DNA of 64,000 nucleotides from Pseudotamlana haliotis (GTDB lineage: Bacteria > Bacteroidota > Bacteroidia > Flavobacteriales > Flavobacteriaceae). Position numbers and translations under genes: made by a program. A model generated the notes under the pieces. It had not been told where the DNA came from. It worked only from the letters and a program-made list of their open reading frames with translations, and made no database searches. Each line of letters opens with the position of its first letter. Positions within the stretch are counted from its first letter, which is position 1. Below, one piece after another: positions 1 to 64,000 of this stretch. The stretch spans positions 62,001 to 126,000 of the forward strand of contig NZ_WAAT01000052.1 in the NCBI RefSeq assembly GCF_008806375.1. Direction: 5' to 3'.

Positions 1-2
1 CA

Positions 3-92
3 ATTACAGGGGCTGAGCATGAATTTCAGTTAGATTCTAAGGCATTTACTCTAAAATCTGAAGCTAATTTTGCATTAAAAAACAATATTTAG
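3..92 (+). CDS. C-terminal end of an unidentified protein (partial)
   Basis: An open frame runs from the window edge to a TAG at 90-92 and gives about 29 residues ending in ...LKSEANFALKNNI. No start is visible because the gene begins outside the window. The piece is too short to assign a family. It lies on the same strand as sprE but is separated from it by 340 nt, so co-transcription is not evident. It could also be a chance open frame. Confidence 0.35.
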   Translation: MTGAEHEFQLDSKAFTLKSEANFALKNNI

Positions 93-432
93 ATTCAACT
101 TATTGAAAATGTGGAAGTTATTGAAACAATAGCTTGTGAGTATCATAAAAAAATCGGATGTATTGGATGGCTTTTGGTGTTTTTGTGGGATTAACTGGTT
201 TTAAACTGGCAAAATTGCTCGTTGAAAGTTTTTGACCTATAAAATATTTCGCGTAAGCGGTTTTATGAGTGCGCGTTCTCATTTTGATAGCCAACGTTTA
301 ATTAGAGTATCCATGAAGCAACCAATTTGTACGTTCAATATTTAGGTTAATTCAAAAAGTTGCTTATTTTTACCACTATATATAATAATAGCGTGTCTTT
401 ACAGTTATTATTTTAGACTAAAAAAACCAACG
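93..432. other. Intergenic region upstream of sprE
   Basis: This 340-nt AT-rich stretch contains no ORF that resembles a protein family. I found no perfect TAnnTTTG promoter box and no strong hairpin. It presumably contains the promoter of sprE, but none can be pointed to with confidence. Confidence 0.4.
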
Positions 433-2988
433 TTGAATAGATATTTTAAAGTCTTAGTCACTTGTGTGCTTTGTGCGGTATGCGCCTTAAGTTGCTCAAG
501 GAAAAAAGACAGATTTATAAGCAGAAATTACCACGCCGTTACAGCCGAATATAATACGCTTTTTAACGGTTACAATGCTTTGGAAGCTGGTAAAAGAACC
601 ATTAATGATGCTTATTTCGACAATTATTGGGAAGTCCTTCCTGTTGAGCGCATGCAAATCTCGGAAGACATTCTACTCCCGGGGCAATCCAGAAATGAAA
701 ATTTTAATATAGCAGAAGATAAGGCAGCCAAAGCCATTCAAAAGCACGGCATGCATATCGATAGTAAGGAAAAAAATCCGCAAATTGATGAAGCGTATCT
801 GCTTCTGGGAAAAGCGCGGTATTTTGATCAGCGTTTTATTCCTGCTTTGGAAGCTTTCAATTATATTCTTTATAAATATCCAGCAAGTGATAAGATTAAT
901 CGTGCGAAAATTTGGCGTGAGAAAACAAATATGCGTTTGGATAATAACGAACTGGCTATTCATAATTTAAAGCGGTTGTTAAAATATGCCAATCTTGAAG
1001 ACCAAGATCTAGCTGATGCGACCTCAACCTTGGCTCAGGCTTATATCAACACAAAAGTTATTGATACTGCAATAACACAGTTGGGAATTGCAGCACAGGC
1101 TACAAAAAGTCATGATGAGCGTGGACGATACCATATTATTCAAGGGCAACTTTATAATCAGTTAGGACAAAGAGATAGTGCGAATATTGCATTCGATAAG
1201 GTGATAGAACTGAATCGTAAAACTCCTAGAATTTATTTGATTGCGGCTCAACTAGGTAAGATCAACAATTTTGATCATGAAAATGGTAACAAACTTGAAA
1301 CTACAGAATTACTTACCGAAATTGAGAAAAACAGAGAAAATCGTCCGTATTTAGATAAGATTTACCATCAAATTGGGCTCTATCACCAAAGAAACGAGAA
1401 TGAAGATTTAGCTATACGTTATTACAATAAATCTTTGAGAACCAATACCAGAGATGCCTATTTAAAGTCTAGAAATTATGAGATTTTAGGTGATATCTAT
1501 TTCGATAATTCGGTGTATGCCAAAGCAGGTTTGTATTACGATAGTACAATGACGAACATGGCCGAAAATTCGAAGCCTTTTCGTGTGATGAAAAGAAAAC
1601 GCGATAACCTCGAGGATGTTATTTTATATGAAGGTATTGCTAAGGTAGATGATAGTATTATCCGTTTGGTTAATATGCCAGATGCTACTAGAACAGTTTA
1701 CTTTAAGGAATATATAGACGAATTAAAACGTAAGGAGGAAGAAGCTAGAGCTCAAGAAGAAGCGGCTGCACGGAATTCAGGAATTGTGACGGTTAATAAT
1801 CAAATAGGTGGTCAAGTTGGTGTAGGAGGAGCAGGTCAAGCGGTGCTGTTTTATTTCTATAACCCAACTACTGTAGCTTACGGTAAAAATGAATTCGTTA
1901 AAACTTGGGGTGACCGTACCTTAGAAGACGATTGGCGATGGTCAACGCGAGGGGCAACAGGTGGCGCAACTATTATTGAGCCTATAGCTCTTGCAGATGT
2001 CGCTTCAGATGATCAACGGTATGATCCTGAATTTTATATTTCGCAAATTCCTTCTGATGAAAAAGAAATTGATAGCATTTCAAAAGCGCGTAATTACGCT
2101 TATTATCAGTTAGGATTGATCTATAAGGAAAAATTTAAGGAGTATGAATTGTCTAAAGATAAATTTCAGGATTTATTAGAAAGCCATCCCGAAGAACGTT
2201 TGATCTTGCCTTCAAAATATAATTTGTACAAGTTGTACGAGTTATTGGGTCAAAACGACGAAGCTGAAATTGCTAAAACAGAAATCGTTTCAAACTATCC
2301 AGATTCGCGATATGCGCACATTTTGGAAAACCCAGAATTGGTTTCAGAAGATGAAAATAGTCCGCAAAACTTATATGAAGCCCTTTATATTAAGCATGAA
2401 AATCAGGAGTACGAAGAAGTGATTTCAAAATGCGACGAGTACATCAACCAATTTGATGGTGATGCTATAGCTGCCAAATTTGAATTATTAAAAGCTACAG
2501 CCACAGGAAGACTCTACGGTTTTGAGGCTTACAAAGAAGCGGTAAATCGTGTGGCGGTAACCTATGCAAATACAGATGAAGGTAAACAGGCCAAACACAT
2601 TGTAGCAAAGGTATTACCTAATTTAGCCAATAAAGATTTTGTAGAAGTTAGCAGAGAAGCTTCAGTGCAATACAAGGTGATTTTTCAGTTTGACGAGGCT
2701 GAAGAAGAAACCATCTTAAGGTTTAAGAAAACCCTAGATGAGGTGTTGAAAAATATACGTCATTATTATGTTTTAAGTGCTTCAATTGATGTTTATGATC
2801 CTAATACGACCTTGGTAGTGGTGCATGGCATAAAGACAAAACAGATAGCTCAAACATTCAATCAAATCTTACTGAGTAAAGATCAGAAAAAAATAAAAGC
2901 CCCTTATTTTGTAGCCTCGTCTACGAATTATCAAATCATTCAAGTTCATAAAAATTTGGATTCCTATTTGAATCTCTACAATAAATAA
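433..2988 (+). CDS. sprE: SprE/PorW-type TPR lipoprotein (gliding motility / type IX secretion)
   Basis: The product has 851 residues, a lipoprotein signal (hydrophobic stretch 6-19, cysteine at 21 in CALSC) and long helical TPR-like regions at about 100-420 and 560-720. The segment FISRNYHAVTAEYNTLFNGY just after the lipobox is typical of the SprE/PorW family, which is needed for type IX secretion and gliding in Bacteroidota and sits in the periplasm anchored to a membrane. The start is a TTG at 433. No ATG gives a signal peptide in this frame, and the TTG is followed directly by a basic N-terminus and hydrophobic core. A bactofilin gene follows after 12 nt. Family identity is from sequence recognition; function here is inferred from the family. 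Confidence 0.8.
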   Translation: MNRYFKVLVTCVLCAVCALSCSRKKDRFISRNYHAVTAEYNTLFNGYNALEAGKRTINDAYFDNYWEVLPVERMQISEDILLPGQSRNENFNIAEDKAAKAIQKHGMHIDSKEKNPQIDEAYLLLGKARYFDQRFIPALEAFNYILYKYPASDKINRAKIWREKTNMRLDNNELAIHNLKRLLKYANLEDQDLADATSTLAQAYINTKVIDTAITQLGIAAQATKSHDERGRYHIIQGQLYNQLGQRDSANIAFDKVIELNRKTPRIYLIAAQLGKINNFDHENGNKLETTELLTEIEKNRENRPYLDKIYHQIGLYHQRNENEDLAIRYYNKSLRTNTRDAYLKSRNYEILGDIYFDNSVYAKAGLYYDSTMTNMAENSKPFRVMKRKRDNLEDVILYEGIAKVDDSIIRLVNMPDATRTVYFKEYIDELKRKEEEARAQEEAAARNSGIVTVNNQIGGQVGVGGAGQAVLFYFYNPTTVAYGKNEFVKTWGDRTLEDDWRWSTRGATGGATIIEPIALADVASDDQRYDPEFYISQIPSDEKEIDSISKARNYAYYQLGLIYKEKFKEYELSKDKFQDLLESHPEERLILPSKYNLYKLYELLGQNDEAEIAKTEIVSNYPDSRYAHILENPELVSEDENSPQNLYEALYIKHENQEYEEVISKCDEYINQFDGDAIAAKFELLKATATGRLYGFEAYKEAVNRVAVTYANTDEGKQAKHIVAKVLPNLANKDFVEVSREASVQYKVIFQFDEAEEETILRFKKTLDEVLKNIRHYYVLSASIDVYDPNTTLVVVHGIKTKQIAQTFNQILLSKDQKKIKAPYFVASSTNYQIIQVHKNLDSYLNLYNK

Positions 2989-3000
2989 AAATAACCGATT

Positions 3001-3414
3001 ATGTTCTCAGATAATAAAAAAGAAAAAAGCATGGCAGAAAGTGGATCAAGTCAGAATTTAATAGCACAGGGTACAAAAATAGTTGGAGACCTAAGCAGTG
3101 AAGGTGACTTTAGAATAGATGGCACTATAGAAGGTAATATTAAAACCACAGGAAAAGTAGTGGTTGGTAAGTCCGGATTAATAAACGGAACTTTAGATGG
3201 CACAGATGCTTATTTTGAAGGTAGTTTTTCTGGAAAGTTGACCTTGTCAGGAACCTTAACTTTAAAAGCTTCAGCGCGTATTGAAGGTGAAGTGGTTTCT
3301 GGGAAATTAGCCGTAGAACCTGGTGCAACTTTTAATGTGACTTGCTCAATGAGTGGTACAGGTATAGGATCTAAACATGGAGAACAAAAAAGGAAATCAG
3401 AAAAATCAGCTTAA
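3001..3414 (+). CDS. Bactofilin (polymer-forming cytoskeletal protein)
   Basis: The product has 137 residues. A low-complexity polar N-terminus is followed at about 20-125 by short repeated glycine/valine-rich strands (GDLSSEGDFRIDGTIEGNI, then similar repeats), the beta-helix pattern of bactofilins (DUF583). Bactofilins form nucleotide-independent filaments at the membrane, often scaffolding cell-wall or secretion machinery. A second ATG at 3031 (MAESGSSQN) is a plausible alternative start. The gene follows sprE by 12 nt, and its last 38 nt are overlapped by the atpZ-like gene, so sprE, bactofilin and the ATP synthase accessory genes seem to be translated from one transcript. Confidence 0.85.
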   Translation: MFSDNKKEKSMAESGSSQNLIAQGTKIVGDLSSEGDFRIDGTIEGNIKTTGKVVVGKSGLINGTLDGTDAYFEGSFSGKLTLSGTLTLKASARIEGEVVSGKLAVEPGATFNVTCSMSGTGIGSKHGEQKRKSEKSA

Positions 3415-3619
3415 TAAGTATGTTAGGTTTACATCTATTGCACTCCAAATGGGGCTTACCATCTATTTGGGTAGTCTCCTAGGAACTTGGATAGATTCTA
3501 AAACCGGAAATACAGATCAATTATATTTTAAGGTTATAACCTTGCTAGCTGTTTTCTTGGCTATGTTTTCTGTGATAAGACAAGTACTTAATATCACCAA
3601 TAACGATAAGAATGATTAA
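3377..3619 (+). CDS. AtpZ/AtpI-family ATP synthase accessory membrane protein
   Basis: This 80-residue protein has a basic N-terminus and two predicted membrane helices (about 18-37 and 50-70). The pattern YVRFTSIALQMGLTIYLGSLLGTWID matches the AtpZ/AtpI group found at the head of many F-type ATP synthase operons, proposed to help c-ring assembly or Mg transport. The ATG lies inside the bactofilin gene (38-nt overlap, different frame), and the end overlaps the next gene by 8 nt. Both overlaps suggest translational coupling. Confidence 0.75.
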   Translation: MENKKGNQKNQLNKYVRFTSIALQMGLTIYLGSLLGTWIDSKTGNTDQLYFKVITLLAVFLAMFSVIRQVLNITNNDKND

Positions 3620-3986
3620 AAGAATACTCGTTTTTACATTAAGCATTCTTCTGCTTTTTGCGATTTCATTTACGGTCCATAGTTATTTTGTTACTCAGCC
3701 TATGGCTTTCGAGCTGTGGCAGGTCTATGTCTTTCATGCTGTGGCAGCACTTATTGTTTATTTATGCATAGAAGGTATTGCGAGTATACTGCCCAATCAA
3801 GCGGGTTATGCTTACTTGGCATTAATGCTTTTAAAAATAGGGGTTTTTGTGCTTGTTTTTAAAGAATCGGTGTTTGAAAATGATGCCCTAACTAAGGTTG
3901 AACGCTTTGCTTTAGTACTACCTTTATTCTTGTTTTTAATAGCCGAGGCTGCTGGGATAGCCAAATTATTGAATAACCAAAAATAA
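3612..3986 (+). CDS. DUF6168-like small membrane protein of the atp locus
   Basis: The product has 124 residues with four predicted membrane helices (about 5-27, 38-60, 66-84, 97-117). It occupies the place where flavobacterial atp operons carry a small four-helix protein (DUF6168-like, by recognition). By position it may be analogous to the AtpI-type assembly proteins, but that role is inference. It overlaps the preceding gene by 8 nt and is followed by 135 nt containing a separate promoter for atpB. Confidence 0.55.
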   Translation: MIKRILVFTLSILLLFAISFTVHSYFVTQPMAFELWQVYVFHAVAALIVYLCIEGIASILPNQAGYAYLALMLLKIGVFVLVFKESVFENDALTKVERFALVLPLFLFLIAEAAGIAKLLNNQK

Positions 3987-4047
3987 GTACTCAAAGACTG
4001 AAAATCATCAATTTTATAGATGTATAAATACTAAATAAAAAAAAGCG

Positions 4048-4077
4048 TTTGCCTTTTTAAATTATTGTGTACATTTG
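4048..4077 (+). promoter_or_regulatory. Bacteroidota-type promoter upstream of atpB
   Basis: A TTTG at 4048-4051 and TACATTTG at 4070-4077 are separated by 18 nt, matching the Bacteroidota housekeeping consensus TTTG-N17..23-TAnnTTTG. It lies about 45 nt before the atpB start, so the ATP synthase genes proper can be expressed apart from sprE and bactofilin. Confidence 0.75.
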
Positions 4078-4121
4078 CACAAAATTTTAGAGAGCGTAAT
4101 TTTTCATTAGTATAAAAAAAT

Positions 4122-5249
4122 ATGATGCTAGTAAAACAGACTACCAAGATTATTGCAATTTTAGTGTTTTTGATGACTTCAGTTTCGGCCTTTGCAATTA
4201 GTGGGGTGCCTGATGATCAACACCAAGAAGGAGGAGGAGATAAGGTAGATACTCCAGAGGAAATTAAAGCATATATCTCTCATCACTTAAAAGACTCTCA
4301 CGATTTTCACTTATATACAAATCATGAAACGGGTACTCATGTTGGTTTTCCGTTACCAGTTATTGTATGGACTAGTGAAGGATTAAAAACATTCATGTCT
4401 TCAGAATTTCACCACGATGATAACGGCCAAGTTATTGTAAATAAAGATGGTGTACAATTAACAAAAATTCACAGTAAAATATACGAGTTAGCACCAGGAG
4501 CTGATGCTGTTGTTTTTGACGACCATCACCACGCTGAAAATGCACATAAAGTTTTAGATTTTTCTATTACTAAAAGTGTGTTCGGTATGTTGTTAACGGG
4601 CATATTAATGCTGTTAGGTTTTGTTGCCTTAGCTAAAGGTTACAAAAAAGGCGCTATCCCAACTGGGTTTTCTAGAGTTTTAGAGCCATTAGTAATCTAT
4701 GTGCGTGATGAAATTGCTAGACCAAATATTGGAGAGAAAAAGTATAAAAAATTCATGTCGTTTTTATTAACCGTGTTTTTCTTTATCTGGATATTAAATT
4801 TACTAGGATTAACGCCGCTAGGATTTAACGTGACTGGACAAATTGCTGTAACAACCTGTTTAGCTATTTTTACTGTGGTTATTTACCTGTTTAGCGGTAC
4901 TAAAGATTTCTGGGGTCACACTTTATGGATGCCTGGAGTACCTTACATATTAAGACCAATTCTAGCTGTTATTGAGTTGATTGGTTTTGTAGTAATTAAG
5001 CCTTTTTCGCTATTAGTACGTTTATTTGCTAATATTACTGCGGGTCACTTTGTGGTAATGACATTAATTGCTTTAATGATTACCATGAAAGAAGCGTTCG
5101 GTCCTGCTGTATCAACAGGAATGTCCTTAGTATTATCATTATTTATTATGGTGATAGAAATTTTAGTAGCGTTTTTACAAGCATTTATTTTCACGATGTT
5201 ATCATCGTTATTTATAGGTATGGCTGTTGAAGAACATGACCATCATTAA
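4122..5249 (+). CDS. atpB: F0F1 ATP synthase subunit a
   Basis: This 375-residue subunit a is longer than the ~270 of E. coli because it has a cleavable signal-like N-terminus (about 1-25) and a His/Asp-rich extracytoplasmic segment (about 26-145) before the conserved membrane part. The conserved helix SLLVRLFANITAGH carries the essential arginine at about R300, facing the c-ring carboxylate in proton transfer. Long N-terminal extensions are known in Bacteroidota subunit a. The C-terminus ends in EEHDHH. Two tandem ATGs (4122, 4125) are possible starts. It is followed by atpE after 39 nt. Confidence 0.95.
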   Translation: MMLVKQTTKIIAILVFLMTSVSAFAISGVPDDQHQEGGGDKVDTPEEIKAYISHHLKDSHDFHLYTNHETGTHVGFPLPVIVWTSEGLKTFMSSEFHHDDNGQVIVNKDGVQLTKIHSKIYELAPGADAVVFDDHHHAENAHKVLDFSITKSVFGMLLTGILMLLGFVALAKGYKKGAIPTGFSRVLEPLVIYVRDEIARPNIGEKKYKKFMSFLLTVFFFIWILNLLGLTPLGFNVTGQIAVTTCLAIFTVVIYLFSGTKDFWGHTLWMPGVPYILRPILAVIELIGFVVIKPFSLLVRLFANITAGHFVVMTLIALMITMKEAFGPAVSTGMSLVLSLFIMVIEILVAFLQAFIFTMLSSLFIGMAVEEHDHH

Positions 5250-5276
5250 TAAGAATTTGTTTAATTAATATTTTAA

Positions 5277-5477
<201 letters not shown>

Positions 5478-5501
5478 TTCCTGCAAGAAACAAAGACAAA
5501 G

Positions 5502-5539
5502 ACAGCATTCTGTAACGGTTGGTTACAGAAGCTGTTTTT
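5502..5539 (+). terminator. Stem-loop between atpE and atpF (attenuator or mRNA-stabilising hairpin)
   Basis: ACAGC-A-TTCTGTAAC pairs with GTTACAGAA-GCTGT around a 5-nt loop, interrupted by one bulged A, and is followed by a short T-run. It looks like an intrinsic terminator inside the operon. Since atpF-H-A-G must still be made, partial termination or 3'-end protection of an atpB-atpE message is the likely role. Confidence 0.65.
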
Positions 5540-5583
5540 AAATTAAACAAAAAACAGAAGTAAAACTTTTTATATAGTTACAC

Positions 5584-6084
5584 ATGGATCAGTTGTTAAA
5601 TGATTTTTCGCCAGGATTGTTTTTTATGCAAGCCATTCTTTTATTAATCTTAATTGTATTAATGAAAAAATTTGCATGGAAACCTATTTTAGAGGCCTTA
5701 CAAACTAGAGAAGATGGTATTAAAGATGCTTTAGATGCAGCACAGAATGCTAAATTGGAGTTAGAGAACCTTCAAGCAGATAACGAAAAGTTGTTACAAG
5801 AAGCTAGAATGGAGCGTGAAACTTTGTTAAAAGATGCACGTGATATCAAAGCTAAAATGATTGAAGAGGCTAAAGATGAAGCTGAAACTCAAGCCAACAA
5901 AATGATTGAGCAAGCACAAGTAGCTATTGAAAGTGAGAAGAAATCTGCTATGGTAGAGCTTAAAAAGCAAGTGGCTGATTTGTCTTTAGAAATCGCAGAA
6001 AAAGTAGTACGTACAGAATTATCTAGCAAAGACAAGCAACTAGAGTTGGTTGAAACCATGTTAGCTGAAAAATCATTAAACTAA
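5584..6084 (+). CDS. atpF: F0F1 ATP synthase subunit b
   Basis: The product has 166 residues: one membrane helix near the N-terminus (about 10-30), followed by a long charged helix (about 40-140) of the kind that forms the dimeric peripheral stalk. Length and layout match subunit b. It sits between atpE and atpH, 7 nt before atpH. It links the membrane sector to the delta and alpha subunits. Confidence 0.93.
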   Translation: MDQLLNDFSPGLFFMQAILLLILIVLMKKFAWKPILEALQTREDGIKDALDAAQNAKLELENLQADNEKLLQEARMERETLLKDARDIKAKMIEEAKDEAETQANKMIEQAQVAIESEKKSAMVELKKQVADLSLEIAEKVVRTELSSKDKQLELVETMLAEKSLN

Positions 6085-6091
6085 TTTTACA

Positions 6092-6628
6092 ATGGCAGGA
6101 GCAAGAGCAGCAATACGTTATGCGAAAGCAGTATTAAATGTAGCATTAAATCAAAATGCAGCCGAGGTTGTAAATAATGATATGAAGCTCGTAGTTAGTA
6201 CTGTTGCTGAAAGTAAAGACTTAAGCGATATGCTTCTAAGTCCTGTAGTACCTTCTTCAGTAAAAAAATCGGTTTTATTAGAAGTGTTTGGTAGTTCAAA
6301 TGCTATTACTGTAAACTTAGTAGATTTATTAATTCAGAATAATAGAATAGACATTTTTGCAAATGTAGCTTCTATGTATGTTGAGTTATATGATGAGTCT
6401 CAAGGTATAAAACATGCAACCGTAACTACGGCTATTCCATTAACTGCAGCATTAGAAGAAAAAGTTTTAGCAAAAGCTGTAGAACTTTCTGGGCAGAATG
6501 TTGACCTAGAAAATATTATTGATGAAAGCATTATTGGTGGTTTCATTTTACGTGTAGGTGATGTGCAATACAACGCAAGTGTAGCAAATCAGTTAAACAA
6601 TTTAAAAAGAGAATTTACATTAAATTAA
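6092..6628 (+). CDS. atpH: F0F1 ATP synthase subunit delta
   Basis: The 178-residue protein has a helical N-terminal domain and the C-terminal signature IIDESIIGGFILRVGD typical of the delta/OSCP family. It caps the alpha3beta3 head and binds the b-subunit stalk. It begins 7 nt after atpF and is followed by atpA after 57 nt. Confidence 0.93.
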   Translation: MAGARAAIRYAKAVLNVALNQNAAEVVNNDMKLVVSTVAESKDLSDMLLSPVVPSSVKKSVLLEVFGSSNAITVNLVDLLIQNNRIDIFANVASMYVELYDESQGIKHATVTTAIPLTAALEEKVLAKAVELSGQNVDLENIIDESIIGGFILRVGDVQYNASVANQLNNLKREFTLN

Positions 6629-6685
6629 AAGTTTTTAGATAACGGTGTAAAGCATCGCTATTTTAAAGTCTAATACTAAATAAAG

Positions 6686-8263
6686 ATGGCAGAAGTAAAA
6701 CCAGCTGAAATATCAGCAATCTTAGAAAAACAACTTTCAGGTTTTGAGGCAAGCGCTTCATTAGATGAAGTAGGAACTGTATTAACTGTAGGTGATGGTA
6801 TTGTACGTGCTTACGGATTATCTAACGCACAGTACGGTGAGTTAGTAGAATTCGAAGGCGGATTAGAAGGTATTGTACTTAACCTTGAGGAAGATAACGT
6901 TGGTATTGTATTATTAGGTGCTTCAGTAGGAGTAAAAGAAGGTTCTACCGTAAAACGTACTAACCGTATTGCTTCTATTAATGTTGGTGAAGGTATTGTT
7001 GGTCGTGTTGTTGATACATTAGGAACACCAATTGATGGTAAAGGCCCTATTGCTGGAGAAACTTACGAAATGCCACTTGAGCGTAAAGCGCCTGGTGTTG
7101 TTTTCCGTGAGCCAGTAACTGAACCTTTACAAACAGGTATTAAGTCTATTGATGCTATGATTCCTGTAGGTCGTGGTCAACGTGAGTTGGTTATTGGTGA
7201 CCGTCAAACGGGTAAAACTGCGGTTTGTATTGATACTATCTTAAATCAAAAAGAATTTTACGATGCAGGTGAGCCTGTATACTGTATATATGTTGCCGTT
7301 GGTCAAAAAGCATCAACAGTAGCTTTAATTGCTAAAACTTTAGAAGAAAAAGGCGCTTTAGCTTATACGACTATTGTTGCAGCTAACGCATCAGATCCTG
7401 CTCCAATGCAAGTATATGCGCCATTTGCTGGTGCTGCTATTGGTGAGTATTTTAGAGATACTGGTCGTCCTGCTTTAATTGTATTTGATGATTTATCAAA
7501 ACAAGCAGTTGCCTACCGTGAGGTATCTTTATTATTACGTCGTCCACCAGGACGTGAGGCGTATCCAGGTGATGTATTCTACTTACACTCGCGTTTATTA
7601 GAGCGTGCAGCAAAAGTGATCAACAATGACGCTATTGCTAAAGATATGAATGATCTTCCTGACTCATTAAAACCTTTGGTTAAAGGTGGTGGTTCATTAA
7701 CAGCTTTACCAATTATTGAAACACAAGCGGGAGACGTTTCGGCATATATCCCAACCAACGTAATTTCGATTACAGATGGTCAGATCTTCTTAGATGGAGA
7801 TTTATTTAACTCTGGGGTTCGTCCAGCAATTAACGTAGGTATTTCTGTATCTCGTGTTGGTGGTAACGCTCAAATTAAATCCATGAAAAAAGTATCGGGT
7901 ACTTTAAAACTTGATCAAGCACAGTTCCGTGAGTTAGAAGCTTTCGCGAAGTTTGGTTCAGATTTAGATGCGGTTACTTTAAATGTAATTGAAAAAGGTA
8001 AACGTAACGTTGAAATCTTAAAACAAGCACAAAACGATCCATTTAAAGTTGAAGATCAAATTGCAATTATCTATGCAGGATCTAAAAACTTATTAAGAGA
8101 TGTGCCTGTTGAAAAAATTAAAGAATTTGAAAGAAACTATTTAGAGTTATTAAGATCTAAGCATAGCGACATCTTAGCAACTTTAAAATCTGGAAAATTA
8201 ACTGATGAAGTTACAGATACGTTAACAGCTGTAGCAAAAGATTTATCAGCACAGTATAAATAG
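6686..8263 (+). CDS. atpA: F0F1 ATP synthase subunit alpha
   Basis: The 525-residue alpha subunit carries the non-catalytic nucleotide site with the Walker A loop GDRQTGKT at 171-178 and the later alpha signature region [14 protein letters not shown]. Length and motifs are fully typical. It is followed by a 100-nt nested inverted repeat before atpG. The catalytic beta (atpD) and epsilon (atpC) genes are not in this window; in flavobacteria they usually form a separate operon. Confidence 0.97.
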
Positions 8264-8364
8264 CCCCTCCCAACCTCCCCTAAGGGGAGGAGTTATATGG
8301 AGGATCTAAATTATTAAATACAACTAATAAAATCCCTCCCCTTTTGGGGAGGTTAGGTGGGGCC
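8264..8364. repeat. Extragenic nested inverted repeat (G/C-block element) between atpA and atpG
   Basis: Each end contains its own hairpin: CCTCCCC-TAA-GGGGAGG at 8274-8290 and CTCCCC-TTTT-GGGGAG at 8337-8351. The outer arms (GCCCCTCCCAACCTCCCC and GGGGAGGTTAGGTGGGGC) are also near-perfect inverted copies of one another. It fills the gap exactly, from the atpA stop to the atpG start. A related element occurs at 11388-11491. Confidence 0.8.
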
Positions 8365-8365
8365 A

Positions 8366-9226
8366 ATGGCAAATTTAAAAGAAATACGTAACAGAATATC
8401 ATCGGTATCTTCAACGATGCAGATTACCAGTGCCATGAAAATGGTATCAGCTGCTAAGTTAAAGAAAGCCCAAGATGCTATTACAGGAATGCGTCCGTAT
8501 TCAGATAAGCTTACTGAACTTTTACAAGGTTTAAGTGCGACTTTAGAAGGCGCTTCTCAAAGTAAATATTCTGAAGAACGTGAGTTAAAAAAAGTACTTA
8601 TTGTCGCTATAACGTCTAATAGAGGTTTGGCGGGTGCTTTCAATGCAAATATTATTAAGGAGGTTAACAGACTAACATCTCAAAAATACGCTAACCAAGA
8701 AGTATCGTATTTAACTGTTGGTAAGAAGGCTTTTGATGCTTTCAAAAAAACCGATAGAGTTATAGCCAATGAAAGTGAGCTTTATGACGACTTAACTTTT
8801 GAAAACGTAGCTGTAATTGCAGAATCTTTAATGGAGAAATTTGTTGAAGGTGAGTTTGATAAAATCGAAATCGTATATAATAAGTTCAAAAATGCTGCAA
8901 CTCAAATTGTAACAACTGAACAATTTTTACCTATTGTTCCTGTTGAAGTTGAAGAAGATACTGATACTTTCTATATTTTCGAGCCATCACAACATGACAT
9001 TATCGAGCAATTAATTCCGAAGTCTTTAAAAACGCAATTATACGGTGGTATTAGAGATTCGTTTGCTAGTGAGCACGGTGCACGTATGACAGCTATGCAT
9101 AAAGCAACCGATAATGCTACAGAATTAAGAGATCAACTTAAATTAACATACAACAAAGCACGTCAAGCGGCTATTACTAACGAAATCTTAGAGATTGTTG
9201 GTGGTGCTGAAGCTTTAAATAACTAA
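8366..9226 (+). CDS. atpG: F0F1 ATP synthase subunit gamma
   Basis: The start is set at the ATG of MANLKEIRNRI, the conserved N-terminus of gamma subunits. The in-frame GTG 9 nt upstream lies inside a G/C-block repeat and is less likely. The 286-residue product has the N-terminal helix that enters the alpha3beta3 head and the matching C-terminal helix (TDNATELRDQLKLTYNKARQ region). It forms the rotating central stalk. A terminator follows about 35 nt after the stop, which ends the atp transcript. Confidence 0.95.
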   Translation: MANLKEIRNRISSVSSTMQITSAMKMVSAAKLKKAQDAITGMRPYSDKLTELLQGLSATLEGASQSKYSEERELKKVLIVAITSNRGLAGAFNANIIKEVNRLTSQKYANQEVSYLTVGKKAFDAFKKTDRVIANESELYDDLTFENVAVIAESLMEKFVEGEFDKIEIVYNKFKNAATQIVTTEQFLPIVPVEVEEDTDTFYIFEPSQHDIIEQLIPKSLKTQLYGGIRDSFASEHGARMTAMHKATDNATELRDQLKLTYNKARQAAITNEILEIVGGAEALNN

Positions 9227-9260
9227 GTTTAGATTTAAATCTAAGTTTTATAATAATACA

Positions 9261-9295
9261 AAAGCCTTCTATATGTTTATAGAGGGCTTTTTTTA
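9261..9295 (+). terminator. Intrinsic terminator of the atp operon
   Basis: AAAGCCTTCTATA pairs with TATAGAGGGCTTT around a 4-nt loop (one G-U pair) and runs into TTTT. It lies directly after atpG. Confidence 0.88.
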
Positions 9296-9441
9296 TGCGA
9301 TTCTTCTATTAGTTTTAAACTATTATATAGTTGCTTTACAAGGCCTATATGGCTAATAAAATTTCCTTAAGGAAATGAATGTTGCTAGAATAATTGTTTG
9401 TTTTGCTTAGGTATTAAATTGGTTATTCCCATGTTGCTTTC

Positions 9442-9472
9442 TTTGGTTTACAATTAGAAAAGCGTACTTTTA
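9442..9472 (+). promoter_or_regulatory. Probable promoter of the flippase gene
   Basis: TTTG at 9442-9445 is followed after 19 nt by TACTTTTA at 9465-9472, one base off the TAnnTTTG consensus. The expected transcription start lies only about 15 nt before the TTG start codon at 9493, which supports that start. Confidence 0.55.
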
Positions 9473-9492
9473 GCGGTAAAATTATTGGACCA

Positions 9493-10965
9493 TTGGGCGC
9501 ACTAAAAAATTTATTTAAACAAACTTTTATTTACGGCTTAGCCACGGTTTTACCTCGAATGTTAAGCTTTTTATTGGTACCGCTCTACACCACCAAAGGG
9601 GTGCTTGCCTCGGTGGCAGAATATGGTGAAGTCTCTGTGATTTTTTCCTACTTCGTGCTGTTTAATGTGATTCTCGCTTATGGTATGGAAACGGCCTTTT
9701 TTAGGTTTTTTAATAAGGAAGATGATAAAAATAAAGTGACCAGTACCGTGTCTATTTCGCTTATTGTGACTTCGTTCTTTTTTTTTCTTATAGTCTTCAT
9801 CTTTAAAGATTTTATTGCTGAACTTGTGGAGATAAAAGTGAAATACATCAAAATTGTTTTCTGGATTCTACTTTTAGATGCACTGGTCATTATGCCCTTC
9901 GCTTGGTTGCGAGCTAATGAACAACCCATGAAGTACGCTATTATAAAATTCTTTAATGTCTCAGTTAACATTGGTTTAAATTTATTTTTTCTTTTAGCAC
10001 TTAAAAATTTAGTTGAGAAAGGCGTTATTTTTGATAAGCTTTATATTCCTAATTTTGGTGTTAGCTATATCCTAATTGCTAACGTTATAGCTAGTGGTAT
10101 TACCCTGTTAATCATGCTGCCGTTTTATGCAAGAATTAGCTATAAGTTTGATGCTTCTTTATGGAAAACCATGATGAAATATGCTTTTCCTGTGTTGGTC
10201 GCTGGAGTTGCCTTTTCAATTAATGAAACCTTTGATCGCATTTTATTAAACCATCTTTTGCCAGCCGATGTCGCGAAAACTCAAATTGGTTTGTATTCGG
10301 CATGTTATAAAATAGCCTTGTTTATGACCTTGTTTGCAACGGCATATAGGTTAGGTATTGAACCTTTTTTCTTTAGTCATGCTAAGGCTAAAAATCCGCA
10401 AAAAAATTATGCCCTTATTTTGGAGTTTTTTGTGATTTGTGGGTCTATTATTCTATTGGGGGCTATTGTTTTTGTAGATACCTTGAAAGTGATTATAGTG
10501 AGAGGTCAAGGCTATTGGGAGGCCATGTGGATTGTACCACTTATTCTTATTGCTAATTTCTGCTTAGGAATTTATCACAATCTATCGGTTTGGTATAAAA
10601 TCACTGACCGCACGAAGTTTGGAGCCTACATATCTATTATTGGTGCCTTAATAACCCTAGCTTTAAACTTTTGGTTGATTCCAATTATTGGGTATAAGGG
10701 CTCGGCTATTGCTACATTAGCCGCTTATGCCACCATGATGTGTTTGTCGTATTATTTCGGTAGAAAATATTATCCCATTCCATATAACTTAAAGAAAATA
10801 GGGCTGTATATGGGGTCATCCATAGGACTTTCATTACTATCTTTTTATGAATTTAGAGGTGATTATGTTATTGGAGTATCTATGTTAATCGTATTTTTGG
10901 GTGTTGTATTTTATTCTGAACAAAAATTTATAAAGCAACTATTAACAAGAAAGCATGCAAATTAA
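9493..10965 (+). CDS. Polysaccharide flippase (MOP superfamily, Wzx-like)
   Basis: The product has 490 residues with about 12-14 hydrophobic segments across its length and the N-terminal pattern of Wzx/MATE-type lipid-linked oligosaccharide flippases (basic start, then [23 protein letters not shown]-like helix 1). Such proteins move undecaprenyl-linked or similar sugar precursors across the inner membrane. The start codon is a TTG, placed just after a good promoter. The gene overlaps dut by 11 nt and lies upstream of a sugar-phosphate nucleotidyltransferase, which fits envelope glycan synthesis. The substrate cannot be told. Confidence 0.82.
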
Positions 10966-11389
10966 AATCATAAATAAATCTACGAACGATTTGCCAAATT
11001 ACGAAACTATGGCATCGGCTGGAGTGGATTTAAGAGCAAATTTATCGGAAGCTAGAGTGTTGAAGCCTTTAGAGCGAACCGTTGTAGGAACAGGATTATT
11101 TATCGAGTTACCTGTTGGTATTGAAGCACAAGTACGCCCAAGAAGCGGCCTAGCAGCCAAAAAAGGTGTTACCGTACTCAATGCACCTGGAACCATTGAT
11201 GCCGATTACCGAGGTGAAATAGGCGTGATTTTGGTAAATCTTTCGCAAGAAAATTTTACCATTCAAAATGGTGAGCGCATTGCACAATTAGTAATAGCAA
11301 AACACGAACGCGCCGAGTGGCATGAAGTCGAAGAACTCACCGAAACCGATCGAGGCGAAGGTGGCTTTGGGAGTACTGGGGTGAAATAA
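10955..11389 (+). CDS. dut: dUTP diphosphatase (dUTPase)
   Basis: The 144-residue protein has all five trimeric dUTPase motifs in order: [16 protein letters not shown], the [10 protein letters not shown] uracil-binding hairpin, GERIAQLV and the C-terminal [10 protein letters not shown] phosphate-binding arm. It hydrolyses dUTP to dUMP and pyrophosphate, limiting uracil in DNA and feeding dTMP synthesis. It overlaps the flippase end by 11 nt. A G/C-block repeat separates it from the next gene. Confidence 0.97.
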
Positions 11390-11491
11390 GCCCCCTAACC
11401 CCCAGAAGGGGAACTCGTACGTTACGCAAATAGGAAAAAAAAATTTAATAATATAATAGTTTCTTCCCTTTGGGGAGATTAAGAGGGGCTT
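11388..11491. repeat. Second G/C-block extragenic inverted repeat
   Basis: The left arm AAGCCCCCTAACCCCCAG with its mini-hairpin, and the right arm (CCCTTTGGGGAGATTAAGAGG region), are inverted relatives, as at 8264-8364. Like that copy it runs from the stop of one gene to the start of the next. The centre is AT-rich. It belongs to the same dispersed palindromic family. Confidence 0.7.
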
Positions 11492-12511
11492 ATGAAAATA
11501 ATAGTACCAATGGCGGGACGAGGATCACGTTTACGCCCGCACAGTTTAACCGTACCAAAACCATTAATTCCAGTTGCTGGGCAACCTATTGTTCATCGCT
11601 TGGTAAAAGATATTGCTAAAGTATTGAAAGAACCTATTGAAGAGATTGCTTTTGTTTTAGGTGATGCTGCTTGGTTTGGTGATGATGTTGTAGCGAGTTT
11701 AGAAGATTTGGCTAAAAGTTTAGGCGCTAAAGCTTCTATTTACCGTCAGGATAAACCATTAGGAACCGGTCATGCCATTATGTGTGCCAAACCGTCCTTA
11801 TCTGGACCAGCAGTAATCGCATATGCCGATACGTTGATTCGTGCGCAATTTGATTTAGATCCTGAAGCCGATAGTGTGATTTGGACTAAAAAAGTAGAAA
11901 ATCCTGAAGCTTATGGTGTGGTAAAATTAAATACCAAGGAAGAAATTGTAGAACTGGTTGAAAAACCAGAAAGTTTTGTTAGTGATCAAGCTGTAATTGG
12001 TATTTATTACTTTAAAGATGTTGCTGTTTTAAAAAGTAAATTACAAGAAATACTCGATGAAAACGTTATGAACGGTGGCGAGTACCAAATTAATGATGGT
12101 ATTAAGCGTATGATGGCTGAAGGCAAGGTGTTCAAAACCGGAACTGTTGATGAGTGGATGGACTGCGGAAACAAACCGATTACCATTGAAACCAACCAAC
12201 GTATGTTGGGCTTTTTAAAGGCTGACGGTGAAGAACAACTCGTAGCCGATTCTGTGACATTAGAAAATGCAAACATTATCGAACCTTGTTTTATTGGTGA
12301 AAATGTCGTGCTTAAAAATACTACTGTGGGACCTTTTGTTTCTATTGGAAAAGATAGTGTGATTGAAAATTCAACCATTAAAAACAGTTTGATTCAAACC
12401 AACTCAAGCATCAAAAACGCCAATTTAGATCAAGCTATGATTGGAAATTATGTGAAGTATAACGGGGAATTTACGAGCATTAGTATTGGGGATTATTCGA
12501 TTTTAGAATAA
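11492..12511 (+). CDS. Sugar-phosphate nucleotidyltransferase (RmlA/GlmU-like)
   Basis: The 339-residue protein opens with the nucleotidyltransferase signature MAGRGSRLRP and the VPKPLIPVAGQPI loop (residues 7-32), which bind the NTP and sugar phosphate. The C-terminal part (about 245-339) shows hexapeptide-like repeats (ANIIEPCFIGENVVLKNTTVG) of a left-handed beta-helix. It forms NDP-sugars, often dTDP-glucose or similar, for cell-surface glycans; the true sugar is unknown. The neighbouring flippase and envelope genes support this. Confidence 0.85.
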   Translation: MKIIVPMAGRGSRLRPHSLTVPKPLIPVAGQPIVHRLVKDIAKVLKEPIEEIAFVLGDAAWFGDDVVASLEDLAKSLGAKASIYRQDKPLGTGHAIMCAKPSLSGPAVIAYADTLIRAQFDLDPEADSVIWTKKVENPEAYGVVKLNTKEEIVELVEKPESFVSDQAVIGIYYFKDVAVLKSKLQEILDENVMNGGEYQINDGIKRMMAEGKVFKTGTVDEWMDCGNKPITIETNQRMLGFLKADGEEQLVADSVTLENANIIEPCFIGENVVLKNTTVGPFVSIGKDSVIENSTIKNSLIQTNSSIKNANLDQAMIGNYVKYNGEFTSISIGDYSILE

Positions 12512-12536
12512 CATTCCTGCGAAGGCGGGAATCTCA
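12512..12536. repeat. Short extragenic palindrome (ATTCCTGCGAAGGCGGGAAT type)
   Basis: ATTCCTGCGAAGGCGGGAAT begins right after the stop codon of the nucleotidyltransferase gene. A near-identical element in the opposite orientation (AATTCCCGCTTTCGCAGGAAT) lies at the end of dprA (23278-23298). Both could act as 3'-end stem-loops. Confidence 0.6.
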
Positions 12537-12559
12537 TTAATATTAGTAGTACCTATGCA

Positions 12560-12718
12560 AGGTGTTCATCTGTGAAGTATTGCATTTCAATCAAGCATCT
12601 TGCTGCGTTAGGGATTGTAGCGGCATCCTTTTTGCCATTAGAAGCAAAAAGATATAGTCTTTCGACTGCGTTCAAGATAAACAACATGCCGACCCTTGTG
12701 GTAACGCCCATATGAAAA
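12560..12718 (+). repeat. Structured intergenic element of a type common in flavobacteria
   Basis: The stretch contains GCGTTAGGGATTGTAGCGGC, then ATCCTTTTTGC pairing with GCAAAAAGAT, and ends in CCGACCCTTGTGGTAACGCCC. I recall elements with these three blocks in the same order from intergenic regions of many flavobacterial genomes; that is memory, not a search. No ORF is present. The function is unknown. Confidence 0.5.
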
Positions 12719-12737
12719 CAGAAGTGTTGCATAAAAA

Positions 12738-14099
12738 ATGAAACAAAAAATCTACATTCTTTTTTTATTTTTCGGAATAATTTTATCTCCGATAAGCAGT
12801 CATGCGCAGGTAGATTTTAATAAAAAGCCTGACGACGATTTAGGTAATCATGAAGACGAATTTCAAGAACTGTTTTATGAGGGCTTAAAGCAGAAAGGCA
12901 TTGAGAATTACGATCGTGCGGCTGAAGCTTTTTTGAAGTGTATTGATATTGATAAATCGGTTCCGGTACTTTATTTTGAATTGGGTAAGTGCTATAACCA
13001 TCTTAAAAATTTTGGGGAGGCTGAAGATGCTTTAAAAAAAGCGGTAGATAAAGATCCGGATAACGAATGGTTTTTAGATGAGTTATATGGATATTATGCG
13101 GCACATAATGAACACAATAAAGCTATTAAAACGGTAAAACAACTGGTTAAATACCACCCGGATTATAAGGAGGATTTGGCTGGCTTATATGCAAGAACCG
13201 AAGAATATGACGATGCCTTGGAGATTTTAGACGAACTGGATGCTGAGTTTGGTACTACGATGAGCCGTGACATTATGCGTAATAGAATTTACGAAGCTAC
13301 GGGACGTAAAAAAGATCAAATAGAAAACTTAGAAGCGCGGGTTGAAAATAACCCTGAAAAGGAATCTAATTACTTGGCTTTAATTTTCCGCTACAGCGAA
13401 AACAATGAAAAGGATAAAGCCTTTGAAATTGCTAAGGAGTTACTCAAAATCAACCCGAATTCACAATTGGTTCATTTGGCTTTGTATAAATTTTATTTAG
13501 ACGATAATGAAACCGATAAAGCGGTAGAGTCTATGAAAATTGTGGTTAAAAGCAATGAAATTAAGCCCGATGCCAAAATGAAAGTCCTAACTGATTTTAT
13601 GGCCTTTGTTAAAGAACACCCAGAGTACGAAGCCGATTTATTGGAGGCTACTGCTTTGGTTAGTGATGCTAATAACAGTAAGGCAGTGATGGAACTCGGA
13701 CAGTATTATTTGACAAAGGGCGATAAAGAAAAGGCTTTAATTCATTTTGAAACAGCTTTGCAATTAGAGCCTAATAATTTTAATATGCTGCGTAATGTGA
13801 TGTTATTGTATATTGATTTAGGGCAGTATGAGCAAGCCAGAGATCTAAGCGCTCAATCCTTAGAGAATTTCCCATCACAACCCCTATTTTATCTAGTGAA
13901 TGGCGTGTCTTTAAATAAATTGAAAGCACCTAAGGAGGCTTTAGAATCGTTAGAAATGGGCTTAGATTTTATTATTGAAGACTCTAAAATGGAAGCCGAT
14001 TTTTATACTCAAATGAGTCAAGCTTATACTTTACTTAACAATACAGCCAAGGCTAAAACGTTTAGTGATAAAGCGAAACAAATACAATCCTCAAATTAA
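12738..14099 (+). CDS. Secreted TPR-repeat protein
   Basis: The 453-residue protein has a signal peptide (hydrophobic 5-22, cleavage after SSHA about residue 23) and TPR repeats through most of its length, for example AAEAFLKCIDIDKSVPVLYF at about residue 54 and ALIHFETALQLEPNNFNMLR near 337. TPR proteins act as periplasmic adaptors. The stop codon overlaps the start of the DUF4292 gene by one base (TAATG). The set TPR, DUF4292 and EnvC-like recurs in flavobacteria, which suggests a shared envelope role. The partner is unknown. Confidence 0.75.
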   Translation: MKQKIYILFLFFGIILSPISSHAQVDFNKKPDDDLGNHEDEFQELFYEGLKQKGIENYDRAAEAFLKCIDIDKSVPVLYFELGKCYNHLKNFGEAEDALKKAVDKDPDNEWFLDELYGYYAAHNEHNKAIKTVKQLVKYHPDYKEDLAGLYARTEEYDDALEILDELDAEFGTTMSRDIMRNRIYEATGRKKDQIENLEARVENNPEKESNYLALIFRYSENNEKDKAFEIAKELLKINPNSQLVHLALYKFYLDDNETDKAVESMKIVVKSNEIKPDAKMKVLTDFMAFVKEHPEYEADLLEATALVSDANNSKAVMELGQYYLTKGDKEKALIHFETALQLEPNNFNMLRNVMLLYIDLGQYEQARDLSAQSLENFPSQPLFYLVNGVSLNKLKAPKEALESLEMGLDFIIEDSKMEADFYTQMSQAYTLLNNTAKAKTFSDKAKQIQSSN

Positions 14100-14866
14100 T
14101 GCGTAAACACCTCTATTTTAGTTTAAGTTTAGTCTTTTTACTGCTGTTTAATTGTAAGTCGTCCAAAACCATTAAACCTGGTGAGGCGAATTACAAATTA
14201 TCTACTAAGCAGCTGATAAAAGCGAATAAAGCGCAGGAAGCTGATTTTAGAACCCTGCAATCTAAGCTGAAAATTGGTTTTACTCAAGGCGGAAAAACAC
14301 AAGCCTACACGCTTACTTTTAGAGCGAAAAAAGATGAAGTTTTATGGATAAATGCACCTTTTTCGGTAGTTCGAGCCATGGTCACACCTGAAAAGGTGAG
14401 TTTTTATAACAAATTGGATAACACTTATTTTGATGGTGATTATGAATATTTGAGCGATTTGTTAGGTACTGAACTTGATTTTCAGAAAGTGCAAAATTTA
14501 TTGTTTGGCGAGGCTATTTTTGATTTAAATAGTGATACTTATAACGCGTCTGTAGCTGATGGTGCTTATGTGGTAAGTCCGAAGGAACAACGTGCTTTGT
14601 TTGAAATATTCTTTTTAATGAGTCCGAAGACTTTTAAAGTCACTTCACAACAAGTTTCTCAACCTTCAGAACATAGGCATTTGCAAGTCGATTATACTGC
14701 ATACCATCTGGTAGAAGCGCAAAGACTGCCAGAGCGCATTAAAGTGATTGCCGTTGAAGCTAATGAAGAAACGATTGTAGATTTAGAATTTAGAAACGTG
14801 ACGCTGAATGAAGACTTTAGGTTTCCGTTTAAAATACCTTCAGGGTTTAAAAAAATAAAACTTTAA
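14099..14866 (+). CDS. DUF4292 family lipoprotein
   Basis: The 255-residue product has a lipoprotein signal (hydrophobic 5-17, cysteine at 19 in LLFNC) and then a beta-rich body starting near residue 50 (TLQSKLKIGF) that resembles the LolA/LolB-like fold assigned to DUF4292 proteins. These are outer-membrane or periplasmic lipoproteins of unknown exact function, possibly in lipoprotein or lipid handling. It overlaps both neighbours by one base (TAATG), so the three genes are translationally coupled. Confidence 0.75.
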   Translation: MRKHLYFSLSLVFLLLFNCKSSKTIKPGEANYKLSTKQLIKANKAQEADFRTLQSKLKIGFTQGGKTQAYTLTFRAKKDEVLWINAPFSVVRAMVTPEKVSFYNKLDNTYFDGDYEYLSDLLGTELDFQKVQNLLFGEAIFDLNSDTYNASVADGAYVVSPKEQRALFEIFFLMSPKTFKVTSQQVSQPSEHRHLQVDYTAYHLVEAQRLPERIKVIAVEANEETIVDLEFRNVTLNEDFRFPFKIPSGFKKIKL

Positions 14867-16092
14867 TGCAGCGCACCACATCATATAAAACCTTTTTTTT
14901 ATGTCTAGTATTGCTTTGCAGTACACTTGGTTTTGCTCAAAGTAGTAAGCAAAAGCAGCTGGAATCGCGTCGCCAAGAATTACGTCGAGAAATTCAGAAA
15001 ATTAATGAACTTCAAAAAGAGCATAAAACAAAAGCAAAAACAGAGCTTAGCTTAATTGAAGACTTCAATTATAAGATTAATGTGCTTACTAATTTGATTA
15101 AAGTTACTAATCAGCAGGCCAACTTATTAACCCGTGAGATTAATACTAATCAAGATCATATTTCAGAATTAAGAGACGAATTAAAGCAATTGAAGGAAGC
15201 TTACGCGGCTATGATAGTGAAATCATATAAAAGTAGAAATGCTCAAAGTCGTATTATGTTTTTGTTGTCTTCAGAAGATTTTAAACAGGCCTATAAGCGT
15301 ATTCAGTATATAGAGCAGTATTCTAACTATCAAAAGAAGCAAGGCGCGCTTATTAAGTCTAAAACAGAAGAGTTACAAGAGACCAATGTGAAATTATTAA
15401 AGCAACAAGAGGATAAAAAGAAGCTTATTGCTGAGAATAGAATCACTCAAAAATCTTTAGAAAAGGAACGTCGAGATCATGAAGTTTTAATGCAGTCTAT
15501 AAGAAAGAACCTGTCAATGTATGCTACACAAATTAAGCAGAAGCAGCGTGAAGCAGATAGAATTGATAAAGAAATTGATCGTTTGATTAAAGAAGCCATA
15601 GCAAAATCTAATGCCAAGGCTGGTAAGAAATCAAGTTCTAAAACTTTTGCCTTAACGGCGGAAGAAAAGGTGTTAGCGTCTAACTTTATAGCCAATAGAG
15701 GAAAATTACCTTGGCCAGTTGAGCGCGGTGTAGTACGTTTAGGTTATGGAACTCAACGTCACCCTATTGATAATTCTTTGACGATTAAAAGTAACGGCGT
15801 ACGTATTGCCACGTCAAAAGGCGCTAAAGCACGTGCCGTTTTTGATGGTGAGGTGAGTGAGATTTTAAGAATGAAACACGTGAATCCTATTGTGATGATT
15901 CGTCATGGTAATTATTTAACCATTTATAAGAATTTATCGAAGGTTTATGTGAAAAAGGGTGATAAAGTGACTACAAAACAAGAAATAGGAGAGGTGGCTA
16001 CCAACCCAAGTAATGGCGAAACCATTTTAAGTTTCATCTTGTCTAAAGGGCGTGACACTGAAAATCCAGCACGTTGGATTTATAAGATGTAA
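14866..16092 (+). CDS. EnvC-like murein hydrolase activator with degenerate LytM domain
   Basis: The 408-residue product has a signal peptide (about 1-24), a long coiled coil (about 27-255) and a C-terminal M23/LytM domain (about 283-400). The zinc ligands expected of M23 peptidases are missing: the H-x3-D site reads SNGVRIAT, and the final HxH reads ETILSFIL. This is the same situation as in E. coli EnvC, which does not cut peptidoglycan itself but activates amidases at the division site. An amidase-activator role is therefore inferred. It overlaps the DUF4292 gene by one base. Confidence 0.85.
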   Translation: MQRTTSYKTFFLCLVLLCSTLGFAQSSKQKQLESRRQELRREIQKINELQKEHKTKAKTELSLIEDFNYKINVLTNLIKVTNQQANLLTREINTNQDHISELRDELKQLKEAYAAMIVKSYKSRNAQSRIMFLLSSEDFKQAYKRIQYIEQYSNYQKKQGALIKSKTEELQETNVKLLKQQEDKKKLIAENRITQKSLEKERRDHEVLMQSIRKNLSMYATQIKQKQREADRIDKEIDRLIKEAIAKSNAKAGKKSSSKTFALTAEEKVLASNFIANRGKLPWPVERGVVRLGYGTQRHPIDNSLTIKSNGVRIATSKGAKARAVFDGEVSEILRMKHVNPIVMIRHGNYLTIYKNLSKVYVKKGDKVTTKQEIGEVATNPSNGETILSFILSKGRDTENPARWIYKM

Positions 16093-16124
16093 TTAGTGTT
16101 ATTGGGTCAACTAAAAATTAAAAG

Positions 16125-16451
16125 ATGTTAGGATTAATTTTACTGTATTGGATCGGGAAGTATTTTAAGGAATTGGCTGAGGCTTATAATAAAAGTAAGT
16201 GGGGTTTTGCTATTTTAGGAATACTCTCTTATTACAGTGGCATTGTTTTGTTTAGTTTTATTATAGGGCTTCTGTTTGAACTTTTTTCTCCAGGGTCTAT
16301 TGAAGGTGTTAATGATACGCTTTTAGGGATATTAATGTTGCCTTTCGGGATTTTAAGCTGTTATTTACTTTATAAATTTCTAGAAAATAAATGGAAGAAA
16401 AACAAGCCGAACCCCTTCGAATCTATTGAAGAAATTGGTAGATTGGATTAA
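16125..16451 (+). CDS. Small membrane protein of unknown function
   Basis: The 108-residue protein has an N-terminal hydrophobic stretch and two clear membrane helices (about 27-50 and 64-85), followed by a charged, lysine-rich tail. I do not recognise a family. It follows the EnvC-like gene by 32 nt on the same strand and may be the last gene of that unit. Confidence 0.6.
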
Positions 16452-16876
16452 ATTTATTTATTGAAATACCATAATTTAATAGGCCTGCTTTAAAATGCCT
16501 TTATTTTATCGCACAGCTCTAATTAGTGCCGACCCAGTCTTAGTTTTATAATTTTAAGAATATTACATTCTTTTTTATTTCATTTTTTTTAAGAGTAGAT
16601 ATACTGGTTTTTATGGAGGTTACTTGACTGTGTATAGGTCTACAAGTTGAGTGTTTTCTCATTAAAAATGTTTATAGAGTATCGAATCTAGCTTGCCTTT
16701 TGTTTGGTAGATATAATCGAGATGTGTTATGAAATAAACACATCCTTGACTTGTAACATTAAACATATAATTAGTCGTTTAGGTATTATTAATTTATACT
16801 TAAGAAAAATCTCAAATAAAAAAACAGGCCTAGAAGTAAATCTAGACCTGTTTTGTTTTATAGTTATACGAAATGA
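16452..16876. other. Intergenic region between convergent genes
   Basis: This 425-nt AT-rich stretch separates the small membrane protein from the convergent arylsulfatase gene. Apart from the terminator at its right end (16821-16854) I see no ORF, promoter or repeat. Confidence 0.5.
16818..16856 (-). terminator. Intrinsic terminator of the arylsulfatase gene
   Basis: AAAACAGGCCTAGA (16821-16834) pairs with TCTAGACCTGTTTT (16841-16854) around a 6-nt loop. On the minus strand a T-run follows (AAAA on the plus strand at 16818-16824), directly after the arylsulfatase stop. Confidence 0.88.
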
Positions 16877-19327
16877 TTAATGACTCATTAACATACGCCT
16901 GGCTTCAGCCTCAAGGTTTCTATATGGTTCACCTTCTACGGATACTGCAACACCTCCAATAGTTCCACCTTCAAACTCTCCAGGTGATTTATAGTGCTTA
17001 CTTACAGTATCTCCACTATCGTATCCAACACATAAACCATCACCTGAAAGGGTAAATTTAGCTGGCTGCGTTTTCATAGGACCTTCAGCTACAACCTGAT
17101 CATTAATATACAGTTTCATTTGGCCTAAAGACTCTCCGTGCTCACCTGCTTTTTCGCGCGTAAACTCCATACCTAAAGTGTATTTACCAGGTTTTAAAGT
17201 GGTATTAGAAATAAAAGTTTGCTCTTCGATACCTAAGAAATTATAAGTATAATATAATTTATTGTTTTTGATAAACAATGAATGTCCTCCAAATCGCGAT
17301 CCATGTGCAAATATTACACCAGAAGGTTTTTTATCTAGCTCTACGTTAGCTAAAATTTTATAATCACGTCCTCTTATATTTACAGCAACACCTTCAGGTA
17401 CAGGAGCTGTGCCTGGGTAGTATATATAACGGTCTTTAGGTTCTTCTTCAGCAGGTCTTTCAATAGTTAGAATTTCTGCTGCTGACCTATCATCTAAAGG
17501 TAATACTTTGTTAATCTCTGCTTGATTAAACCATTCCTTTTTTAATGCTTCTAATTTTTCTGGGTATTCCGCTGCTAGATTGTGAGTTTCAGATCTATCA
17601 ACATCAACATGATACAGTTCCCATTCATCTTTATCAAAATTACCTTTCCCAGTTAAAGGTGCATGTACGGCTACAGCTTTCCAACCGTCTTTCCAAACAC
17701 CTCTCGTGCCCAACATAGCATAATACTGTACGTCTTTTTGGGTCTTACCATTTGGTTCTGCATCAAATGTGTATAACATCGATTTACCCGAAAGCGGTGT
17801 TTGTTTAACTCCGTTATATTCCTTTGGCATTTCTATACCACAGGCTTCTAGAAGGGTAGGTACAATGTCTACCGAATGATGATATTGGTGTCTAATCTCA
17901 CCTTTAGCTTTTATACCTTTAGGCCATGAAATAACTAGTGGGTCATTTGTTCCTCCAGCATAATTAGAATAACGTTTAAACATTTTAAACGGTGCAGAAA
18001 ATGCGGCTGCCCAACCTGTTGGATAATGGTTATAGGTGTCTGGTCCTCCTAATACATCCATATATTTTAAGTTTTCTTCTAACTCATCTGGATAACCGTT
18101 AAAGAATTTATTTTCATTTACAGAACCATCCGGACTTCCTTCTCCTGAAGCACCATTATCCGCAGCATATAGTACGATAGTGTTTTCTAATTGACCTGTT
18201 TCCTCCAAATAATCTATAATTCGCCCTACTTGAGCATCTGTGTACTCACTAAAGCCGGCGTATACTTCTGCCATTCTTGCGAAGAGTTTTTTCTGATCGT
18301 CATTTAACTGATCCCATGGGCGTACATAATCTGCTGGATTAGCAATATTTTCTGGAAGGGGATTAAACCCGACCATATCTGTATCTTCAGGTAAAATACC
18401 TTTTGATTTCATACGCTCAACAACCCACTCACGGTAAGCATCATACCCTTGGTCAAACTTACCTTTGTATTTAGCCGTATATTCTGCAGGAGAATGGTGG
18501 GGTGCATGATTAGCACCAGGGTTAAACCATAGGTAAAAAGGTTTTGATGGATTTGAAGCATTTTTATTACGTAGCATTGTAATGGCTTGATCTGCTAGGT
18601 CTTTTGATAAGTGATAGCCTTCCTCTGGAGTAGTTGGTGCCTCTATAAAGTGATTGTCTTCTACTAAATCAGGGTACCAATTGTTAGTTTCTCCTCCTAA
18701 AAAGCCATAAAAACGATCCCAGCCATTTTGAGTAGGCCAATGTGCTCTTGTAGCACCTGGTGCAATGTCAGTCTCTGAAACGTTATGGTTTTTACCTAAC
18801 CAAAATGTACTCCAACCGTTGTCCTGAAGTATTTGTGCAAAAGGAACACAGCTCGCAGGAACTTTACCATTAGCGCCAGGAAACCCGTCTGCAGTTTCTG
18901 TAATTGCTGCCATTCCGTTTAAATGGTGATTTCTACCTGTTAATATCGTAGAACGTGTTGGTGAACATAATGCTGTAGTATGCCATTGTGTATAAGTTAA
19001 ACCATTAGCGGCCAATCTATCCATGGTAGGCATGTTAATGGCTCCTCCGTAAGGAGACCATGCTCCTAGTCCTGTATCGTCATATAATACAAATAAAATA
19101 TTAGGTGCCCCTTCAGGAGCTTTCTTGTCGGTATAAGGTCCCCAATCTGGTTCAGAATCTCGAACATCTAAGGCAATTTTACCTTTGAATTCAGGGGTGT
19201 CGGTTGTACTTTCTGCCTTTGAAGACGAAGGGTCTTTGGAGTCGCCAGCTGAATTACAACCTTGAAATAAACTTAAGCCCAAAAGTAAAATACAAGGGAT
19301 TAAGTACGGTTTAAAAACATTTTTCAT
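16877..19327 (-). CDS. Arylsulfatase lipoprotein with C-terminal extra domain
   Basis: The 816-residue S1-type sulfatase has a lipoprotein signal (cysteine 24 in LFQGC). The catalytic motif is C121-S-P-T-R125, where the cysteine is converted to formylglycine by a separate maturase. Metal-binding D83/D84 lie in LFVLYDDTG, and TGRNHH follows at 130. The sulfatase part covers about 70-600. The last ~190 residues form a beta-rich region suggestive of a jelly-roll or ConA-like domain, making it longer than the usual ~550. It probably removes sulfate from algal glycans or aryl esters at the cell surface. It is transcribed alone; the maturase is not in the window. Confidence 0.9.
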   Translation of the reverse strand: MKNVFKPYLIPCILLLGLSLFQGCNSAGDSKDPSSSKAESTTDTPEFKGKIALDVRDSEPDWGPYTDKKAPEGAPNILFVLYDDTGLGAWSPYGGAINMPTMDRLAANGLTYTQWHTTALCSPTRSTILTGRNHHLNGMAAITETADGFPGANGKVPASCVPFAQILQDNGWSTFWLGKNHNVSETDIAPGATRAHWPTQNGWDRFYGFLGGETNNWYPDLVEDNHFIEAPTTPEEGYHLSKDLADQAITMLRNKNASNPSKPFYLWFNPGANHAPHHSPAEYTAKYKGKFDQGYDAYREWVVERMKSKGILPEDTDMVGFNPLPENIANPADYVRPWDQLNDDQKKLFARMAEVYAGFSEYTDAQVGRIIDYLEETGQLENTIVLYAADNGASGEGSPDGSVNENKFFNGYPDELEENLKYMDVLGGPDTYNHYPTGWAAAFSAPFKMFKRYSNYAGGTNDPLVISWPKGIKAKGEIRHQYHHSVDIVPTLLEACGIEMPKEYNGVKQTPLSGKSMLYTFDAEPNGKTQKDVQYYAMLGTRGVWKDGWKAVAVHAPLTGKGNFDKDEWELYHVDVDRSETHNLAAEYPEKLEALKKEWFNQAEINKVLPLDDRSAAEILTIERPAEEEPKDRYIYYPGTAPVPEGVAVNIRGRDYKILANVELDKKPSGVIFAHGSRFGGHSLFIKNNKLYYTYNFLGIEEQTFISNTTLKPGKYTLGMEFTREKAGEHGESLGQMKLYINDQVVAEGPMKTQPAKFTLSGDGLCVGYDSGDTVSKHYKSPGEFEGGTIGGVAVSVEGEPYRNLEAEARRMLMSH

Positions 19328-19617
19328 AAGGGTTGGTTTTTGTTTAAATTTATTTAAATGGATAATTGTTTTTATTACAAGGTACTAAAATATAGTATCT
19401 TACTTTGTTTTTATTTGAAATTGGGCTTGAAAAAGACAAAATTTAATATAAAAATAATAGTGCCTTTGCTTGGCGCGAGTAGTTGGAAGAGGTGTTAATT
19501 TATGAATAGACGCCATACTAGGCCTGCGGTCTTAAATAAAACTGCTTTTTAGGGGTTTATTAGCATAGATCGTGTTACGACCCGACTCCTGAATTTCAAA
19601 AATAGAATTAAACAACT

Positions 19618-20127
19618 TTATTCAAATAAAGCTTTTAATTCGGTAGCATCTTGAGGTTTTATTTTTCCCGCAAGTAGTAAGCTCAATTGTTTACGGCGTA
19701 AAGCGGCCGCAAAACGTTCTTTTTCTAGGTCGGTTTCTGGAAGGACCTCAGGAACCGCTACTGGGCGCCCGGTTTCATCAACAGCTACAAAGGTATAGAT
19801 GGCTTCATTGGCTTTGGTACGTGCTCCAGATTCACGATCTTCAATCCAAACATCAATAAAGACTTCCATGGATGTTCTAAATGCACGTGACACTTTAGCT
19901 TCTACCGTCACGACACTGCCTAAAGGAACCGCGCTATTAAAAGCCACGTGATTTACCGAAGCCGTAACCACAATACGGCGGCTATGGCGTCTGGCTGAAA
20001 TGGCGGCAGCACGATCCATTCTAGCTAATAATTCACCCCCAAATAAATTATTTAAAGGATTAGTCTCACTTGGTAAAACCAAGTCTGTCATTATTGTTCT
20101 AGATTCTTGAGGTGCTTTAGCGTTCAT
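19618..20127 (-). CDS. Acyl-CoA thioesterase (hotdog fold, YciA-like)
   Basis: The 169-residue protein has the hotdog thioesterase pattern: NPLNNLFGGELLARMDRAAA near residue 23, followed by VVTASVNHVAF and the AIYTFVAVDETGRP strand. The YciA/acyl-CoA hydrolase family releases CoA from acyl-CoA. It appears to be transcribed alone. The 290 nt separating it from the arylsulfatase start contain no recognisable gene. Confidence 0.88.
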   Translation of the reverse strand: MNAKAPQESRTIMTDLVLPSETNPLNNLFGGELLARMDRAAAISARRHSRRIVVTASVNHVAFNSAVPLGSVVTVEAKVSRAFRTSMEVFIDVWIEDRESGARTKANEAIYTFVAVDETGRPVAVPEVLPETDLEKERFAAALRRKQLSLLLAGKIKPQDATELKALFE

Positions 20128-20340
20128 TTCTAACTTTTAAAGGCAAAGGTACAGCGTTTAAACGATTTTATTTAGTCCATTTTCTGTGGTATTGGCTTTT
20201 TACCAACTTGTAATAAGGAATGAAGACTTAATTGATAACAAACAGCAGAAAAATGTTAATTTTTTTAATAATTCCTATTAAAAGGAACTAAGTAAATAGT
20301 TGTCACTATTTTGTAAACCTTAATAATAAAATAATACCCC

Positions 20341-20919
20341 CTAAGACAATGGCAATCCTTTACCTTGTTTTTTCATTATAAGTAGAAAGGTTTTTGCATC
20401 CAAATCAATTTTTTTGATTGTTTGGTTATGGACTACCAAAACTTCGCCTTCTAAAGCATTGGTTGTGCTAGGAAAGAATACCACCGAGTTTTCTTCTTTT
20501 TCTTCAATGAGAAGCCCCGGTTTGTCGCCCATGGCGGTGCTAACTAATACAGGAATGCGGTTGTCTGGTTTCGGACTTATTTTATTTTCTAAATCGTTTT
20601 TATATTTACTGTATCCTGGAATAACATCTAACAACATGCCTTCAAACCAATTGTAAAACTTCATAAATCGCGGTAGGGTTGCTAGAAAACCAAAAACGTA
20701 AAAAATGACGAGTATGAGGACTCCTGTTGTGATGGTGATAGAATATTTACCAAGGAAGGCATCCAAATGTAAATTGTGGGCAATAAATTTTCCAAGGTGA
20801 TGAATTTTGTACCAGAATTTTTCGACAATCACAAATAGAACAAACAAGGGCAATAAATACATCAAACCGCTTATAATTTTATTACGTGGTTTTTCTAGTC
20901 GTTTTTTGTAATTTCTCAT
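20341..20919 (-). CDS. DUF502 family membrane protein
   Basis: The 192-residue protein has two membrane helices (about 15-35 and 60-82) and a soluble beta-rich C-terminal part with the GVLILVIFYVFGFL segment and later VLVSTAMGDKPGLL, features of DUF502 proteins. Their function is unknown. It is a monocistronic gene; a run of about 15 T residues lies just upstream of its start (about 20927-20941). Confidence 0.75.
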   Translation of the reverse strand: MRNYKKRLEKPRNKIISGLMYLLPLFVLFVIVEKFWYKIHHLGKFIAHNLHLDAFLGKYSITITTGVLILVIFYVFGFLATLPRFMKFYNWFEGMLLDVIPGYSKYKNDLENKISPKPDNRIPVLVSTAMGDKPGLLIEEKEENSVVFFPSTTNALEGEVLVVHNQTIKKIDLDAKTFLLIMKKQGKGLPLS

Positions 20920-21080
20920 GTGGTGGTTTTTTTTTTTTTTATTAACGATATTTTACTGCTAAATTAAAAATAAATAAAAAAATTCAGTTTGTTACGATTT
21001 GATCAACTTATTCATTATGAGTTTTCTGCATGACATTTTGTTGTTTTCTTATCACCTGAATGTATTTAACTTTTTTGTAT

Positions 21081-21113
21081 AAAAAAAGGTTAGCTTCTAA
21101 AGAAACTAACCTT
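21081..21113 (-). terminator. Intrinsic terminator after the HU-CCDC81/SPOR gene
   Basis: AAGGTTAG and CTAACCTT form a stem around a 12-nt loop; on the minus strand it runs into a T-tract. It lies about 20 nt downstream of the gene. Confidence 0.8.
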
Positions 21114-21134
21114 GTATTTATATGCGTATTTGTT

Positions 21135-22070
21135 CTAGTCTAATTCCTTCACTAACAACCAGGCATCAGAATTATGCGTTCTTTTAATAGTGCGTAGTGC
21201 TCGTAATGCTTCTAAGCGGTCTTCATAACTTGCATAAACTACTTGGTGCAAGCCATACTTGTTTACGCCAATTTTTCTAGCTTTAAAACCATCAACCTTA
21301 AGGCCTTTAATGATTTTATCGCAGTTTTCTTCAACGCGAAATGCACCAGCAATAATGTGATAATTGCCTGTTTGCTTGGTCACGTTTAGTTTTACGGCTG
21401 GAAGTGGATTTAAGTTAAAAGTAGCTTGCTGAATTTTAGTATCCAATTGTTTTTCAGCTTCTTCTTGTGCAATTTGATTGTGTGTTTCAACTTGATTTAC
21501 ATAAAATTCAGAAGCACCAAACCCACCTAAAGTTAAGGCAATTAAGGCAACTGCAGCATATTTTAAGTAAGATCTAGAAGCACGCTTTTCAGGAGTTACT
21601 GAAATAGGAACTACTTTTTCAATTTTTTCAGCTTCTCGCTTGTAAACTTCACGCTTAACTTCGGTCGAAGACAATTGGGTTAATCCAAAAGCATCGGTTA
21701 AGTAATTTAACTGATAGGTTGGTTCAAATAAAACCTTACCTTCTTTGTTTAAAACAATGTCACCAATGTTTTTAAACGTTAAGGTTTCACCTTCCGTTAA
21801 ATAAGATTTAATCAGCCTAACGCGTTTTGCTATTTTTTTGTTTGCAACTTCAAAAGGGATTTTCTCAACATCAGCAATATAACTGGCTAACAAACCATCA
21901 TTTTGCTGAATTTGCTCATTAAAAGACACTACTTTTTTTGGAGCATGAAAAGTATTGGTGTCAGCATTAATCGTTGCCGATACAGATTGTGTTAAAAATG
22001 CACCAAACTCAGGAATGGTAACACACTCATATCTATAGAGTAAATCGCTTATGTATGTTTCTAGTTGCAT
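21135..22070 (-). CDS. HU-CCDC81 and SPOR domain protein
   Basis: The 311-residue protein begins with the Bacteroidota HU-like CCDC81 domains (about 1-130, YISDLLYRYECVTIPEFGAF onward), has one membrane helix (about 170-188) and ends in a SPOR domain (about 232-308, NYHIIAGAFRVEENCDKIIK). SPOR domains bind denuded peptidoglycan at the septum, and the HU-like part may bind DNA or self-associate. It may link chromosome and division site, but that is inference. A TAACTTTG -7-like box lies at 22076-22083, very close to the ATG. The gene is divergent from dprA. Confidence 0.85.
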   Translation of the reverse strand: MQLETYISDLLYRYECVTIPEFGAFLTQSVSATINADTNTFHAPKKVVSFNEQIQQNDGLLASYIADVEKIPFEVANKKIAKRVRLIKSYLTEGETLTFKNIGDIVLNKEGKVLFEPTYQLNYLTDAFGLTQLSSTEVKREVYKREAEKIEKVVPISVTPEKRASRSYLKYAAVALIALTLGGFGASEFYVNQVETHNQIAQEEAEKQLDTKIQQATFNLNPLPAVKLNVTKQTGNYHIIAGAFRVEENCDKIIKGLKVDGFKARKIGVNKYGLHQVVYASYEDRLEALRALRTIKRTHNSDAWLLVKELD

Positions 22071-22174
22071 AAGTTCAAAGTTATAAAATTATAAGTTTAG
22101 ATGAAATTTACGCTTAACTTTTTATTAACAGAATGAAAAATATTTTACTTTAGTTTAAAAATCAATGAGATAGA

Positions 22175-23278
22175 ATGACAGAAATTGAGTTGCTTTATGC
22201 ATTAGCTTTACAGCATGTTCCTAATATTGGCGATATCACAGCTAAAAAACTAATCGCGCATTGTGGTTCTGCCGAAGCGGTTTTAAAAGAGAAAAAGCAA
22301 AATTTACTTAAGATAGATGGTATTGGGCAAGTGGTTTTAAAGGAATTGTCTAAATCTCATCATTTGAAGGATGCCGAAAATGAAATGAAATTCATAGCCT
22401 CAAACAACATCAAAGTCAGTTATTTTGAAGAGGACAATTATCCTGAAAAATTAAAGCATTGCATTGATGGACCTATCTTATTATTCCAATCAGGGCATAT
22501 AGATTTAAGCAAACAACCGATTATTAGTATTGTTGGTACACGAAAAATTACAACCAGCGGGGTTGCTTTTTGTGAAGACTTAATTGAACAACTCACGGTT
22601 TATAATCCCATAATTGTTTCTGGTTTTGCTTATGGTACTGATATTACAGCGCACAAAGCAGCCATGAAGCACGATTTGCAAACGGTGGCTTGTTTAGCAC
22701 ATGGCCTCAATCAAATTTACCCTAAGGTTCATAAAAAATATATGGTTGATATGGAGAAAAATGGGGGCTTTCTATCCGATTTTTGGAGTACCGATAGCTT
22801 TGATAGAAATAATTTTTTAAAACGAAATCGGGTAATTGCCGGATTGAGTTCTGCGACGGTCGTTATCGAATCGGCTGAAAAAGGCGGCAGTCTCGTGACG
22901 GCTGATATTGCTAACTCCTATAACCGAGATGTTTTTGCCGTTCCTGGAAGACCAACCGATAGCCAAAGTATTGGCTGTAATAATTTAATTAAACATCAAA
23001 AAGCACATATGCTCACCACGCCTCTAGATGTGCCCTATATTTTAAATTGGGAACTGGAAGATGTGAGTAAACCCGCCGTGCAAAAACAACTTTTTGTAGA
23101 GTTAGACGCTTCCGAAAAACTCATTTTTAACTACTTGAAAGATTTAGAACAGCAGCAACTTGATAGTATAGCCTTGCACTGTGAGTTGCCTATTTTTAAA
23201 GTCGCCAGTTTGTTATTGTCTATGGAATTAAAAGGTGTGGTGCGGCCTTTACCGGGCAAGTTGTTTGAACTTATTTAA
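22175..23278 (+). CDS. dprA: DNA-processing protein DprA
   Basis: The 367-residue protein has an N-terminal helix-hairpin-helix-like region, the Rossmann-like core with IVGTRKITTSG, SGFAYGTDITAHKAA and ATVVIESAEKGGSLVTADIA, and a C-terminal winged-helix-like tail. DprA loads RecA on incoming single-stranded DNA during natural transformation. It is flanked by the divergent HU/SPOR gene and the convergent trpS. A short extragenic palindrome covers its stop codon region. Confidence 0.93.
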   Translation: MTEIELLYALALQHVPNIGDITAKKLIAHCGSAEAVLKEKKQNLLKIDGIGQVVLKELSKSHHLKDAENEMKFIASNNIKVSYFEEDNYPEKLKHCIDGPILLFQSGHIDLSKQPIISIVGTRKITTSGVAFCEDLIEQLTVYNPIIVSGFAYGTDITAHKAAMKHDLQTVACLAHGLNQIYPKVHKKYMVDMEKNGGFLSDFWSTDSFDRNNFLKRNRVIAGLSSATVVIESAEKGGSLVTADIANSYNRDVFAVPGRPTDSQSIGCNNLIKHQKAHMLTTPLDVPYILNWELEDVSKPAVQKQLFVELDASEKLIFNYLKDLEQQQLDSIALHCELPIFKVASLLLSMELKGVVRPLPGKLFELI

Positions 23279-23298
23279 TTCCCGCTTTCGCAGGAATG
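23278..23298. repeat. Short extragenic palindrome between dprA and trpS
   Basis: ATTCCCGCTTTCGCAGGAAT is a near-palindrome located between two converging genes. It is the inverted relative of the element at 12512-12536. It may act as a bidirectional 3'-end hairpin. Confidence 0.6.
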
Positions 23299-23299
23299 T

Positions 23300-24268
23300 T
23301 TAAAAACCAATTTTAGCGCGTACACGGTCTAAAACATCATGGGCTACGGCTTGTGCTTTTTCAGCACCAATAGCTAAAGCTTTGTCAATTTCTTCTAGGT
23401 TATCCATGTAATAAGCAAAGCGCTCGCGTTCGGTTGCAAATTTCTCTACAATCAATTCGAATAAAGCTTGCTTTGCGTGTCCGTAACCATAATTGCCATT
23501 TTCATAATTGGCTTTCATGGTTTCTATTTGAGCGTCATCGGCTAAAAGCTTATAAATGGCAAAACAGTTACAAGTTTTCCAATCCTTGGGGTCTTCTAGG
23601 GCTGTGCTATCGGTTTGAATCCCCATAATTTGCTTGCGAAGCTTTTTATCGTTTAAAAAGATGTTGATCGTATTATTTCTACTTTTACTCATCTTTTCAC
23701 CGTCAATACCTGGAATAAGCATGGTGTTTTCCTGAATTTTCCCTTCCGGCAACACAAAAACCTCACCCATTTTTGCATGGAAACGAGAGGCGACGTCACG
23801 CGTCATTTCAATATGTTGTAACTGGTCTTTTCCAACCGGAATGATATTGGCGTCGTATAATAAAATATCGGCCGCCATAAGCATGGGGTAGGTGAAAAGT
23901 CCGGCGTTAACGTCTTCCAAGCGATCTGCTTTATCTTTAAAACTGTGTGCTAGGGTTAAACGTTGGTATGGGAAGAAGCAGCTTAAATACCAAGAAAGCT
24001 CAGTGGTTTGAGGCACATCACTTTGTCTGTAGAATACTGTTTTTTCAATATCTAGTCCGAAAGCAAGCCAAGTCGCTGCTACCGCATAAGTATTTGCTCT
24101 TAAGGTTTCTGCATCTTTAATTTGTGTTAAGGTGTGCAGGTTTGCTATAAATAAAAACGATTCATTTTTAGGATCGTTAGCCATTTTAATCGCTGGAATT
24201 AGTGCTCCTAATATGTTTCCTAAATGTGGTATTCCTGTACTTTGAATGCCTGTAAGTATTCTTGCCAT
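23300..24268 (-). CDS. trpS: Tryptophanyl-tRNA synthetase
   Basis: The 322-residue class I synthetase has the HIGH-type motif PHLGN at residues 14-18 and the KMSKS loop in GEKMSKSRNN at about 192-200. It charges tRNA-Trp. Length is normal for the compact bacterial form. A perfect -7 box (TAAATTTG on the minus strand, 24292-24285) lies just upstream of the start. Confidence 0.97.
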   Translation of the reverse strand: MARILTGIQSTGIPHLGNILGALIPAIKMANDPKNESFLFIANLHTLTQIKDAETLRANTYAVAATWLAFGLDIEKTVFYRQSDVPQTTELSWYLSCFFPYQRLTLAHSFKDKADRLEDVNAGLFTYPMLMAADILLYDANIIPVGKDQLQHIEMTRDVASRFHAKMGEVFVLPEGKIQENTMLIPGIDGEKMSKSRNNTINIFLNDKKLRKQIMGIQTDSTALEDPKDWKTCNCFAIYKLLADDAQIETMKANYENGNYGYGHAKQALFELIVEKFATERERFAYYMDNLEEIDKALAIGAEKAQAVAHDVLDRVRAKIGF

Positions 24269-24309
24269 AGTTTTTCGTAAAGCGCAAATTTAAAGATAAC
24301 TTCGCCAAT

Positions 24310-24337
24310 AAAAAAAGTGGCAGCTGCCACTTTTTTA
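24310..24337 (-). terminator. Perfect palindromic terminator after the GlsB-like gene
   Basis: AAAAAAGTGGCAGCTGCCACTTTTTT is a perfect palindrome, so it can terminate in both directions. It follows the GlsB-like gene on the minus strand and shields trpS from read-through. Confidence 0.85.
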
Positions 24338-24354
24338 AATAAGATAGAAATGGT

Positions 24355-24588
24355 TTATTTTTTAAACAAGCTGGCAATAAATAATATCACCGAGGCACCA
24401 ATGGCACCAGTAATAACATCGCCAATAAAGCCATCCATAATTGATACACCCAGTGCACCAAATAGCCAATTTCCAACAATACCACCAATAATACCAATAA
24501 TGATGTTAACGAGTAGTCCAAAACCACCACCTTTCATAAGGTTTCCAGCTAACCAGCCGGCAATTGCACCAATTAATAGAGCGTACAG
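24355..24588 (-). CDS. GlsB/YeaQ/YmgE-family small membrane protein, start codon damaged
   Basis: The glycine-rich helices GFGLLVNIIIGIIGGIVGNW belong to the transglycosylase-associated (GlsB/YeaQ) family, usually about 80 residues. The conserved first helix (LLYALLIGAIAGWLAGNLMK) is present in frame upstream of the first ATG (24537), but at the place where the family's methionine is expected the codon is TAG (24597-24595). No ATG, GTG or TTG lies between. The best full-length start is a CTG at 24588; starting at 24537 would remove the first helix. The gene is either started at a rare codon or recently damaged. It is divergent from plsC. Confidence 0.6.
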   Translation of the reverse strand: MYALLIGAIAGWLAGNLMKGGGFGLLVNIIIGIIGGIVGNWLFGALGVSIMDGFIGDVITGAIGASVILFIASLFKK

Positions 24589-24662
24589 TAATCCCTAATT
24601 TATATTTTTAATAATTGGTTAGGCTTAAATATAGTCAAATTATAATAGTATTTTTGATGCTT

Positions 24663-25406
24663 ATGAAAATTCTGAAATACATTTTCTGGACACTCTACCG
24701 CATCTATTTTTACATTTTGGTGGTTTTACCTATCCTAGTGATGTTTCCCATTTTAGTAATTTCTATTTTAAAGGAGTCTTGGTATCCTTTCTTTTTTAGG
24801 CTAGCACGTATTTGGTCAAAATTTATTTTAATAGGTATGGGATTCGCGTATCATATCAAACGTGAACAAAAACCAGAAAAAGGAAAAAGCTATATGTTTA
24901 TAGCCAACCACACCTCTATGGCCGATATCATGCTCATGTTGGTCTCAGTAAAAAGTCCTTTTGTTTTTGTGGGGAAGGCTGAGCTGGCTAAAATTCCACT
25001 TTTCGGGTTCTTCTATAAACGAACCTGTATTTTGGTGGATAGAAGTTCTGCGAAAAGCAGGCATGCTGTATTTTTAAGAGCGCAAAAACGGCTACAAGCG
25101 GGATTAAGTATCTGTATTTTTCCTGAAGGCGGTGTGCCTGAAGAGCATATCGAATTAGATAGCTTTAAAGATGGTGCTTTTAGGTTGGCCATTAACCATC
25201 AAATTCCTGTAGTACCTTTAACCTTTGGCGATAATAAGAAGCGTTTATCTTATACGTTTTTTAGCGGAGGACCAGGACGTATGCGGGTTAAAATCCATAA
25301 GTTTATTCCAACAAAAGGTCTCACTATTGAAGATACTAAAACCTTAAATGCTCAGGCACGAGGGGTTATTCTGAGGCAATTGAAGGTTTTCAACCCTGAT
25401 AGGTAG
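24663..25406 (+). CDS. plsC: 1-acyl-sn-glycerol-3-phosphate acyltransferase
   Basis: The product has two N-terminal membrane helices (about 2-45), the acyltransferase motif NHTSMAD (H-x4-D) near residue 80 and FPEGGVP near 155. It makes phosphatidic acid from lysophosphatidic acid. The start was set at the ATG of MKILKYIFWTLYRIYF. An in-frame TTG at 24615 and an ATG at 24657 would only add residues not typical of the family. It is transcribed alone. Confidence 0.9.
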   Translation: MKILKYIFWTLYRIYFYILVVLPILVMFPILVISILKESWYPFFFRLARIWSKFILIGMGFAYHIKREQKPEKGKSYMFIANHTSMADIMLMLVSVKSPFVFVGKAELAKIPLFGFFYKRTCILVDRSSAKSRHAVFLRAQKRLQAGLSICIFPEGGVPEEHIELDSFKDGAFRLAINHQIPVVPLTFGDNKKRLSYTFFSGGPGRMRVKIHKFIPTKGLTIEDTKTLNAQARGVILRQLKVFNPDR

Positions 25407-25511
25407 TTACGTTGCAGTAGTTGCTATTCGTCTCGAACACCGTTCAAGTTAGATTACTATAATACACGCTGATTTGCCGTTAACCGAAGCTTTAATACCA
25501 GAGTTAACAGC

Positions 25512-27251
25512 CTAAATTTTAGAACTTCGTTTTAATAAATAGCCAATACTGAAAATAAGAAGGGCGCAAATAACAAACATGAGGCGACCCCAAAGCGGAT
25601 TTGGAATTAGCGCCATCAGAAGAATACCTGCACTCATCACTAAAACCATACCTCCTAGTTTATTGCGTTGCTGACGGTCAAAATCACTTTGTTGAGCATC
25701 TGAGATGAAAGGTGTTTCAAAATCTTTAAAGAAACGTTTGGTTTCTTCACTATGGGTATCGCGTTTTTCACTGTAAAATAAAGCCGTGAAGCAGAAAAAT
25801 CCACCAGTAACAAATACATGCGAAGCCACCATAAGGATGATATTCATATCAATGGTTTCTCGGTTGGTGAGTGCGTCAATGCCGAATAAAGAACCTACAA
25901 CATCAGCTGTAAAGACATTCATCACTAGCCAAGACACGAAAAGCCCGAGTACAATGGTTGCCCAAGGTGCCCATTTTGGTGTTTTCTTAATGAAAATTCC
26001 GAATACCAAAGGAATCATCATAGGTACTTGAACCATGGTAGAAACCGACATCATCAATTCAAATAAACTCAGCTCCTTAAGTGAGGCGAACCACCAAGCT
26101 ACAGCAATAACCCCCAGACCGCTAATGGTGCTCACCAATCTACTAATATGTAATAATTTCTTGTCGTTACTAACTCTTTTACGCTTAGCAAGAAAGGGTT
26201 GGTAAATACTTCTCACAAAAATACCTGCATTTTTATTAAGCGCTGAGTCCATGGAAGACATGGTTGCGGCAAATAATCCTGCCATGAGCAAACCAGCGGT
26301 TCCAACAGGCATGATATTTCGGGCAAATTCTAGATAAATGGCATCTCCTGCTTTATTACCAAGTTCAGAATAACCCGCAACAGCATCCGGCATAATACTG
26401 GCTGCTGCCCAAGGTGGAATAAACCAAATAATGGTACCAACGCCCATTAAAGTCATGGCTAATAAAGCGGCTTTTCGTGCGTTAAACGAATCTTTAGCAT
26501 TCAACCAACGAAAGGAATCGTGTAGATTCATAACCGTAATGACTTGTTTTGGAAGAAAGAAAATAAAGGTTCCGAAGAGAATTAAAGGATAATTCATATT
26601 CGGACCAATAAGAAAGCCACCAGGGAAATTTTCAATCATATTCGCTGGCCCTCCTACTTTTACAAGTGCTACGATAGCGCAGGCTACTGATACTACAGCC
26701 ACTACTAAGGTTTGTACAAAATCTGAAGCGACAACGCCCCAAGCTCCTGAGAGTACCGATACGAATAATACGGTGAGTCCTATGGCTACAATGGTTAAAC
26801 TTAAATCGGTTTGAAAAACAGCACTGGTAAAAACGCCCAAAGCATTAAGCCAGACACCAGCATTAAGAAATGAAAAAACAATTAAAGCACATGAAAAGAA
26901 GAGTTCGTTTTCAGGGCCAAACCGTCTTTTTATGGCCTCGGTTGGGGTGTCAACTCGCATTTGTCTAAAGCGATGCGTAAAATAGGCCCAACCACAAAAA
27001 TAGGCAAAGGTATTCCCCAGATAAACGGCACAAATGGCAAAACCATCAGCAAAGGCTTTTCCTGCCGAACCAGTAAAAGTTACTGCCGAAAATTGCGCCA
27101 TAAAAGCACTAGACCCAACCATCCACCAAAGCATTCTACCACCACCACGAAAATAGTCACTTGTAGAATTACTAGCCATTCGGGAAAATACCACGCCAAT
27201 GGCTAGTATTAAAATAAAGTAAATTCCGATTACGAGATAGTCGTAAAACAT
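25512..27251 (-). CDS. Sodium:solute symporter (SSS family)
   Basis: The 579-residue protein has about 13-14 membrane helices with the SSS core (GSSAFMAQFSAVTFTGSAGKA and FAATMSSMDSALNKNAGIF, around the Na+ site). Paralogues in Bacteroidota carry sugars, sugar acids or sialic acid. It begins 10 nt after the Gfo/Idh/MocA gene and ends the ManD operon, so uptake of an uronate or aldonate is inferred. The substrate itself is not shown by the sequence. Confidence 0.88.
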   Translation of the reverse strand: MFYDYLVIGIYFILILAIGVVFSRMASNSTSDYFRGGGRMLWWMVGSSAFMAQFSAVTFTGSAGKAFADGFAICAVYLGNTFAYFCGWAYFTHRFRQMRVDTPTEAIKRRFGPENELFFSCALIVFSFLNAGVWLNALGVFTSAVFQTDLSLTIVAIGLTVLFVSVLSGAWGVVASDFVQTLVVAVVSVACAIVALVKVGGPANMIENFPGGFLIGPNMNYPLILFGTFIFFLPKQVITVMNLHDSFRWLNAKDSFNARKAALLAMTLMGVGTIIWFIPPWAAASIMPDAVAGYSELGNKAGDAIYLEFARNIMPVGTAGLLMAGLFAATMSSMDSALNKNAGIFVRSIYQPFLAKRKRVSNDKKLLHISRLVSTISGLGVIAVAWWFASLKELSLFELMMSVSTMVQVPMMIPLVFGIFIKKTPKWAPWATIVLGLFVSWLVMNVFTADVVGSLFGIDALTNRETIDMNIILMVASHVFVTGGFFCFTALFYSEKRDTHSEETKRFFKDFETPFISDAQQSDFDRQQRNKLGGMVLVMSAGILLMALIPNPLWGRLMFVICALLIFSIGYLLKRSSKI

Positions 27252-27261
27252 GCTTTAGTTT

Positions 27262-28404
27262 TTAGTGTTGAAGATGACGAACATCGGTCCAGTTGTTATT
27301 TTCTCTAATCAAATCGATAAGTTGCTGGTACAGGCTGCCGTCTTTAAAAGATTGATACGGCGCAACGTTTTCACCTTTAATGTCTTTTACAAATTCTCTC
27401 ACGAGGTAATGCCAGTTACGTTCGGTATCGCCATCAACTTGCGGTTGATTGTCAACAATGTCTTGGGGTAATGCTTGCTCGTTCCAAGTTTTAGAATCGT
27501 CCCATAAATATAATGGGCCCATACCATAATGACCTTTAATATAGATTGCGCCTTTAGTGCCATAAAAAACGATATGGTCTTCATTAAAACGAGGGTTCAA
27601 TCCGCCGTGTTTAAAAAGCACCGATACAGGTTTTGTTGCAATCTGACTTTCTAGTTGCGCCATAACGGTATACGACCATTCTACGTTACTCTCGCCCCAT
27701 TTTAGGGTGGGGTCGTTTAAATCTTTAGGTATAAAATCACGTCGAGTTTTAAAATTATGCACGCCTTCAACAATAGGGGCTTTTCCAAGATCATCGCGAA
27801 CTTCCCCGATAATCGACAAAATGTTTTCACCAATGACAGAGGTAACAATAGACATCATATGGGTGAAGTTATTGTTGAGTCTTCCGCCGCCATCTTCCTT
27901 GCGGTGCGACCAACCAAAGGGAATATCACGTTCTAAATTAAAGTGTGACATGCATTCTACTTCGGTAGGTTCACCTATAGCCCCATCAGCAATAAGTTGT
28001 TTGGCGTGAAGGATATGAGGCATATACCGGAAACTCGACGCAAAGGCGGTTTTTACCTGTTTCTTTTCTGCTAACTCATAGAGTGCTATCGCAGTTTCGC
28101 CGTTATGCGTTAATGGTTTATCACTAAACACGTGACAACCATAATTAATAGCTTGCGTGATGGTTTCGTAATGGGCGCCACCGGGTGTGGCTATAGAAAC
28201 AATATCAGGTTTACAATCTTCCAAGGCTTGTTGCCAGTTCGTGCCATAATAGGAAATGCCTTTTTTTAGCGCCACTTCTTCTACTACTTTTGGGGTTCTC
28301 CCAACGATACCAACCACTTTGACGCCAGCGGCTCGAAAGGCATCGGCGTGACCTTGACCGGCAAATCCAGTTCCAGAAATAAGTACTTTTAATGTGCTAT
28401 TCAT
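27262..28404 (-). CDS. Gfo/Idh/MocA family oxidoreductase
   Basis: The 380-residue protein has the N-terminal NAD(P)-binding motif GTGFAGQGHADAF and the DKPLTHNG segment, where the lysine of the EKP-type motif aids catalysis. The C-terminal half is the usual alpha/beta substrate domain. It likely oxidises or reduces a sugar or sugar acid, fitting its place between ManD and the symporter; for example it could reduce a keto-uronate to an aldonate that ManD then dehydrates. That order is inference. Confidence 0.85.
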   Translation of the reverse strand: MNSTLKVLISGTGFAGQGHADAFRAAGVKVVGIVGRTPKVVEEVALKKGISYYGTNWQQALEDCKPDIVSIATPGGAHYETITQAINYGCHVFSDKPLTHNGETAIALYELAEKKQVKTAFASSFRYMPHILHAKQLIADGAIGEPTEVECMSHFNLERDIPFGWSHRKEDGGGRLNNNFTHMMSIVTSVIGENILSIIGEVRDDLGKAPIVEGVHNFKTRRDFIPKDLNDPTLKWGESNVEWSYTVMAQLESQIATKPVSVLFKHGGLNPRFNEDHIVFYGTKGAIYIKGHYGMGPLYLWDDSKTWNEQALPQDIVDNQPQVDGDTERNWHYLVREFVKDIKGENVAPYQSFKDGSLYQQLIDLIRENNNWTDVRHLQH

Positions 28405-28479
28405 GGGTTTTCGTTTTTTATTGATGATTTCAGAAGCGAAAAGGCTTCTTATGTGATGTTTTTATGATTGATGTTGTGA

Positions 28480-29697
28480 TTACCAGCTCCAAAGTGTACC
28501 ATCTTCTAGTCGGGTTACGGGCAGATAAGAACGTTTATACGGATACTTTTCAGCGGCAGCTTCATCAAAGTCAACGCCAATACCAGGTACATCTTCAATG
28601 TGAATGCTACCATCTTTTAATTCGGCTTTATACTTAAAAACCTCGTTAAGGGTTGAGGTTCCAAAGCCAATAAATTCTTGAACTCCGAAATTAGGTGCCC
28701 ATAAATCGAGGTGCATGTGTGCCATAAAACAAATTGGCGATAAATCTGGAGCGCCATGAGGTGCCATTCTAACATGGTAAAGCGCCGCAAAATCGGCTAG
28801 CTTTTTTAAGGCTGTGATGCCACCACCATGAGTTGCTGCGGTTCTTACAAAATCTATGGTTTGGTTTTCAATAAAGGGTTTGGCATCCCAAATGGTATTG
28901 AATTTTTCACCAAGAGCTAAAGGCATGGCGGTTTGGTTTCTAATCACTTGATAGCCGTCGGTGTTTTCATAAGTGACGGGGTCTTCAAGAAATTTTAAAC
29001 GATAGGGTTCTAACATTTTACCTAATTGTACCGCCTCAATGGGTGTTAATCGGCTGTGGACGTCATGACACAATTCGATATCGTAACCAAAGCGTTCACG
29101 GGCTTGTTTAAATAATTCAGTAATAAAATTGAGGTATTTTGTAGTAGACCATCCGTGTTCTGGAGGTAGCGGTCTGTCTCCTTGTAATTCGTAGTAATTC
29201 TTCTTTTTGCCTAAAGTACCGTAAGTGCCAGCAATCCCAGGAATGGTACATTGCAATCGGGCCACTTTATAACCTTGGTCAATGGCGACTTCTAAATTGT
29301 TAAGCACATCATCTACGGTCTCACCGTTTACATGGGCGTAAACAGTTACTGCTTTACGGCTTTTTCCGCCTAATAATTGGTAAACCGGGAGTCCAGCGAT
29401 TTTGCCCTTAATATCCCAAAGTGCCATATCTATAGCCGAAATGGCCGCGATGCTTATGGCGCCATTTTGCCAATAGGCCCCTTTGTAGAGGTATTGCCAA
29501 ATGTCTTCTATCTGTTGGGCATCTTTGCCGATTAAGCATGGAATTACATGTTCTTCTAGATAGGCGACTACCGCCATTTCTCTGCCGTTTACGGTGGCAT
29601 CACCAATGCCGTAGGTAGCGTCTTCTGTAATGACTTTTATAGTGACAAAATTTCTGCCAGGACAACAAACAAATACTTTTATTTCTTTAATTTTCAT
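28480..29697 (-). CDS. manD: D-mannonate dehydratase, ManD type (enolase superfamily)
   Basis: The protein of about 405 residues begins with PGRNFVTIKVITEDATYGIGD and contains DIWQYLYKGAYWQNGAIS and MALWDIKGKIAGLPVYQLLGG, features of ManD in the mandelate racemase group of enolases. Metal ligands are in ELCHDVHS and later EDPV. It dehydrates D-mannonate (or gluconate in low-activity members) to 2-keto-3-deoxygluconate, part of glucuronate degradation. The start was set at ATG 29697; the TTG at 29706 is less likely. A tandem operator of UxuR type lies about 120-140 nt upstream. Confidence 0.85.
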   Translation of the reverse strand: MKIKEIKVFVCCPGRNFVTIKVITEDATYGIGDATVNGREMAVVAYLEEHVIPCLIGKDAQQIEDIWQYLYKGAYWQNGAISIAAISAIDMALWDIKGKIAGLPVYQLLGGKSRKAVTVYAHVNGETVDDVLNNLEVAIDQGYKVARLQCTIPGIAGTYGTLGKKKNYYELQGDRPLPPEHGWSTTKYLNFITELFKQARERFGYDIELCHDVHSRLTPIEAVQLGKMLEPYRLKFLEDPVTYENTDGYQVIRNQTAMPLALGEKFNTIWDAKPFIENQTIDFVRTAATHGGGITALKKLADFAALYHVRMAPHGAPDLSPICFMAHMHLDLWAPNFGVQEFIGFGTSTLNEVFKYKAELKDGSIHIEDVPGIGVDFDEAAAEKYPYKRSYLPVTRLEDGTLWSW

Positions 29698-29814
29698 TTC
29701 AACCAATTTTTAGTTGCTCAGAGTTTATTTTATTAATATACCTTTTTTTATAAAGGTATTCATTTTATGGCGCCCTTAAATCATAAGCTAAAGAATACAA
29801 TTTGCTGCACTATA

Positions 29815-29839
29815 TTGGTAAACCAAACTGGTGCACCAA
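29815..29839 (-). promoter_or_regulatory. Tandem UxuR-like operators ahead of manD
   Basis: TTGGTAAACCAA (29815-29826) and CTGGTGCACCAA (29828-29839) are two inverted repeats of the TTGGTnnACCAA type, with centres 13 bp apart. The E. coli UxuR/ExuR operators have the same core (TTGGTATACCAA). They lie between the GntR regulator gene and the manD operon, which suggests this regulator binds there and responds to an uronate. Confidence 0.7.
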
Positions 29840-29998
29840 ATATAATAAAATTAATATGCTATGCTAAAAATTTCTATGAATTCTCTATGTAAATTCTTAG
29901 AAATAGGAGTGAATCATTGTCATCTAAGAAATATTAGACTTAAGATTTTTGGGTAAAATATAAGGTATTACGAAACCATGATACCAAAAGAAGTGAAA

Positions 29999-30706
29999 CT
30001 AAACTACCCGCTGTTTAAAATCGTTACAAAATTCAATAAGGAGTTCAAAATGGAATTCCATGGCTTTAATTGCTTGTTCGGCGTCTTTGTTTTTAATGGC
30101 GTTAAAAATGTTGTCGTGCTTATTGACTTCATAATTAAAACCTTCTTCATCACGCACTCTGGTTTTTTCAAAAATGCCAATTATTTTCGGCATAATTTGC
30201 AACATCATGGCGTAAATCGTCGTGTTTTTACTGGCTTTGGCTATAGCTAGGTGAAACAGAAGGTCTTCCTGTAAAGCATCTTCTTTACTTAAGATTTTAG
30301 ATTTGTAGCGGTCAAGAATATCTTCCATTTCAACCAAATCCTCATCTGTTCGACGTGTTGCCGCCAAAAACACTGCTTTATTTTCTAGCATGAGTCGTGA
30401 CTCAACCACTGATAGAAAATCATCTTCACCTAAACTTAAAATACCATTGATAATCGCCATAAAAAGGACGCGACCGGTATTGATGAAAATCCCAGCCTGA
30501 GGCACCGATTTTATTAAACCGTATTGCTCTAATTTTTGAATGGCTTCATCAACATTTCTTCGACTTACCTGAAGGGTGTCACACAAGCTACGCAGCGATG
30601 GTAATTTATCGCCTGGCGCTAAGTTTCGTAATTCGATGTAATCTCTAATTTTAGAAATGACCAAATTATGGACCTCGATATTGTCTTTTATCCTTACGGG
30701 CTTCAT
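29999..30706 (-). CDS. GntR family regulator, FadR/FCD type (UxuR-like)
   Basis: The 235-residue protein has an N-terminal winged helix (residues 10-75, LPSLRSLCDTLQVSRRNVDE is the recognition part) and a helical FCD effector domain (about 95-225) with the His residues typical of metal-bound FCD members (FHLAIAKASKN, VNKHDNIF, EFHFELL). FCD regulators with uronate operons bind TTGGT-type operators, and two such sites lie just downstream, before manD. It likely represses the manD-oxidoreductase-symporter unit; the ligand is unknown. Confidence 0.85.
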   Translation of the reverse strand: MKPVRIKDNIEVHNLVISKIRDYIELRNLAPGDKLPSLRSLCDTLQVSRRNVDEAIQKLEQYGLIKSVPQAGIFINTGRVLFMAIINGILSLGEDDFLSVVESRLMLENKAVFLAATRRTDEDLVEMEDILDRYKSKILSKEDALQEDLLFHLAIAKASKNTTIYAMMLQIMPKIIGIFEKTRVRDEEGFNYEVNKHDNIFNAIKNKDAEQAIKAMEFHFELLIEFCNDFKQRVV

Positions 30707-30940
30707 GTATGTATTTTGGTGGTTAGGTTGGGATAAAATTACGAAAAAATTGAATGAGAAGCCTGTGAATATACGGGAAACCCGTAAACAATTATGAGGT
30801 TATACTGTTTTTGTCTTATGTTCTTTAGAAGCGAAAAGGTTATAAAAATCAGTGTTTCAGATAATTACATTTTGTAGTTACCACTAACCTTTAACACCCG
30901 ATAATTAGGAAGTTTTAAAAAAAAGCTAGAAATTCGCAGC

Positions 30941-31306
30941 GTGAAAACAGCAACCCTTTTTTTAGCGGTATTTCTACTTGTTAAGCCAGTGCTTCCATTG
31001 GTTGACTATGTTGTTTTCTACGATTATATAAAAAATGAACTTTGTGAAAACAAAGAAATAGTTGAAATGCAGTGTAACGGTAAGTGTCACTTAGCTAAAG
31101 AAATGGCTAAAGCTTCTGAAGCACCAGATAACGGAAATGATGAAAAACTCGTAAGTTTTGAAACCACCGTTGTTTTTTATCAGGATATTGTTAATCAATT
31201 GCCTCCACCATGCGTTTACTTCAGTAAAAACGCCATATCTACAGATTATAATCAAGAATATTCTTATTTAAATCTAGATGCTGTTTTTCACCCACCTCAG
31301 GTTTAA
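30941..31306 (+). CDS. Small Cys-rich secreted or membrane protein heading the copper operon
   Basis: The 121-residue protein has a hydrophobic N-terminus (signal or anchor, 4-20) and the conserved set C-ENKE..MQC-NGKC-HLAKEM at about 32-55, followed by a variable tail. I recall similar proteins next to TonB-dependent copper receptors in flavobacteria. The cysteines and histidine suggest metal binding. The start is a GTG. It is 327 nt ahead of the next gene, so it may be separately controlled. Confidence 0.6.
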   Translation: MKTATLFLAVFLLVKPVLPLVDYVVFYDYIKNELCENKEIVEMQCNGKCHLAKEMAKASEAPDNGNDEKLVSFETTVVFYQDIVNQLPPPCVYFSKNAISTDYNQEYSYLNLDAVFHPPQV

Positions 31307-31633
31307 TACCAATTAGTTTTTAAGTATGTATGCACTACCAATGTTCGCATTGGAAGCAGTCTTTGCTTGTATTAGCACGATGCTGCATATCACGGCATGC
31401 TTTTTAAAACTACACCCACCCACATTTTTCATACTTTGAAATCTGTTTTTTGGCTATTTTAAACATGATTTTCTTCGCAAATTCAGGTTTAAGTTGTTTT
31501 GAAAAAATCGGTTTTCATGAGTATTTACGTTAATTAACTCTAGGAGTGATCCAAAGTGTTGTTCGTCATAAATTGATTGCATTGTAGCACCGTCATGCTG
31601 TGTAATATGCAGAGGTAAACAGGTTTTTAAATC
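31307..31633. other. Intergenic region in the copper operon
   Basis: The 327-nt stretch contains a small hairpin (CCAATG-TTCG-CATTGG, 31338-31353). I see no ORF, perfect promoter or known riboswitch. It may contain the promoter for the downstream four genes. Confidence 0.4.
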
Positions 31634-32557
31634 ATGAAATATTCAAATTATTTGCTACTGGCTATTAGTGTGGTTGCGGTTTCTTGTACTGTAGAAAAAA
31701 CAGACTATGAAGCTGAAATTGCTACAGATACTACCGAATATTTCGATTTTGAAGAAGTAAGCACCATAAATACTGGTGATTATAATTTAACTATCGAAGC
31801 ATTAAACGGGACGCTTTACAAAGGTTATAATGAAATTCATGTAACTCTTGAGCATGCACAATCGCAAGAAGAGCTGAGTAACGCAGCAGTTACTTTTTTA
31901 CCCATTTTGACCGATGCTAATGGGAAACAGTCTTCTTGTCCGCATGACTATCAACTCACTTATGATACCGCTAATGGATATTATGTGGGCTATGCAGTTT
32001 TTACAGATATCACCAGTAGCACGGCAGGTTGGGAGCTTTTTATGGAGGTTACCCTTTCGGGGGAAATCCAAGCCGTTAGTCAAACTATTACAGTTGAAGA
32101 ACAGGTGAATAAAAACTTGAATATGACAGCTTTCACCGGTAACGATAATGTTCAATATTTTATCGCACTAGTAGCACCTCAACGTCCCGATGTGGCTGAA
32201 AATCATTTGGTAGCGGGGGTTTATAAATACATTGAACCTACTCAAGTCGCTGGTGATTTTCCTGATCCCTCGCAGTTTATCTATGCCGTTGTAAATGACC
32301 ATACTTTGCTGCTAGATCCACGAATGCCTGAACCTTCTATGGGGAATCATTCGTCACCTAATAATGAAGATTTAACTCAGCAAAATGACGGACTCTACCA
32401 CGGGGTGGTGAATTATACCATGACAGGTAATTGGACGTTGAATTTCATTTTTCAGGATGCTCAGGGTAACACCATAAAAGGCACCGAAGTCCCAACAGAT
32501 TTCACACCAGGTATTGAAGGGGTTAAAAGCGAACTTTATATCGATATCTTATTTTAA
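31634..32557 (+). CDS. Lipoprotein with Met/His-rich segment (YtkA/FixH-like region)
   Basis: The 307-residue protein has a lipobox cysteine at 18 (VAVSC) and two beta-rich domains. Near residues 235-248 the segment DPRMPEPSMGNHSSPNNED has Met and His spacing suited to Cu(I), similar to YtkA/FixH-like domains. It ends directly before the TonB receptor start, with no gap (TAA then ATG), so the two are surely co-transcribed. A role as outer-surface copper-binding partner of the receptor is inference. Confidence 0.65.
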   Translation: MKYSNYLLLAISVVAVSCTVEKTDYEAEIATDTTEYFDFEEVSTINTGDYNLTIEALNGTLYKGYNEIHVTLEHAQSQEELSNAAVTFLPILTDANGKQSSCPHDYQLTYDTANGYYVGYAVFTDITSSTAGWELFMEVTLSGEIQAVSQTITVEEQVNKNLNMTAFTGNDNVQYFIALVAPQRPDVAENHLVAGVYKYIEPTQVAGDFPDPSQFIYAVVNDHTLLLDPRMPEPSMGNHSSPNNEDLTQQNDGLYHGVVNYTMTGNWTLNFIFQDAQGNTIKGTEVPTDFTPGIEGVKSELYIDILF

Positions 32558-34543
32558 ATGCGATTAGTAACACTTATCATATTTGTTTTAGGAACTTGGG
32601 CTCATGCGCAGGATAAGCCAGTCAAAAGCGATAGCTTAGATGTGGTCTTAGACGAAGTTCTAATCGTTGCGGCTAAAAAGGCTAAAATTGAAACCGATAT
32701 GAAAATGGCGGTTTCGGTAGATGAATTTTTAGCGTCTTCTGAAAGTATCAGTTTCATTAAGCGTGGCGCTTATGCTTGGGAGCCTTTACTGAATAATATG
32801 AGTTCCGAACGTTCTATTATAACTATTGATGGCATGCACATTTTTGGTGCTTGTACCGATAAAATGGACCCAGTAACGGCTTATGTTGAAAGTAATAACT
32901 TGTCTGAAATTGATATAAAATCGGGGCAAGAAGGAGGTTTACAAGGGGCTACAGTAGCAGGAAGTATTGATTTGAAGCGAAAAAGCTCTGCTTTTGGGCG
33001 TGCCAATATTTGGGATGCTGCCTATCAAACCGGTTTTGAGTTTAACAACAAACAGTTTTTTAACCTGGCCAATGCCTCGTATTCAAGTGATAAATTAGTG
33101 GTTGACGCTAGTATGTCGCATAGAAAAGCTGATGATTATTTCGATGGCAATAATGATGAGGTAGATCATTCACAATTCACAAAGTTTAATACTTCTTTAG
33201 GAGTGGCTTATAAAACCAGTGATTTGTCGTCCCTGCGTGTCGATGCCATTTTTGATAAGGCTCAAGATGTGGGGTACCCAGCGCTTCCTATGGATTTGTC
33301 GCTTTCAAGAGCTTTAATTACTTCAGCAACCTATAAGCAGTTTTTTGAAAATAAACTCCTAAAGGTTTGGGATTCTAAAGTCTATTACAATGCCATAGAG
33401 CATTATATGGACGATACCACGCGCCCTGAGAATTTAGTACACATGGACATGCCGGGTTGGAGTACCACCTATGGTTTGGTTTCAAAAGCAAACCTAAAAA
33501 GTGCTAATTATTCGGCCGAAATTCAGCTTAATGCTTATGATAATTTATCAATTGCTGAAATGCGCATGTATCCGCAAGACCGCAGTGAACAAACCATGTT
33601 TGCTTACAGCTGGCCTTGGGTGACCACACGTTACGCTGGACTTTCAATGAGCAATGCTTTAGATGTGTCTAGCAGCAGCGTTTTGAATTTTGGCGGTACC
33701 ATGGGTGTGAATTATAACTACTCTAAGTATATTGAATTCAATAGAATTTTTCACCCAGGTGCTTCACAGGAAAAAACCAGATTTCTACCTAGTTTATATG
33801 CCAGTTATCAATGGTATCCAGGTAAATTTGATGTTTCTGTAGGTACGGGTTACGGGCATCGTGCGCCGTCGGTTTCTGAAGGTTACGGCTATTACATCTA
33901 TAACAGCTTTGACCGTTACGATTACATAGGTGACCCCGACTTAGAAAATGAAATTTCTTATGAAGTGAATGCCAGTGTGGGGTTCACTCATAACAAAGGT
34001 CATGTGAAGGCTAAAGTGAACTATTTCTACATTCAGAATTACATTATTGGTAGAATTTTGAGCGCCGGAAGCCCCATGAATTATCAATCGGTGGGCGTGA
34101 AGGGCTATACCTCTTTAGATTATGCCACCCTGTTTAATTTTTCATTACAGGCCGATTACCACTTACTGCATAATTTGCATTGGAATGGGACACTTACCTA
34201 TGCCCGTGGCCTTGATGATAACCAGAACAACCTGCCATTTATTCGTCCGCTAAGTTACCAAACCGCTTTACATTATAGGTTTGGTGATTTCAGGTTTCAA
34301 GCCGAATTAAATGGTGATGCCATGCAAGTGAATTACAGTCCGGAATACGGTGAAGATGAAACACCGTCTTACACCAATTTAAATGTTTCAGCTGATTATA
34401 GCTTTTACATTAGTAATTACAAAACAGTCGTACAAATTGGTGCCGAAAATGTATTTAATACGTACTACAGTACCTATGCCGACTGGGGGAATATCCCAAG
34501 AATGGGACGTAATTTTTTTACGTCATTAAAAATAAATTTATAA
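32558..34543 (+). CDS. TonB-dependent receptor (probable copper or chalkophore uptake)
   Basis: The 661-residue outer-membrane receptor has a signal peptide (1-18, ending THAQ-like WAHAQ), a plug domain (about 40-150) and a beta-barrel ending in FFTSLKINL. No carboxypeptidase-like or SusC extension is present. It lies between a Met/His-rich lipoprotein and the MbnP/MbnH pair, so copper or a copper complex is the likely cargo; this is from context and not from the barrel sequence. Confidence 0.85.
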   Translation: MRLVTLIIFVLGTWAHAQDKPVKSDSLDVVLDEVLIVAAKKAKIETDMKMAVSVDEFLASSESISFIKRGAYAWEPLLNNMSSERSIITIDGMHIFGACTDKMDPVTAYVESNNLSEIDIKSGQEGGLQGATVAGSIDLKRKSSAFGRANIWDAAYQTGFEFNNKQFFNLANASYSSDKLVVDASMSHRKADDYFDGNNDEVDHSQFTKFNTSLGVAYKTSDLSSLRVDAIFDKAQDVGYPALPMDLSLSRALITSATYKQFFENKLLKVWDSKVYYNAIEHYMDDTTRPENLVHMDMPGWSTTYGLVSKANLKSANYSAEIQLNAYDNLSIAEMRMYPQDRSEQTMFAYSWPWVTTRYAGLSMSNALDVSSSSVLNFGGTMGVNYNYSKYIEFNRIFHPGASQEKTRFLPSLYASYQWYPGKFDVSVGTGYGHRAPSVSEGYGYYIYNSFDRYDYIGDPDLENEISYEVNASVGFTHNKGHVKAKVNYFYIQNYIIGRILSAGSPMNYQSVGVKGYTSLDYATLFNFSLQADYHLLHNLHWNGTLTYARGLDDNQNNLPFIRPLSYQTALHYRFGDFRFQAELNGDAMQVNYSPEYGEDETPSYTNLNVSADYSFYISNYKTVVQIGAENVFNTYYSTYADWGNIPRMGRNFFTSLKINL

Positions 34544-34583
34544 CAATTAAAAAAGTATAACAAACCATTAAACACAAAAAACA

Positions 34584-35456
34584 ATGAAAACACAAACTAT
34601 TAAAAACATGAAAAAGTATCTTTTATTACCTGCAATCGCTTTAGCCTTCGTATCCTGTAGTGACGACGATGTGCCTGTGGCCAACGATGTGACTTTAGAG
34701 TTTAACAATACCTTTAAAGGCCAAACCATTGTGCTTGGTGATGCAACTAGTGCAGAGGCTACGACTAACACTTCCGTGGAAGATCAAGTACACCATTTTT
34801 CAGAATTAAAATATGTGATAAGTAATATCATTTTGGTTAAAGAAGATGGTACTGAAATTCCATACAACGTGAATGATTTAGATGAAGGGGCTATAGTAAT
34901 TGACCAATCTAAAGAAGAAACTTTAGAATATGTTTTAAACGATATTCCAACGGATGATTATACTCAAATTATATTCGGATTAGGAGTGCGTTCAGATTTA
35001 AACACTTTAGATGAGGTGAGTAATCCAGAATTTTACGCTGAAGCAGGAGCTAATGATACGCAAATGCATTGGGAATGGGGAACAGGATACCGTTTCACAA
35101 AAATTGAAGGCTTCTATGATACCGATAATAAAACATTGTCTTTCCACTCAGGAAGCACAGTTGAAGGTACTGTAGATGATGAAAGTTCATATATTCCAGG
35201 TTTTGATGCCTACAGAGAAATTACTCTAGATTTACCTTCAATGGCTAAAGTTGGTGAGCACAGTCCTAAAATTGTAATTGAAGCTGATTTTGATGCTTTA
35301 CTAAGTGGGAAAACCAATACCATTTTACTAGATGATAAAAATGCAACACCAAGTGTGCATACTTCAGTTTCTATGTCTAAATATGTAGATAATATTGGAG
35401 GTGATGGTACTAACGATGTTACTGGGATGTTCTCTATTTCTAAAGTAGAAAACTAG
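34584..35456 (+). CDS. mbnP: MbnP family copper-binding lipoprotein
   Basis: The 290-residue protein has a lipobox (FVSC, then SDDD) and the MbnP layout: early beta-strand LEFNNTFKGQTIVLG, SELKYVISNIILV, then the tryptophan-rich QMHWEWGTGYRF. In characterised MbnP a tryptophan in this type of region is oxidised to kynurenine by the partner MbnH to form a Cu(I) site. A second ATG at 34608 also gives a clean signal peptide. The MbnH gene follows. No methanobactin precursor gene is visible. Confidence 0.8.
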   Translation: MKTQTIKNMKKYLLLPAIALAFVSCSDDDVPVANDVTLEFNNTFKGQTIVLGDATSAEATTNTSVEDQVHHFSELKYVISNIILVKEDGTEIPYNVNDLDEGAIVIDQSKEETLEYVLNDIPTDDYTQIIFGLGVRSDLNTLDEVSNPEFYAEAGANDTQMHWEWGTGYRFTKIEGFYDTDNKTLSFHSGSTVEGTVDDESSYIPGFDAYREITLDLPSMAKVGEHSPKIVIEADFDALLSGKTNTILLDDKNATPSVHTSVSMSKYVDNIGGDGTNDVTGMFSISKVEN

Positions 35457-35512
35457 AATCATTGGGGTTAGTAATTAATAAAGAAAATTATTTGACAATC
35501 AATATGGTTCTC

Positions 35513-35573
35513 GACTCCGCTCGAACACCGGTTCAATTCACATTTTTAACGGTCTTCGAGGGCAGTCGAGATT
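35513..35573. repeat. Inverted repeat between mbnP and mbnH
   Basis: The arms CTCGACTCCGCTCGAACACCG (first 20 bases, starting 35513) and the CGGTCTTCGAGGGCAGTCGAG region (ending 35573) are inverted relatives with a few mismatches. A fragment of the same type (CTCGAACACCGTTCAAG) lies at 25434-25450. It looks like another dispersed palindromic element. Confidence 0.5.
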
Positions 35574-35623
35574 GGGATTTTACTGTTAAGCGTTCTCGTT
35601 TACACCATCATTGATGTGATAAG

Positions 35624-35654
35624 ACCCTTCAGGTTTCAAAAACCTGAAGGGTTT
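35624..35654. repeat. Hairpin element upstream of mbnH
   Basis: ACCCTTCAGGTTT and AACCTGAAGGGTT pair around a 4-5-nt loop. It lies upstream of the true mbnH start. It may be a dispersed palindrome or a 3'-end hairpin of mbnP. Confidence 0.55.
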
Positions 35655-35714
35655 ACAAAGCCACATTTCAACATCCGTTATAGATTCATCGAACTACTAA
35701 CCCCTATTTTAATC

Positions 35715-36752
35715 ATGAAGCTTTTATTTCCAATGAAAAATTTAATCAGAAGTCTTATTCTTTTTGCTTTGTTTTCTGCTTGCAGCAGTGAGGATACTGT
35801 TCTTGTTTCTTATGAAAATCCGGAGCTCGAGCTAAACGTACCTTTTGGGTTTCCAGACTTTAATAATTCGGTTTATACCAACAAACCTACTAAGTATGGT
35901 GTGGCATTGGGAGAAAAGTTATTTCATGATACTAAACTTAGTACCGATAACAGTATTTCCTGTGCGAGTTGTCACATTCAGGAAAATGCTTTTGCCGATC
36001 ACAATGCCAAAGGGATTGGTATTGAAGGTCGCATCGGACTCCGAAATACACCACCCGTGCAAAATATGGCTTTTATGAAGGTATTTAATTGGGATGGTAA
36101 CATACGTGTGTTAGAAAACCAACCCCTAGTGCCTATTATCACTCATTTTGAAATGGATTCTTCCATTTTAGAAGTGATGGGCAAGCTTGAAGAAGACCCT
36201 GAATATATTGAATTATTCAACAAAGCATTTAATGGCGAAGGCATCACCGCTGATGGTATTTACAAGAGTATCGCACAATTTGAATACACGCTAATATCGG
36301 CCAATAGTAAGTATGATCAAGTCATTCGAGAAGCAGGTGGGACCTTTACGGAAACTGAAGCTTTGGGTTATCAAGTGTTTCAGGATAAATGTATAAGTTG
36401 TCACAGTTCAGAATTATTTACAGACCAAAGTTTTAGAAATATAGGCTTTCCGTTAAATCCAGACCATGAAGAAGCCGGACGTGCTCGTGTTACCGGTTTG
36501 GCTGAAGATTTTATGCGTTTTCGAGTGCCCTCATTACGGAATATTGCCCATACCGCACCTTATGGTAGCTTCGGACAATTTGAAACCTTAAGAGCTGTTC
36601 TTGATTATTTTGATAATGGTGTTTTAGATGTTGAAAATCTGGATCCAATTTTAAAGGAAAACAACAACCGCATTCCGCTTTCTGAAGCTGAAAAAGATCA
36701 GTTGATTGCCTTTATGCAGACCTTAAGTGATTCCGAATTTATTGGAAAATAA
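35715..36752 (+). CDS. mbnH: MbnH-type di-heme cytochrome c peroxidase family protein
   Basis: The protein has a lipoprotein signal (FSAC, around residue 23) and two c-type heme motifs: CASCH near residue 85 and CISCH near residue 225, with the usual MauG/CcpA fold between. Directly after mbnP, this is the arrangement in which MbnH oxidises a tryptophan of MbnP. A peroxidase role is the alternative. The start is set at ATG 35715 (or 35733). An upstream frame to 35616 would run through a hairpin repeat and give no signal peptide, so it was rejected. Confidence 0.82.
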   Translation: MKLLFPMKNLIRSLILFALFSACSSEDTVLVSYENPELELNVPFGFPDFNNSVYTNKPTKYGVALGEKLFHDTKLSTDNSISCASCHIQENAFADHNAKGIGIEGRIGLRNTPPVQNMAFMKVFNWDGNIRVLENQPLVPIITHFEMDSSILEVMGKLEEDPEYIELFNKAFNGEGITADGIYKSIAQFEYTLISANSKYDQVIREAGGTFTETEALGYQVFQDKCISCHSSELFTDQSFRNIGFPLNPDHEEAGRARVTGLAEDFMRFRVPSLRNIAHTAPYGSFGQFETLRAVLDYFDNGVLDVENLDPILKENNNRIPLSEAEKDQLIAFMQTLSDSEFIGK

Positions 36753-36792
36753 TAAATTGGAATAAAACTTTAATTTTAGCCTAATAATAGCA

Positions 36793-38082
36793 TTAGGCTC
36801 GGCGATCAATAACCATTAAAGGTTTTCTACTCATTTTTGGGAATTGAATCTTTTGAATTTCCTTCCTATCACAAAATTCTATCTTCGGAAGTACTCTTAA
36901 TTTAGCTCTAAAATGATCTTTGATACGTCGTAAAAACAAATCAGTTGGATTGGTAGTGGCAATTTTAAGCAGAATTTCATCAGTACCAATGCTGTTATGT
37001 GAAATCTCAATGATATACGATTCAATCTCGTTAAAATCATTCAGTATGTTATGCATGGCTGGCGGATACAAAGTGGTACCCTTATACTTTATCATTTGTT
37101 TCTTTCTGCCTATTACGGGGCCTAAACGTGTGGTATTTCTACCACAGGAACAAGGGTCATGGTGCGCTTTTACAATGTCACCGGTTTTAAATCGCAGTAA
37201 AGGCATGCCTTCAACTCCTAAAGTTGTAATCGTTAGTTCACCAGATTCGTTGGGAGCTACAGGCTGATTGTTTTCATCTAGAATTTCAATGATAATTAAT
37301 TCTGGATGGTGATGGCCACCCTGTTGGGCTTCACATTCGGTAAACGCCGTGTTCATTTCTGTAGAAGCGTAGGTAGAAAACAAATTGATATCCCATTTTT
37401 CTTTAATCTTTTTAGATAAAATATTTAATGAAAAATCTTGTTCACGAAGGGATTCGCCAATGCAAATAGCTCCTTTTACAGATGAAGCATTTAAATCGAT
37501 GCCCTGTTTTTCAGCGTGTTCTATAAGTTTCAGTAAAAAAGAAGGTACGGCAATGATGTAAGTGGGTTTGAATTTTTTAATAGAATCCCATTGCAATTCC
37601 GGAATGCCGTTTCCGACTCTAATAATACCAGCACCCAGTTCACGAGCGCCCAAAAAATATGCCAGTCCTGCCATAAAACGACGGTCTATGGTGGTCATTA
37701 GCTGAATCACATCCTCTTGTTTTACGCCAGCGCAGGCAAAAGAAATGGCCTCATTGTGTGCTAAACGTTTTAAATCATTATCGGTTAAAGCAAAGGTTAC
37801 GGGCTCGCCTAAGGTTCCAGAAGTCGTTACATAATCAATAATTTTGTGTCGTGGCACGCAAATAAAGTCGTCGTTAAACTGTTGTAAATCTTCTTTTGTT
37901 GTCGTTGGAATGCTCGCTAAATCCTCTAAGGTTTTTAACTGGTTGATGTCTATGTTCTCAGTTTCAAAAAGCCGTTTATAGAATGCAGAATGTGTACTTA
38001 AATAATTAAGTAGGGTTTGTAACTGCCCTTCTTGAAATGCTTTTATTTCGGCTGAAGATGCTTTTTCTATATCTGGAATCAT
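36793..38082 (-). CDS. AMP-dependent ligase, PaaK-like (aryl/acyl activation)
   Basis: The 429-residue adenylate-forming enzyme has the phosphate-binding loop TTSGTLGEPVTF at about 85-96, then YASTEMNTAF and LLRFKTGDIV near 300, and CSCGRNTTRLGPVIGRKKQM, with the cysteine pair also seen in phenylacetate-CoA ligases. It probably activates an aryl or fatty acid (for example coumaric acid) for the pathway fed by the tyrosine ammonia-lyase; the substrate is inferred. It is the last gene of the cluster and overlaps the C45 gene by 4 bp. Confidence 0.8.
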   Translation of the reverse strand: MIPDIEKASSAEIKAFQEGQLQTLLNYLSTHSAFYKRLFETENIDINQLKTLEDLASIPTTTKEDLQQFNDDFICVPRHKIIDYVTTSGTLGEPVTFALTDNDLKRLAHNEAISFACAGVKQEDVIQLMTTIDRRFMAGLAYFLGARELGAGIIRVGNGIPELQWDSIKKFKPTYIIAVPSFLLKLIEHAEKQGIDLNASSVKGAICIGESLREQDFSLNILSKKIKEKWDINLFSTYASTEMNTAFTECEAQQGGHHHPELIIIEILDENNQPVAPNESGELTITTLGVEGMPLLRFKTGDIVKAHHDPCSCGRNTTRLGPVIGRKKQMIKYKGTTLYPPAMHNILNDFNEIESYIIEISHNSIGTDEILLKIATTNPTDLFLRRIKDHFRAKLRVLPKIEFCDRKEIQKIQFPKMSRKPLMVIDRRA

Positions 38083-39743
38083 AAACGTAATTTTCTTTTT
38101 AATTTTTTAATATAGTCTTCTACATTTTCACGGTCTGGAACCGTAGTAATTTCTTTGGTTTGGGCCAATTCAAAGGCTTCTAGCGCAGCTGTATAATAAC
38201 CGTTGTTGTATTGGTACAAACCTACTAAATAATAAGCTTCCCAATATTCAGGATTTGTTAATTTTATTTGTTGGAGTACCTTATCGTCAAGTGCTGTTTT
38301 GTTGTTTATGGCTGAAGTGACCTGAGTTCTAAGTTGACGGTAGTTTTGGTAATTTTTATAAGTTTCGGTGTACTGAAACGGATCTTTTTCAATGGTTAGC
38401 TCTTGCTTTGAAAAACCGGTTTGCTGCGGGTTATCAAACACCTCGTTTAAATTATAGGCCACAAACTCTCCCAGTTGATAAGGGTTTGAAGACACCCAAA
38501 CTAAGCGCTGCTCAGGTTTAAACACCACGGCGTGATGCGCCAAGAGCTGGTTCAAGGCTTTTTCATTGCCATAACCTATAGTTTTGTTGTTTAAACCTTC
38601 TTTGTTTCTTAATATGTCAACCGCAATTTGGGGCGTGATTTTGCTGTGTGCCTTCAGAAGCTCCTCCATACGCTCATAGCGGTACATGGAATGGCTTTCT
38701 TCAATATGTTTTTGGTTGTTTTTGTCTTCCGCGTAAGCGTCACTTTGAAAGTGATTGGAGCAAATTAACTGATTGGCATTCTCCACCTCATAAACCCCGA
38801 AATTATCTGGAGAGACTTCAATAATCACGGCTTTATTGTCTTTAGCACTGCCTACAAAAATAGATTCTGAAACAAAGACTTCACGTTTCTTAGCAATGTT
38901 AATGGCTTCTTCAATATTTGTGGCATATTGTAAAATCTCACGATTGACAATAGATATTGGTGTTTTTGCAATTAAAGGTACTTTTGATTTTCCGGCGTTA
39001 ATGGTCACGGTTAAGCCGTGTTCGTTCATCCCTGAAACTACGCCAATCATCCCTGCCCAGGCCACCGACATAAACTTGTAACCTGATGTTGGACTTACAA
39101 AACTCACAATTTTATCTTTTGCGAAATCATCACCAGCGTAAAAATCAAAATTCCTACCAATAATTAACTGACCGTCTGCTGATTTATCACCCCAGGCTGC
39201 AAATGAGGAGCAGCCCACTAAAGCGAGGTCTTGTAATGCATGGCCAATGTCATGAGCACTATGAAAGTACAAGCCCCTTAGGTATGCATTGTCAAAAGCC
39301 GTAACATCAGTTATGGCATATTGTGACAAGCCGTAAATTTCTGTTTTAAATTCGTTGGGTACATGGAGATACATTTTACGGTTGTACCAGGATAAAAAGT
39401 GGCGTAAAAATTTTTGACTGCTTTTTGATGGCACTAAATCTTCAATTTTAGAAATGAAATAGCGCTCTTGATTTTGGAATAATTCTTCTGTAAGACTGCC
39501 TGTGATTAAGCCTCGTTCATAAGGGTCGCCTTGTACATAAAGTTCCCATAGGCCTTGCTTGTTTTTGTTAAGCGAACTATTTGCCAACACAAAACTAGAA
39601 TCATTGGTTTTAGTACGTTGCGGAATGGAATCGTTGTACTGACTAATGTCAGGCACATGATTTAAGGAGTTGGACACGCCACAAGAAGTGATGAGAAGTA
39701 AAATAGCACCGTAAACAAGGGCTTTGAAGGTTGTTTTAGGCAT
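38079..39743 (-). CDS. C45-family (acyl-CoA:6-APA acyltransferase-like) lipoprotein
   Basis: The 554-residue protein has a lipobox (LLITSC, cysteine 21) and the N-terminal nucleophile hydrolase part (about 150-400) with LVGCSSFAAWGDKSADGQLIIGRNFDFY. The cysteine would become the nucleophile after self-cleavage, as in C45 acyltransferases. The C-terminal ~100 residues look helical with a TPR-like character. It may transfer or remove acyl groups on the cluster's product outside the cytoplasm; this is inference. It overlaps the cupin-like gene by 8 bp. Confidence 0.8.
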   Translation of the reverse strand: MPKTTFKALVYGAILLLITSCGVSNSLNHVPDISQYNDSIPQRTKTNDSSFVLANSSLNKNKQGLWELYVQGDPYERGLITGSLTEELFQNQERYFISKIEDLVPSKSSQKFLRHFLSWYNRKMYLHVPNEFKTEIYGLSQYAITDVTAFDNAYLRGLYFHSAHDIGHALQDLALVGCSSFAAWGDKSADGQLIIGRNFDFYAGDDFAKDKIVSFVSPTSGYKFMSVAWAGMIGVVSGMNEHGLTVTINAGKSKVPLIAKTPISIVNREILQYATNIEEAINIAKKREVFVSESIFVGSAKDNKAVIIEVSPDNFGVYEVENANQLICSNHFQSDAYAEDKNNQKHIEESHSMYRYERMEELLKAHSKITPQIAVDILRNKEGLNNKTIGYGNEKALNQLLAHHAVVFKPEQRLVWVSSNPYQLGEFVAYNLNEVFDNPQQTGFSKQELTIEKDPFQYTETYKNYQNYRQLRTQVTSAINNKTALDDKVLQQIKLTNPEYWEAYYLVGLYQYNNGYYTAALEAFELAQTKEITTVPDRENVEDYIKKLKRKLRL

Positions 39744-40611
39744 GTTTTTTCATCAATTTTTCGGCTTTTTTAATAGAAAGGCGCTCTTTGTAATCCAACC
39801 ATTTCTGTCCGTTAAAACGACGCATCCCATTATCAAAATGGCGCATAATAAACACGTTATAGAGCATAGTTAAAAAAGCTTTAGGACGTCTAGGTAATGC
39901 TCTGAGTGTCATTGAAAATCCGCCGTCTAAATACTTGATGTAATGCCAGTAACCGCTAGGCATAAAGAGGGCATCACCGTGTTTCATTTCGGCTTGAATC
40001 CCTTCGGCATACTGTAATGCTGGGTATTTCTCGAAATCGGGGTTATCCATATCTATTTTTTCTAGGTTATGGATTGAATACGGAATTTGATAAAGGTATT
40101 TCGATTGCTCTTGTGAAAACAGAGTCACACTTTTATGGCCATGAAAATGAAAATGCATACTGTCTGGTAAGTCAATATCGTAATGCATAAAGACTTTAGA
40201 TTCGCCACCACCAAAAAATAAGGCTGGCAAACGTTTAAAGAATTTTAGTCCGATATCTGGGTAACTAAAGTCTTTAAGGAGTTCTGGCATGCTATCTAAA
40301 ATATTATAAAAGAAAATACGTAAATCTGTAGGTTCTGTTTTTAACAGTTCGATATACTCACGGAGTTTGACTTTTTTTACGGGTTCGTAAACACTCTGTT
40401 TTCCAGAAGCTGGTTTATTATTGTATAAAGGCACAATTTGGTCACCCGCACGCTCTTGAATGTAATCGAGGTTCCACTTTTTAAAAGCAGGCCAATCTGC
40501 AGTGAGGTTTTCAATTAAAACAGGACGCTGGGGTTTGTAGTAATGCTTAATAAAATCTGCTTTACTAATGTTCTTTACTCTGGTGATCGGCGTTGTATTA
40601 AATTGTCCCAT
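39736..40611 (-). CDS. Cupin-like (JmjC-type) domain protein
   Basis: The 291-residue protein matches cupin_8/JmjC-like oxygenases: VFMHYDIDLPDSMHFHFHGHK (candidate H-x-D iron ligands) and later GDALFMPSGYWHYIKYLDGG (third His). Such proteins are 2-oxoglutarate- and Fe(II)-dependent hydroxylases, often acting on amino-acid side chains or small molecules. Its place in the cluster suggests tailoring of the product. It sits 4 nt after the FAD oxidoreductase gene. Confidence 0.8.
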   Translation of the reverse strand: MGQFNTTPITRVKNISKADFIKHYYKPQRPVLIENLTADWPAFKKWNLDYIQERAGDQIVPLYNNKPASGKQSVYEPVKKVKLREYIELLKTEPTDLRIFFYNILDSMPELLKDFSYPDIGLKFFKRLPALFFGGGESKVFMHYDIDLPDSMHFHFHGHKSVTLFSQEQSKYLYQIPYSIHNLEKIDMDNPDFEKYPALQYAEGIQAEMKHGDALFMPSGYWHYIKYLDGGFSMTLRALPRRPKAFLTMLYNVFIMRHFDNGMRRFNGQKWLDYKERLSIKKAEKLMKKHA

Positions 40612-40615
40612 AGCA

Positions 40616-42160
40616 CTAACTTAAAGGGTTCTCTTCTATTTTATTTGCTTCTTGTATTTTGTTTAATAAGGGTTCCATACCAACAATTTCTGAACTCGTA
40701 AGCACAGCCCCTATTGTAACGCCTAAAATACCATGCATATTTAAACTTTGTCCCGTTAAGAGTAAGTTTTTAATTTTTGTTCGAGGCGAAACAAATGATT
40801 TTAAGGGATTGTTGGCATCTTTAACATAACCGTACATGGTACCGTTGTGCGAGCCGATGTAATCACGATAAGATAATGGGGTTGAGGTATACGTTTCTTC
40901 AATGCAATCTCTAATATTTGGGAACTTTTTTTCTAGCTCATCAAGGAGTATTTCGGCTTTTTCAGCTTTAAATTGTTCGTAGGTTTGGCCTCTGTCGTTT
41001 TTATTAACCACGGTGTTTACGGTGTTTGCCCAAGGCTCGACTTCCTCGTAGCGCATGTAGGTTAAAACCGTTAAGCTATCACCGTAATCAGTTGTTTTTT
41101 TATTAATTCCCATAGAAATCATATAACCTTCAGGCCAGCTTTCTTCAGTGTAATTTTGACTATTCCAAACCATGTCGCGCTCCTTAAAATGGTAGAAATT
41201 ACGATTTTCGTATTTAAAGCTATTGGGTTTTAAAACGATGTACAGACTGAAACCCGCTATCACGGGTTCTATGTTTTTAATTCTATTGGCGTAAACTTTT
41301 CTGAATTTATCTTCACCAACCAACTGTATAGTCAGTTTAGGTTCAATGTTAGAAATAAACACATCTCCTTTAATAATGTCGCCTTTTTTGGTGGTGACAG
41401 AGGTGATTTTTTTGTCTTCATATCCAAATTTTACGACTTCTTGGTGCTTGTAAGCTTCGCCTTGATGTTCTTTCAAGCGTCTCACTAAGAGTTTAGAAAT
41501 TTGACTGCCACCGTTAACGCATCGGTAAGCACTTTCAATGTAGGAGTTTATGCTTAGAGCATGTACGTAAAACGGGGTCCGGTTAGGGTCGCCGGCATAT
41601 AAAAAGTTAGAGCCCACTAATACGGCTCGCAAGGTCTCGTTTGTTGTTATAGAATCTATGAAATCTTTGGCTTTTAAACTGAAAATATCAGAATTTTGAT
41701 GGTAAGGTTTGCCTAGTTTTAATCCGTATAACGGGAATTTTCCACAAAATTCTTTGAGCTTATCACAGTAGGCCTTTATGGCTTTTTCTTCTTCTGGAAA
41801 TTGGGCAATGAGTGCTTTGGTAAATTTTTCATAGCCTTGAGCATGTTTGTATTCCTTGGGATCGTCACCAAAAGTCACGATGTCAAAACCATCCTCATCT
41901 AATTTTTTCAGCTTTAATTCATCCATGATACCTAGATAATTAAAATACTGATAGAGGTTTTGGCCTTCACTCAAGCCCCCAATGTAATGTACGCCGGTAT
42001 CAAAAATGGTTTTATCACGAACAAAGGTTTGTAGGTTGCCGCCGTATTGGTTGTTCTTTTCTAAAACACAAACGCTGTAACCTTCTCTGGCCAAAATATT
42101 GGCACACACTAAACCGCCTAATCCACTTCCTATAATGACTACATCGTAATGCGATTTCAT
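40616..42160 (-). CDS. FAD-dependent oxidoreductase, phytoene-desaturase/RetSat-like
   Basis: The 514-residue protein begins with the dinucleotide-binding motif DVVIIGSGLGGLVCANILAR (residues 6-25) and has the GVHYIGG segment and the C-terminal LLLTGQSLNMHGILGVTIG of carotenoid-desaturase and all-trans-retinol saturase relatives. It could desaturate, saturate or isomerise a polyene. Such an oxidoreductase is a regular member of flexirubin-type loci. Gaps to its neighbours are 3-4 nt. Confidence 0.83.
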   Translation of the reverse strand: MKSHYDVVIIGSGLGGLVCANILAREGYSVCVLEKNNQYGGNLQTFVRDKTIFDTGVHYIGGLSEGQNLYQYFNYLGIMDELKLKKLDEDGFDIVTFGDDPKEYKHAQGYEKFTKALIAQFPEEEKAIKAYCDKLKEFCGKFPLYGLKLGKPYHQNSDIFSLKAKDFIDSITTNETLRAVLVGSNFLYAGDPNRTPFYVHALSINSYIESAYRCVNGGSQISKLLVRRLKEHQGEAYKHQEVVKFGYEDKKITSVTTKKGDIIKGDVFISNIEPKLTIQLVGEDKFRKVYANRIKNIEPVIAGFSLYIVLKPNSFKYENRNFYHFKERDMVWNSQNYTEESWPEGYMISMGINKKTTDYGDSLTVLTYMRYEEVEPWANTVNTVVNKNDRGQTYEQFKAEKAEILLDELEKKFPNIRDCIEETYTSTPLSYRDYIGSHNGTMYGYVKDANNPLKSFVSPRTKIKNLLLTGQSLNMHGILGVTIGAVLTSSEIVGMEPLLNKIQEANKIEENPLS

Positions 42161-42163
42161 GTA

Positions 42164-45100
42164 TTAATGCCCTGTTTTGGTTAAGATAATGCTATTTTGG
42201 TCTTGATAGCTCAATTGAAAACCATGTTGAAAAATCCAAGTCGAATCAAAATCTCTACTTGCTTTCAATAATACGATATGGTTTACAGTGTTTAGAAACG
42301 GTGTTATGGCCGCTTCATGGTTTGTTTGGTTTGTGTTTAAAATTAAAACATTTGCGGGATAATTTAACAATTCGTCTAAAGAATCTACGCAAGTAATGTA
42401 TCGCGTATTGCTAATACAATTGTGCTTGACAATTGTGCGATACTTTTGGTTTTCAATATAAGAAATGATTTTTCTGTCTACGGCATGTAAGGTTAGTAAA
42501 AGATCGAGTTGTCCAGCATCATTAGAGATATGTGCGATACGAGCCTTTTCGCCTAATGTATCTAATATGTTTTGGTAAGTGATTTTATAGGTTTTTAAAT
42601 CACTACGAACGTCATTATACAAGGCCTGACCTTTATAACGATAATCGTCTAAAAGTGTTTTATGGAAATAGGTTGGCCCTTCTTTTTCTTTTCTCAACTT
42701 ACTAAATTCACTTCTAAAATAAGCCCCCACATACTTAGCCCGCTGTGAGTAGTTTTTGCCGAAACTGGTATCGTTTGGTGTAATGCGGTCTAAAACCTTT
42801 AGGGTGATTTGTCCGTCTCTAATCATGGCTTCCCCTTTTGGGATGATTTCAGAATTACCGTGAATAAGCACCGGAATAATATCTAAATTAAATTGCTCAG
42901 CCAAGTAAAAAGCACCTTTATGGAAACGTTTTATTTTATGGGTTGTTGACCGTGTGCCTTCTGGAAAGGCCATTAGCGTATAGCCTTGGTCTACTTTTTT
43001 CTTTAAATGGTCCAAGCCGTTATCAATACCATTGGATACAGGATAAAAACCAGCCAGTTGCACGGCTTTTCCGAAAACAGGTGAGTTATATACCCAGTCA
43101 TTTACGAGGAAAATGATTTTTGGATGCAGCATGCCAATGGCTAAAATGTCTAAAAATGAGCTGTGATTCGCAATGATGATGGCCTGTTTTTTGAAATCTT
43201 CTTGAACCGTGTTGATCACTTTTTTTCCGAGGAAAACCTCAGTGTATAATACCGATTTCATGAATTTCGACATCAAGACATGAAAGCCATTCATTTTTGT
43301 TTTCTTCGGAAGTGGAATGAGTTTTAAAATGGTCACACTGAATAGTGATAACAAAAGACCTCCTAAGCCAAAATAAGTAAACGATAGGATGGAATACAGA
43401 AAAACACGAACAGAAACCGGACGTTTTTTTGAGCTACCAATAAATAATTTAAATAATAAGGGTTGAATAGTAAAGGCCACCAATACGGCAGAAAGAATCC
43501 CGATTAAACAAACCAGTGCAATAGAATGCAAGGCTGGATGTTTGGCAAATATTAAAACACCCACCCCAAGAATGGTTGTGATTACCGAAAGTAATATGGA
43601 TGTTTTGTGTGTGGTTAAAGCCTTTTCCCCAGTACGGTATTCATGTAGTAAACCGTTGGTGATAAAAATGCAGTAATCGATACCTAAACCAAAAATAAAG
43701 GTAGAAATGATGATGTTGAAAATATTAAATTGAATATGGAATAGTCCCATAATCCCCATGGTTAATAACCAAGTGAGACAAATAGGTAAACTAGTCACTA
43801 CAGTGAGCGAAAAGCTTTTGTAAAAAATGAGTAAGAGGATGATAACGACAACTAAGGAATACCCAATAAGCTTGTTAAAATCACTTTTAAGATGGCCTAA
43901 AAAGGCTTCGTTCATTTGTTTGCGGTCAATGAGAAGCGTTTGGTCTTGGTCTTTAAAAGTCTTTAAAACAGGGACTTCATCTTTGGTTTTTACTAAGGTT
44001 GTGATTGTGGTAAAACCGTTTTTGGTGTTGAGGTAATCGTCAACTGAAATCGATTTTAGAGTTTTATAGTCGTTCGTGCTTAAAGGACTAAAATCTGTTT
44101 TTAGTAAATTATAAAAAGTGCTAAAGGTATTGGGTTTAAAACCTAGAGTCTCGCCACTTTCAATGATGTTATTTTTGGTGGTTTCTACAGTTTGGGTGTC
44201 CCAGAAAGTTTTCCATTTTGCGATTTGCTGCTTTTGTTGTTTTTCCGAATGGACTAAAGTACTCAGTGAGCTAAAATTGAGAATACTGTTATCGCCTTTT
44301 AAGGCTTCAAGTTTTTTGAGAATGACTTCATTATTTTGAAGGGTTTGCTCTTCGGAAGTGCCGTAAGCAGCAATGTAAATAGATTTAGATTTACTGCTAA
44401 TAAGCGTGTCTAAACGTAATTCGGCGGCTTTTAAATGCTCGGGTTGATAGTTGAGCTGACTGATGTCGTTGTTGAAGGATAAGCTTTTGTAGGTGAATAA
44501 ACTTCCTATACACAGTAATACCAAGGCGATAATAGCCCATTTTTTTCGATGGAATTCATAGGAAGCAAGCTTATCTAAAAGCGTTATTTTTTTGACTTTC
44601 TTATCTGATTCTTTATACACCTGCGGAATAAAAATCAACGCAAAAACTGAAGCCCCCATCACACTAATAGCGGTGAAAAGGCCTAAATCTTGAAGCGCCT
44701 GTGATTTTATAAAAAGCAGACATAAAAAGGCCAAAGCCGTAGTTAAACTGCTCATTAAAATGGGCTTTGTAATTTCTTTGTAGAGGCTTTTTACCTCATT
44801 ATTGTTTCTAAGGTGTGTTAAAATATGTAAAGCATAATCTAAGGTGACCCCAAGTAAAACGGAACCGATACCTAATGAAATGGCTGAAATTTTTTCACGT
44901 ACTAAAAACAAGATGACTATAGCCAATAAGCCCCCTAAAATGGTAGGAACAAACAGAATGATAGGAATGGTTAATTTACGGTAGAACACCATGAAAATAA
45001 GTAGTAAGACCGTTAAGGCAATAGCCACCGTAAGCTGAATGTCCTTTTTTATTTGATTGGCATTGGCTACGGCAATTAAGGTGCCACCGTAGTATTCGCT

Positions 45101-45844
45101 GGTTGCTTTTCCTTTAAAAGTGGCATTCAATTTGTCTTGCGTGACGTATAAGTTTTCAACAAAACCGGCATTTTCTGAGGTTTCGCTGGCATCTAAAGCT
45201 GGTGTGATAAATAATAAGATGTGTGATTTGTCTTTGCTTACCAAAAAACCATTTTCTAAGCTAAACTCTTCACCGTAATTTAAATCTTGCAACCTTTTTA
45301 AGGCGATAAAAGATAGCCCTAAAGGGTCTTTTAAAATCACATCTTTGGCTACAATTCCGGAAGGAGAAATTAGGGTTTTGTAGTTATTTAAGGTGCTTTG
45401 GTTGATGCTGTCTTTTCTGATTTTATCAGCAATGGTTTTATAGTCCTGGTCTTCTAAAAACAACGGCAGATTGTTATACACAAAATCCATAGTTTGTTGT
45501 ATGTCTGCTTGGTCTACCTGGCCTTGGATGTCTTTGATGTATGCACTCGAATTTTGAGAAATACTATCTATAAATGCACTGGCATATTGGGTTAAATCAT
45601 CCACCGAAGCCTCTGGCGATTTGGTGATGTGAACAATGATTTTATCAGTAAAATTAACCTGCTTTAAAACCTTTTGAATTTCTGAGTTTTCAGCAGTACT
45701 TGGGATGAGTTTTGTGATGTCTTCTTCAAATTCAATTTTGGAAGCGGTAAAGAGTAAAGCAGAAAAAATGAAAATTAATAAACCAAAACCCAATGCTTTT
45801 CTAGCATGAAAGTAAGCGTATATGTTGTAAAACCAATTATGCAT
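42164..45844 (-). CDS. Trifunctional MMPL transporter / lysophospholipid acyltransferase / methyltransferase-like protein
   Basis: The 1226-residue product has two RND/MMPL halves (about 1-410 and 430-830, each with a large external loop between membrane helices), then an acyltransferase domain with NHSSFLD near residue 892 and FPEGTRST near 960, and a C-terminal ~150 residues resembling a reduced class I methyltransferase. The same three-part fusion is annotated in flexirubin-type loci. It likely flips and acylates the aryl lipid. It overlaps the glycosyltransferase gene by 8 bp. Confidence 0.83.
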   Translation of the reverse strand: MHNWFYNIYAYFHARKALGFGLLIFIFSALLFTASKIEFEEDITKLIPSTAENSEIQKVLKQVNFTDKIIVHITKSPEASVDDLTQYASAFIDSISQNSSAYIKDIQGQVDQADIQQTMDFVYNNLPLFLEDQDYKTIADKIRKDSINQSTLNNYKTLISPSGIVAKDVILKDPLGLSFIALKRLQDLNYGEEFSLENGFLVSKDKSHILLFITPALDASETSENAGFVENLYVTQDKLNATFKGKATSEYYGGTLIAVANANQIKKDIQLTVAIALTVLLLIFMVFYRKLTIPIILFVPTILGGLLAIVILFLVREKISAISLGIGSVLLGVTLDYALHILTHLRNNNEVKSLYKEITKPILMSSLTTALAFLCLLFIKSQALQDLGLFTAISVMGASVFALIFIPQVYKESDKKVKKITLLDKLASYEFHRKKWAIIALVLLCIGSLFTYKSLSFNNDISQLNYQPEHLKAAELRLDTLISSKSKSIYIAAYGTSEEQTLQNNEVILKKLEALKGDNSILNFSSLSTLVHSEKQQKQQIAKWKTFWDTQTVETTKNNIIESGETLGFKPNTFSTFYNLLKTDFSPLSTNDYKTLKSISVDDYLNTKNGFTTITTLVKTKDEVPVLKTFKDQDQTLLIDRKQMNEAFLGHLKSDFNKLIGYSLVVVIILLLIFYKSFSLTVVTSLPICLTWLLTMGIMGLFHIQFNIFNIIISTFIFGLGIDYCIFITNGLLHEYRTGEKALTTHKTSILLSVITTILGVGVLIFAKHPALHSIALVCLIGILSAVLVAFTIQPLLFKLFIGSSKKRPVSVRVFLYSILSFTYFGLGGLLLSLFSVTILKLIPLPKKTKMNGFHVLMSKFMKSVLYTEVFLGKKVINTVQEDFKKQAIIIANHSSFLDILAIGMLHPKIIFLVNDWVYNSPVFGKAVQLAGFYPVSNGIDNGLDHLKKKVDQGYTLMAFPEGTRSTTHKIKRFHKGAFYLAEQFNLDIIPVLIHGNSEIIPKGEAMIRDGQITLKVLDRITPNDTSFGKNYSQRAKYVGAYFRSEFSKLRKEKEGPTYFHKTLLDDYRYKGQALYNDVRSDLKTYKITYQNILDTLGEKARIAHISNDAGQLDLLLTLHAVDRKIISYIENQKYRTIVKHNCISNTRYITCVDSLDELLNYPANVLILNTNQTNHEAAITPFLNTVNHIVLLKASRDFDSTWIFQHGFQLSYQDQNSIILTKTGH

Positions 45845-47045
45845 TGACTACAGATACTTTTTTCTTTTGAAACACTGAAAAAAGCAAATAACTTAAAGGG
45901 CCTACGATTAATGCGGCTATGGTAGCAAGGCTAAAACTACCCACGAGATAGGTTTTAAGGTGTTTTAAAACTTCAACATCTAAGCTGATTTTGTGAAGCT
46001 GAAAGGTTTCATTCTGACCCAAAATAAAATTGCCTAGTACAAAACTTATAAAAACAATAAACGGAATAAATGGCGGAATACTAATATTTGAAAATGTAAA
46101 TGCAATGGCTTTATTTAATTTAAAAATCACTGCTAAAAAAATGGCTAAGGCCGAGTGCAGGCCCCACAAAGGCGTGAGTCCAATGAAAAGTCCCAATGTT
46201 AGTGACAATGCTTTTTTTCTAGGCGAGTCGTTATGACTTATAAAATCTTCTATAACGAAGCGCTTAATGCCTTTTTTTTTTAATTTTCTGAAAAGGTTTC
46301 TTGGTTTTATATAGAGAAAGGTTAGGATAACAAACCAAGTATTTAAAATGCTAATACGTGTAAAATCTTTAAAGGGTCTGAAGTGCGAAACACGCTCAGT
46401 TTCATCGTATAAAATTTGAATCGGAATATTTTTAACTTGAGTGCCTTTCCAAGCGGCTTTTACGATAATTTCAATTTCAAATTCAAACTTTGAAGTGTAG
46501 AATTTTAAATCTTTAAGCTGATGAATCGGGTAGAGTCTAAATCCAGACTGCGTGTCTTGCAGTTCAATACCCGTTTCTAGTTTATACCAAAAATTGGAGA
46601 ATTTATTACCAAAGCTGCTTTTTTTAGGCACGCTTTTTTGGTTCATATTACGGGCGCCAATGAGTAGTAGGTTCTTGTTTTCGGCTTGTTCTAGGCTGTT
46701 GATAAACACAGGAATGTCTTCCGGGAAATGCTGACCATCAGAATCTATGGTTATGGTGTAATGATAGCCTAAACGAAGAGCTTCTTTAAATCCAGCGCGT
46801 AAGGCTTGACCTTTACCTTTGTTTTGCTCAAAATGAATTTGATGTACTTCAGGGTAATGTTTTAAAATGCTCGAAGTACTATCTGTAGCGCCATCGTTAA
46901 CCACAATAATGTTGTGAGTCTGTTTTAAAACACCATCAATAACCTGTTGCAATGTTTTTTGGTTATTATACGTGGGTATAATAACGCAACATGACAAGTT
47001 GGTTGATGGTTTATGTGTTACGGTCTCCTTCATTGTGGTTAGCAT
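45837..47045 (-). CDS. Family 2 glycosyltransferase fused to DUF2062
   Basis: The 402-residue protein has a GT-A fold at about 17-240 (VIIPTYNN, then VVNDGATDST, and DSDGQHFPEDI as DxD-like motif) like DPM1/GtrB, followed by a DUF2062 membrane domain (about 265-395, with SLTLGLFIGLTPLWGLHSALA). It may transfer a sugar to the lipid product of the cluster. It starts a second transcription unit: a terminator and a perfect TATATTTG box lie between it and the ACP gene. Confidence 0.83.
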   Translation of the reverse strand: MLTTMKETVTHKPSTNLSCCVIIPTYNNQKTLQQVIDGVLKQTHNIIVVNDGATDSTSSILKHYPEVHQIHFEQNKGKGQALRAGFKEALRLGYHYTITIDSDGQHFPEDIPVFINSLEQAENKNLLLIGARNMNQKSVPKKSSFGNKFSNFWYKLETGIELQDTQSGFRLYPIHQLKDLKFYTSKFEFEIEIIVKAAWKGTQVKNIPIQILYDETERVSHFRPFKDFTRISILNTWFVILTFLYIKPRNLFRKLKKKGIKRFVIEDFISHNDSPRKKALSLTLGLFIGLTPLWGLHSALAIFLAVIFKLNKAIAFTFSNISIPPFIPFIVFISFVLGNFILGQNETFQLHKISLDVEVLKHLKTYLVGSFSLATIAALIVGPLSYLLFSVFQKKKVSVVNA

Positions 47046-47080
47046 TTGACTTCCTCAAAAAAATCAAATATAATATTATA

Positions 47081-47088
47081 CAAATATA
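47081..47088 (-). promoter_or_regulatory. -7 box of the second biosynthetic unit
   Basis: TATATTTG on the minus strand (47088-47081) matches TAnnTTTG; a second copy lies at 47072-47065. A TTTG (47116-47113) stands 24 nt upstream, slightly outside the usual spacing. It is about 35 nt before the glycosyltransferase start. Confidence 0.5.
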
Positions 47089-47139
47089 CTATTACATTTT
47101 AAAGCATTTATGCAAAGTGCTAATTTACTGCTATAATAC

Positions 47140-47169
47140 AGAAAAGCATCTGTAATAACAACAGATGCC
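47140..47169 (-). terminator. Terminator after the ACP gene
   Basis: GCATCTGT and ACAGATGC form a stem around an 8-nt loop, followed on the minus strand by TTTTCTG. It divides the cluster into a first unit (TAL, KR, KS, ACP) and a second (glycosyltransferase to ligase). Confidence 0.65.
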
Positions 47170-47239
47170 CTTTATGTGTTTATCAACTAGGTATGTAAGT
47201 ATTTGGTTACGAATTGCAACCATAGGTTTTACTATAAAT

Positions 47240-47485
47240 CTAACTTAATTTATTTTCAATAAGGTCGTAAAAATCCTGAAGTGTTTCTACATTTATAAAA
47301 TCATGACTTACTAGTTTTACTCCAAAATTGGATTCTATAGCCACTACTAAATCAACAAAATCTAAACTATCTAGTTCTAGAGTGTCTTTTAAATTAGCTG
47401 TAGGCATTATGTCTTCCGATTCCACTTCAAACTCATCAACAAGAAAGTTGTTTATTTTTTCAATAATAACTTCTTTTTCCATCAC
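47240..47485 (-). CDS. Acyl carrier protein
   Basis: The 81-residue ACP has the phosphopantetheine attachment serine S40 in LELDSLDFVDLV. It starts 4 nt after the ketosynthase stop. It will carry the growing chain of the cluster, distinct from the housekeeping AcpP. Confidence 0.92.
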   Translation of the reverse strand: MMEKEVIIEKINNFLVDEFEVESEDIMPTANLKDTLELDSLDFVDLVVAIESNFGVKLVSHDFINVETLQDFYDLIENKLS

Positions 47486-47489
47486 TGTT

Positions 47490-48707
47490 TTACAATTTTT
47501 TTATTATTAATGCTGAATTTGTTCCCCCAAATCCGAAGGAATTCGATAAAAATACATCAATTTTTTTATCTAGGGTTTTGCTTACTAAATTTAATTTACT
47601 GGCATCTTCGTCAGGATTTTCTAAATTAATATTCGGTGCAACAAAAGAGTTTTGCATCATGAGCATGGAGTAAATCACTTCACTAGCTCCGGCCATCCAA
47701 CACTCGTGTCCGGTCATGGATTTGGTTGAACTCACATGCGGCCCGTTTTCGCCAAAAACATCAAAAATAGCCTTAGCTTCATTACTATCACCAACGGGTG
47801 TAGATGTGGCATGGGCGTTCACATAGTCTATCACTTCTGTAGACATCTGAGCTTGGTCGAGTGCTTTTTTCATCGCTCGTGCTGGTCCGTCTACATTAGG
47901 CGTAGAAATATGTTCGCCATTAGAAGAAAAACCATAACCAACAATTTCAGCTAAAATAGGGGCGCCACGTTTCACAGCCGATTCATAGCTTTCAACAACC
48001 AGAGTTGCTCCGCCGCCACTAGGCACTAAGCCATCACGGTTTTTGTCGAATGGGCGAGATGCTTTCCCTGGAGAGTCTTCATTTACTGAAAACACACCTA
48101 AACCATCAAAACTACCCATGGCGAGTTCGTTTATTTCCTGTGCGCCTCCACAAATAATGCAATCTTGAAGTTCACTTTTTATCAATTGATAAGCCATACC
48201 AATAGCATGCGAACCACTGGCACATGCGGCGCTTACCGTAAAATTAATGCCTGTTAATTTAAATATGGTAGAAAGGTTCATGGTAATCGAGGAGTTCATG
48301 CCTCTAAAAATAGCTCCTGAACCTACTAAATTGGTGTCTTTTTTTTCGCGAATTAAATCGGCCGACTCTACAATCGATTTTGCCGTACTGTCGTTACCGT
48401 ATATGATACCTACCTCATTGGCATCGAGATAATCCTGAGTTATTTTAGCGTTTTCTAGGGCTTCCAGGGTTGCTAAATAAGCATAAGCACCTTCTTCGCC
48501 TAAGCTAATACGCTGTCTTCTTCCAAGTTGTTTTTTTAGGTCTGGCATATCTACCATACCCGTTAAACAGGAGCGAAAACCGTAAGGCTTTCTTTTGTCA
48601 TCATAGATAATTCCTGAAGTTCCATTGTATAAGGATTGTTTGACCTCTTCTAGATTTTTACCGATGCAGGAATAAATTCCCATGCCTGTTATAACAACTC
48701 TTCTCAT
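47490..48707 (-). CDS. Beta-ketoacyl-ACP synthase (FabF-type)
   Basis: The 405-residue ketosynthase has a full catalytic triad: C162 in SAACASGSH, H299 in NAHATSTPVGD and H334 in MTGHECWMAGASE. It should condense malonyl units onto an ACP-bound starter. Together with the adjacent ketoreductase and ACP it forms a minimal type II system; no second chain-length-like subunit is found next to it, and no dehydratase is seen in the window. Confidence 0.92.
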   Translation of the reverse strand: MRRVVITGMGIYSCIGKNLEEVKQSLYNGTSGIIYDDKRKPYGFRSCLTGMVDMPDLKKQLGRRQRISLGEEGAYAYLATLEALENAKITQDYLDANEVGIIYGNDSTAKSIVESADLIREKKDTNLVGSGAIFRGMNSSITMNLSTIFKLTGINFTVSAACASGSHAIGMAYQLIKSELQDCIICGGAQEINELAMGSFDGLGVFSVNEDSPGKASRPFDKNRDGLVPSGGGATLVVESYESAVKRGAPILAEIVGYGFSSNGEHISTPNVDGPARAMKKALDQAQMSTEVIDYVNAHATSTPVGDSNEAKAIFDVFGENGPHVSSTKSMTGHECWMAGASEVIYSMLMMQNSFVAPNINLENPDEDASKLNLVSKTLDKKIDVFLSNSFGFGGTNSALIIKKL

Positions 48708-48718
48708 TTTAAACGTGT

Positions 48719-49471
48719 TTAGGAGTAAATACCACCATTTATATTAATGACTTCTCCCGTAATATAAGCCGATTTTTTAGAAGCTAAAAATGATACTAAA
48801 TGTGCCACTTCTTCAGGCTCACCAAAACGATTAGCTGGCACGAGTTTTTTCAACTCTTTTTCATTCAATTCTCCTGTCATATCGGTGTTAATAAATCCTG
48901 GAGCCACAGCATTTACGGTGATATTTCGTTTAGCAATCTCCTGAGCTAGTGCTTTTGTAGCTGAAATTACAGCACCTTTAGCGGCTGAATAATTGGTTTG
49001 GCCTGGGGTTCCTTTTAGTCCCGATACAGATACTAAATTGATAATACGTCCATATTTATTGACTAGTAATTTTTGAATCAGGTGATTGGTCACATTAAAG
49101 AACCCGTTTAAACTGGTGTTGATGACATCATTCCAATCTTCTGGTTTCATCCACATGAATAAACCATCTTTAGTAATGCCTGCGTTGTTTACTATCACTT
49201 CTATAAGCCCATTCTCATGATGGTCTTGCCATGAATCTAAGGCTTGAGCAACTTCGCTAAGATTAGATACATTAAATGGTAATAGTTCACCAGTGCCTCC
49301 AGCTTCTTCTACTAATTTTAAAGTTTCTAAAGCGGCTTCTTTATTGCTGTTATAGTTGATGATGATTGGGTAGTCTGAATCTTTGGCCAATTGCACGCAA
49401 ATGGCTCTACCAATACCTCGTGACCCTCCGGTGACTAAGGCGTATTTTGTTATGACTTCCTTCTCTTTCAT
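48719..49471 (-). CDS. 3-oxoacyl-ACP reductase (FabG-type SDR)
   Basis: The 250-residue short-chain dehydrogenase has the NADPH motif TGGSRGIGRA near residue 15 and the active site S...YSAAKGA (SVSGLKGTPGQTNYSAAKGA near 150). It reduces the keto group after each condensation. Its start overlaps the tyrosine ammonia-lyase stop by one base (TAATG), so the two are co-translated. Confidence 0.92.
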   Translation of the reverse strand: MKEKEVITKYALVTGGSRGIGRAICVQLAKDSDYPIIINYNSNKEAALETLKLVEEAGGTGELLPFNVSNLSEVAQALDSWQDHHENGLIEVIVNNAGITKDGLFMWMKPEDWNDVINTSLNGFFNVTNHLIQKLLVNKYGRIINLVSVSGLKGTPGQTNYSAAKGAVISATKALAQEIAKRNITVNAVAPGFINTDMTGELNEKELKKLVPANRFGEPEEVAHLVSFLASKKSAYITGEVININGGIYS

Positions 49472-51006
49472 TATGCAATATTATTTTCGTGGTTCATAAT
49501 AAAGGCTTTCACCTCATTTACATAAGGGTACATGATAATATCGTCCTTAAATGCAGGCACGATTTTTCTAATCGCCTCGTATGCTTTTTTAGTTTTTGAA
49601 GAGATTTTATCTTGAACCTCTAAATATTCAATGGCTTGAACGATGGTAATCAATTCAATCGCCATAACTTCATAAGCATTCTCTATAACCTTTTTTGTTA
49701 TGAGCGCTGCATTAGTTCCCATACTCACAATATCTTGATTGTCGTTGTTATTTGGGATACTGTGTACGTACATTGGGTTAGAAAGCGTTTGGTTTTCTGC
49801 AGTTGTTGAGGTTGCCGTAAACTGAACACCTTGCATACCAAAGTTTAAACCTAATGTTCCTAAATTAACAAAAGCAGGTAAGGTATTATTAAGGTTTGGG
49901 TTTAATAAATAGTTAAGTTGACGCTCGGCAAGCATGCTCATTTTAGTAACGACCAATTTAAGTTTGTCCATTTCTAAAGACACGTAATCTCCGTGAAAGT
50001 TTCCACCGTGATACACATGTTGTTTTTCAACACTCACGATTGGGTTGTCGTTTGCCGAATTCACTTCTTCCATTAAAATGCGTTCCACATCATTTAGGGT
50101 GTCTAAAACAGGACCTAAAATTTGAGGCACACAACGGATAGAGTAGTATTCCTGAACTTTTTCTTCAAAAACCTTAACATCAGGGTTTTTATTATATAAG
50201 AATTCTTCACGTTTTCTGGTTAATTGTGAATCGCTTAAGTGCTCACGCATCAGTTTAGCGATTTCACGTTGGCCTTTATGTTTTTTTGACTGGTTTAATT
50301 CTAGCGATAAATGGTCATCATAGGCCTGCATGATTTCATTAATGGCTGAAGCACATAAAATCCCCCAGTTTAATAAGCGTCTGGTGTTTATGGTGTTTAC
50401 AATACCAATACCAGTCATTACTGAAGTACCGTTCATAAGCGCTAAACCTTCACGTAAAACTACAGAAATAGGTTTTAGATTTTCAATTTCGAAAACGTCT
50501 TTTGTAGGTTGCAATTTGGCTTTGTAAAACACTTGGCCTTCTCCAATTAAAACAAGGGCTAAATGCGCCAATTGTACCAAATCTCCACTGGCACCAACAC
50601 CACCGTGCTCATAAATTAATGGAATAATGTTTCTATTAATCAATTGGTTCATCAATTCGATAACCGATTTGTGAACGCCTGAATGTCCTAACGATAGCGT
50701 ATTTAAACGAGCTAACATCGCTGCTTTCACATATTGCGGTGGAATGAAATTTCCCGTGCCAGAAGCGTGACTTCTAATTAAATTATATTGTAGTTTTATA
50801 CGATCGGCGTCGTTGATTTTATATTGAGCCATGGGCCCAAAACCAGTATTCACGCCGTATATGGTTTTGTTATCTGAAAAATCTTTTAAAAAGTTAAAAC
50901 TGTTTTCTATAGTTTGATAAACACTCGGGTCAATTTCTAAAGGGTTATTTTCAAAAATAATTTTATAAAATTCTTCAATCCTGAGCGTGCCATCTAGTTT
51001 TAACAT
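49471..51006 (-). CDS. Tyrosine ammonia-lyase (MIO family)
   Basis: The 511-residue enzyme of the HAL/PAL family has the MIO-forming triad A139-S140-G141 in GGVGASGDLVQLAH and catalytic Y50 in YGVNTGFGPMAQY. It closely resembles from memory the flexirubin-cluster tyrosine ammonia-lyase of Flavobacterium johnsoniae along its length (for example the VHSIPNNNDNQDIVSMGTN segment). It turns tyrosine into p-coumaric acid and ammonia, giving the aryl starter. Being the first gene of the operon, it is preceded by a TAAATTTG box at 51079-51072. Histidine as substrate is less likely. Confidence 0.88.
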   Translation of the reverse strand: MLKLDGTLRIEEFYKIIFENNPLEIDPSVYQTIENSFNFLKDFSDNKTIYGVNTGFGPMAQYKINDADRIKLQYNLIRSHASGTGNFIPPQYVKAAMLARLNTLSLGHSGVHKSVIELMNQLINRNIIPLIYEHGGVGASGDLVQLAHLALVLIGEGQVFYKAKLQPTKDVFEIENLKPISVVLREGLALMNGTSVMTGIGIVNTINTRRLLNWGILCASAINEIMQAYDDHLSLELNQSKKHKGQREIAKLMREHLSDSQLTRKREEFLYNKNPDVKVFEEKVQEYYSIRCVPQILGPVLDTLNDVERILMEEVNSANDNPIVSVEKQHVYHGGNFHGDYVSLEMDKLKLVVTKMSMLAERQLNYLLNPNLNNTLPAFVNLGTLGLNFGMQGVQFTATSTTAENQTLSNPMYVHSIPNNNDNQDIVSMGTNAALITKKVIENAYEVMAIELITIVQAIEYLEVQDKISSKTKKAYEAIRKIVPAFKDDIIMYPYVNEVKAFIMNHENNIA

Positions 51007-51071
51007 CGATATTGTTTTTATGCGTGAAATATTGTTTTAATAACGGCTTGTAAAGTAGTTATTTTGGTGTG

Positions 51072-51079
51072 CAAATTTA
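51072..51079 (-). promoter_or_regulatory. -7 box of the tyrosine ammonia-lyase operon
   Basis: TAAATTTG on the minus strand is a perfect match to TAnnTTTG and lies about 65 nt before the lyase start. No TTTG stands at the expected -33 distance, so the promoter may need an activator. Confidence 0.45.
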
Positions 51080-51216
51080 GAATAATAAATGATTTTATAC
51101 TAAGAAGATTTTGAGACTCTTAAAAGTAAGGTTTTAGGAAGGGCTTTTTACTATGAAAAGTAGTCCTGTATATGGTAATTTTTAGTGGAATTTTGAGTAT
51201 TTACCGGATGTAATAG

Positions 51217-51262
51217 AAAAAGCACTGATTAAAAATTGAAAAATGCTTTAATCAGTGCTTTT
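51217..51262 (-). terminator. Terminator after the secreted protein gene
   Basis: AAAAGCACTGATT (51218-51230) and AATCAGTGCTTTT (51250-51262) form a 13-bp stem around a 19-nt loop, followed by T residues on the minus strand. It lies about 30 nt past the stop codon at 51292. Confidence 0.75.
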
Positions 51263-51291
51263 GTATTTAATGCTATAAGTGTCTACTAAGC

Positions 51292-51891
51292 TTAGATCAC
51301 TTTGTTTATTTTTTTAGCAACTTCTTTGGCCAGCTTGGCATAAGCTTCAGAGATGCGGTATCCAGAGTTGTAATCATAACCCATGGCACCTTGACCTTCT
51401 ACTTTAGTGATGTCTGCAGAAAATAGAATTTTACTAGGATCATTAGTTTCATAAACTGAAACGGTTGCTTCTATTTTTGCGTTTTGGCGCATCACACCAA
51501 CGTTGTAACCCGCATACATCATGTTGGTTTTTACAAGCATGGTATAAGGAGCTTCAACATCTTTAGCTACTTTAACTTCATCATCATCAAATCTTTTATT
51601 AAATGATTCAATGAATTTTGGTTCATAGCGGTCTTCGCGGTCATCAAACCAAGATTTTTTGAAAACCTCACCAGCACCAGCTTCTTTTTCTTCTCTTTTA
51701 GACATTTTATCTTCCAAGAATTCCTCTTCAGAGTCGTATTTAGGAATCTCTAGGTTGCTGTAGTCGAAGGTTAAAGCGTAAGCATTGATATCTTTTAAGT
51801 CTTTAAAACTACCTGTTTTTACTTTGATTTTCTGCGCATAAGTAAAGCTTGTAAAAAGGCAGATTAATGCAATAGTAAGATTTTTTCTCAT
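51292..51891 (-). CDS. Secreted protein of unknown function
   Basis: The 199-residue protein has a signal peptide (1-19, ending TYAQ) and a mature part rich in charged residues with an acidic middle (SEEEFLEDKMSKREEKEAG). The C-terminal region alternates strands and ends in a helix. I do not recognise a family. It is monocistronic with its own terminator. It may be periplasmic or a type IX-independent outer-membrane associate. Confidence 0.65.
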   Translation of the reverse strand: MRKNLTIALICLFTSFTYAQKIKVKTGSFKDLKDINAYALTFDYSNLEIPKYDSEEEFLEDKMSKREEKEAGAGEVFKKSWFDDREDRYEPKFIESFNKRFDDDEVKVAKDVEAPYTMLVKTNMMYAGYNVGVMRQNAKIEATVSVYETNDPSKILFSADITKVEGQGAMGYDYNSGYRISEAYAKLAKEVAKKINKVI

Positions 51892-51975
51892 TTTTAATTT
51901 AGGTTAAATGGTTAGTTGTTTGCTAATATATAGAAATAAGTGTACGAATTGTTTTATTGTTTGTCTTTTATTTCA

Positions 51976-52020
51976 TGACATTACATGTCGCATAAAGCAT
52001 GGGTCAATTGGGGTAATTTT
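51976..52020 (+). promoter_or_regulatory. Promoter A of the GACAT regulon
   Basis: GACATTACATGTCGCA (51976-51991) contains the perfect inverted repeat GACAT-N3-ATGTC. Exactly 21 nt later stands TAATTTTG (52013-52020), a perfect TAnnTTTG box. No TTTG occurs at -33. Transcription should start near 52025 and read the 42-aa gene at 52093. Three more promoters have the same layout. Confidence 0.7.
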
Positions 52021-52092
52021 GGGGTATAATAATTATAGAAAGTCAAAGCGATTTGTTTTAAGTCGATTGCTTTTTAATTAAACCTCAATGTT

Positions 52093-52221
52093 ATGAATAC
52101 TTTAGAAGTCAACAATGAAACTGAAATTTTAGGATACAATTTATTTAAAATTACGTATTTAACCTTATTTGTGTTTAGTTTAAGTGCTCTTACCATACAT
52201 TTATTACTAAATGGGTTTTAG
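52093..52221 (+). CDS. 42-residue single-helix membrane protein
   Basis: An ATG at 52093 opens a frame of 42 residues: a polar N-terminus (MNTLEVNNETEILGYN), then one membrane helix (about 19-38) ending in a short tail. The frame is enclosed between promoter A and a strong terminator at 52252-52288, so it is an independent unit. Similar mini membrane proteins often act as regulators of membrane complexes, but I do not recognise this one. The two flanking genes are on the other strand. Confidence 0.65.
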   Translation: MNTLEVNNETEILGYNLFKITYLTLFVFSLSALTIHLLLNGF

Positions 52222-52251
52222 TAAGAAGAAGAAAAATTAATTTATAATTAT

Positions 52252-52290
52252 AAAAAGCTCCTAAAAGTTTAACTTTTAGGAGCTTTTTTT
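52252..52290 (+). terminator. Strong terminator after the 42-aa gene
   Basis: AAAAAGCTCCTAAAAGTT and AACTTTTAGGAGCTTTTTTT form a long near-perfect stem with a T-tract. A-rich upstream sequence makes it bidirectional, so it can also end the arsenic operon on the minus strand. Confidence 0.9.
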
Positions 52291-52314
52291 AGGAATATAA
52301 TGATTCCCTTTATG

Positions 52315-53373
52315 TTATGCTTTTTTAAGCTTCTTGTTGAAGTATTTTTTTCGTAACCAAAAGGATACGCGCACTAATAGTATTAAGGCGGGTACTTCTA
52401 CCAAGGGGCCAATAACCCCTGTGAAGGCTTGCCCAGAATTGAGTCCGAAAACCGCAATAGCTACGGCAATAGCTAATTCAAAGTTATTTCCGGCAGCGGT
52501 AAAAGCAACTGCAGCGGTTTTATCATATTCTGCACCCATGGCTTTTGTAAAAAAGAAGCCAATAATAAACATCAGGGCGAAGTAAATAAGTAAAGGCACT
52601 GCAATGATTAATACATCCATTGGGATTTCAACAATCAATTCCCCTTTTAGTGAAAACATCACAACGATAGTAAATAGAAGCGCGATTAAAGTTAAGGGCG
52701 AAATCGCAGGAATAAATTTATTGTTGTACCAATCTTCACCTTTTAATTTTACCAAGACCACACGGCTTAAAATTCCTAAAAGAAAAGGAATACCTAGGTA
52801 TATCGCAACACTTTCAGCAATGGTAGCAATAGAAATATCTACGATAGCGCCTTCAAATCCGAAATAAGGAGGTAAAACCGTAATAAAAATCCAGGTGTAG
52901 AAGCTATAAGCAAATACTTGGAAAATACTATTTAAGGCTACTAATCCAGCGCCGTATTCTGCATTTCCTTCCGCAAGGTCATTCCAAACTAAAACCATGG
53001 CGATACAACGGGCTAAACCAATAAGAATGAGCCCTACCATGTATTCTTCTGGGTAATCGCGTAAAAAGGTTATCGCTAGGAAAAACATGAGTACAGGACC
53101 CACAATCCAGTTCAGAATCAGGGAAATCGACAAGATTTTGGTGTTTTTAAAAACCTTTGGAAGTAGGGCATAATTCACCTTGGCAAGTGGCGGATACATC
53201 ATTAATATGAGTCCGATTGCTATAGGAATATTTGTTGTGCCAACGCTAAATGAGTTTATAACATCTGGAAAAGAAGGTGCAAAATACCCAATACCAACTC
53301 CTAGGGCCATGGCTAAAAATATCCAAAGCGTGAGGTAGCTGTCCAGAAAACTTAATTTTTTAGGAGTAGCCAT
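52315..53373 (-). CDS. acr3: ACR3 family arsenite efflux protein
   Basis: The 352-residue membrane protein has about ten helices and the signature [19 protein letters not shown], whose cysteine in helix 4 is needed for arsenite transport in ACR3. It exports As(III) from the cytoplasm. It is the last gene of the operon arsR-DUF6428-arsC-ACR3, and starts 3 nt after the arsC stop. Confidence 0.93.
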
Positions 53374-53376
53374 TAA

Positions 53377-53997
53377 TTAAGAATTTTTTATTTGATTGAA
53401 TACATAAAAGAGTTCACCTGCTATTTGTAAGCTTCTTTCGTTATATTTTTCTGCCTGTTGCGGTGTGTTGTCAAAAGCCTTTGGGTCTTCAAAAGTCAAC
53501 GGAATTCGTTTTTCAGCACCGGCAATAAATGGACAACCATTATCGGCTTGTGAGCAGGTCATGATGGCCGCAAACTCAGAAGACGGGTTGAATTTAGCAT
53601 CCAACTTTTTAGAAAAACCAATAATTGGGTGTGCGTTCTCTGCGTATTTAATGCTGTACACCGGGTTTTTTCCTTCGGAAAGGGTTTCTATTTCAAATCC
53701 AGTATTGCTTAAAGTTTCAGCAGCCATTGGGAAAAGTGCCGTGGCTTCAGTTCCGCCAGAATAACAAAATACATTTTTGATGTTAAAATGATAAGCCAGC
53801 GTTTGTGCCCAAACTTGTGATAAATGACTACGGCGTGAGTTATGAGTACAGATAAAGTTGATGCGAATATCTTGATTGGCATCTACTTTGGCTTGTATAA
53901 AATCGATAAGTGGTTGTAAAGTTACTTTACGTTCTTCTGAAATACCTTCAACGTTTAATGTTGAAATTCTGCTTTCAATGTTCTTAAAAAGGCTCAT
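53377..53997 (-). CDS. arsC: Arsenate reductase, low-molecular-weight phosphatase type
   Basis: The start was set at MSLFKNIESRI; an upstream in-frame ATG (54063) overlaps the previous gene and adds a non-conserved leader. The 206-residue protein has the phosphate loop FICTHNSRRSHLSQ with C50 and R56, and the resolving pair C148/C155 in TCSQADNGCP, spaced C-x6-C as in thioredoxin-coupled ArsC. Arsenate is reduced to arsenite through the three cysteines, then exported by ACR3. The N-terminal ~40 residues are an extension not found in the small ArsC forms. Confidence 0.9.
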   Translation of the reverse strand: MSLFKNIESRISTLNVEGISEERKVTLQPLIDFIQAKVDANQDIRINFICTHNSRRSHLSQVWAQTLAYHFNIKNVFCYSGGTEATALFPMAAETLSNTGFEIETLSEGKNPVYSIKYAENAHPIIGFSKKLDAKFNPSSEFAAIMTCSQADNGCPFIAGAEKRIPLTFEDPKAFDNTPQQAEKYNERSLQIAGELFYVFNQIKNS

Positions 53998-54049
53998 TTT
54001 TATTTGATTGTATTTAATGAATGATTGCGCGGGTTTTGTGGTATTGGGC

Positions 54050-54517
54050 TTAGCAACAACCACTGCCAGGTGTGCAGGAGTTGGCAGTGTTGAATTCAGA
54101 GAATTTTATTTTTGGTTTCTCTTCCGGAATACCACAGTTGTCTTTCGCAAGGCAATCGGTTTGCTTGGTGGTAAGTAGAAAGTTGGTGCCGTCAAAATCT
54201 AATCCATATTTACCAATGGTTGTATCTTGATATTCTACTTCAATTTCTAAATCACCTATTTCAAGGGTTTTTTCTGAAAGTTCTATAATGTGTAGTAACT
54301 TCTCTGGGTGTAATCTGTGATCATAATCATTGGCATTCCAAAGTTGAAAATTAACAACTTCTTCTTGTCTAACTGTGCCGCCACAGTCTATGAAATGTTT
54401 GGTGATTTTACCAACTTCAGTGACATGAAAATGGCTTGGCACTAAGGTTCCGTTTGGTAATTGAAAACCAATTTGTTCTAAATTTTCGAGTTTGTTTTTT
54501 ACTTCTGAAAGTGTCAT
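54050..54517 (-). CDS. DUF6428 family protein of the arsenic operon
   Basis: The 155-residue protein has HFHVTE near residue 29 and the Cys-rich end SCTPGSGCC. I recall this family beside arsR/arsC in Bacteroidota, where it may bind arsenite or copper-like metals through the terminal cysteines; its function is not established. It lies 47 nt after arsR, with a second ArsR-like operator in the gap. Confidence 0.7.
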   Translation of the reverse strand: MTLSEVKNKLENLEQIGFQLPNGTLVPSHFHVTEVGKITKHFIDCGGTVRQEEVVNFQLWNANDYDHRLHPEKLLHIIELSEKTLEIGDLEIEVEYQDTTIGKYGLDFDGTNFLLTTKQTDCLAKDNCGIPEEKPKIKFSEFNTANSCTPGSGCC

Positions 54518-54531
54518 AACTATATTGTTTT

Positions 54532-54547
54532 ATTGCGATATCGCGAT
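54532..54547 (-). promoter_or_regulatory. Second ArsR-type operator (before DUF6428 gene)
   Basis: ATTGCGATATCGCGAT matches 13 of 16 bases with the operator upstream of arsR. It lies about 15 nt before the DUF6428 start and 17 nt after the arsR stop, giving a possible second control point within the operon. Confidence 0.55.
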
Positions 54548-54564
54548 TAATGAGTATAAATTTT

Positions 54565-54897
54565 TTAGCAACAATCTTGTTTATTAGGGATGTCTTGGTC
54601 TAAAAACTCCGACATTACCGTTTTCATCGTAGCCCATTTTTCGTGGTTAATGCAGTAGCAAACGCTAGTGCCTTCAACACTACCTTTTATAAGTCCTAAT
54701 TGTTTGAGTTCTTTGAGATGTTGTGAAATGGTAGGCTGTGCCAAGCCAATTTCGTTGACTAAGTCACCACAAACACAAGAGTTTGTTTTAAACAAGTATT
54801 GTAAAATAGTCACACGGGCAGGATGACTAAATGCTTTTGAAATTAAAGAAATTTCGTTTTGTAAATCGGTGAACATTTCTGTTTTTGCTAATCCCAT
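54565..54897 (-). CDS. arsR: ArsR-type arsenic-responsive repressor
   Basis: The 110-residue winged-helix protein has the arsenite-binding pair C41-V-C43 in NSCVCGDL and the recognition helix in AQPTISQHLKELKQLGLI. It also ends in a Cys pair (QDCC). In the absence of As(III) it represses its own operon. The operator ATTGCAATATTACGAT lies 19 nt upstream of the start and overlaps the presumed promoter end. Confidence 0.92.
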   Translation of the reverse strand: MGLAKTEMFTDLQNEISLISKAFSHPARVTILQYLFKTNSCVCGDLVNEIGLAQPTISQHLKELKQLGLIKGSVEGTSVCYCINHEKWATMKTVMSEFLDQDIPNKQDCC

Positions 54898-54915
54898 GAG
54901 TGTTTCTATTTGTTC

Positions 54916-54931
54916 ATTGCAATATTACGAT
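54916..54931 (-). promoter_or_regulatory. ArsR operator upstream of arsR
   Basis: ATTGCAATATTACGAT is an imperfect inverted repeat next to a TATATTTA -7-like box (minus strand), where a bound ArsR would block transcription. It is the same element as at 54532-54547. Confidence 0.6.
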
Positions 54932-55036
54932 AAATATATGGAATGGTTGATTGTTTTTGTATTAAATTTTCATATTGTTTTTTCATTTAGTTGATAACTA
55001 GAATTTTAAATGGTTGTCTCGAATGATTTAAAACAA

Positions 55037-55071
55037 AAAAAGCTGTTGTAAAGAAACTTACAACAGCTTTA
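55037..55071 (-). terminator. Terminator of the YtxH/holin-like operon
   Basis: AAAGCTGTTGTAA and TTACAACAGCTTT form a perfect 13-bp stem around a short loop; on the minus strand a T-tract follows. It lies about 30 nt after the 68-residue gene. Confidence 0.88.
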
Positions 55072-55103
55072 TATTTTAAAACACCTTTAATTGAAGTCGT
55101 CAT

Positions 55104-55310
55104 TTACCTCTTAAAAATTTTCCTGAGTATATATTTTGTTGAGTAATTTGTTACCAACCATCTTAAATTTGTAGGAATCCAATTTACAGGATTTAAACTC
55201 TCGGTATAATCTTGTTTTAATGTTTTAAATTCTTCTAGGGCGATTTTACGTTCTAAATCTAAAATTTTTAAATCGCGTTCCAAACTGTCTGTATCTTTAT
55301 ATGTTTTCAT
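55104..55310 (-). CDS. Small protein of unknown function in stress-type operon
   Basis: The 68-residue protein begins with a charged amphipathic helix (SLERDLKILDLERKIALEEFK) and ends basic. No family is recognised. It starts 1 nt after the stop of the holin-like gene, so it is co-translated with it. It likely forms part of a membrane-associated complex with the two upstream proteins. Confidence 0.65.
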   Translation of the reverse strand: MKTYKDTDSLERDLKILDLERKIALEEFKTLKQDYTESLNPVNWIPTNLRWLVTNYSTKYILRKIFKR

Positions 55311-55311
55311 A

Positions 55312-55659
55312 TTAATTAAAAAACTTTTCAGAAAGGGTTCTCACTATAAAATTACTTATATGTTTTCTGAGCATATAAGTAATTAAGGAAATTAAAACAA
55401 AAAAGGCGCCTACAATTAAAAAGCCATGGGTATAGTTACCTAAAGCCTTACCAATAAGAAATGCCACTGCAATAGCTATAAAAGTTAAACCAAGCAATAA
55501 CATACTTCCTATAAGCAAGGTTTTAAAAACGATACCAAATGACGTGGTTAATTGCTGAAATATTTTTAGTCTATAGTACTCGTAAGTCGTATGAAAAAAC
55601 TTTTCACTTACTGCTTTTGCTTTTTTATTAGTACCGGCTAAAGAGTCGTTTAAACTCAT
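55312..55659 (-). CDS. Phage-holin-superfamily-like membrane protein (PF07332-like)
   Basis: The 115-residue protein has two membrane helices (about 43-65 and 72-98) separated by a tight turn and a charged N-terminal half. This layout matches the holin-superfamily III proteins, which in non-phage settings accompany YtxH proteins in stress operons. No prophage genes are near, so a lysis role is unlikely. Confidence 0.65.
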   Translation of the reverse strand: MSLNDSLAGTNKKAKAVSEKFFHTTYEYYRLKIFQQLTTSFGIVFKTLLIGSMLLLGLTFIAIAVAFLIGKALGNYTHGFLIVGAFFVLISLITYMLRKHISNFIVRTLSEKFFN

Positions 55660-55665
55660 AAATGT

Positions 55666-55995
55666 TTATGATTTTTGTAAATTTTTATTCTTCTCTTTAA
55701 GATCCTTTAGTTTTTTCTCAAGTGTTGAAATCACATCTTCTGCTTTATAACTTACATCAGTCATAATAGATTCTACATGCTCATCTAAACTTTTTTTCTG
55801 AGTAGATGCTGTGCTTAAGGCTTGCTCTTTTAACTCATGGGCTAAGTCTGAAATCTTGTGTTTAGCCGTATCAGCTTCATCACTTAAACGTTGTCTTGTA
55901 TTTACCCCTTTATCTGGAGCAAATAAAATTCCTAAAACGGCTCCAATAGCTGTCCCTGCTAAAAGTCCTAAAAAAGTGTTACCATTATCATTCAT
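55666..55995 (-). CDS. YtxH domain protein
   Basis: The 109-residue protein has the YtxH start FLGLLAGTAIGAVLGILFAPDKG (one membrane helix at about 6-25), then a long charged coiled coil. YtxH proteins are general-stress proteins in many bacteria; their molecular role is unknown. It is the first gene of a three-gene minus-strand operon. Confidence 0.8.
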   Translation of the reverse strand: MNDNGNTFLGLLAGTAIGAVLGILFAPDKGVNTRQRLSDEADTAKHKISDLAHELKEQALSTASTQKKSLDEHVESIMTDVSYKAEDVISTLEKKLKDLKEKNKNLQKS

Positions 55996-56165
55996 AATAT
56001 TAATGTTTTAAAAGTTAATGCAATACAAGAATACAATATACGAAATGATTTAATGATTTAAAAGAATTTCAAGCACTAAAGTAAGTGTTTACTTGCTTTA
56101 AAAATAAATCAATAGCGATCTTCTTGTGTAGAGTAAATGTATGGCATCACGGTGCTATGACCGCC

Positions 56166-56210
56166 GACATGTAATGTCGCACTGACAGCTAGTATATTCG
56201 GTTAATTTTG
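56166..56210 (+). promoter_or_regulatory. Promoter B of the GACAT regulon
   Basis: GACATGTAATGTCGCA (56166-56181) holds the perfect repeat GACAT-GTA-ATGTC, then 21 nt, then TAATTTTG (56203-56210). Transcription should start near 56215, giving a leader of about 18 nt before the ATG at 56233. Confidence 0.7.
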
Positions 56211-56232
56211 TCTGAAAATAAAACAGACCATT

Positions 56233-56655
56233 ATGGTAAATATACTAAGAAATAAGCGACACAGGTTAGGTGTAAAATCGAATTCAGACTTTCCAACATA
56301 CCGTATGGATTTAAATAATGAACAGTTAGAAGCTATGGTGCATACCTTTTTAATGGTCATGATGGCCGATGATGCTGTTTTTAATTTGAATATGTACAAT
56401 TATATTCAAGAACAGTTTGAGTCATTAAGCTTTAACATTAGAGAGGCCTATGTGCACAAATTTGCTCCTAAAGCCGATGAGCAAGCCTATGAGGTTCTTC
56501 GTGAATTAAGCGATACCCAAAAGGTATGGTTTGCGACTGCTATTTATGGTATGCTTTACCGATTAGGTGATACGCCTTCAGAGCTACAAGCTAAACAATA
56601 TAATATTGTAAGAAAAAAGGCGTTGAATACTTATATGAAGGAAGTGACACTCTAA
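56233..56655 (+). CDS. Unknown helical protein, first gene of a GACAT-regulon operon
   Basis: The 140-residue soluble protein is mostly helical. The part VHTFLMVMMADDAVFNLNMYNY has a weak TerB-like look (acidic DD after a hydrophobic helix), but this is not enough to assign it. It follows promoter B closely and precedes the 185-residue gene by 8 nt. The N-terminus is basic (NILRNKRHRLG), which could hint at nucleic-acid or membrane contact. Confidence 0.6.
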   Translation: MVNILRNKRHRLGVKSNSDFPTYRMDLNNEQLEAMVHTFLMVMMADDAVFNLNMYNYIQEQFESLSFNIREAYVHKFAPKADEQAYEVLRELSDTQKVWFATAIYGMLYRLGDTPSELQAKQYNIVRKKALNTYMKEVTL

Positions 56656-56663
56656 ATTTATTT

Positions 56664-57221
56664 ATGAAGTTAACCGCATTATCAGCATTTAAAAATCTTC
56701 AAAAGGGCGGACTGTTTTGTTTTAAAGAGATAAAACAGTGGCTACTAGATTATGATGCCGATTTTAAAGATGTAAAATACAATTGGCATTGTCCTAATTC
56801 TGGTTGTCAGCATAAATTTACCGGTTGCTGTACCTGTACTTCAAATCATGAGGCCTACCTTTTTATTAGCCTTTATGAACAGCTGCTTGAGTTTTCATAT
56901 TATCATAAATACGAAGCTTATGCTTTTGATGAATTGGAGGATTTTGAGGCCGTAAAAAATGATGAAACTCAAGTGAAAGTCTGGGTGATTAAAAACGAAA
57001 ATATTGCTGGAAATGCCTGTTTTGAGTTTTTAATGAATTACTATAGTTATAGCGATAACCCTAGGAATTTATTAGTTGTTGATTATCAATTACTCGGCTA
57101 CAATGTATTTGTAAATCAAGAATTTTTCAAGTCACTTATACAATTCTTACAGACTTTTGATGAACTTTTTTGGGTCCAAAAAATATATCCAGAAAGTGAT
57201 ATTTTGTGTGTTTTTGATTAG
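56664..57221 (+). CDS. Unknown protein with cysteine cluster
   Basis: The 185-residue protein has a compact metal-site-like motif near residue 43: HCPNSGCQHKFTGCCTCTSNH, with six cysteines and two or three histidines within about 25 residues. The rest is rich in aromatic residues (many Tyr and Phe), with no membrane helix. I do not recognise it. It is the second gene of the unit started by promoter B. Confidence 0.6.
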   Translation: MKLTALSAFKNLQKGGLFCFKEIKQWLLDYDADFKDVKYNWHCPNSGCQHKFTGCCTCTSNHEAYLFISLYEQLLEFSYYHKYEAYAFDELEDFEAVKNDETQVKVWVIKNENIAGNACFEFLMNYYSYSDNPRNLLVVDYQLLGYNVFVNQEFFKSLIQFLQTFDELFWVQKIYPESDILCVFD

Positions 57222-57310
57222 AGTACTTGCTGTATAACCAACGACCAAAACTGGGATGTCATTATTCTAAACTTATATAAAGTTATTGAATCTTCCAGTT
57301 TAGTGATGAG

Positions 57311-57331
57311 ATGCTGAATCAAGTTCAGCAT
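57311..57331. repeat. Short extragenic hairpin (ATGCTGAA type)
   Basis: ATGCTGAA-TCAAG-TTCAGCAT forms an 8-bp stem between the converging unknown gene and XRE regulator gene. It may serve as a 3'-end hairpin or be a dispersed palindrome. Confidence 0.5.
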
Positions 57332-57378
57332 GACGCCCTTCTTTCATTAAAGCACTAAATTGACCACCGTTTAGAAAG

Positions 57379-58254
57379 TTAATCGTCAAATAAAAAATGA
57401 TTAAAATTGCCTTCAATAAATCGAGGCGGATAATCTAAATTCAATTGCTCCTGTAGGACTTTATCTTCCCAAACATTTTTGAGTCCGATTTCTAAATTCA
57501 GATCGTAATTATCATCGCGTTCGGTATAACCGCATAGCACATAGTTTTTGTTTTTTAAATCTCTAAAATATCTAAAAAATTGTGCCATGACATAAAAAAT
57601 GGTTTCGTTGCAATCACCTGTAATATCATATCTATAATAGATAGGACGCTCCATGTGGCTAGGGTCAATTAAATCACTTGCCCTTAAATCTTTATTGGTA
57701 ATTTCGCGATTTCGTAGTTTCTGGTATGTCGCTTCATTAAGCGGTAAAACAATACAGTGCCCAGCATAATAGCCTGTTTTTCCTGTATAAACAAAGTTTA
57801 GTTCTGGTAATAGCCTAACTGCTTCACTAATTAAATCGTTATTTACATAAGTATCATCTTTATGCTGAGAATCTATAAAGTGATCAATGTGTTTTAGATC
57901 TAGGTCACAATCAATAGTCCTTATATTTTGTGTAATTAGATCGATTTGATCTTTATACCAAGCTAAATTTGGTAATTCAGTACTTTGTTCGGAAAGTGAA
58001 AATTTCCTCGTTTTAAAACTATAATACGTTGGTATAGGTACAGTAGCATTCAGATTATGAATGAGTTGGTAGGGCATTAAAGTAGCTAGTACAATATCTT
58101 CTTCTTTTTCAGATTTCACTAGGGTTAAGTTCTTTTCCCAGCGCTGAATGGTTCTTAAGTCAACCTTAATACTAGCAGCAAAATCACTTTGTGACAGGTC
58201 GTTAAATTCGCGATAATCACTAAAGAGTTCGCCTATAGAATAATATCTTTTCAT
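57379..58254 (-). CDS. XRE-type HTH regulator with unknown C-terminal domain
   Basis: The 291-residue protein has an N-terminal helix-turn-helix (residues 9-52; SQSDFAASIKVDLRTIQRWE holds helices 2-3). The remaining ~230 residues are a mixed alpha/beta domain I do not recognise, with GDCNETIFYVMAQFFRYFRD and CGYTERDDNYDLN, possibly a sensory or acetyltransferase-like fold. The gene is divergent from the two-gene unit at 58391, and the GACAT element C lies 44 nt upstream of its own start. It is the best local candidate for the protein that binds the four GACAT elements, but that is inference. Confidence 0.75.
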   Translation of the reverse strand: MKRYYSIGELFSDYREFNDLSQSDFAASIKVDLRTIQRWEKNLTLVKSEKEEDIVLATLMPYQLIHNLNATVPIPTYYSFKTRKFSLSEQSTELPNLAWYKDQIDLITQNIRTIDCDLDLKHIDHFIDSQHKDDTYVNNDLISEAVRLLPELNFVYTGKTGYYAGHCIVLPLNEATYQKLRNREITNKDLRASDLIDPSHMERPIYYRYDITGDCNETIFYVMAQFFRYFRDLKNKNYVLCGYTERDDNYDLNLEIGLKNVWEDKVLQEQLNLDYPPRFIEGNFNHFLFDD

Positions 58255-58297
58255 TAGTTGGTTAAAATGGTGACTAAATATACTAAAAATTCATCAT

Positions 58298-58342
58298 GAC
58301 ATTTCGTGTCGCATTCATAATCGGTATGTGTACTTAAATTTG
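58298..58342 (+). promoter_or_regulatory. Promoter C of the GACAT regulon (divergent region)
   Basis: GACATTTCGTGTCGCA (58298-58313), 21 nt, then TAAATTTG (58335-58342). On the opposite strand the same element sits upstream of TATATTTA (58282-58275), a -7-like box for the XRE gene, so binding may activate one side and limit the other. Confidence 0.7.
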
Positions 58343-58390
58343 CACAAAGGATAAAACCCTTTAATATAGGTTGTTTTAATACCAATTGTG

Positions 58391-58639
58391 ATGAATCAAA
58401 ATATTGAAAGTGACAAATATAGGCCAATTACGCCATTTGAGCGTAGTATTTTCTTATATCTGCATATGTTGTCTAAACATAGAAAGCATGATTTATACGG
58501 AATGGCACCAGCTTTGTCAAGTGCATTTTTTATTTCTTTAGAGGAAGCAGAAACTTTACTCGCGCAATGGATGATGAATTTTAGAGATGATGGACAGTAT
58601 CATATGATTTATGCAACTAAGGAGTCCCTACATGAATAG
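58391..58639 (+). CDS. Unknown 82-residue protein, GACAT-regulon operon
   Basis: The protein is helical and soluble, with MAPALSSAFFISLEEAETLLAQWMMNF in the middle. No family is recognised. A GTG 3 nt upstream is an alternative start. Promoter C ends 48 nt upstream, and a second small gene follows after 19 nt. Confidence 0.6.
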   Translation: MNQNIESDKYRPITPFERSIFLYLHMLSKHRKHDLYGMAPALSSAFFISLEEAETLLAQWMMNFRDDGQYHMIYATKESLHE

Positions 58640-58658
58640 TAAAAATTAAATATTTAAG

Positions 58659-58898
58659 ATGTATATGCTTTTACATAAATTAAGAGAAATAGAAAACGGT
58701 ATTAGAGACGAAGGCGCTTCAAATACAAAAGAGTTGATCGCGGCATTAACACTGAAGGATCTTTTACTACAAATCGATTATAATTCAGAGCATATTTCAG
58801 ATTTTTCGTTAAATAGGATGACTGATTTATTAAATGATTTAAAAGGTGATGATTTGTCTGATGTAGAAGCCTCGTTAGTCAAGCAGCTGTTAGATTAA
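58659..58898 (+). CDS. Unknown 79-residue helical protein
   Basis: The product is a small acidic helical protein (ALTLKDLLLQIDYNSEHISD, LLNDLKGDDLSDVEASLVKQ) without signal or membrane segment. No family is recognised. It is the second gene after promoter C. Just beyond its stop begins the fourth GACAT element. Confidence 0.6.
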   Translation: MYMLLHKLREIENGIRDEGASNTKELIAALTLKDLLLQIDYNSEHISDFSLNRMTDLLNDLKGDDLSDVEASLVKQLLD

Positions 58899-58912
58899 TG
58901 AGAGATGGTTAA

Positions 58913-58957
58913 GACACAGTATGTCGCCATAAAAACCTAAAAGCCTTCGTAAATTTG
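58913..58957 (+). promoter_or_regulatory. Promoter D of the GACAT regulon
   Basis: GACACAGTATGTCGCC (58913-58928), 21 nt, then TAAATTTG (58950-58957). The left half has one change (C for T). Nothing with coding character follows, so it should drive a non-coding transcript starting near 58962. Confidence 0.65.
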
Positions 58958-58961
58958 TAAG

Positions 58962-59098
58962 GTAATAAAAGGAAAGAAAAATATAAGTTTTTAAGATTAG
59001 GGGTTAATTAAAAATTAGAACGGGATTAATAGCAATGAAAGTTTGATTTTTAAGTTTGAAGCGGGTTGCGGAATTTATTTTCGCGGCCCTCTTTTTTG
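58962..59098 (+). ncRNA. Candidate small RNA driven by promoter D
   Basis: Between the expected start near 58962 and the terminator at 59063-59098 lie about 135 nt with no ORF longer than three codons from an ATG. A perfect -7 box, a shared regulatory element and an intrinsic terminator together suggest an independent small RNA. The body is A/T-rich. No known sRNA family is recognised. Confidence 0.5.
59063..59098 (+). terminator. Terminator of the candidate small RNA
   Basis: GGGTTGCG(G)AA pairs with TTCGCGGCCC (one bulge, two G-U pairs), followed by TCTTTTTTG. The T-run exists only in the plus-strand sense, so it does not serve glpD on the minus strand. Confidence 0.7.
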
Positions 59099-59116
59099 TT
59101 TTAGGTCACCAGTTCT

Positions 59117-60796
59117 TTATTTAAATTCAGTATCGTAATATGTTGTGGCATCTTGTATCATTTGGTCTAAGTTTTTCTGTTCTAGAGTCACTTTGTCACT
59201 GTCCCAATTTAGGTAAGCTTTTAAATCTTTTAATATAATCACACGATAGGTTTGTACACTTGGCAAATCAAAATATAAGCGTCCCGAACGGCGGACAAAA
59301 AAATCACTTAAGCTTGTGGCCATTTCGTAATGAATTCCAAACCAAAGTTCTGCACGAATGAGACGTTCGAGTGGATTTTCATTTTCAAAGTCATCTATTT
59401 TATTTAAAATGATTTCAGCTTGTTTACCGTAATGAAAACATAAATACCAGCTTTGATACCCATCTTCAATACCTATGATCTTTAGTTTTTGTTGAAGTGC
59501 CTTTCGGAATTGCTTCACCTTCTTATTTGAGGTAAGAGTAGGTTCAATCAAAGGAATTGATTCGGTTTTCGAGCTTTTAAAACCTGCTTTTGCTTCAGAA
59601 GAAAATCTGTCTAAAACAGCTTCTAGGGCACGTTGGGCCATTTTTCTATAACCTGTTAATTTTCCTCCAGCGATGGTGATTAATCCGGTGTTTGAAATAA
59701 ACAGTTCATCCTTTCTTGATAATTCTGAAGGAGCTTTATCATCTTCATGTATCAGTGGTCGTAATCCTGCCCAATTCGATTCTACATCATTTTCTGTTAA
59801 ATGTAAGTTGGGGAAGTGGTTGTTAATGGCGTGTAATAAATAGTGCAGGTCTTTTTTAGTCGCCACAATGCGGTCTTTGCTTCCTTGGTAATTGGTGTCG
59901 GTGGTGCCTACATAAGTAACGCGGCCTCTTGGAATGGCAAAAATCATGCGCCCGTCGTCAACATCAAAGTAAATCGATTGTTTTATAGGTAATTTATGCT
60001 TCGGAAATGTGAGGTGTACCCCTTTGGTGAGATGTAAATGTTTGTGATTGATGGACTGGTCTTTAGTTCTCAGAACATCGGCCCAGGGGCCAGTGGCTGA
60101 AATGTAACTTTTACCCTTGATTATAAACGTTCTGTTCTGGATGTGGTCTTTGCAGTCTAGACTTTCAATTTTAGATTGCCCATTGTAATTGAAATCTTGC
60201 ATTTCACAATAATTGACGATGACGGCACCAAAAGAAGCTGCGCGTTTTAGAACTTCTATAGTTAGTCGCGCATCGTCGGTACGGTATTCGGCATAAAGTG
60301 CACCACCTATGGTTTTGTTTTTATCAAGTAAAGGTTCTTTTTCTAAGGTTTCAGTTTTGTCGAGCATGATGCGACCATCCTCACCGTGAACATCGGCTAG
60401 AAAATCATAGACCTTTAAGCCTATAGCCGTCATTATTTTTCCATAAGTGCCACCTTCACTTAATGGTAAAAGCATTTTCTCAGGGCTGACTAAATGTGGC
60501 GCGAGTTTATGGACTATAGCACGTTCTGAACCAGATTCGCGTACCAGACCCACTTCAAATTGTTTCAAGTAGCGTAGGCCCCCATGTATGAGTTTTGTTG
60601 ATTTATTACTGGTTCCTGAGGCGAAGTCATTTTTTTCAATAAGACAGACCTTCATGCCTCTTGAAGCTGCATCTAAGGCAATGCCAGCGCCTGTAATTCC
60701 ACCACCAATGATTGCCAAGTCGAAAGTATGAGTCTGCAACTTGTCTAACAAATGGCTTCTGTTTAAGGCTGAAAAAGGCTGTTTAGCTTGTGGCAT
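59117..60796 (-). CDS. glpD: Glycerol-3-phosphate dehydrogenase/oxidase
   Basis: The 559-residue FAD enzyme begins with DLAIIGGGITGAGIALDAAS (about 26-45) and continues with SNKSTKLIHGGLRYL, and later GLRPLIHED and ITIAGGKLTGYRKMA, all diagnostic of GlpD/GlpA. It oxidises sn-glycerol-3-phosphate to dihydroxyacetone phosphate and passes electrons to quinones at the inner membrane. It lies 26 nt after the alpha/beta hydrolase and may be co-transcribed. No glpK or glpF is in the window. Confidence 0.94.
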   Translation of the reverse strand: MPQAKQPFSALNRSHLLDKLQTHTFDLAIIGGGITGAGIALDAASRGMKVCLIEKNDFASGTSNKSTKLIHGGLRYLKQFEVGLVRESGSERAIVHKLAPHLVSPEKMLLPLSEGGTYGKIMTAIGLKVYDFLADVHGEDGRIMLDKTETLEKEPLLDKNKTIGGALYAEYRTDDARLTIEVLKRAASFGAVIVNYCEMQDFNYNGQSKIESLDCKDHIQNRTFIIKGKSYISATGPWADVLRTKDQSINHKHLHLTKGVHLTFPKHKLPIKQSIYFDVDDGRMIFAIPRGRVTYVGTTDTNYQGSKDRIVATKKDLHYLLHAINNHFPNLHLTENDVESNWAGLRPLIHEDDKAPSELSRKDELFISNTGLITIAGGKLTGYRKMAQRALEAVLDRFSSEAKAGFKSSKTESIPLIEPTLTSNKKVKQFRKALQQKLKIIGIEDGYQSWYLCFHYGKQAEIILNKIDDFENENPLERLIRAELWFGIHYEMATSLSDFFVRRSGRLYFDLPSVQTYRVIILKDLKAYLNWDSDKVTLEQKNLDQMIQDATTYYDTEFK

Positions 60797-60822
60797 ACAT
60801 TAGAGCGTCTTGTCGAAAGATG

Positions 60823-61662
60823 TTATTTTAAGAATTTTACGGTGGTATCAACGACTTCTTTGAGTTGTTTTGGCATCTTAGATTCGTTCCAAGGATGCGA
60901 TGCTCCAAAGACGTGGTTGGCACCTTCAATGATTTTTAGGTGACTATCAGGTTTCCATTTTTGAAGGTTTTTTGCTTCTTCTATTAAAACACTGGTGTCT
61001 TCATCACCATGAATTATCAGTAAAGGTTTGTTCAAATTTGAAACGGCGCGTTTTATATTCAGGCGGGTTTCATGGGCTTTAAAATCTTTGTAAAACTGAT
61101 AAAAATGCGGCATTTGTTGTTTGGTTCTGCCGTTTTCAACATATTTTACCCCTTCTTTTTGCCACAGTTCTGAATCTCCTGAAATGGGGTAGCGATTACC
61201 GTAATCACTAACTCCAGCCAAGCTGATGACTTTTTTTATGCGATCGTCTTCCTTAGCAGTAATAGAAACAATTCCGCCAGCACGACTATGCCCCATAAGG
61301 TTAATTTTATTAAGGTCTAGCTCACCTTTATAATCAGTGTTTGTAGTAATCCAATCTAAAACACTTTTTAAATCGTCTAATTCTTTTGTGTAATTATTGT
61401 TTCCAAAAGCCTCTAAATCTGGAAAATCTATGGGTTGTTCTGGGGTTCCGCCGTTATAGGCGAAATTAAATTTTATAAAAAAGAAGCCCGCTTCCGCGAA
61501 AGCGTTTGCCATAAGATTCCAAGCGCCCCAATCTTTAAAACCTTTGTAACCGTGACAAAAAATAAGCACGGGTTTTGGACTGTTGTTTTCGGTAAAAAAC
61601 ACATCGGTGACTATGGGTTTATTGTGTTTTCCAGGTATTAGAATGTTCTTTTTTATGTTCAT
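60823..61662 (-). CDS. Alpha/beta hydrolase (dienelactone-hydrolase-like)
   Basis: The product of about 279 residues has the oxyanion region LIFCHGYKGFKDWG, the nucleophile elbow GHSRAGG (Ser near residue 126), LLIIHGDEDTSV for the acid and GANHVFG for the histidine. The start was set at MNIKKN; an earlier in-frame ATG (61701) lies inside the upstream gene. A palindromic GCTTTCGCGGAAGC encodes part of NAFAEAG. Substrate unknown. Confidence 0.85.
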   Translation of the reverse strand: MNIKKNILIPGKHNKPIVTDVFFTENNSPKPVLIFCHGYKGFKDWGAWNLMANAFAEAGFFFIKFNFAYNGGTPEQPIDFPDLEAFGNNNYTKELDDLKSVLDWITTNTDYKGELDLNKINLMGHSRAGGIVSITAKEDDRIKKVISLAGVSDYGNRYPISGDSELWQKEGVKYVENGRTKQQMPHFYQFYKDFKAHETRLNIKRAVSNLNKPLLIIHGDEDTSVLIEEAKNLQKWKPDSHLKIIEGANHVFGASHPWNESKMPKQLKEVVDTTVKFLK

Positions 61663-61663
61663 A

Positions 61664-64000
61664 CTACAGTTCTTTTTCGGTGAAATCGGTATTTGGGTCA
61701 CAAATTTCTATGATGAGAGTCTTTAATTCTGCTTCAAATGCTTCAATGGTTTCTTCTGAAATCAAGGTGTTTTTTGTACGACTTCCAAGTTCTTTTTTTG
61801 AGAATTTTAAAAAGCCAGAACTTAAATTTTTAAAGGATATGATGCCCGCTTCAAGAGGTAATGTTAGGGCTCCCGATTGCTGCATCATATAAGCATAGGT
61901 TAAAACCTGAAAGCTTTTGCTGTATTTTTTATAGTCTGTGGTTAGGTCTTCCCAACCTTCAACTTGTACTTGGTTTTGTTCTACTTTTCCTGTTTTATAA
62001 TCTATAATTCTCATGACACCATTGCATTCATCTACCCGGTCAACTTTTCCTCGTAATCGTACTGGAAAATCAAGCTCAGGGATGTTTACTAGTACATCAT
62101 TATCGGCTTCAATGGCAACGATTTTAATTTTATTTCCTGCTTTTAGGCTATTGATTTCTAAATCTAAGAAATTTAAAACATAACGCTTGGCGATTTCTGA
62201 AATGATGAGGTTCTTACCTTTAGTAATGTCACCTTCTTTGTATTCTTCTTTAAAGTGGTGGGATACACGCTCCTCAATTTTAGATTTTAAAGCATTAATG
62301 ATATCTATAGTGATAAAAGCGTTTTCTAGCGGCTTGTAAAAGTCTTCTAGCGTGTTGTGAACAACAGTTCCTAGGGTGTTTGCCGCAACAGTTTCTTCAA
62401 CATCGTTATGGTCTTTAATTTTTAAAATTTTCTGATAATAGAAATCAATAGGGTTGCGCATGTAATTGGTTAGCGATGATGGCGAGAACCCTTGACCCGC
62501 TAATTTGGTTAGGTCAGCGCATAATTCTGGGGTTTTCTTTATAACCTTGAGCTTTTGCTCTATAATAGGCACTTGGGGCGCTATAATATGTTGCTGGATG
62601 TTATGTATGTCTTCAAGTTCCAATTGTGTAATAAATCTACTTTTTTCACCTGCGGTGAGGACGTCGGCTTCAGTATTGTAAAGAATATAGACATTTTTAG
62701 CGCGCTTTAATAAACGGTAAAAGTGATAGGTGTAAACCGCGTCCTTTTCCTTGTAAGTGGGTAATTTGTTTTCAAGTTTTACATCATAAGGAATAAACGA
62801 ATTGTTACTTTTTCCTGAAGGTAAAACACCTTCATTAACCGAAGATATGATGACGGTTTCAAAATCTAAAACACGTGATTCTAACATCCCCATGACCTGT
62901 AAGCCTTCTAAGGGTTCGCCTTGAAAATCTAAAGATTCTGAACTTAATAGTTCGTTGTAAATGCTATGCAAGGTCGAAACGTCTTTAATATGCTTATGAG
63001 TGTCATTTAAACTGATAAGTTCATTGAAAAGTTCGTTAAAGCGGAATAAATACTCCAAAGCAAGTTTGTCAGCTTCGGTATTGGCGTTCAAACAGGCTTT
63101 AATGGCCAGTATGAGCTTTGTGCAGTTGTTTAAGGCTTGGTTGATACTAGTATTCCAGTTTGAAAACAAAAATTCGATAACCTCTGAAGCAGGCTCGGCA
63201 ATTTGTTTCAATCGCGAAACACTTAAATACACCAAGTTATTGCTGTCTATAGTTTCAATGAGTTTCGTGGCATAATCGGTATCATCAAGAAGAAATAAGG
63301 GCCTTATAAACTGATGCGATATGATTTTTGTAAGGTCCTTGAAATAGAAGGACTTCGAGCTTGTTTTGTGAAGGCGAAATAAATCTTCAAATAATGATGC
63401 TAATGGAATGGATTTTAACGGAAAACCCATTGTGATGTTTAAAGCCTTAATGCTGTTCGGTATCGAATTGAGTACAGGAATAAGTAGATTTTCATCGCCT
63501 AAAACTACAGCTGTATTTTCTAAGTGATTATTTTCTTTCTGTAAATCCTTTAAAATGGTCCCTATGTATTTAGCTTGGCCGATATTTTTGGGAATGCCAT
63601 ATACAGATATATTCTTAGAGTCAGTATAGTTATTAGTAATCCATTGGAATGGGTTGGTGTTAAAGTAATTCCAATTGGTTTTATGCTGCCTTGTAAATAG
63701 GGCAGCATCATGTAGTTTGTTTTCAAAGAACACTTTATCGATGTCCCAGTAAATTTTAGCCAAACCATGATCTAGAAGGTCTTGAATAATGATTTCTTCA
63801 GCGGTATTTAGGGCATTAAAACCTAAAAATACATGTTGAGTTTTATTGTTGTTTTGGATATAGGTTTTTACTTGAGCGGCGGCTTCTCTATAAATGAGGC
63901 CTTGATATCCCCAATTATTTTTAATAAGGTGTTTTGTGAAGTGTTTGTAGTAATCAAAGAGCTTATTCCAGAAGGCTAAATAGTTTTTAACGAACTCTGT
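61664..64000 (-). CDS. PD-(D/E)XK nuclease family protein, AddB-like (5' end outside window)
   Basis: The frame stays open to the window edge, so at least 779 residues are visible and the N-terminus is missing; the internal TTG at 63763 is not the real start. The C-terminal part (about the last 270 residues) has the RecB-type nuclease with the motif IIDYKTGKVEQNQVQVEGW and a YMRNPIDFYYQKILKIKD entry region, as in AddB. The upstream part resembles an inactivated helicase. It is likely one subunit of a double-strand-break repair nuclease, whose AddA partner would lie upstream. Confidence 0.85.
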   Translation of the reverse strand, partial: TEFVKNYLAFWNKLFDYYKHFTKHLIKNNWGYQGLIYREAAAQVKTYIQNNNKTQHVFLGFNALNTAEEIIIQDLLDHGLAKIYWDIDKVFFENKLHDAALFTRQHKTNWNYFNTNPFQWITNNYTDSKNISVYGIPKNIGQAKYIGTILKDLQKENNHLENTAVVLGDENLLIPVLNSIPNSIKALNITMGFPLKSIPLASLFEDLFRLHKTSSKSFYFKDLTKIISHQFIRPLFLLDDTDYATKLIETIDSNNLVYLSVSRLKQIAEPASEVIEFLFSNWNTSINQALNNCTKLILAIKACLNANTEADKLALEYLFRFNELFNELISLNDTHKHIKDVSTLHSIYNELLSSESLDFQGEPLEGLQVMGMLESRVLDFETVIISSVNEGVLPSGKSNNSFIPYDVKLENKLPTYKEKDAVYTYHFYRLLKRAKNVYILYNTEADVLTAGEKSRFITQLELEDIHNIQQHIIAPQVPIIEQKLKVIKKTPELCADLTKLAGQGFSPSSLTNYMRNPIDFYYQKILKIKDHNDVEETVAANTLGTVVHNTLEDFYKPLENAFITIDIINALKSKIEERVSHHFKEEYKEGDITKGKNLIISEIAKRYVLNFLDLEINSLKAGNKIKIVAIEADNDVLVNIPELDFPVRLRGKVDRVDECNGVMRIIDYKTGKVEQNQVQVEGWEDLTTDYKKYSKSFQVLTYAYMMQQSGALTLPLEAGIISFKNLSSGFLKFSKKELGSRTKNTLISEETIEAFEAELKTLIIEICDPNTDFTEKEL

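What the first reader, a model, noticed from the sequence alone, without database searches (positions are those of the whole stretch)
51976..58957. Four promoters share the element GACAY-N3-RTGTCGC at an exact distance of 21 nt from a TAnnTTTG box
Direct reading shows GACATTACATGTCGCA (51976), GACATGTAATGTCGCA (56166), GACATTTCGTGTCGCA (58298) and GACACAGTATGTCGCC (58913). Each is followed by 21 nt and then a perfect -7 box: TAATTTTG, TAATTTTG, TAAATTTG, TAAATTTG. The 21-nt spacers are unlike one another. In all four the normal -33 TTTG is absent and the repeat centre would lie near -43. That is the class II activator position, or the TGTCGC half acts as an alternative -33 element. The chance of four such identical spacings in 7 kb of one genome is very small. 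This points to an undescribed regulon.
Basis: seen in the sequence. Interest (0 to 1): 0.92.

Follow-up and report, generated by a model that had tools for sequence, protein, structure and literature searches.

The report
Switch gene driving small-RNA gene battery
In some marine bacteria a single regulator gene appears to switch on a scattered set of promoters through one precisely placed DNA palindrome, and over half of these promoters in this genome seem to make small RNAs shaped to pair with the start of messages for exported proteins.

Summary
All four elements are GACA-N5-TGTC palindromes exactly 24 nt before a TAnnTTTG box (centre about -43). The genome (3.35 Mb, probably Tamlana) holds 13 exact copies; eight face short predicted RNAs with a terminator hairpin (seven class A, one class B). 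The likely reader is encoded inside the reported interval: window 57379-58254(-), a helix-turn-helix protein fused to a GNAT-fold domain. In 199 family genomes, 12 of 12 with this gene have the element at gap 24, against 3 of 187 scored negative, and in one of those three the gene is cut at a contig end. Loci fetched by protein alone carry the element in 33 of 39, with 75 of 79 boxes at gap 24. In 15 of 33 loci (and the window) the operator overlaps the regulator's own promoter, suggesting autorepression. Class A RNAs share a core, UUUUUCAUA-N-GUUUGGUU, that pairs with start regions of exported-protein mRNAs better than every shuffled core tested, in two genera, and not with sequence inside or upstream of genes. 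Best reading: a class II-type activator deploying anti-start-codon sRNAs. Binding, transcription and repression are inferred. The core also occurs without this regulator. The signal is unknown.

The parts
51977..51989 (+). operator 1, GACATTACATGTC
52014..52021 (+). -7 box TAATTTTG of promoter 1; predicted start of transcription about 52026
   Evidence: -12 to -5 numbering from PMC9723704 passages
52093..52221 (+). 42-aa ORF downstream of promoter 1; a similar ORF follows the same element in L103
   Evidence: no Pfam hit
56166..56178 (+). operator 2, GACATGTAATGTC, between divergent genes
56203..56210 (+). -7 box TAATTTTG of promoter 2; predicted start about 56215
56134..56141 (-). leftward TACATTTA at gap 24 from operator 2, one mismatch from the box, facing the YtxH-like gene 55995-55666 and the genes behind it
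   Evidence: C31:118134-118178:-; YtxH
56233..56655 (+). 140-aa protein, family F4, seen near the regulator in 4 genomes
   Evidence: no Pfam family above its cut-off
56664..57221 (+). 185-aa protein (family F28) behind the previous gene
   Evidence: no Pfam family above its cut-off
57379..58254 (-). candidate regulator F1, 291 aa: helix-turn-helix region (helices 7-40) plus GNAT-fold domain (about 105-291)
58275..58282 (-). TATATTTA, probable -7 box of the regulator's own promoter, 15 nt from operator 3, so that the operator overlaps its -33 region
   Evidence: read; comparable arrangement at 16-21 nt in 15 of 33 loci
58298..58310 (+). operator 3, GACATTTCGTGTC, between the regulator gene and the divergent operon
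58335..58342 (+). -7 box TAAATTTG of promoter 3; predicted start about 58347
58391..58639 (+). 82-aa ORF (family F27)
58659..58898 (+). 79-aa ORF (family F2); an F2-like ORF is present in 29 of 39 regulator loci
58913..58925 (+). operator 4, GACACAGTATGTC
58950..58957 (+). -7 box TAAATTTG of promoter 4; predicted start about 58962
58962..59097 (+). predicted class B small-RNA gene: conserved GGATTAATAGCAATGAAAGTTTGATTTTTAAGTTTG and a hairpin followed by T6
   Evidence: read (11 sequences matched the class B pattern, three of them weakly alike)

Best explanation
The four elements are operators of one accessory regulon. The HTH-GNAT protein encoded at 57379-58254(-) binds GACAY-N3-RTGTC, probably as a dimer, centred at -43, and recruits the ordinary housekeeping polymerase to promoters that keep the TAnnTTTG box but mostly lack a -33 TTG (class II-type activation). 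In the window and in about half of the loci the same operator lies over the -33 region of the regulator's own promoter, so there the protein probably represses itself. Targets are small operons beside the regulator and, for 8 of the 13 exact sites in this genome, predicted small RNAs. Class A RNAs probably pair through UUUUUCAUA-N-GUUUGGUU with start-codon regions of mRNAs for exported proteins and lower their translation, so the regulon would relieve envelope or secretion load. Shown: element, spacing, genome distribution, co-occurrence, predicted fold, complementarity statistics. Inferred: binding, activation, autorepression, RNA synthesis, repression. Unknown: the signal, perhaps a ligand of the GNAT-like domain.
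For: Spacing: in genomes with the regulator 54 of 62 matches fall at gap 24 when gaps 14-34 are allowed; in genomes scored without it 57 matches are spread out, 4 at gap 24. Co-occurrence: 12 of 12 regulator genomes against 3 of 187 (Fisher 8e-17); of the three, G116 has 40 C-terminal regulator positions at 8615-8734 of an 8736-base contig. Loci fetched by protein only: element at gap 24 in 33 of 39 (27 of 33 without the six already in the family sample); 75 of 79 boxes within gaps 8-44 are at 24. HTH residues D32 R34 R38 W39 E40 invariant in 42 homologues. HTH and GNAT fold: model pLDDT 90, GNAT chains at Z 11.1-13.1 in the 50 rows shown. Autorepression: TAnnTTTA box 16-21 nt from the operator towards the regulator in all 11 Tamlana/Algibacter/Aestuariibaculum loci. 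sRNA: core against exported-protein starts beats 100 of 100 shuffled cores for each of two own cores and 60 of 60 in Aestuariibaculum (z -6.1), with no such effect inside or upstream of genes (own controls); core more open than the whole RNA in 26 of 26 folds; longest closed ATG ORF 4 aa or less in 26 of 27 class A RNAs.
Against: No binding, transcription or knock-down data. HTH_3 is matched below its cut-off (17.1 against 23 bits). Six of 39 regulator loci lack a perfect element: one has it with a single mismatch, one is a truncated contig, four (both Hanstruepera loci, L126, L131) have none recognisable. In 18 of 33 loci, among them the Lutimonas/MAG group, the likely own box of the regulator is 26-42 nt away, so overlap with -33 is not general. 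Class B shows no start-codon preference for its core and at most a weak one for its 5' part. The class A core also occurs in 43 of 187 genomes scored without the regulator and at promoters without the operator, and in only 6 of the 12 with it. Starts of non-exported genes are also bound slightly better than by shuffled cores (z about -2). The CAU triplet is predicted open only half the time (mean 0.51). Signal-peptide calls were a crude hydrophobicity rule.
Confidence: 0.74

Rival explanations
1. The regulator is a repressor of these promoters, released by a signal, not an activator.
For: HTH proteins of this type are often repressors (recalled); palindromes beside its own gene fit either sign.
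Against: The operator sits at -49 to -37, just upstream of an intact -7 box and in place of the -33 TTG (7 of 109 have a TTG near there), at one exact distance in nearly all matches; a repressor would not need such exact spacing (inference).
Confidence: 0.13
2. TGTCGYA is an alternative -33 element read by an alternative sigma factor.
For: A promoter-side extension G-36, Y-35, A-34 is conserved and has no mirror image; spacing is fixed as for a bipartite promoter.
Against: The upstream half GACAY is kept as well; the -7 box is the housekeeping TAnnTTTG (PMC9723704 passages); the co-occurring gene encodes an HTH-GNAT protein, not a sigma factor.
Confidence: 0.06
3. Another protein reads the operator and the HTH-GNAT gene is only a frequent target or neighbour.
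For: No binding data; four loci have the gene without a recognisable element.
Against: It is the one gene family found near the elements in 9 of the 10 first positive genomes, its presence goes with the element in 199 genomes, and residues of its HTH are invariant.
Confidence: 0.08
4. The class A transcripts are not base-pairing RNAs; the resemblance to start regions is compositional, or they are protein sponges or decoys.
For: Exported-protein starts are rich in ATGAAAAA; tandem copies fit a sponge too.
Against: Dinucleotide-shuffled cores do not reach the value for exported starts (0 of 100 twice, 0 of 60, 0 of 40) and the effect is strongest at starts of exported genes and absent inside and upstream of genes.
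Confidence: 0.25

Closest known systems
Restriction-modification controller (C) proteins
   Same: HTH regulators whose operators, usually GACTtatAGTC, resemble GACAY-N3-RTGTC, and which both activate and repress (PMC3115060, abstract and passages).
   Different: C proteins mostly use two operators and control R-M genes; here one operator per promoter, a fused GNAT-fold domain, and a dispersed regulon with predicted sRNAs.
Sigma-E sRNAs of enterobacteria (MicA, RybB; recalled, not read)
   Same: A transcription factor drives several sRNAs that pair near start codons of outer-membrane mRNAs.
   Different: The regulator here is not a sigma factor; the seed is the complement of the start codon itself (UUUUUCAUA). 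Dependence on an RNA chaperone is untested.
BswR of Pseudomonas aeruginosa (PMC3985676) and VtlR of alphaproteobacteria (PMC7486931): abstracts in listings
   Same: A DNA-binding regulator (BswR is XRE-type, VtlR LysR-type) acting through sRNAs.
   Different: Neither is described in those lines as having a GNAT domain or a multicopy start-codon seed.
Rfp18 and other Flavobacterium psychrophilum sRNAs (PMC9723704, sRNA section read)
   Same: A flavobacterial sRNA predicted to pair with several mRNAs of secreted proteins.
GNAT acetyltransferases (Naa50, CurA GNATL)
   Same: Fold of residues about 105-291, Z up to 13.1.
   Different: The usual acetyl-CoA motif [QR]xxGx[GA] is not at the expected place; fused to a DNA-binding region.

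Membership tests
Class II-activated promoter | activator site centred near -41.5, next to or over the -35/-33 box | tested here: met
   centre at -43, operator -49 to -37; gap 24 in 54 of 62 and 75 of 79 matches
Class II-activated promoter | contact with sigma region 4 or alpha subunit | not testable with these tools
   needs biochemistry
Class II-activated promoter | weak or missing -33 box | tested here: met
   7 of 109 with TTG starting between -38 and -29; no baseline of ordinary promoters was measured
XRE/HTH_3 regulators | Pfam HTH_3 above cut-off | tested here: not met
   17.1 bits against 23
XRE/HTH_3 regulators | short helical HTH domain at the N-terminus | tested here: met
   helices 7-17, 22-28, 33-40, 48-58, 62-68, block pLDDT 89-96; the domain was not fold-searched alone
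GNAT superfamily | GNAT fold | tested here: met
   Z 11.1-13.1 over 138-169 residues, rmsd 3.4-4.5, in the 50 rows shown
GNAT superfamily | acetyl-CoA pyrophosphate loop [QR]xxGx[GA] | tested here: not met
   3 of 42 match anywhere after residue 150, all at 266, outside the expected loop
R-M controller proteins | two adjacent operators | tested here: not met
   one palindrome per promoter in the loci read
R-M controller proteins | linked R-M genes | not tested
   neighbours were not screened against R-M profiles
Rfam RNA families | match above gathering score | tested here: not met
   no sRNA gene reached it in 11 and 10 loci; a neighbouring tRNA did
Envelope-stress sRNAs (sigma-E type) | pairing region complementary to translation starts of exported proteins | tested here: met
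   computed only; class A, not class B
Envelope-stress sRNAs (sigma-E type) | induction by envelope stress and target repression | not testable with these tools
   needs experiments
Alternative sigma factor regulon | -7/-10 box different from the housekeeping box | tested here: not met
   TAnnTTTG is kept (PMC9723704 passages)

The most novel reading that the evidence does not exclude
A Flavobacteriaceae-specific, sigma-E-independent secretion-load response: a ligand-gated HTH-GNAT switch turns on a battery of sRNAs whose common seed is the complement of the start codon of Met-Lys-Lys exported proteins, so that one RNA family damps much of the exportome at once in bacteria without Shine-Dalgarno sequences; other regulators in the family use the same seed under other operators.
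Probability: 0.4. Interest if true: 0.92.

Novelty: new variant of a known kind. Interest (0 to 1): 0.8.

Why it matters
Transcriptional activators and sRNA networks are little known in Flavobacteriaceae. This gives a candidate regulator, its exact operator, a target list and a testable pairing code, in genera that include cultivated marine strains. If the start-codon seed works, it would show how bacteria without Shine-Dalgarno sequences use sRNAs to control whole classes of exported proteins.

Tried and rejected
N21 after the 15-nt element found nothing, because of element length. A search of the own genome for one guessed target, CCAAACNAACTATGAAAAA with up to 2 mismatches, found 0; it was replaced by the energy test over all starts. 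A first energy run with wider start windows and 20 shuffles pointed the same way, less sharply. The single-sequence structure was useless (pLDDT 39). Order- and phylum-level searches with the regulator found only the own genome (1 of 346; 1 of 395); these samples held few genera (105 and 171) and scored at most six candidates per genome in the rows shown, so they do not bound its range. An RNA covariance model was not built, because the MAFFT alignment of class A did not line up the hairpins well. A first accessibility run used RNAs running past the terminator and was mixed; it was repeated on trimmed RNAs (L036:748 left out, L136 already dropped). The energy tests left out one fetched own stretch, L079, by oversight (555,529 bases used). 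Class B pairing with starts: no signal for the core. Sequence search of solved structures gave no confident hit (best E 0.011). That no fold other than GNAT was listed is no evidence against others.
Full report
OBSERVATION. Element alone in the window: 4 found, 0.01 expected, 0 of 100 shuffles. In the whole genome (3.35 Mb, 76 contigs) there are 13 exact composites and 5 with one mismatch; the backwards control gives 1+1 at up to one mismatch. G000 is of the same genus as G084, one of whose contigs has the same length, 243807 bases, as a record titled Tamlana sp. 2_MG-2023, so the genus is probably Tamlana.

SPACING. Allowing any gap of 14-34 nt in 199 genomes of the family gave 119 matches; I split them by presence of the regulator found below. 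With the regulator: 54 of 62 at gap 24. Without: 57 matches scattered, 4 at gap 24. In the 39 loci fetched by protein, 75 of 79 boxes between gaps 8 and 44 are at 24. Using -12 to -5 for TAnnTTTG, as given for Flavobacterium psychrophilum (PMC9723704, passages), the palindrome spans -49 to -37 with centre -43. Across 109 distinct promoters in fetched DNA (selected for the invariant letters, so only the other positions inform) the profile is A or C at -51 (99), GACA, C/T (106), N3, A/G (100), TGTC, G at -36 (91), C/T at -35 (104), A at -34 (74), and a purine at +1 (96); a TTG starts between -38 and -29 in 7. Position -50 is not clearly biased (C/T 66 of 111), so the right flank GYA is not mirrored.

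REGULATOR. Genes near the elements in the first ten positive genomes (20 fetched stretches plus the window) were clustered: one family, F1, recurs in nine. In the window it is 57379-58254(-), between elements 2 and 3. An F1 profile was then sought in the same 199 genomes: 12 positive at E <= 1e-20. All 12 have the gap-24 composite; 3 of 187 negatives do (Fisher 8e-17). Of those, G116 has two sites, and a loose search found 40 C-terminal F1 positions at 8615-8734 of an 8736-base contig, so the gene is most likely cut there; G056 and G063 have one site each and only weak HTH matches, as chance would give. F1 was nominated from motif-bearing genomes, so the tests that count are the 187 negatives, the three divergent F1 genomes without the strict motif (G009, G066, G188; their F1 loci carry GACA-N5-TGTC at the same gap), and the scan of named genomes by protein alone: 39 loci in Tamlana, Algibacter, Aestuariibaculum, Hanstruepera, Hyunsoonleella, Jejuia, Polaribacter, Lutimonas, Lutibacter and MAGs. 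The element at gap 24 is in 33 of 39. The six misses: L132 has it with one mismatch, L117 starts inside the gene, L112, L113, L126 and L131 have none recognisable.

PROTEIN. With 42 sequences AlphaFold2 gives pLDDT 90: an N-terminal helical HTH region and a second domain at about 105-291 that matches GNAT acetyltransferases (Foldseek best E 1.9e-4; VIA-align Z 11.1-13.1, rmsd 3.4-4.5, 138-169 residues in the 50 rows shown). Pfam HTH_3 is below cut-off. The acetyl-CoA loop motif is not at its expected place in any of 42 sequences, so I infer a ligand-sensing or degenerate GNAT rather than an enzyme. D32, R34, R38, W39 and E40 of the HTH are invariant in all 42, as expected if all read the same operator.

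CIRCUIT. The operator lies between the regulator and a divergent operon; an F2-like small protein of about 80 aa is encoded in 29 of 39 loci (with a profile built from ORFs of the same loci), often as the first divergent ORF. Towards the regulator a TAnnTTTA-like box lies 16-21 nt from the palindrome in 15 of 33 loci with a palindrome upstream (38 loci examined), including all 11 Tamlana/Algibacter/Aestuariibaculum loci, and 15 nt in the window. That puts the palindrome over that promoter's -33 region: activation one way, repression the other (inferred). In the other 18 loci the likely box is 26-42 nt away, where this argument does not hold.

OUTPUT. Of 13 exact own sites, 5 precede protein genes: the 42-aa ORF, the 140-aa/185-aa pair, the F27/F2 pair, a 200-aa protein with DUF3244 and a GH25 glycosidase-like protein. 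The other 8 precede short predicted transcripts with a terminator-like hairpin: seven class A (C12, C50, C56 twice, C66 twice, C69) and one class B (window 58962-59097). Among 27 class A RNAs from all fetched loci the longest closed ATG ORF is 4 aa or less in 26 and 15 aa in one; class B reaches 20 aa in one of 11. Aestuariibaculum loci have tandem class A copies beside the regulator (L106, L108, L109). A further conserved RNA-like stretch (class C) takes that place in the Lutimonas group. No sRNA reached an Rfam score.

PAIRING TEST. The class A core is UUUUUCAUA-N-GUUUGGUU; its complement reads AACCAAAC-N-UAUGAAAAA, like the start of a Met-Lys-Lys exported protein. In a 0.56 Mb sample of the own genome (429 ORF starts, 99 with a crude signal-peptide call; the sample includes regulon loci) two real cores bound exported starts better than all 100 shuffled cores each (means -11.57 and -11.50 against -9.50 and -9.23 kcal/mol); the exported-minus-other difference was reached by 1 and 0 of 100. 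In Aestuariibaculum G115 (299 starts, 68 exported) its own core gave z -6.1 for exported starts, 0 of 60 shuffles, and nothing for the same genes inside (z -0.5) or upstream (z 0.3); other starts gave z -2.0 (4 of 60). The own genome gave similar controls (inside -0.6, upstream -0.1, other starts -1.8). Class B core showed nothing; its 5' part had a weak exported-minus-other difference (1 of 40 shuffles). The core is more open than the whole RNA in 26 of 26 trimmed class A RNAs, though the CAU triplet averages only 0.51.

WIDER FAMILY. The core pattern occurs in 49 of 199 family genomes (reversed control: 5 matches), 6 of the 12 with the regulator and 43 of 187 without. Read in context (16 stretches): one 26-base version is identical in 29 genomes, and the three stretches of it that I compared (L194-L196) are alike with promoter box and terminator; multicopy RNAs occur in two Algibacter genomes and in G169 (regulator-negative); in the own genome two copies lie behind a different palindrome, ATGACATTTRTCAT. 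One match (L199) is instead the antisense of a lipoprotein-like gene start, so not every match is an sRNA. The regulon therefore probably recruited members of a wider sRNA family; the regulator is one of several likely inputs.

PRINT. No paper in my listings describes this regulator, operator or RNA core: searches, limited to open PMC papers; PMC9723704 was read in passages and its sRNA section, PMC3115060 in passages, the rest as listings. This is weak evidence of novelty.

VERDICT. The finding is real; the regulon reading is supported; the regulator is identified with good but indirect evidence; the sRNA function is a well-supported prediction awaiting experiment.

Noticed in passing
L194:1015(-), L195:733(+), L196:765(+) and matches: A 26-base core version identical in 29 of 199 family genomes; in the three read it sits in an RNA-like stretch (GGGTGGTTCCCTTAC...core...terminator), no Rfam match: a candidate widespread sRNA of Flavobacteriaceae with the same start-codon seed.
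   Followed up: partly
L191:1018(+), L192:1044(-), L193:2765(-) and 1160(-): Copies of the same sRNA core in the own and a sister genome behind a different palindrome, ATGACATTTRTCAT, suggesting a second regulator driving the same RNA family.
   Followed up: no
L185, L186, L187, L188, L189, L190: Multicopy sRNA-like stretches (AATAGTAAGTTTTTCATATGGTTAGTTTGGTTAG and a hairpin terminator, with variants) in two Algibacter genomes and in G169, which lacks the regulator.
   Followed up: partly
L120-L124, L127, L129, L133, L134 (second gap-24 promoter of each, or the only one): Class C RNA-like stretch (in Lutimonas TTGATTATAATTTAGTATTTATTTGCCAAAATAATAGGTTAGACACC) convergent with the regulator gene, in the place where class A lies in Aestuariibaculum.
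   Followed up: no
L098 (G025:C1:1665000-1681000): A second, diverged regulator copy in G025 with a gap-24 element about 2.2 kb away; possible paralogous specificity.
   Followed up: no
window 56134-56178 (-): Operator 2 also has a TACATTTA box at gap 24 towards the YtxH-like/holin-like genes, so one palindrome may serve both directions.
   Followed up: partly
G000:C29:301047-301091 (L014): GACACCCTATGTCG with TAAATTTA at gap 24; the target was not identified.
   Followed up: no
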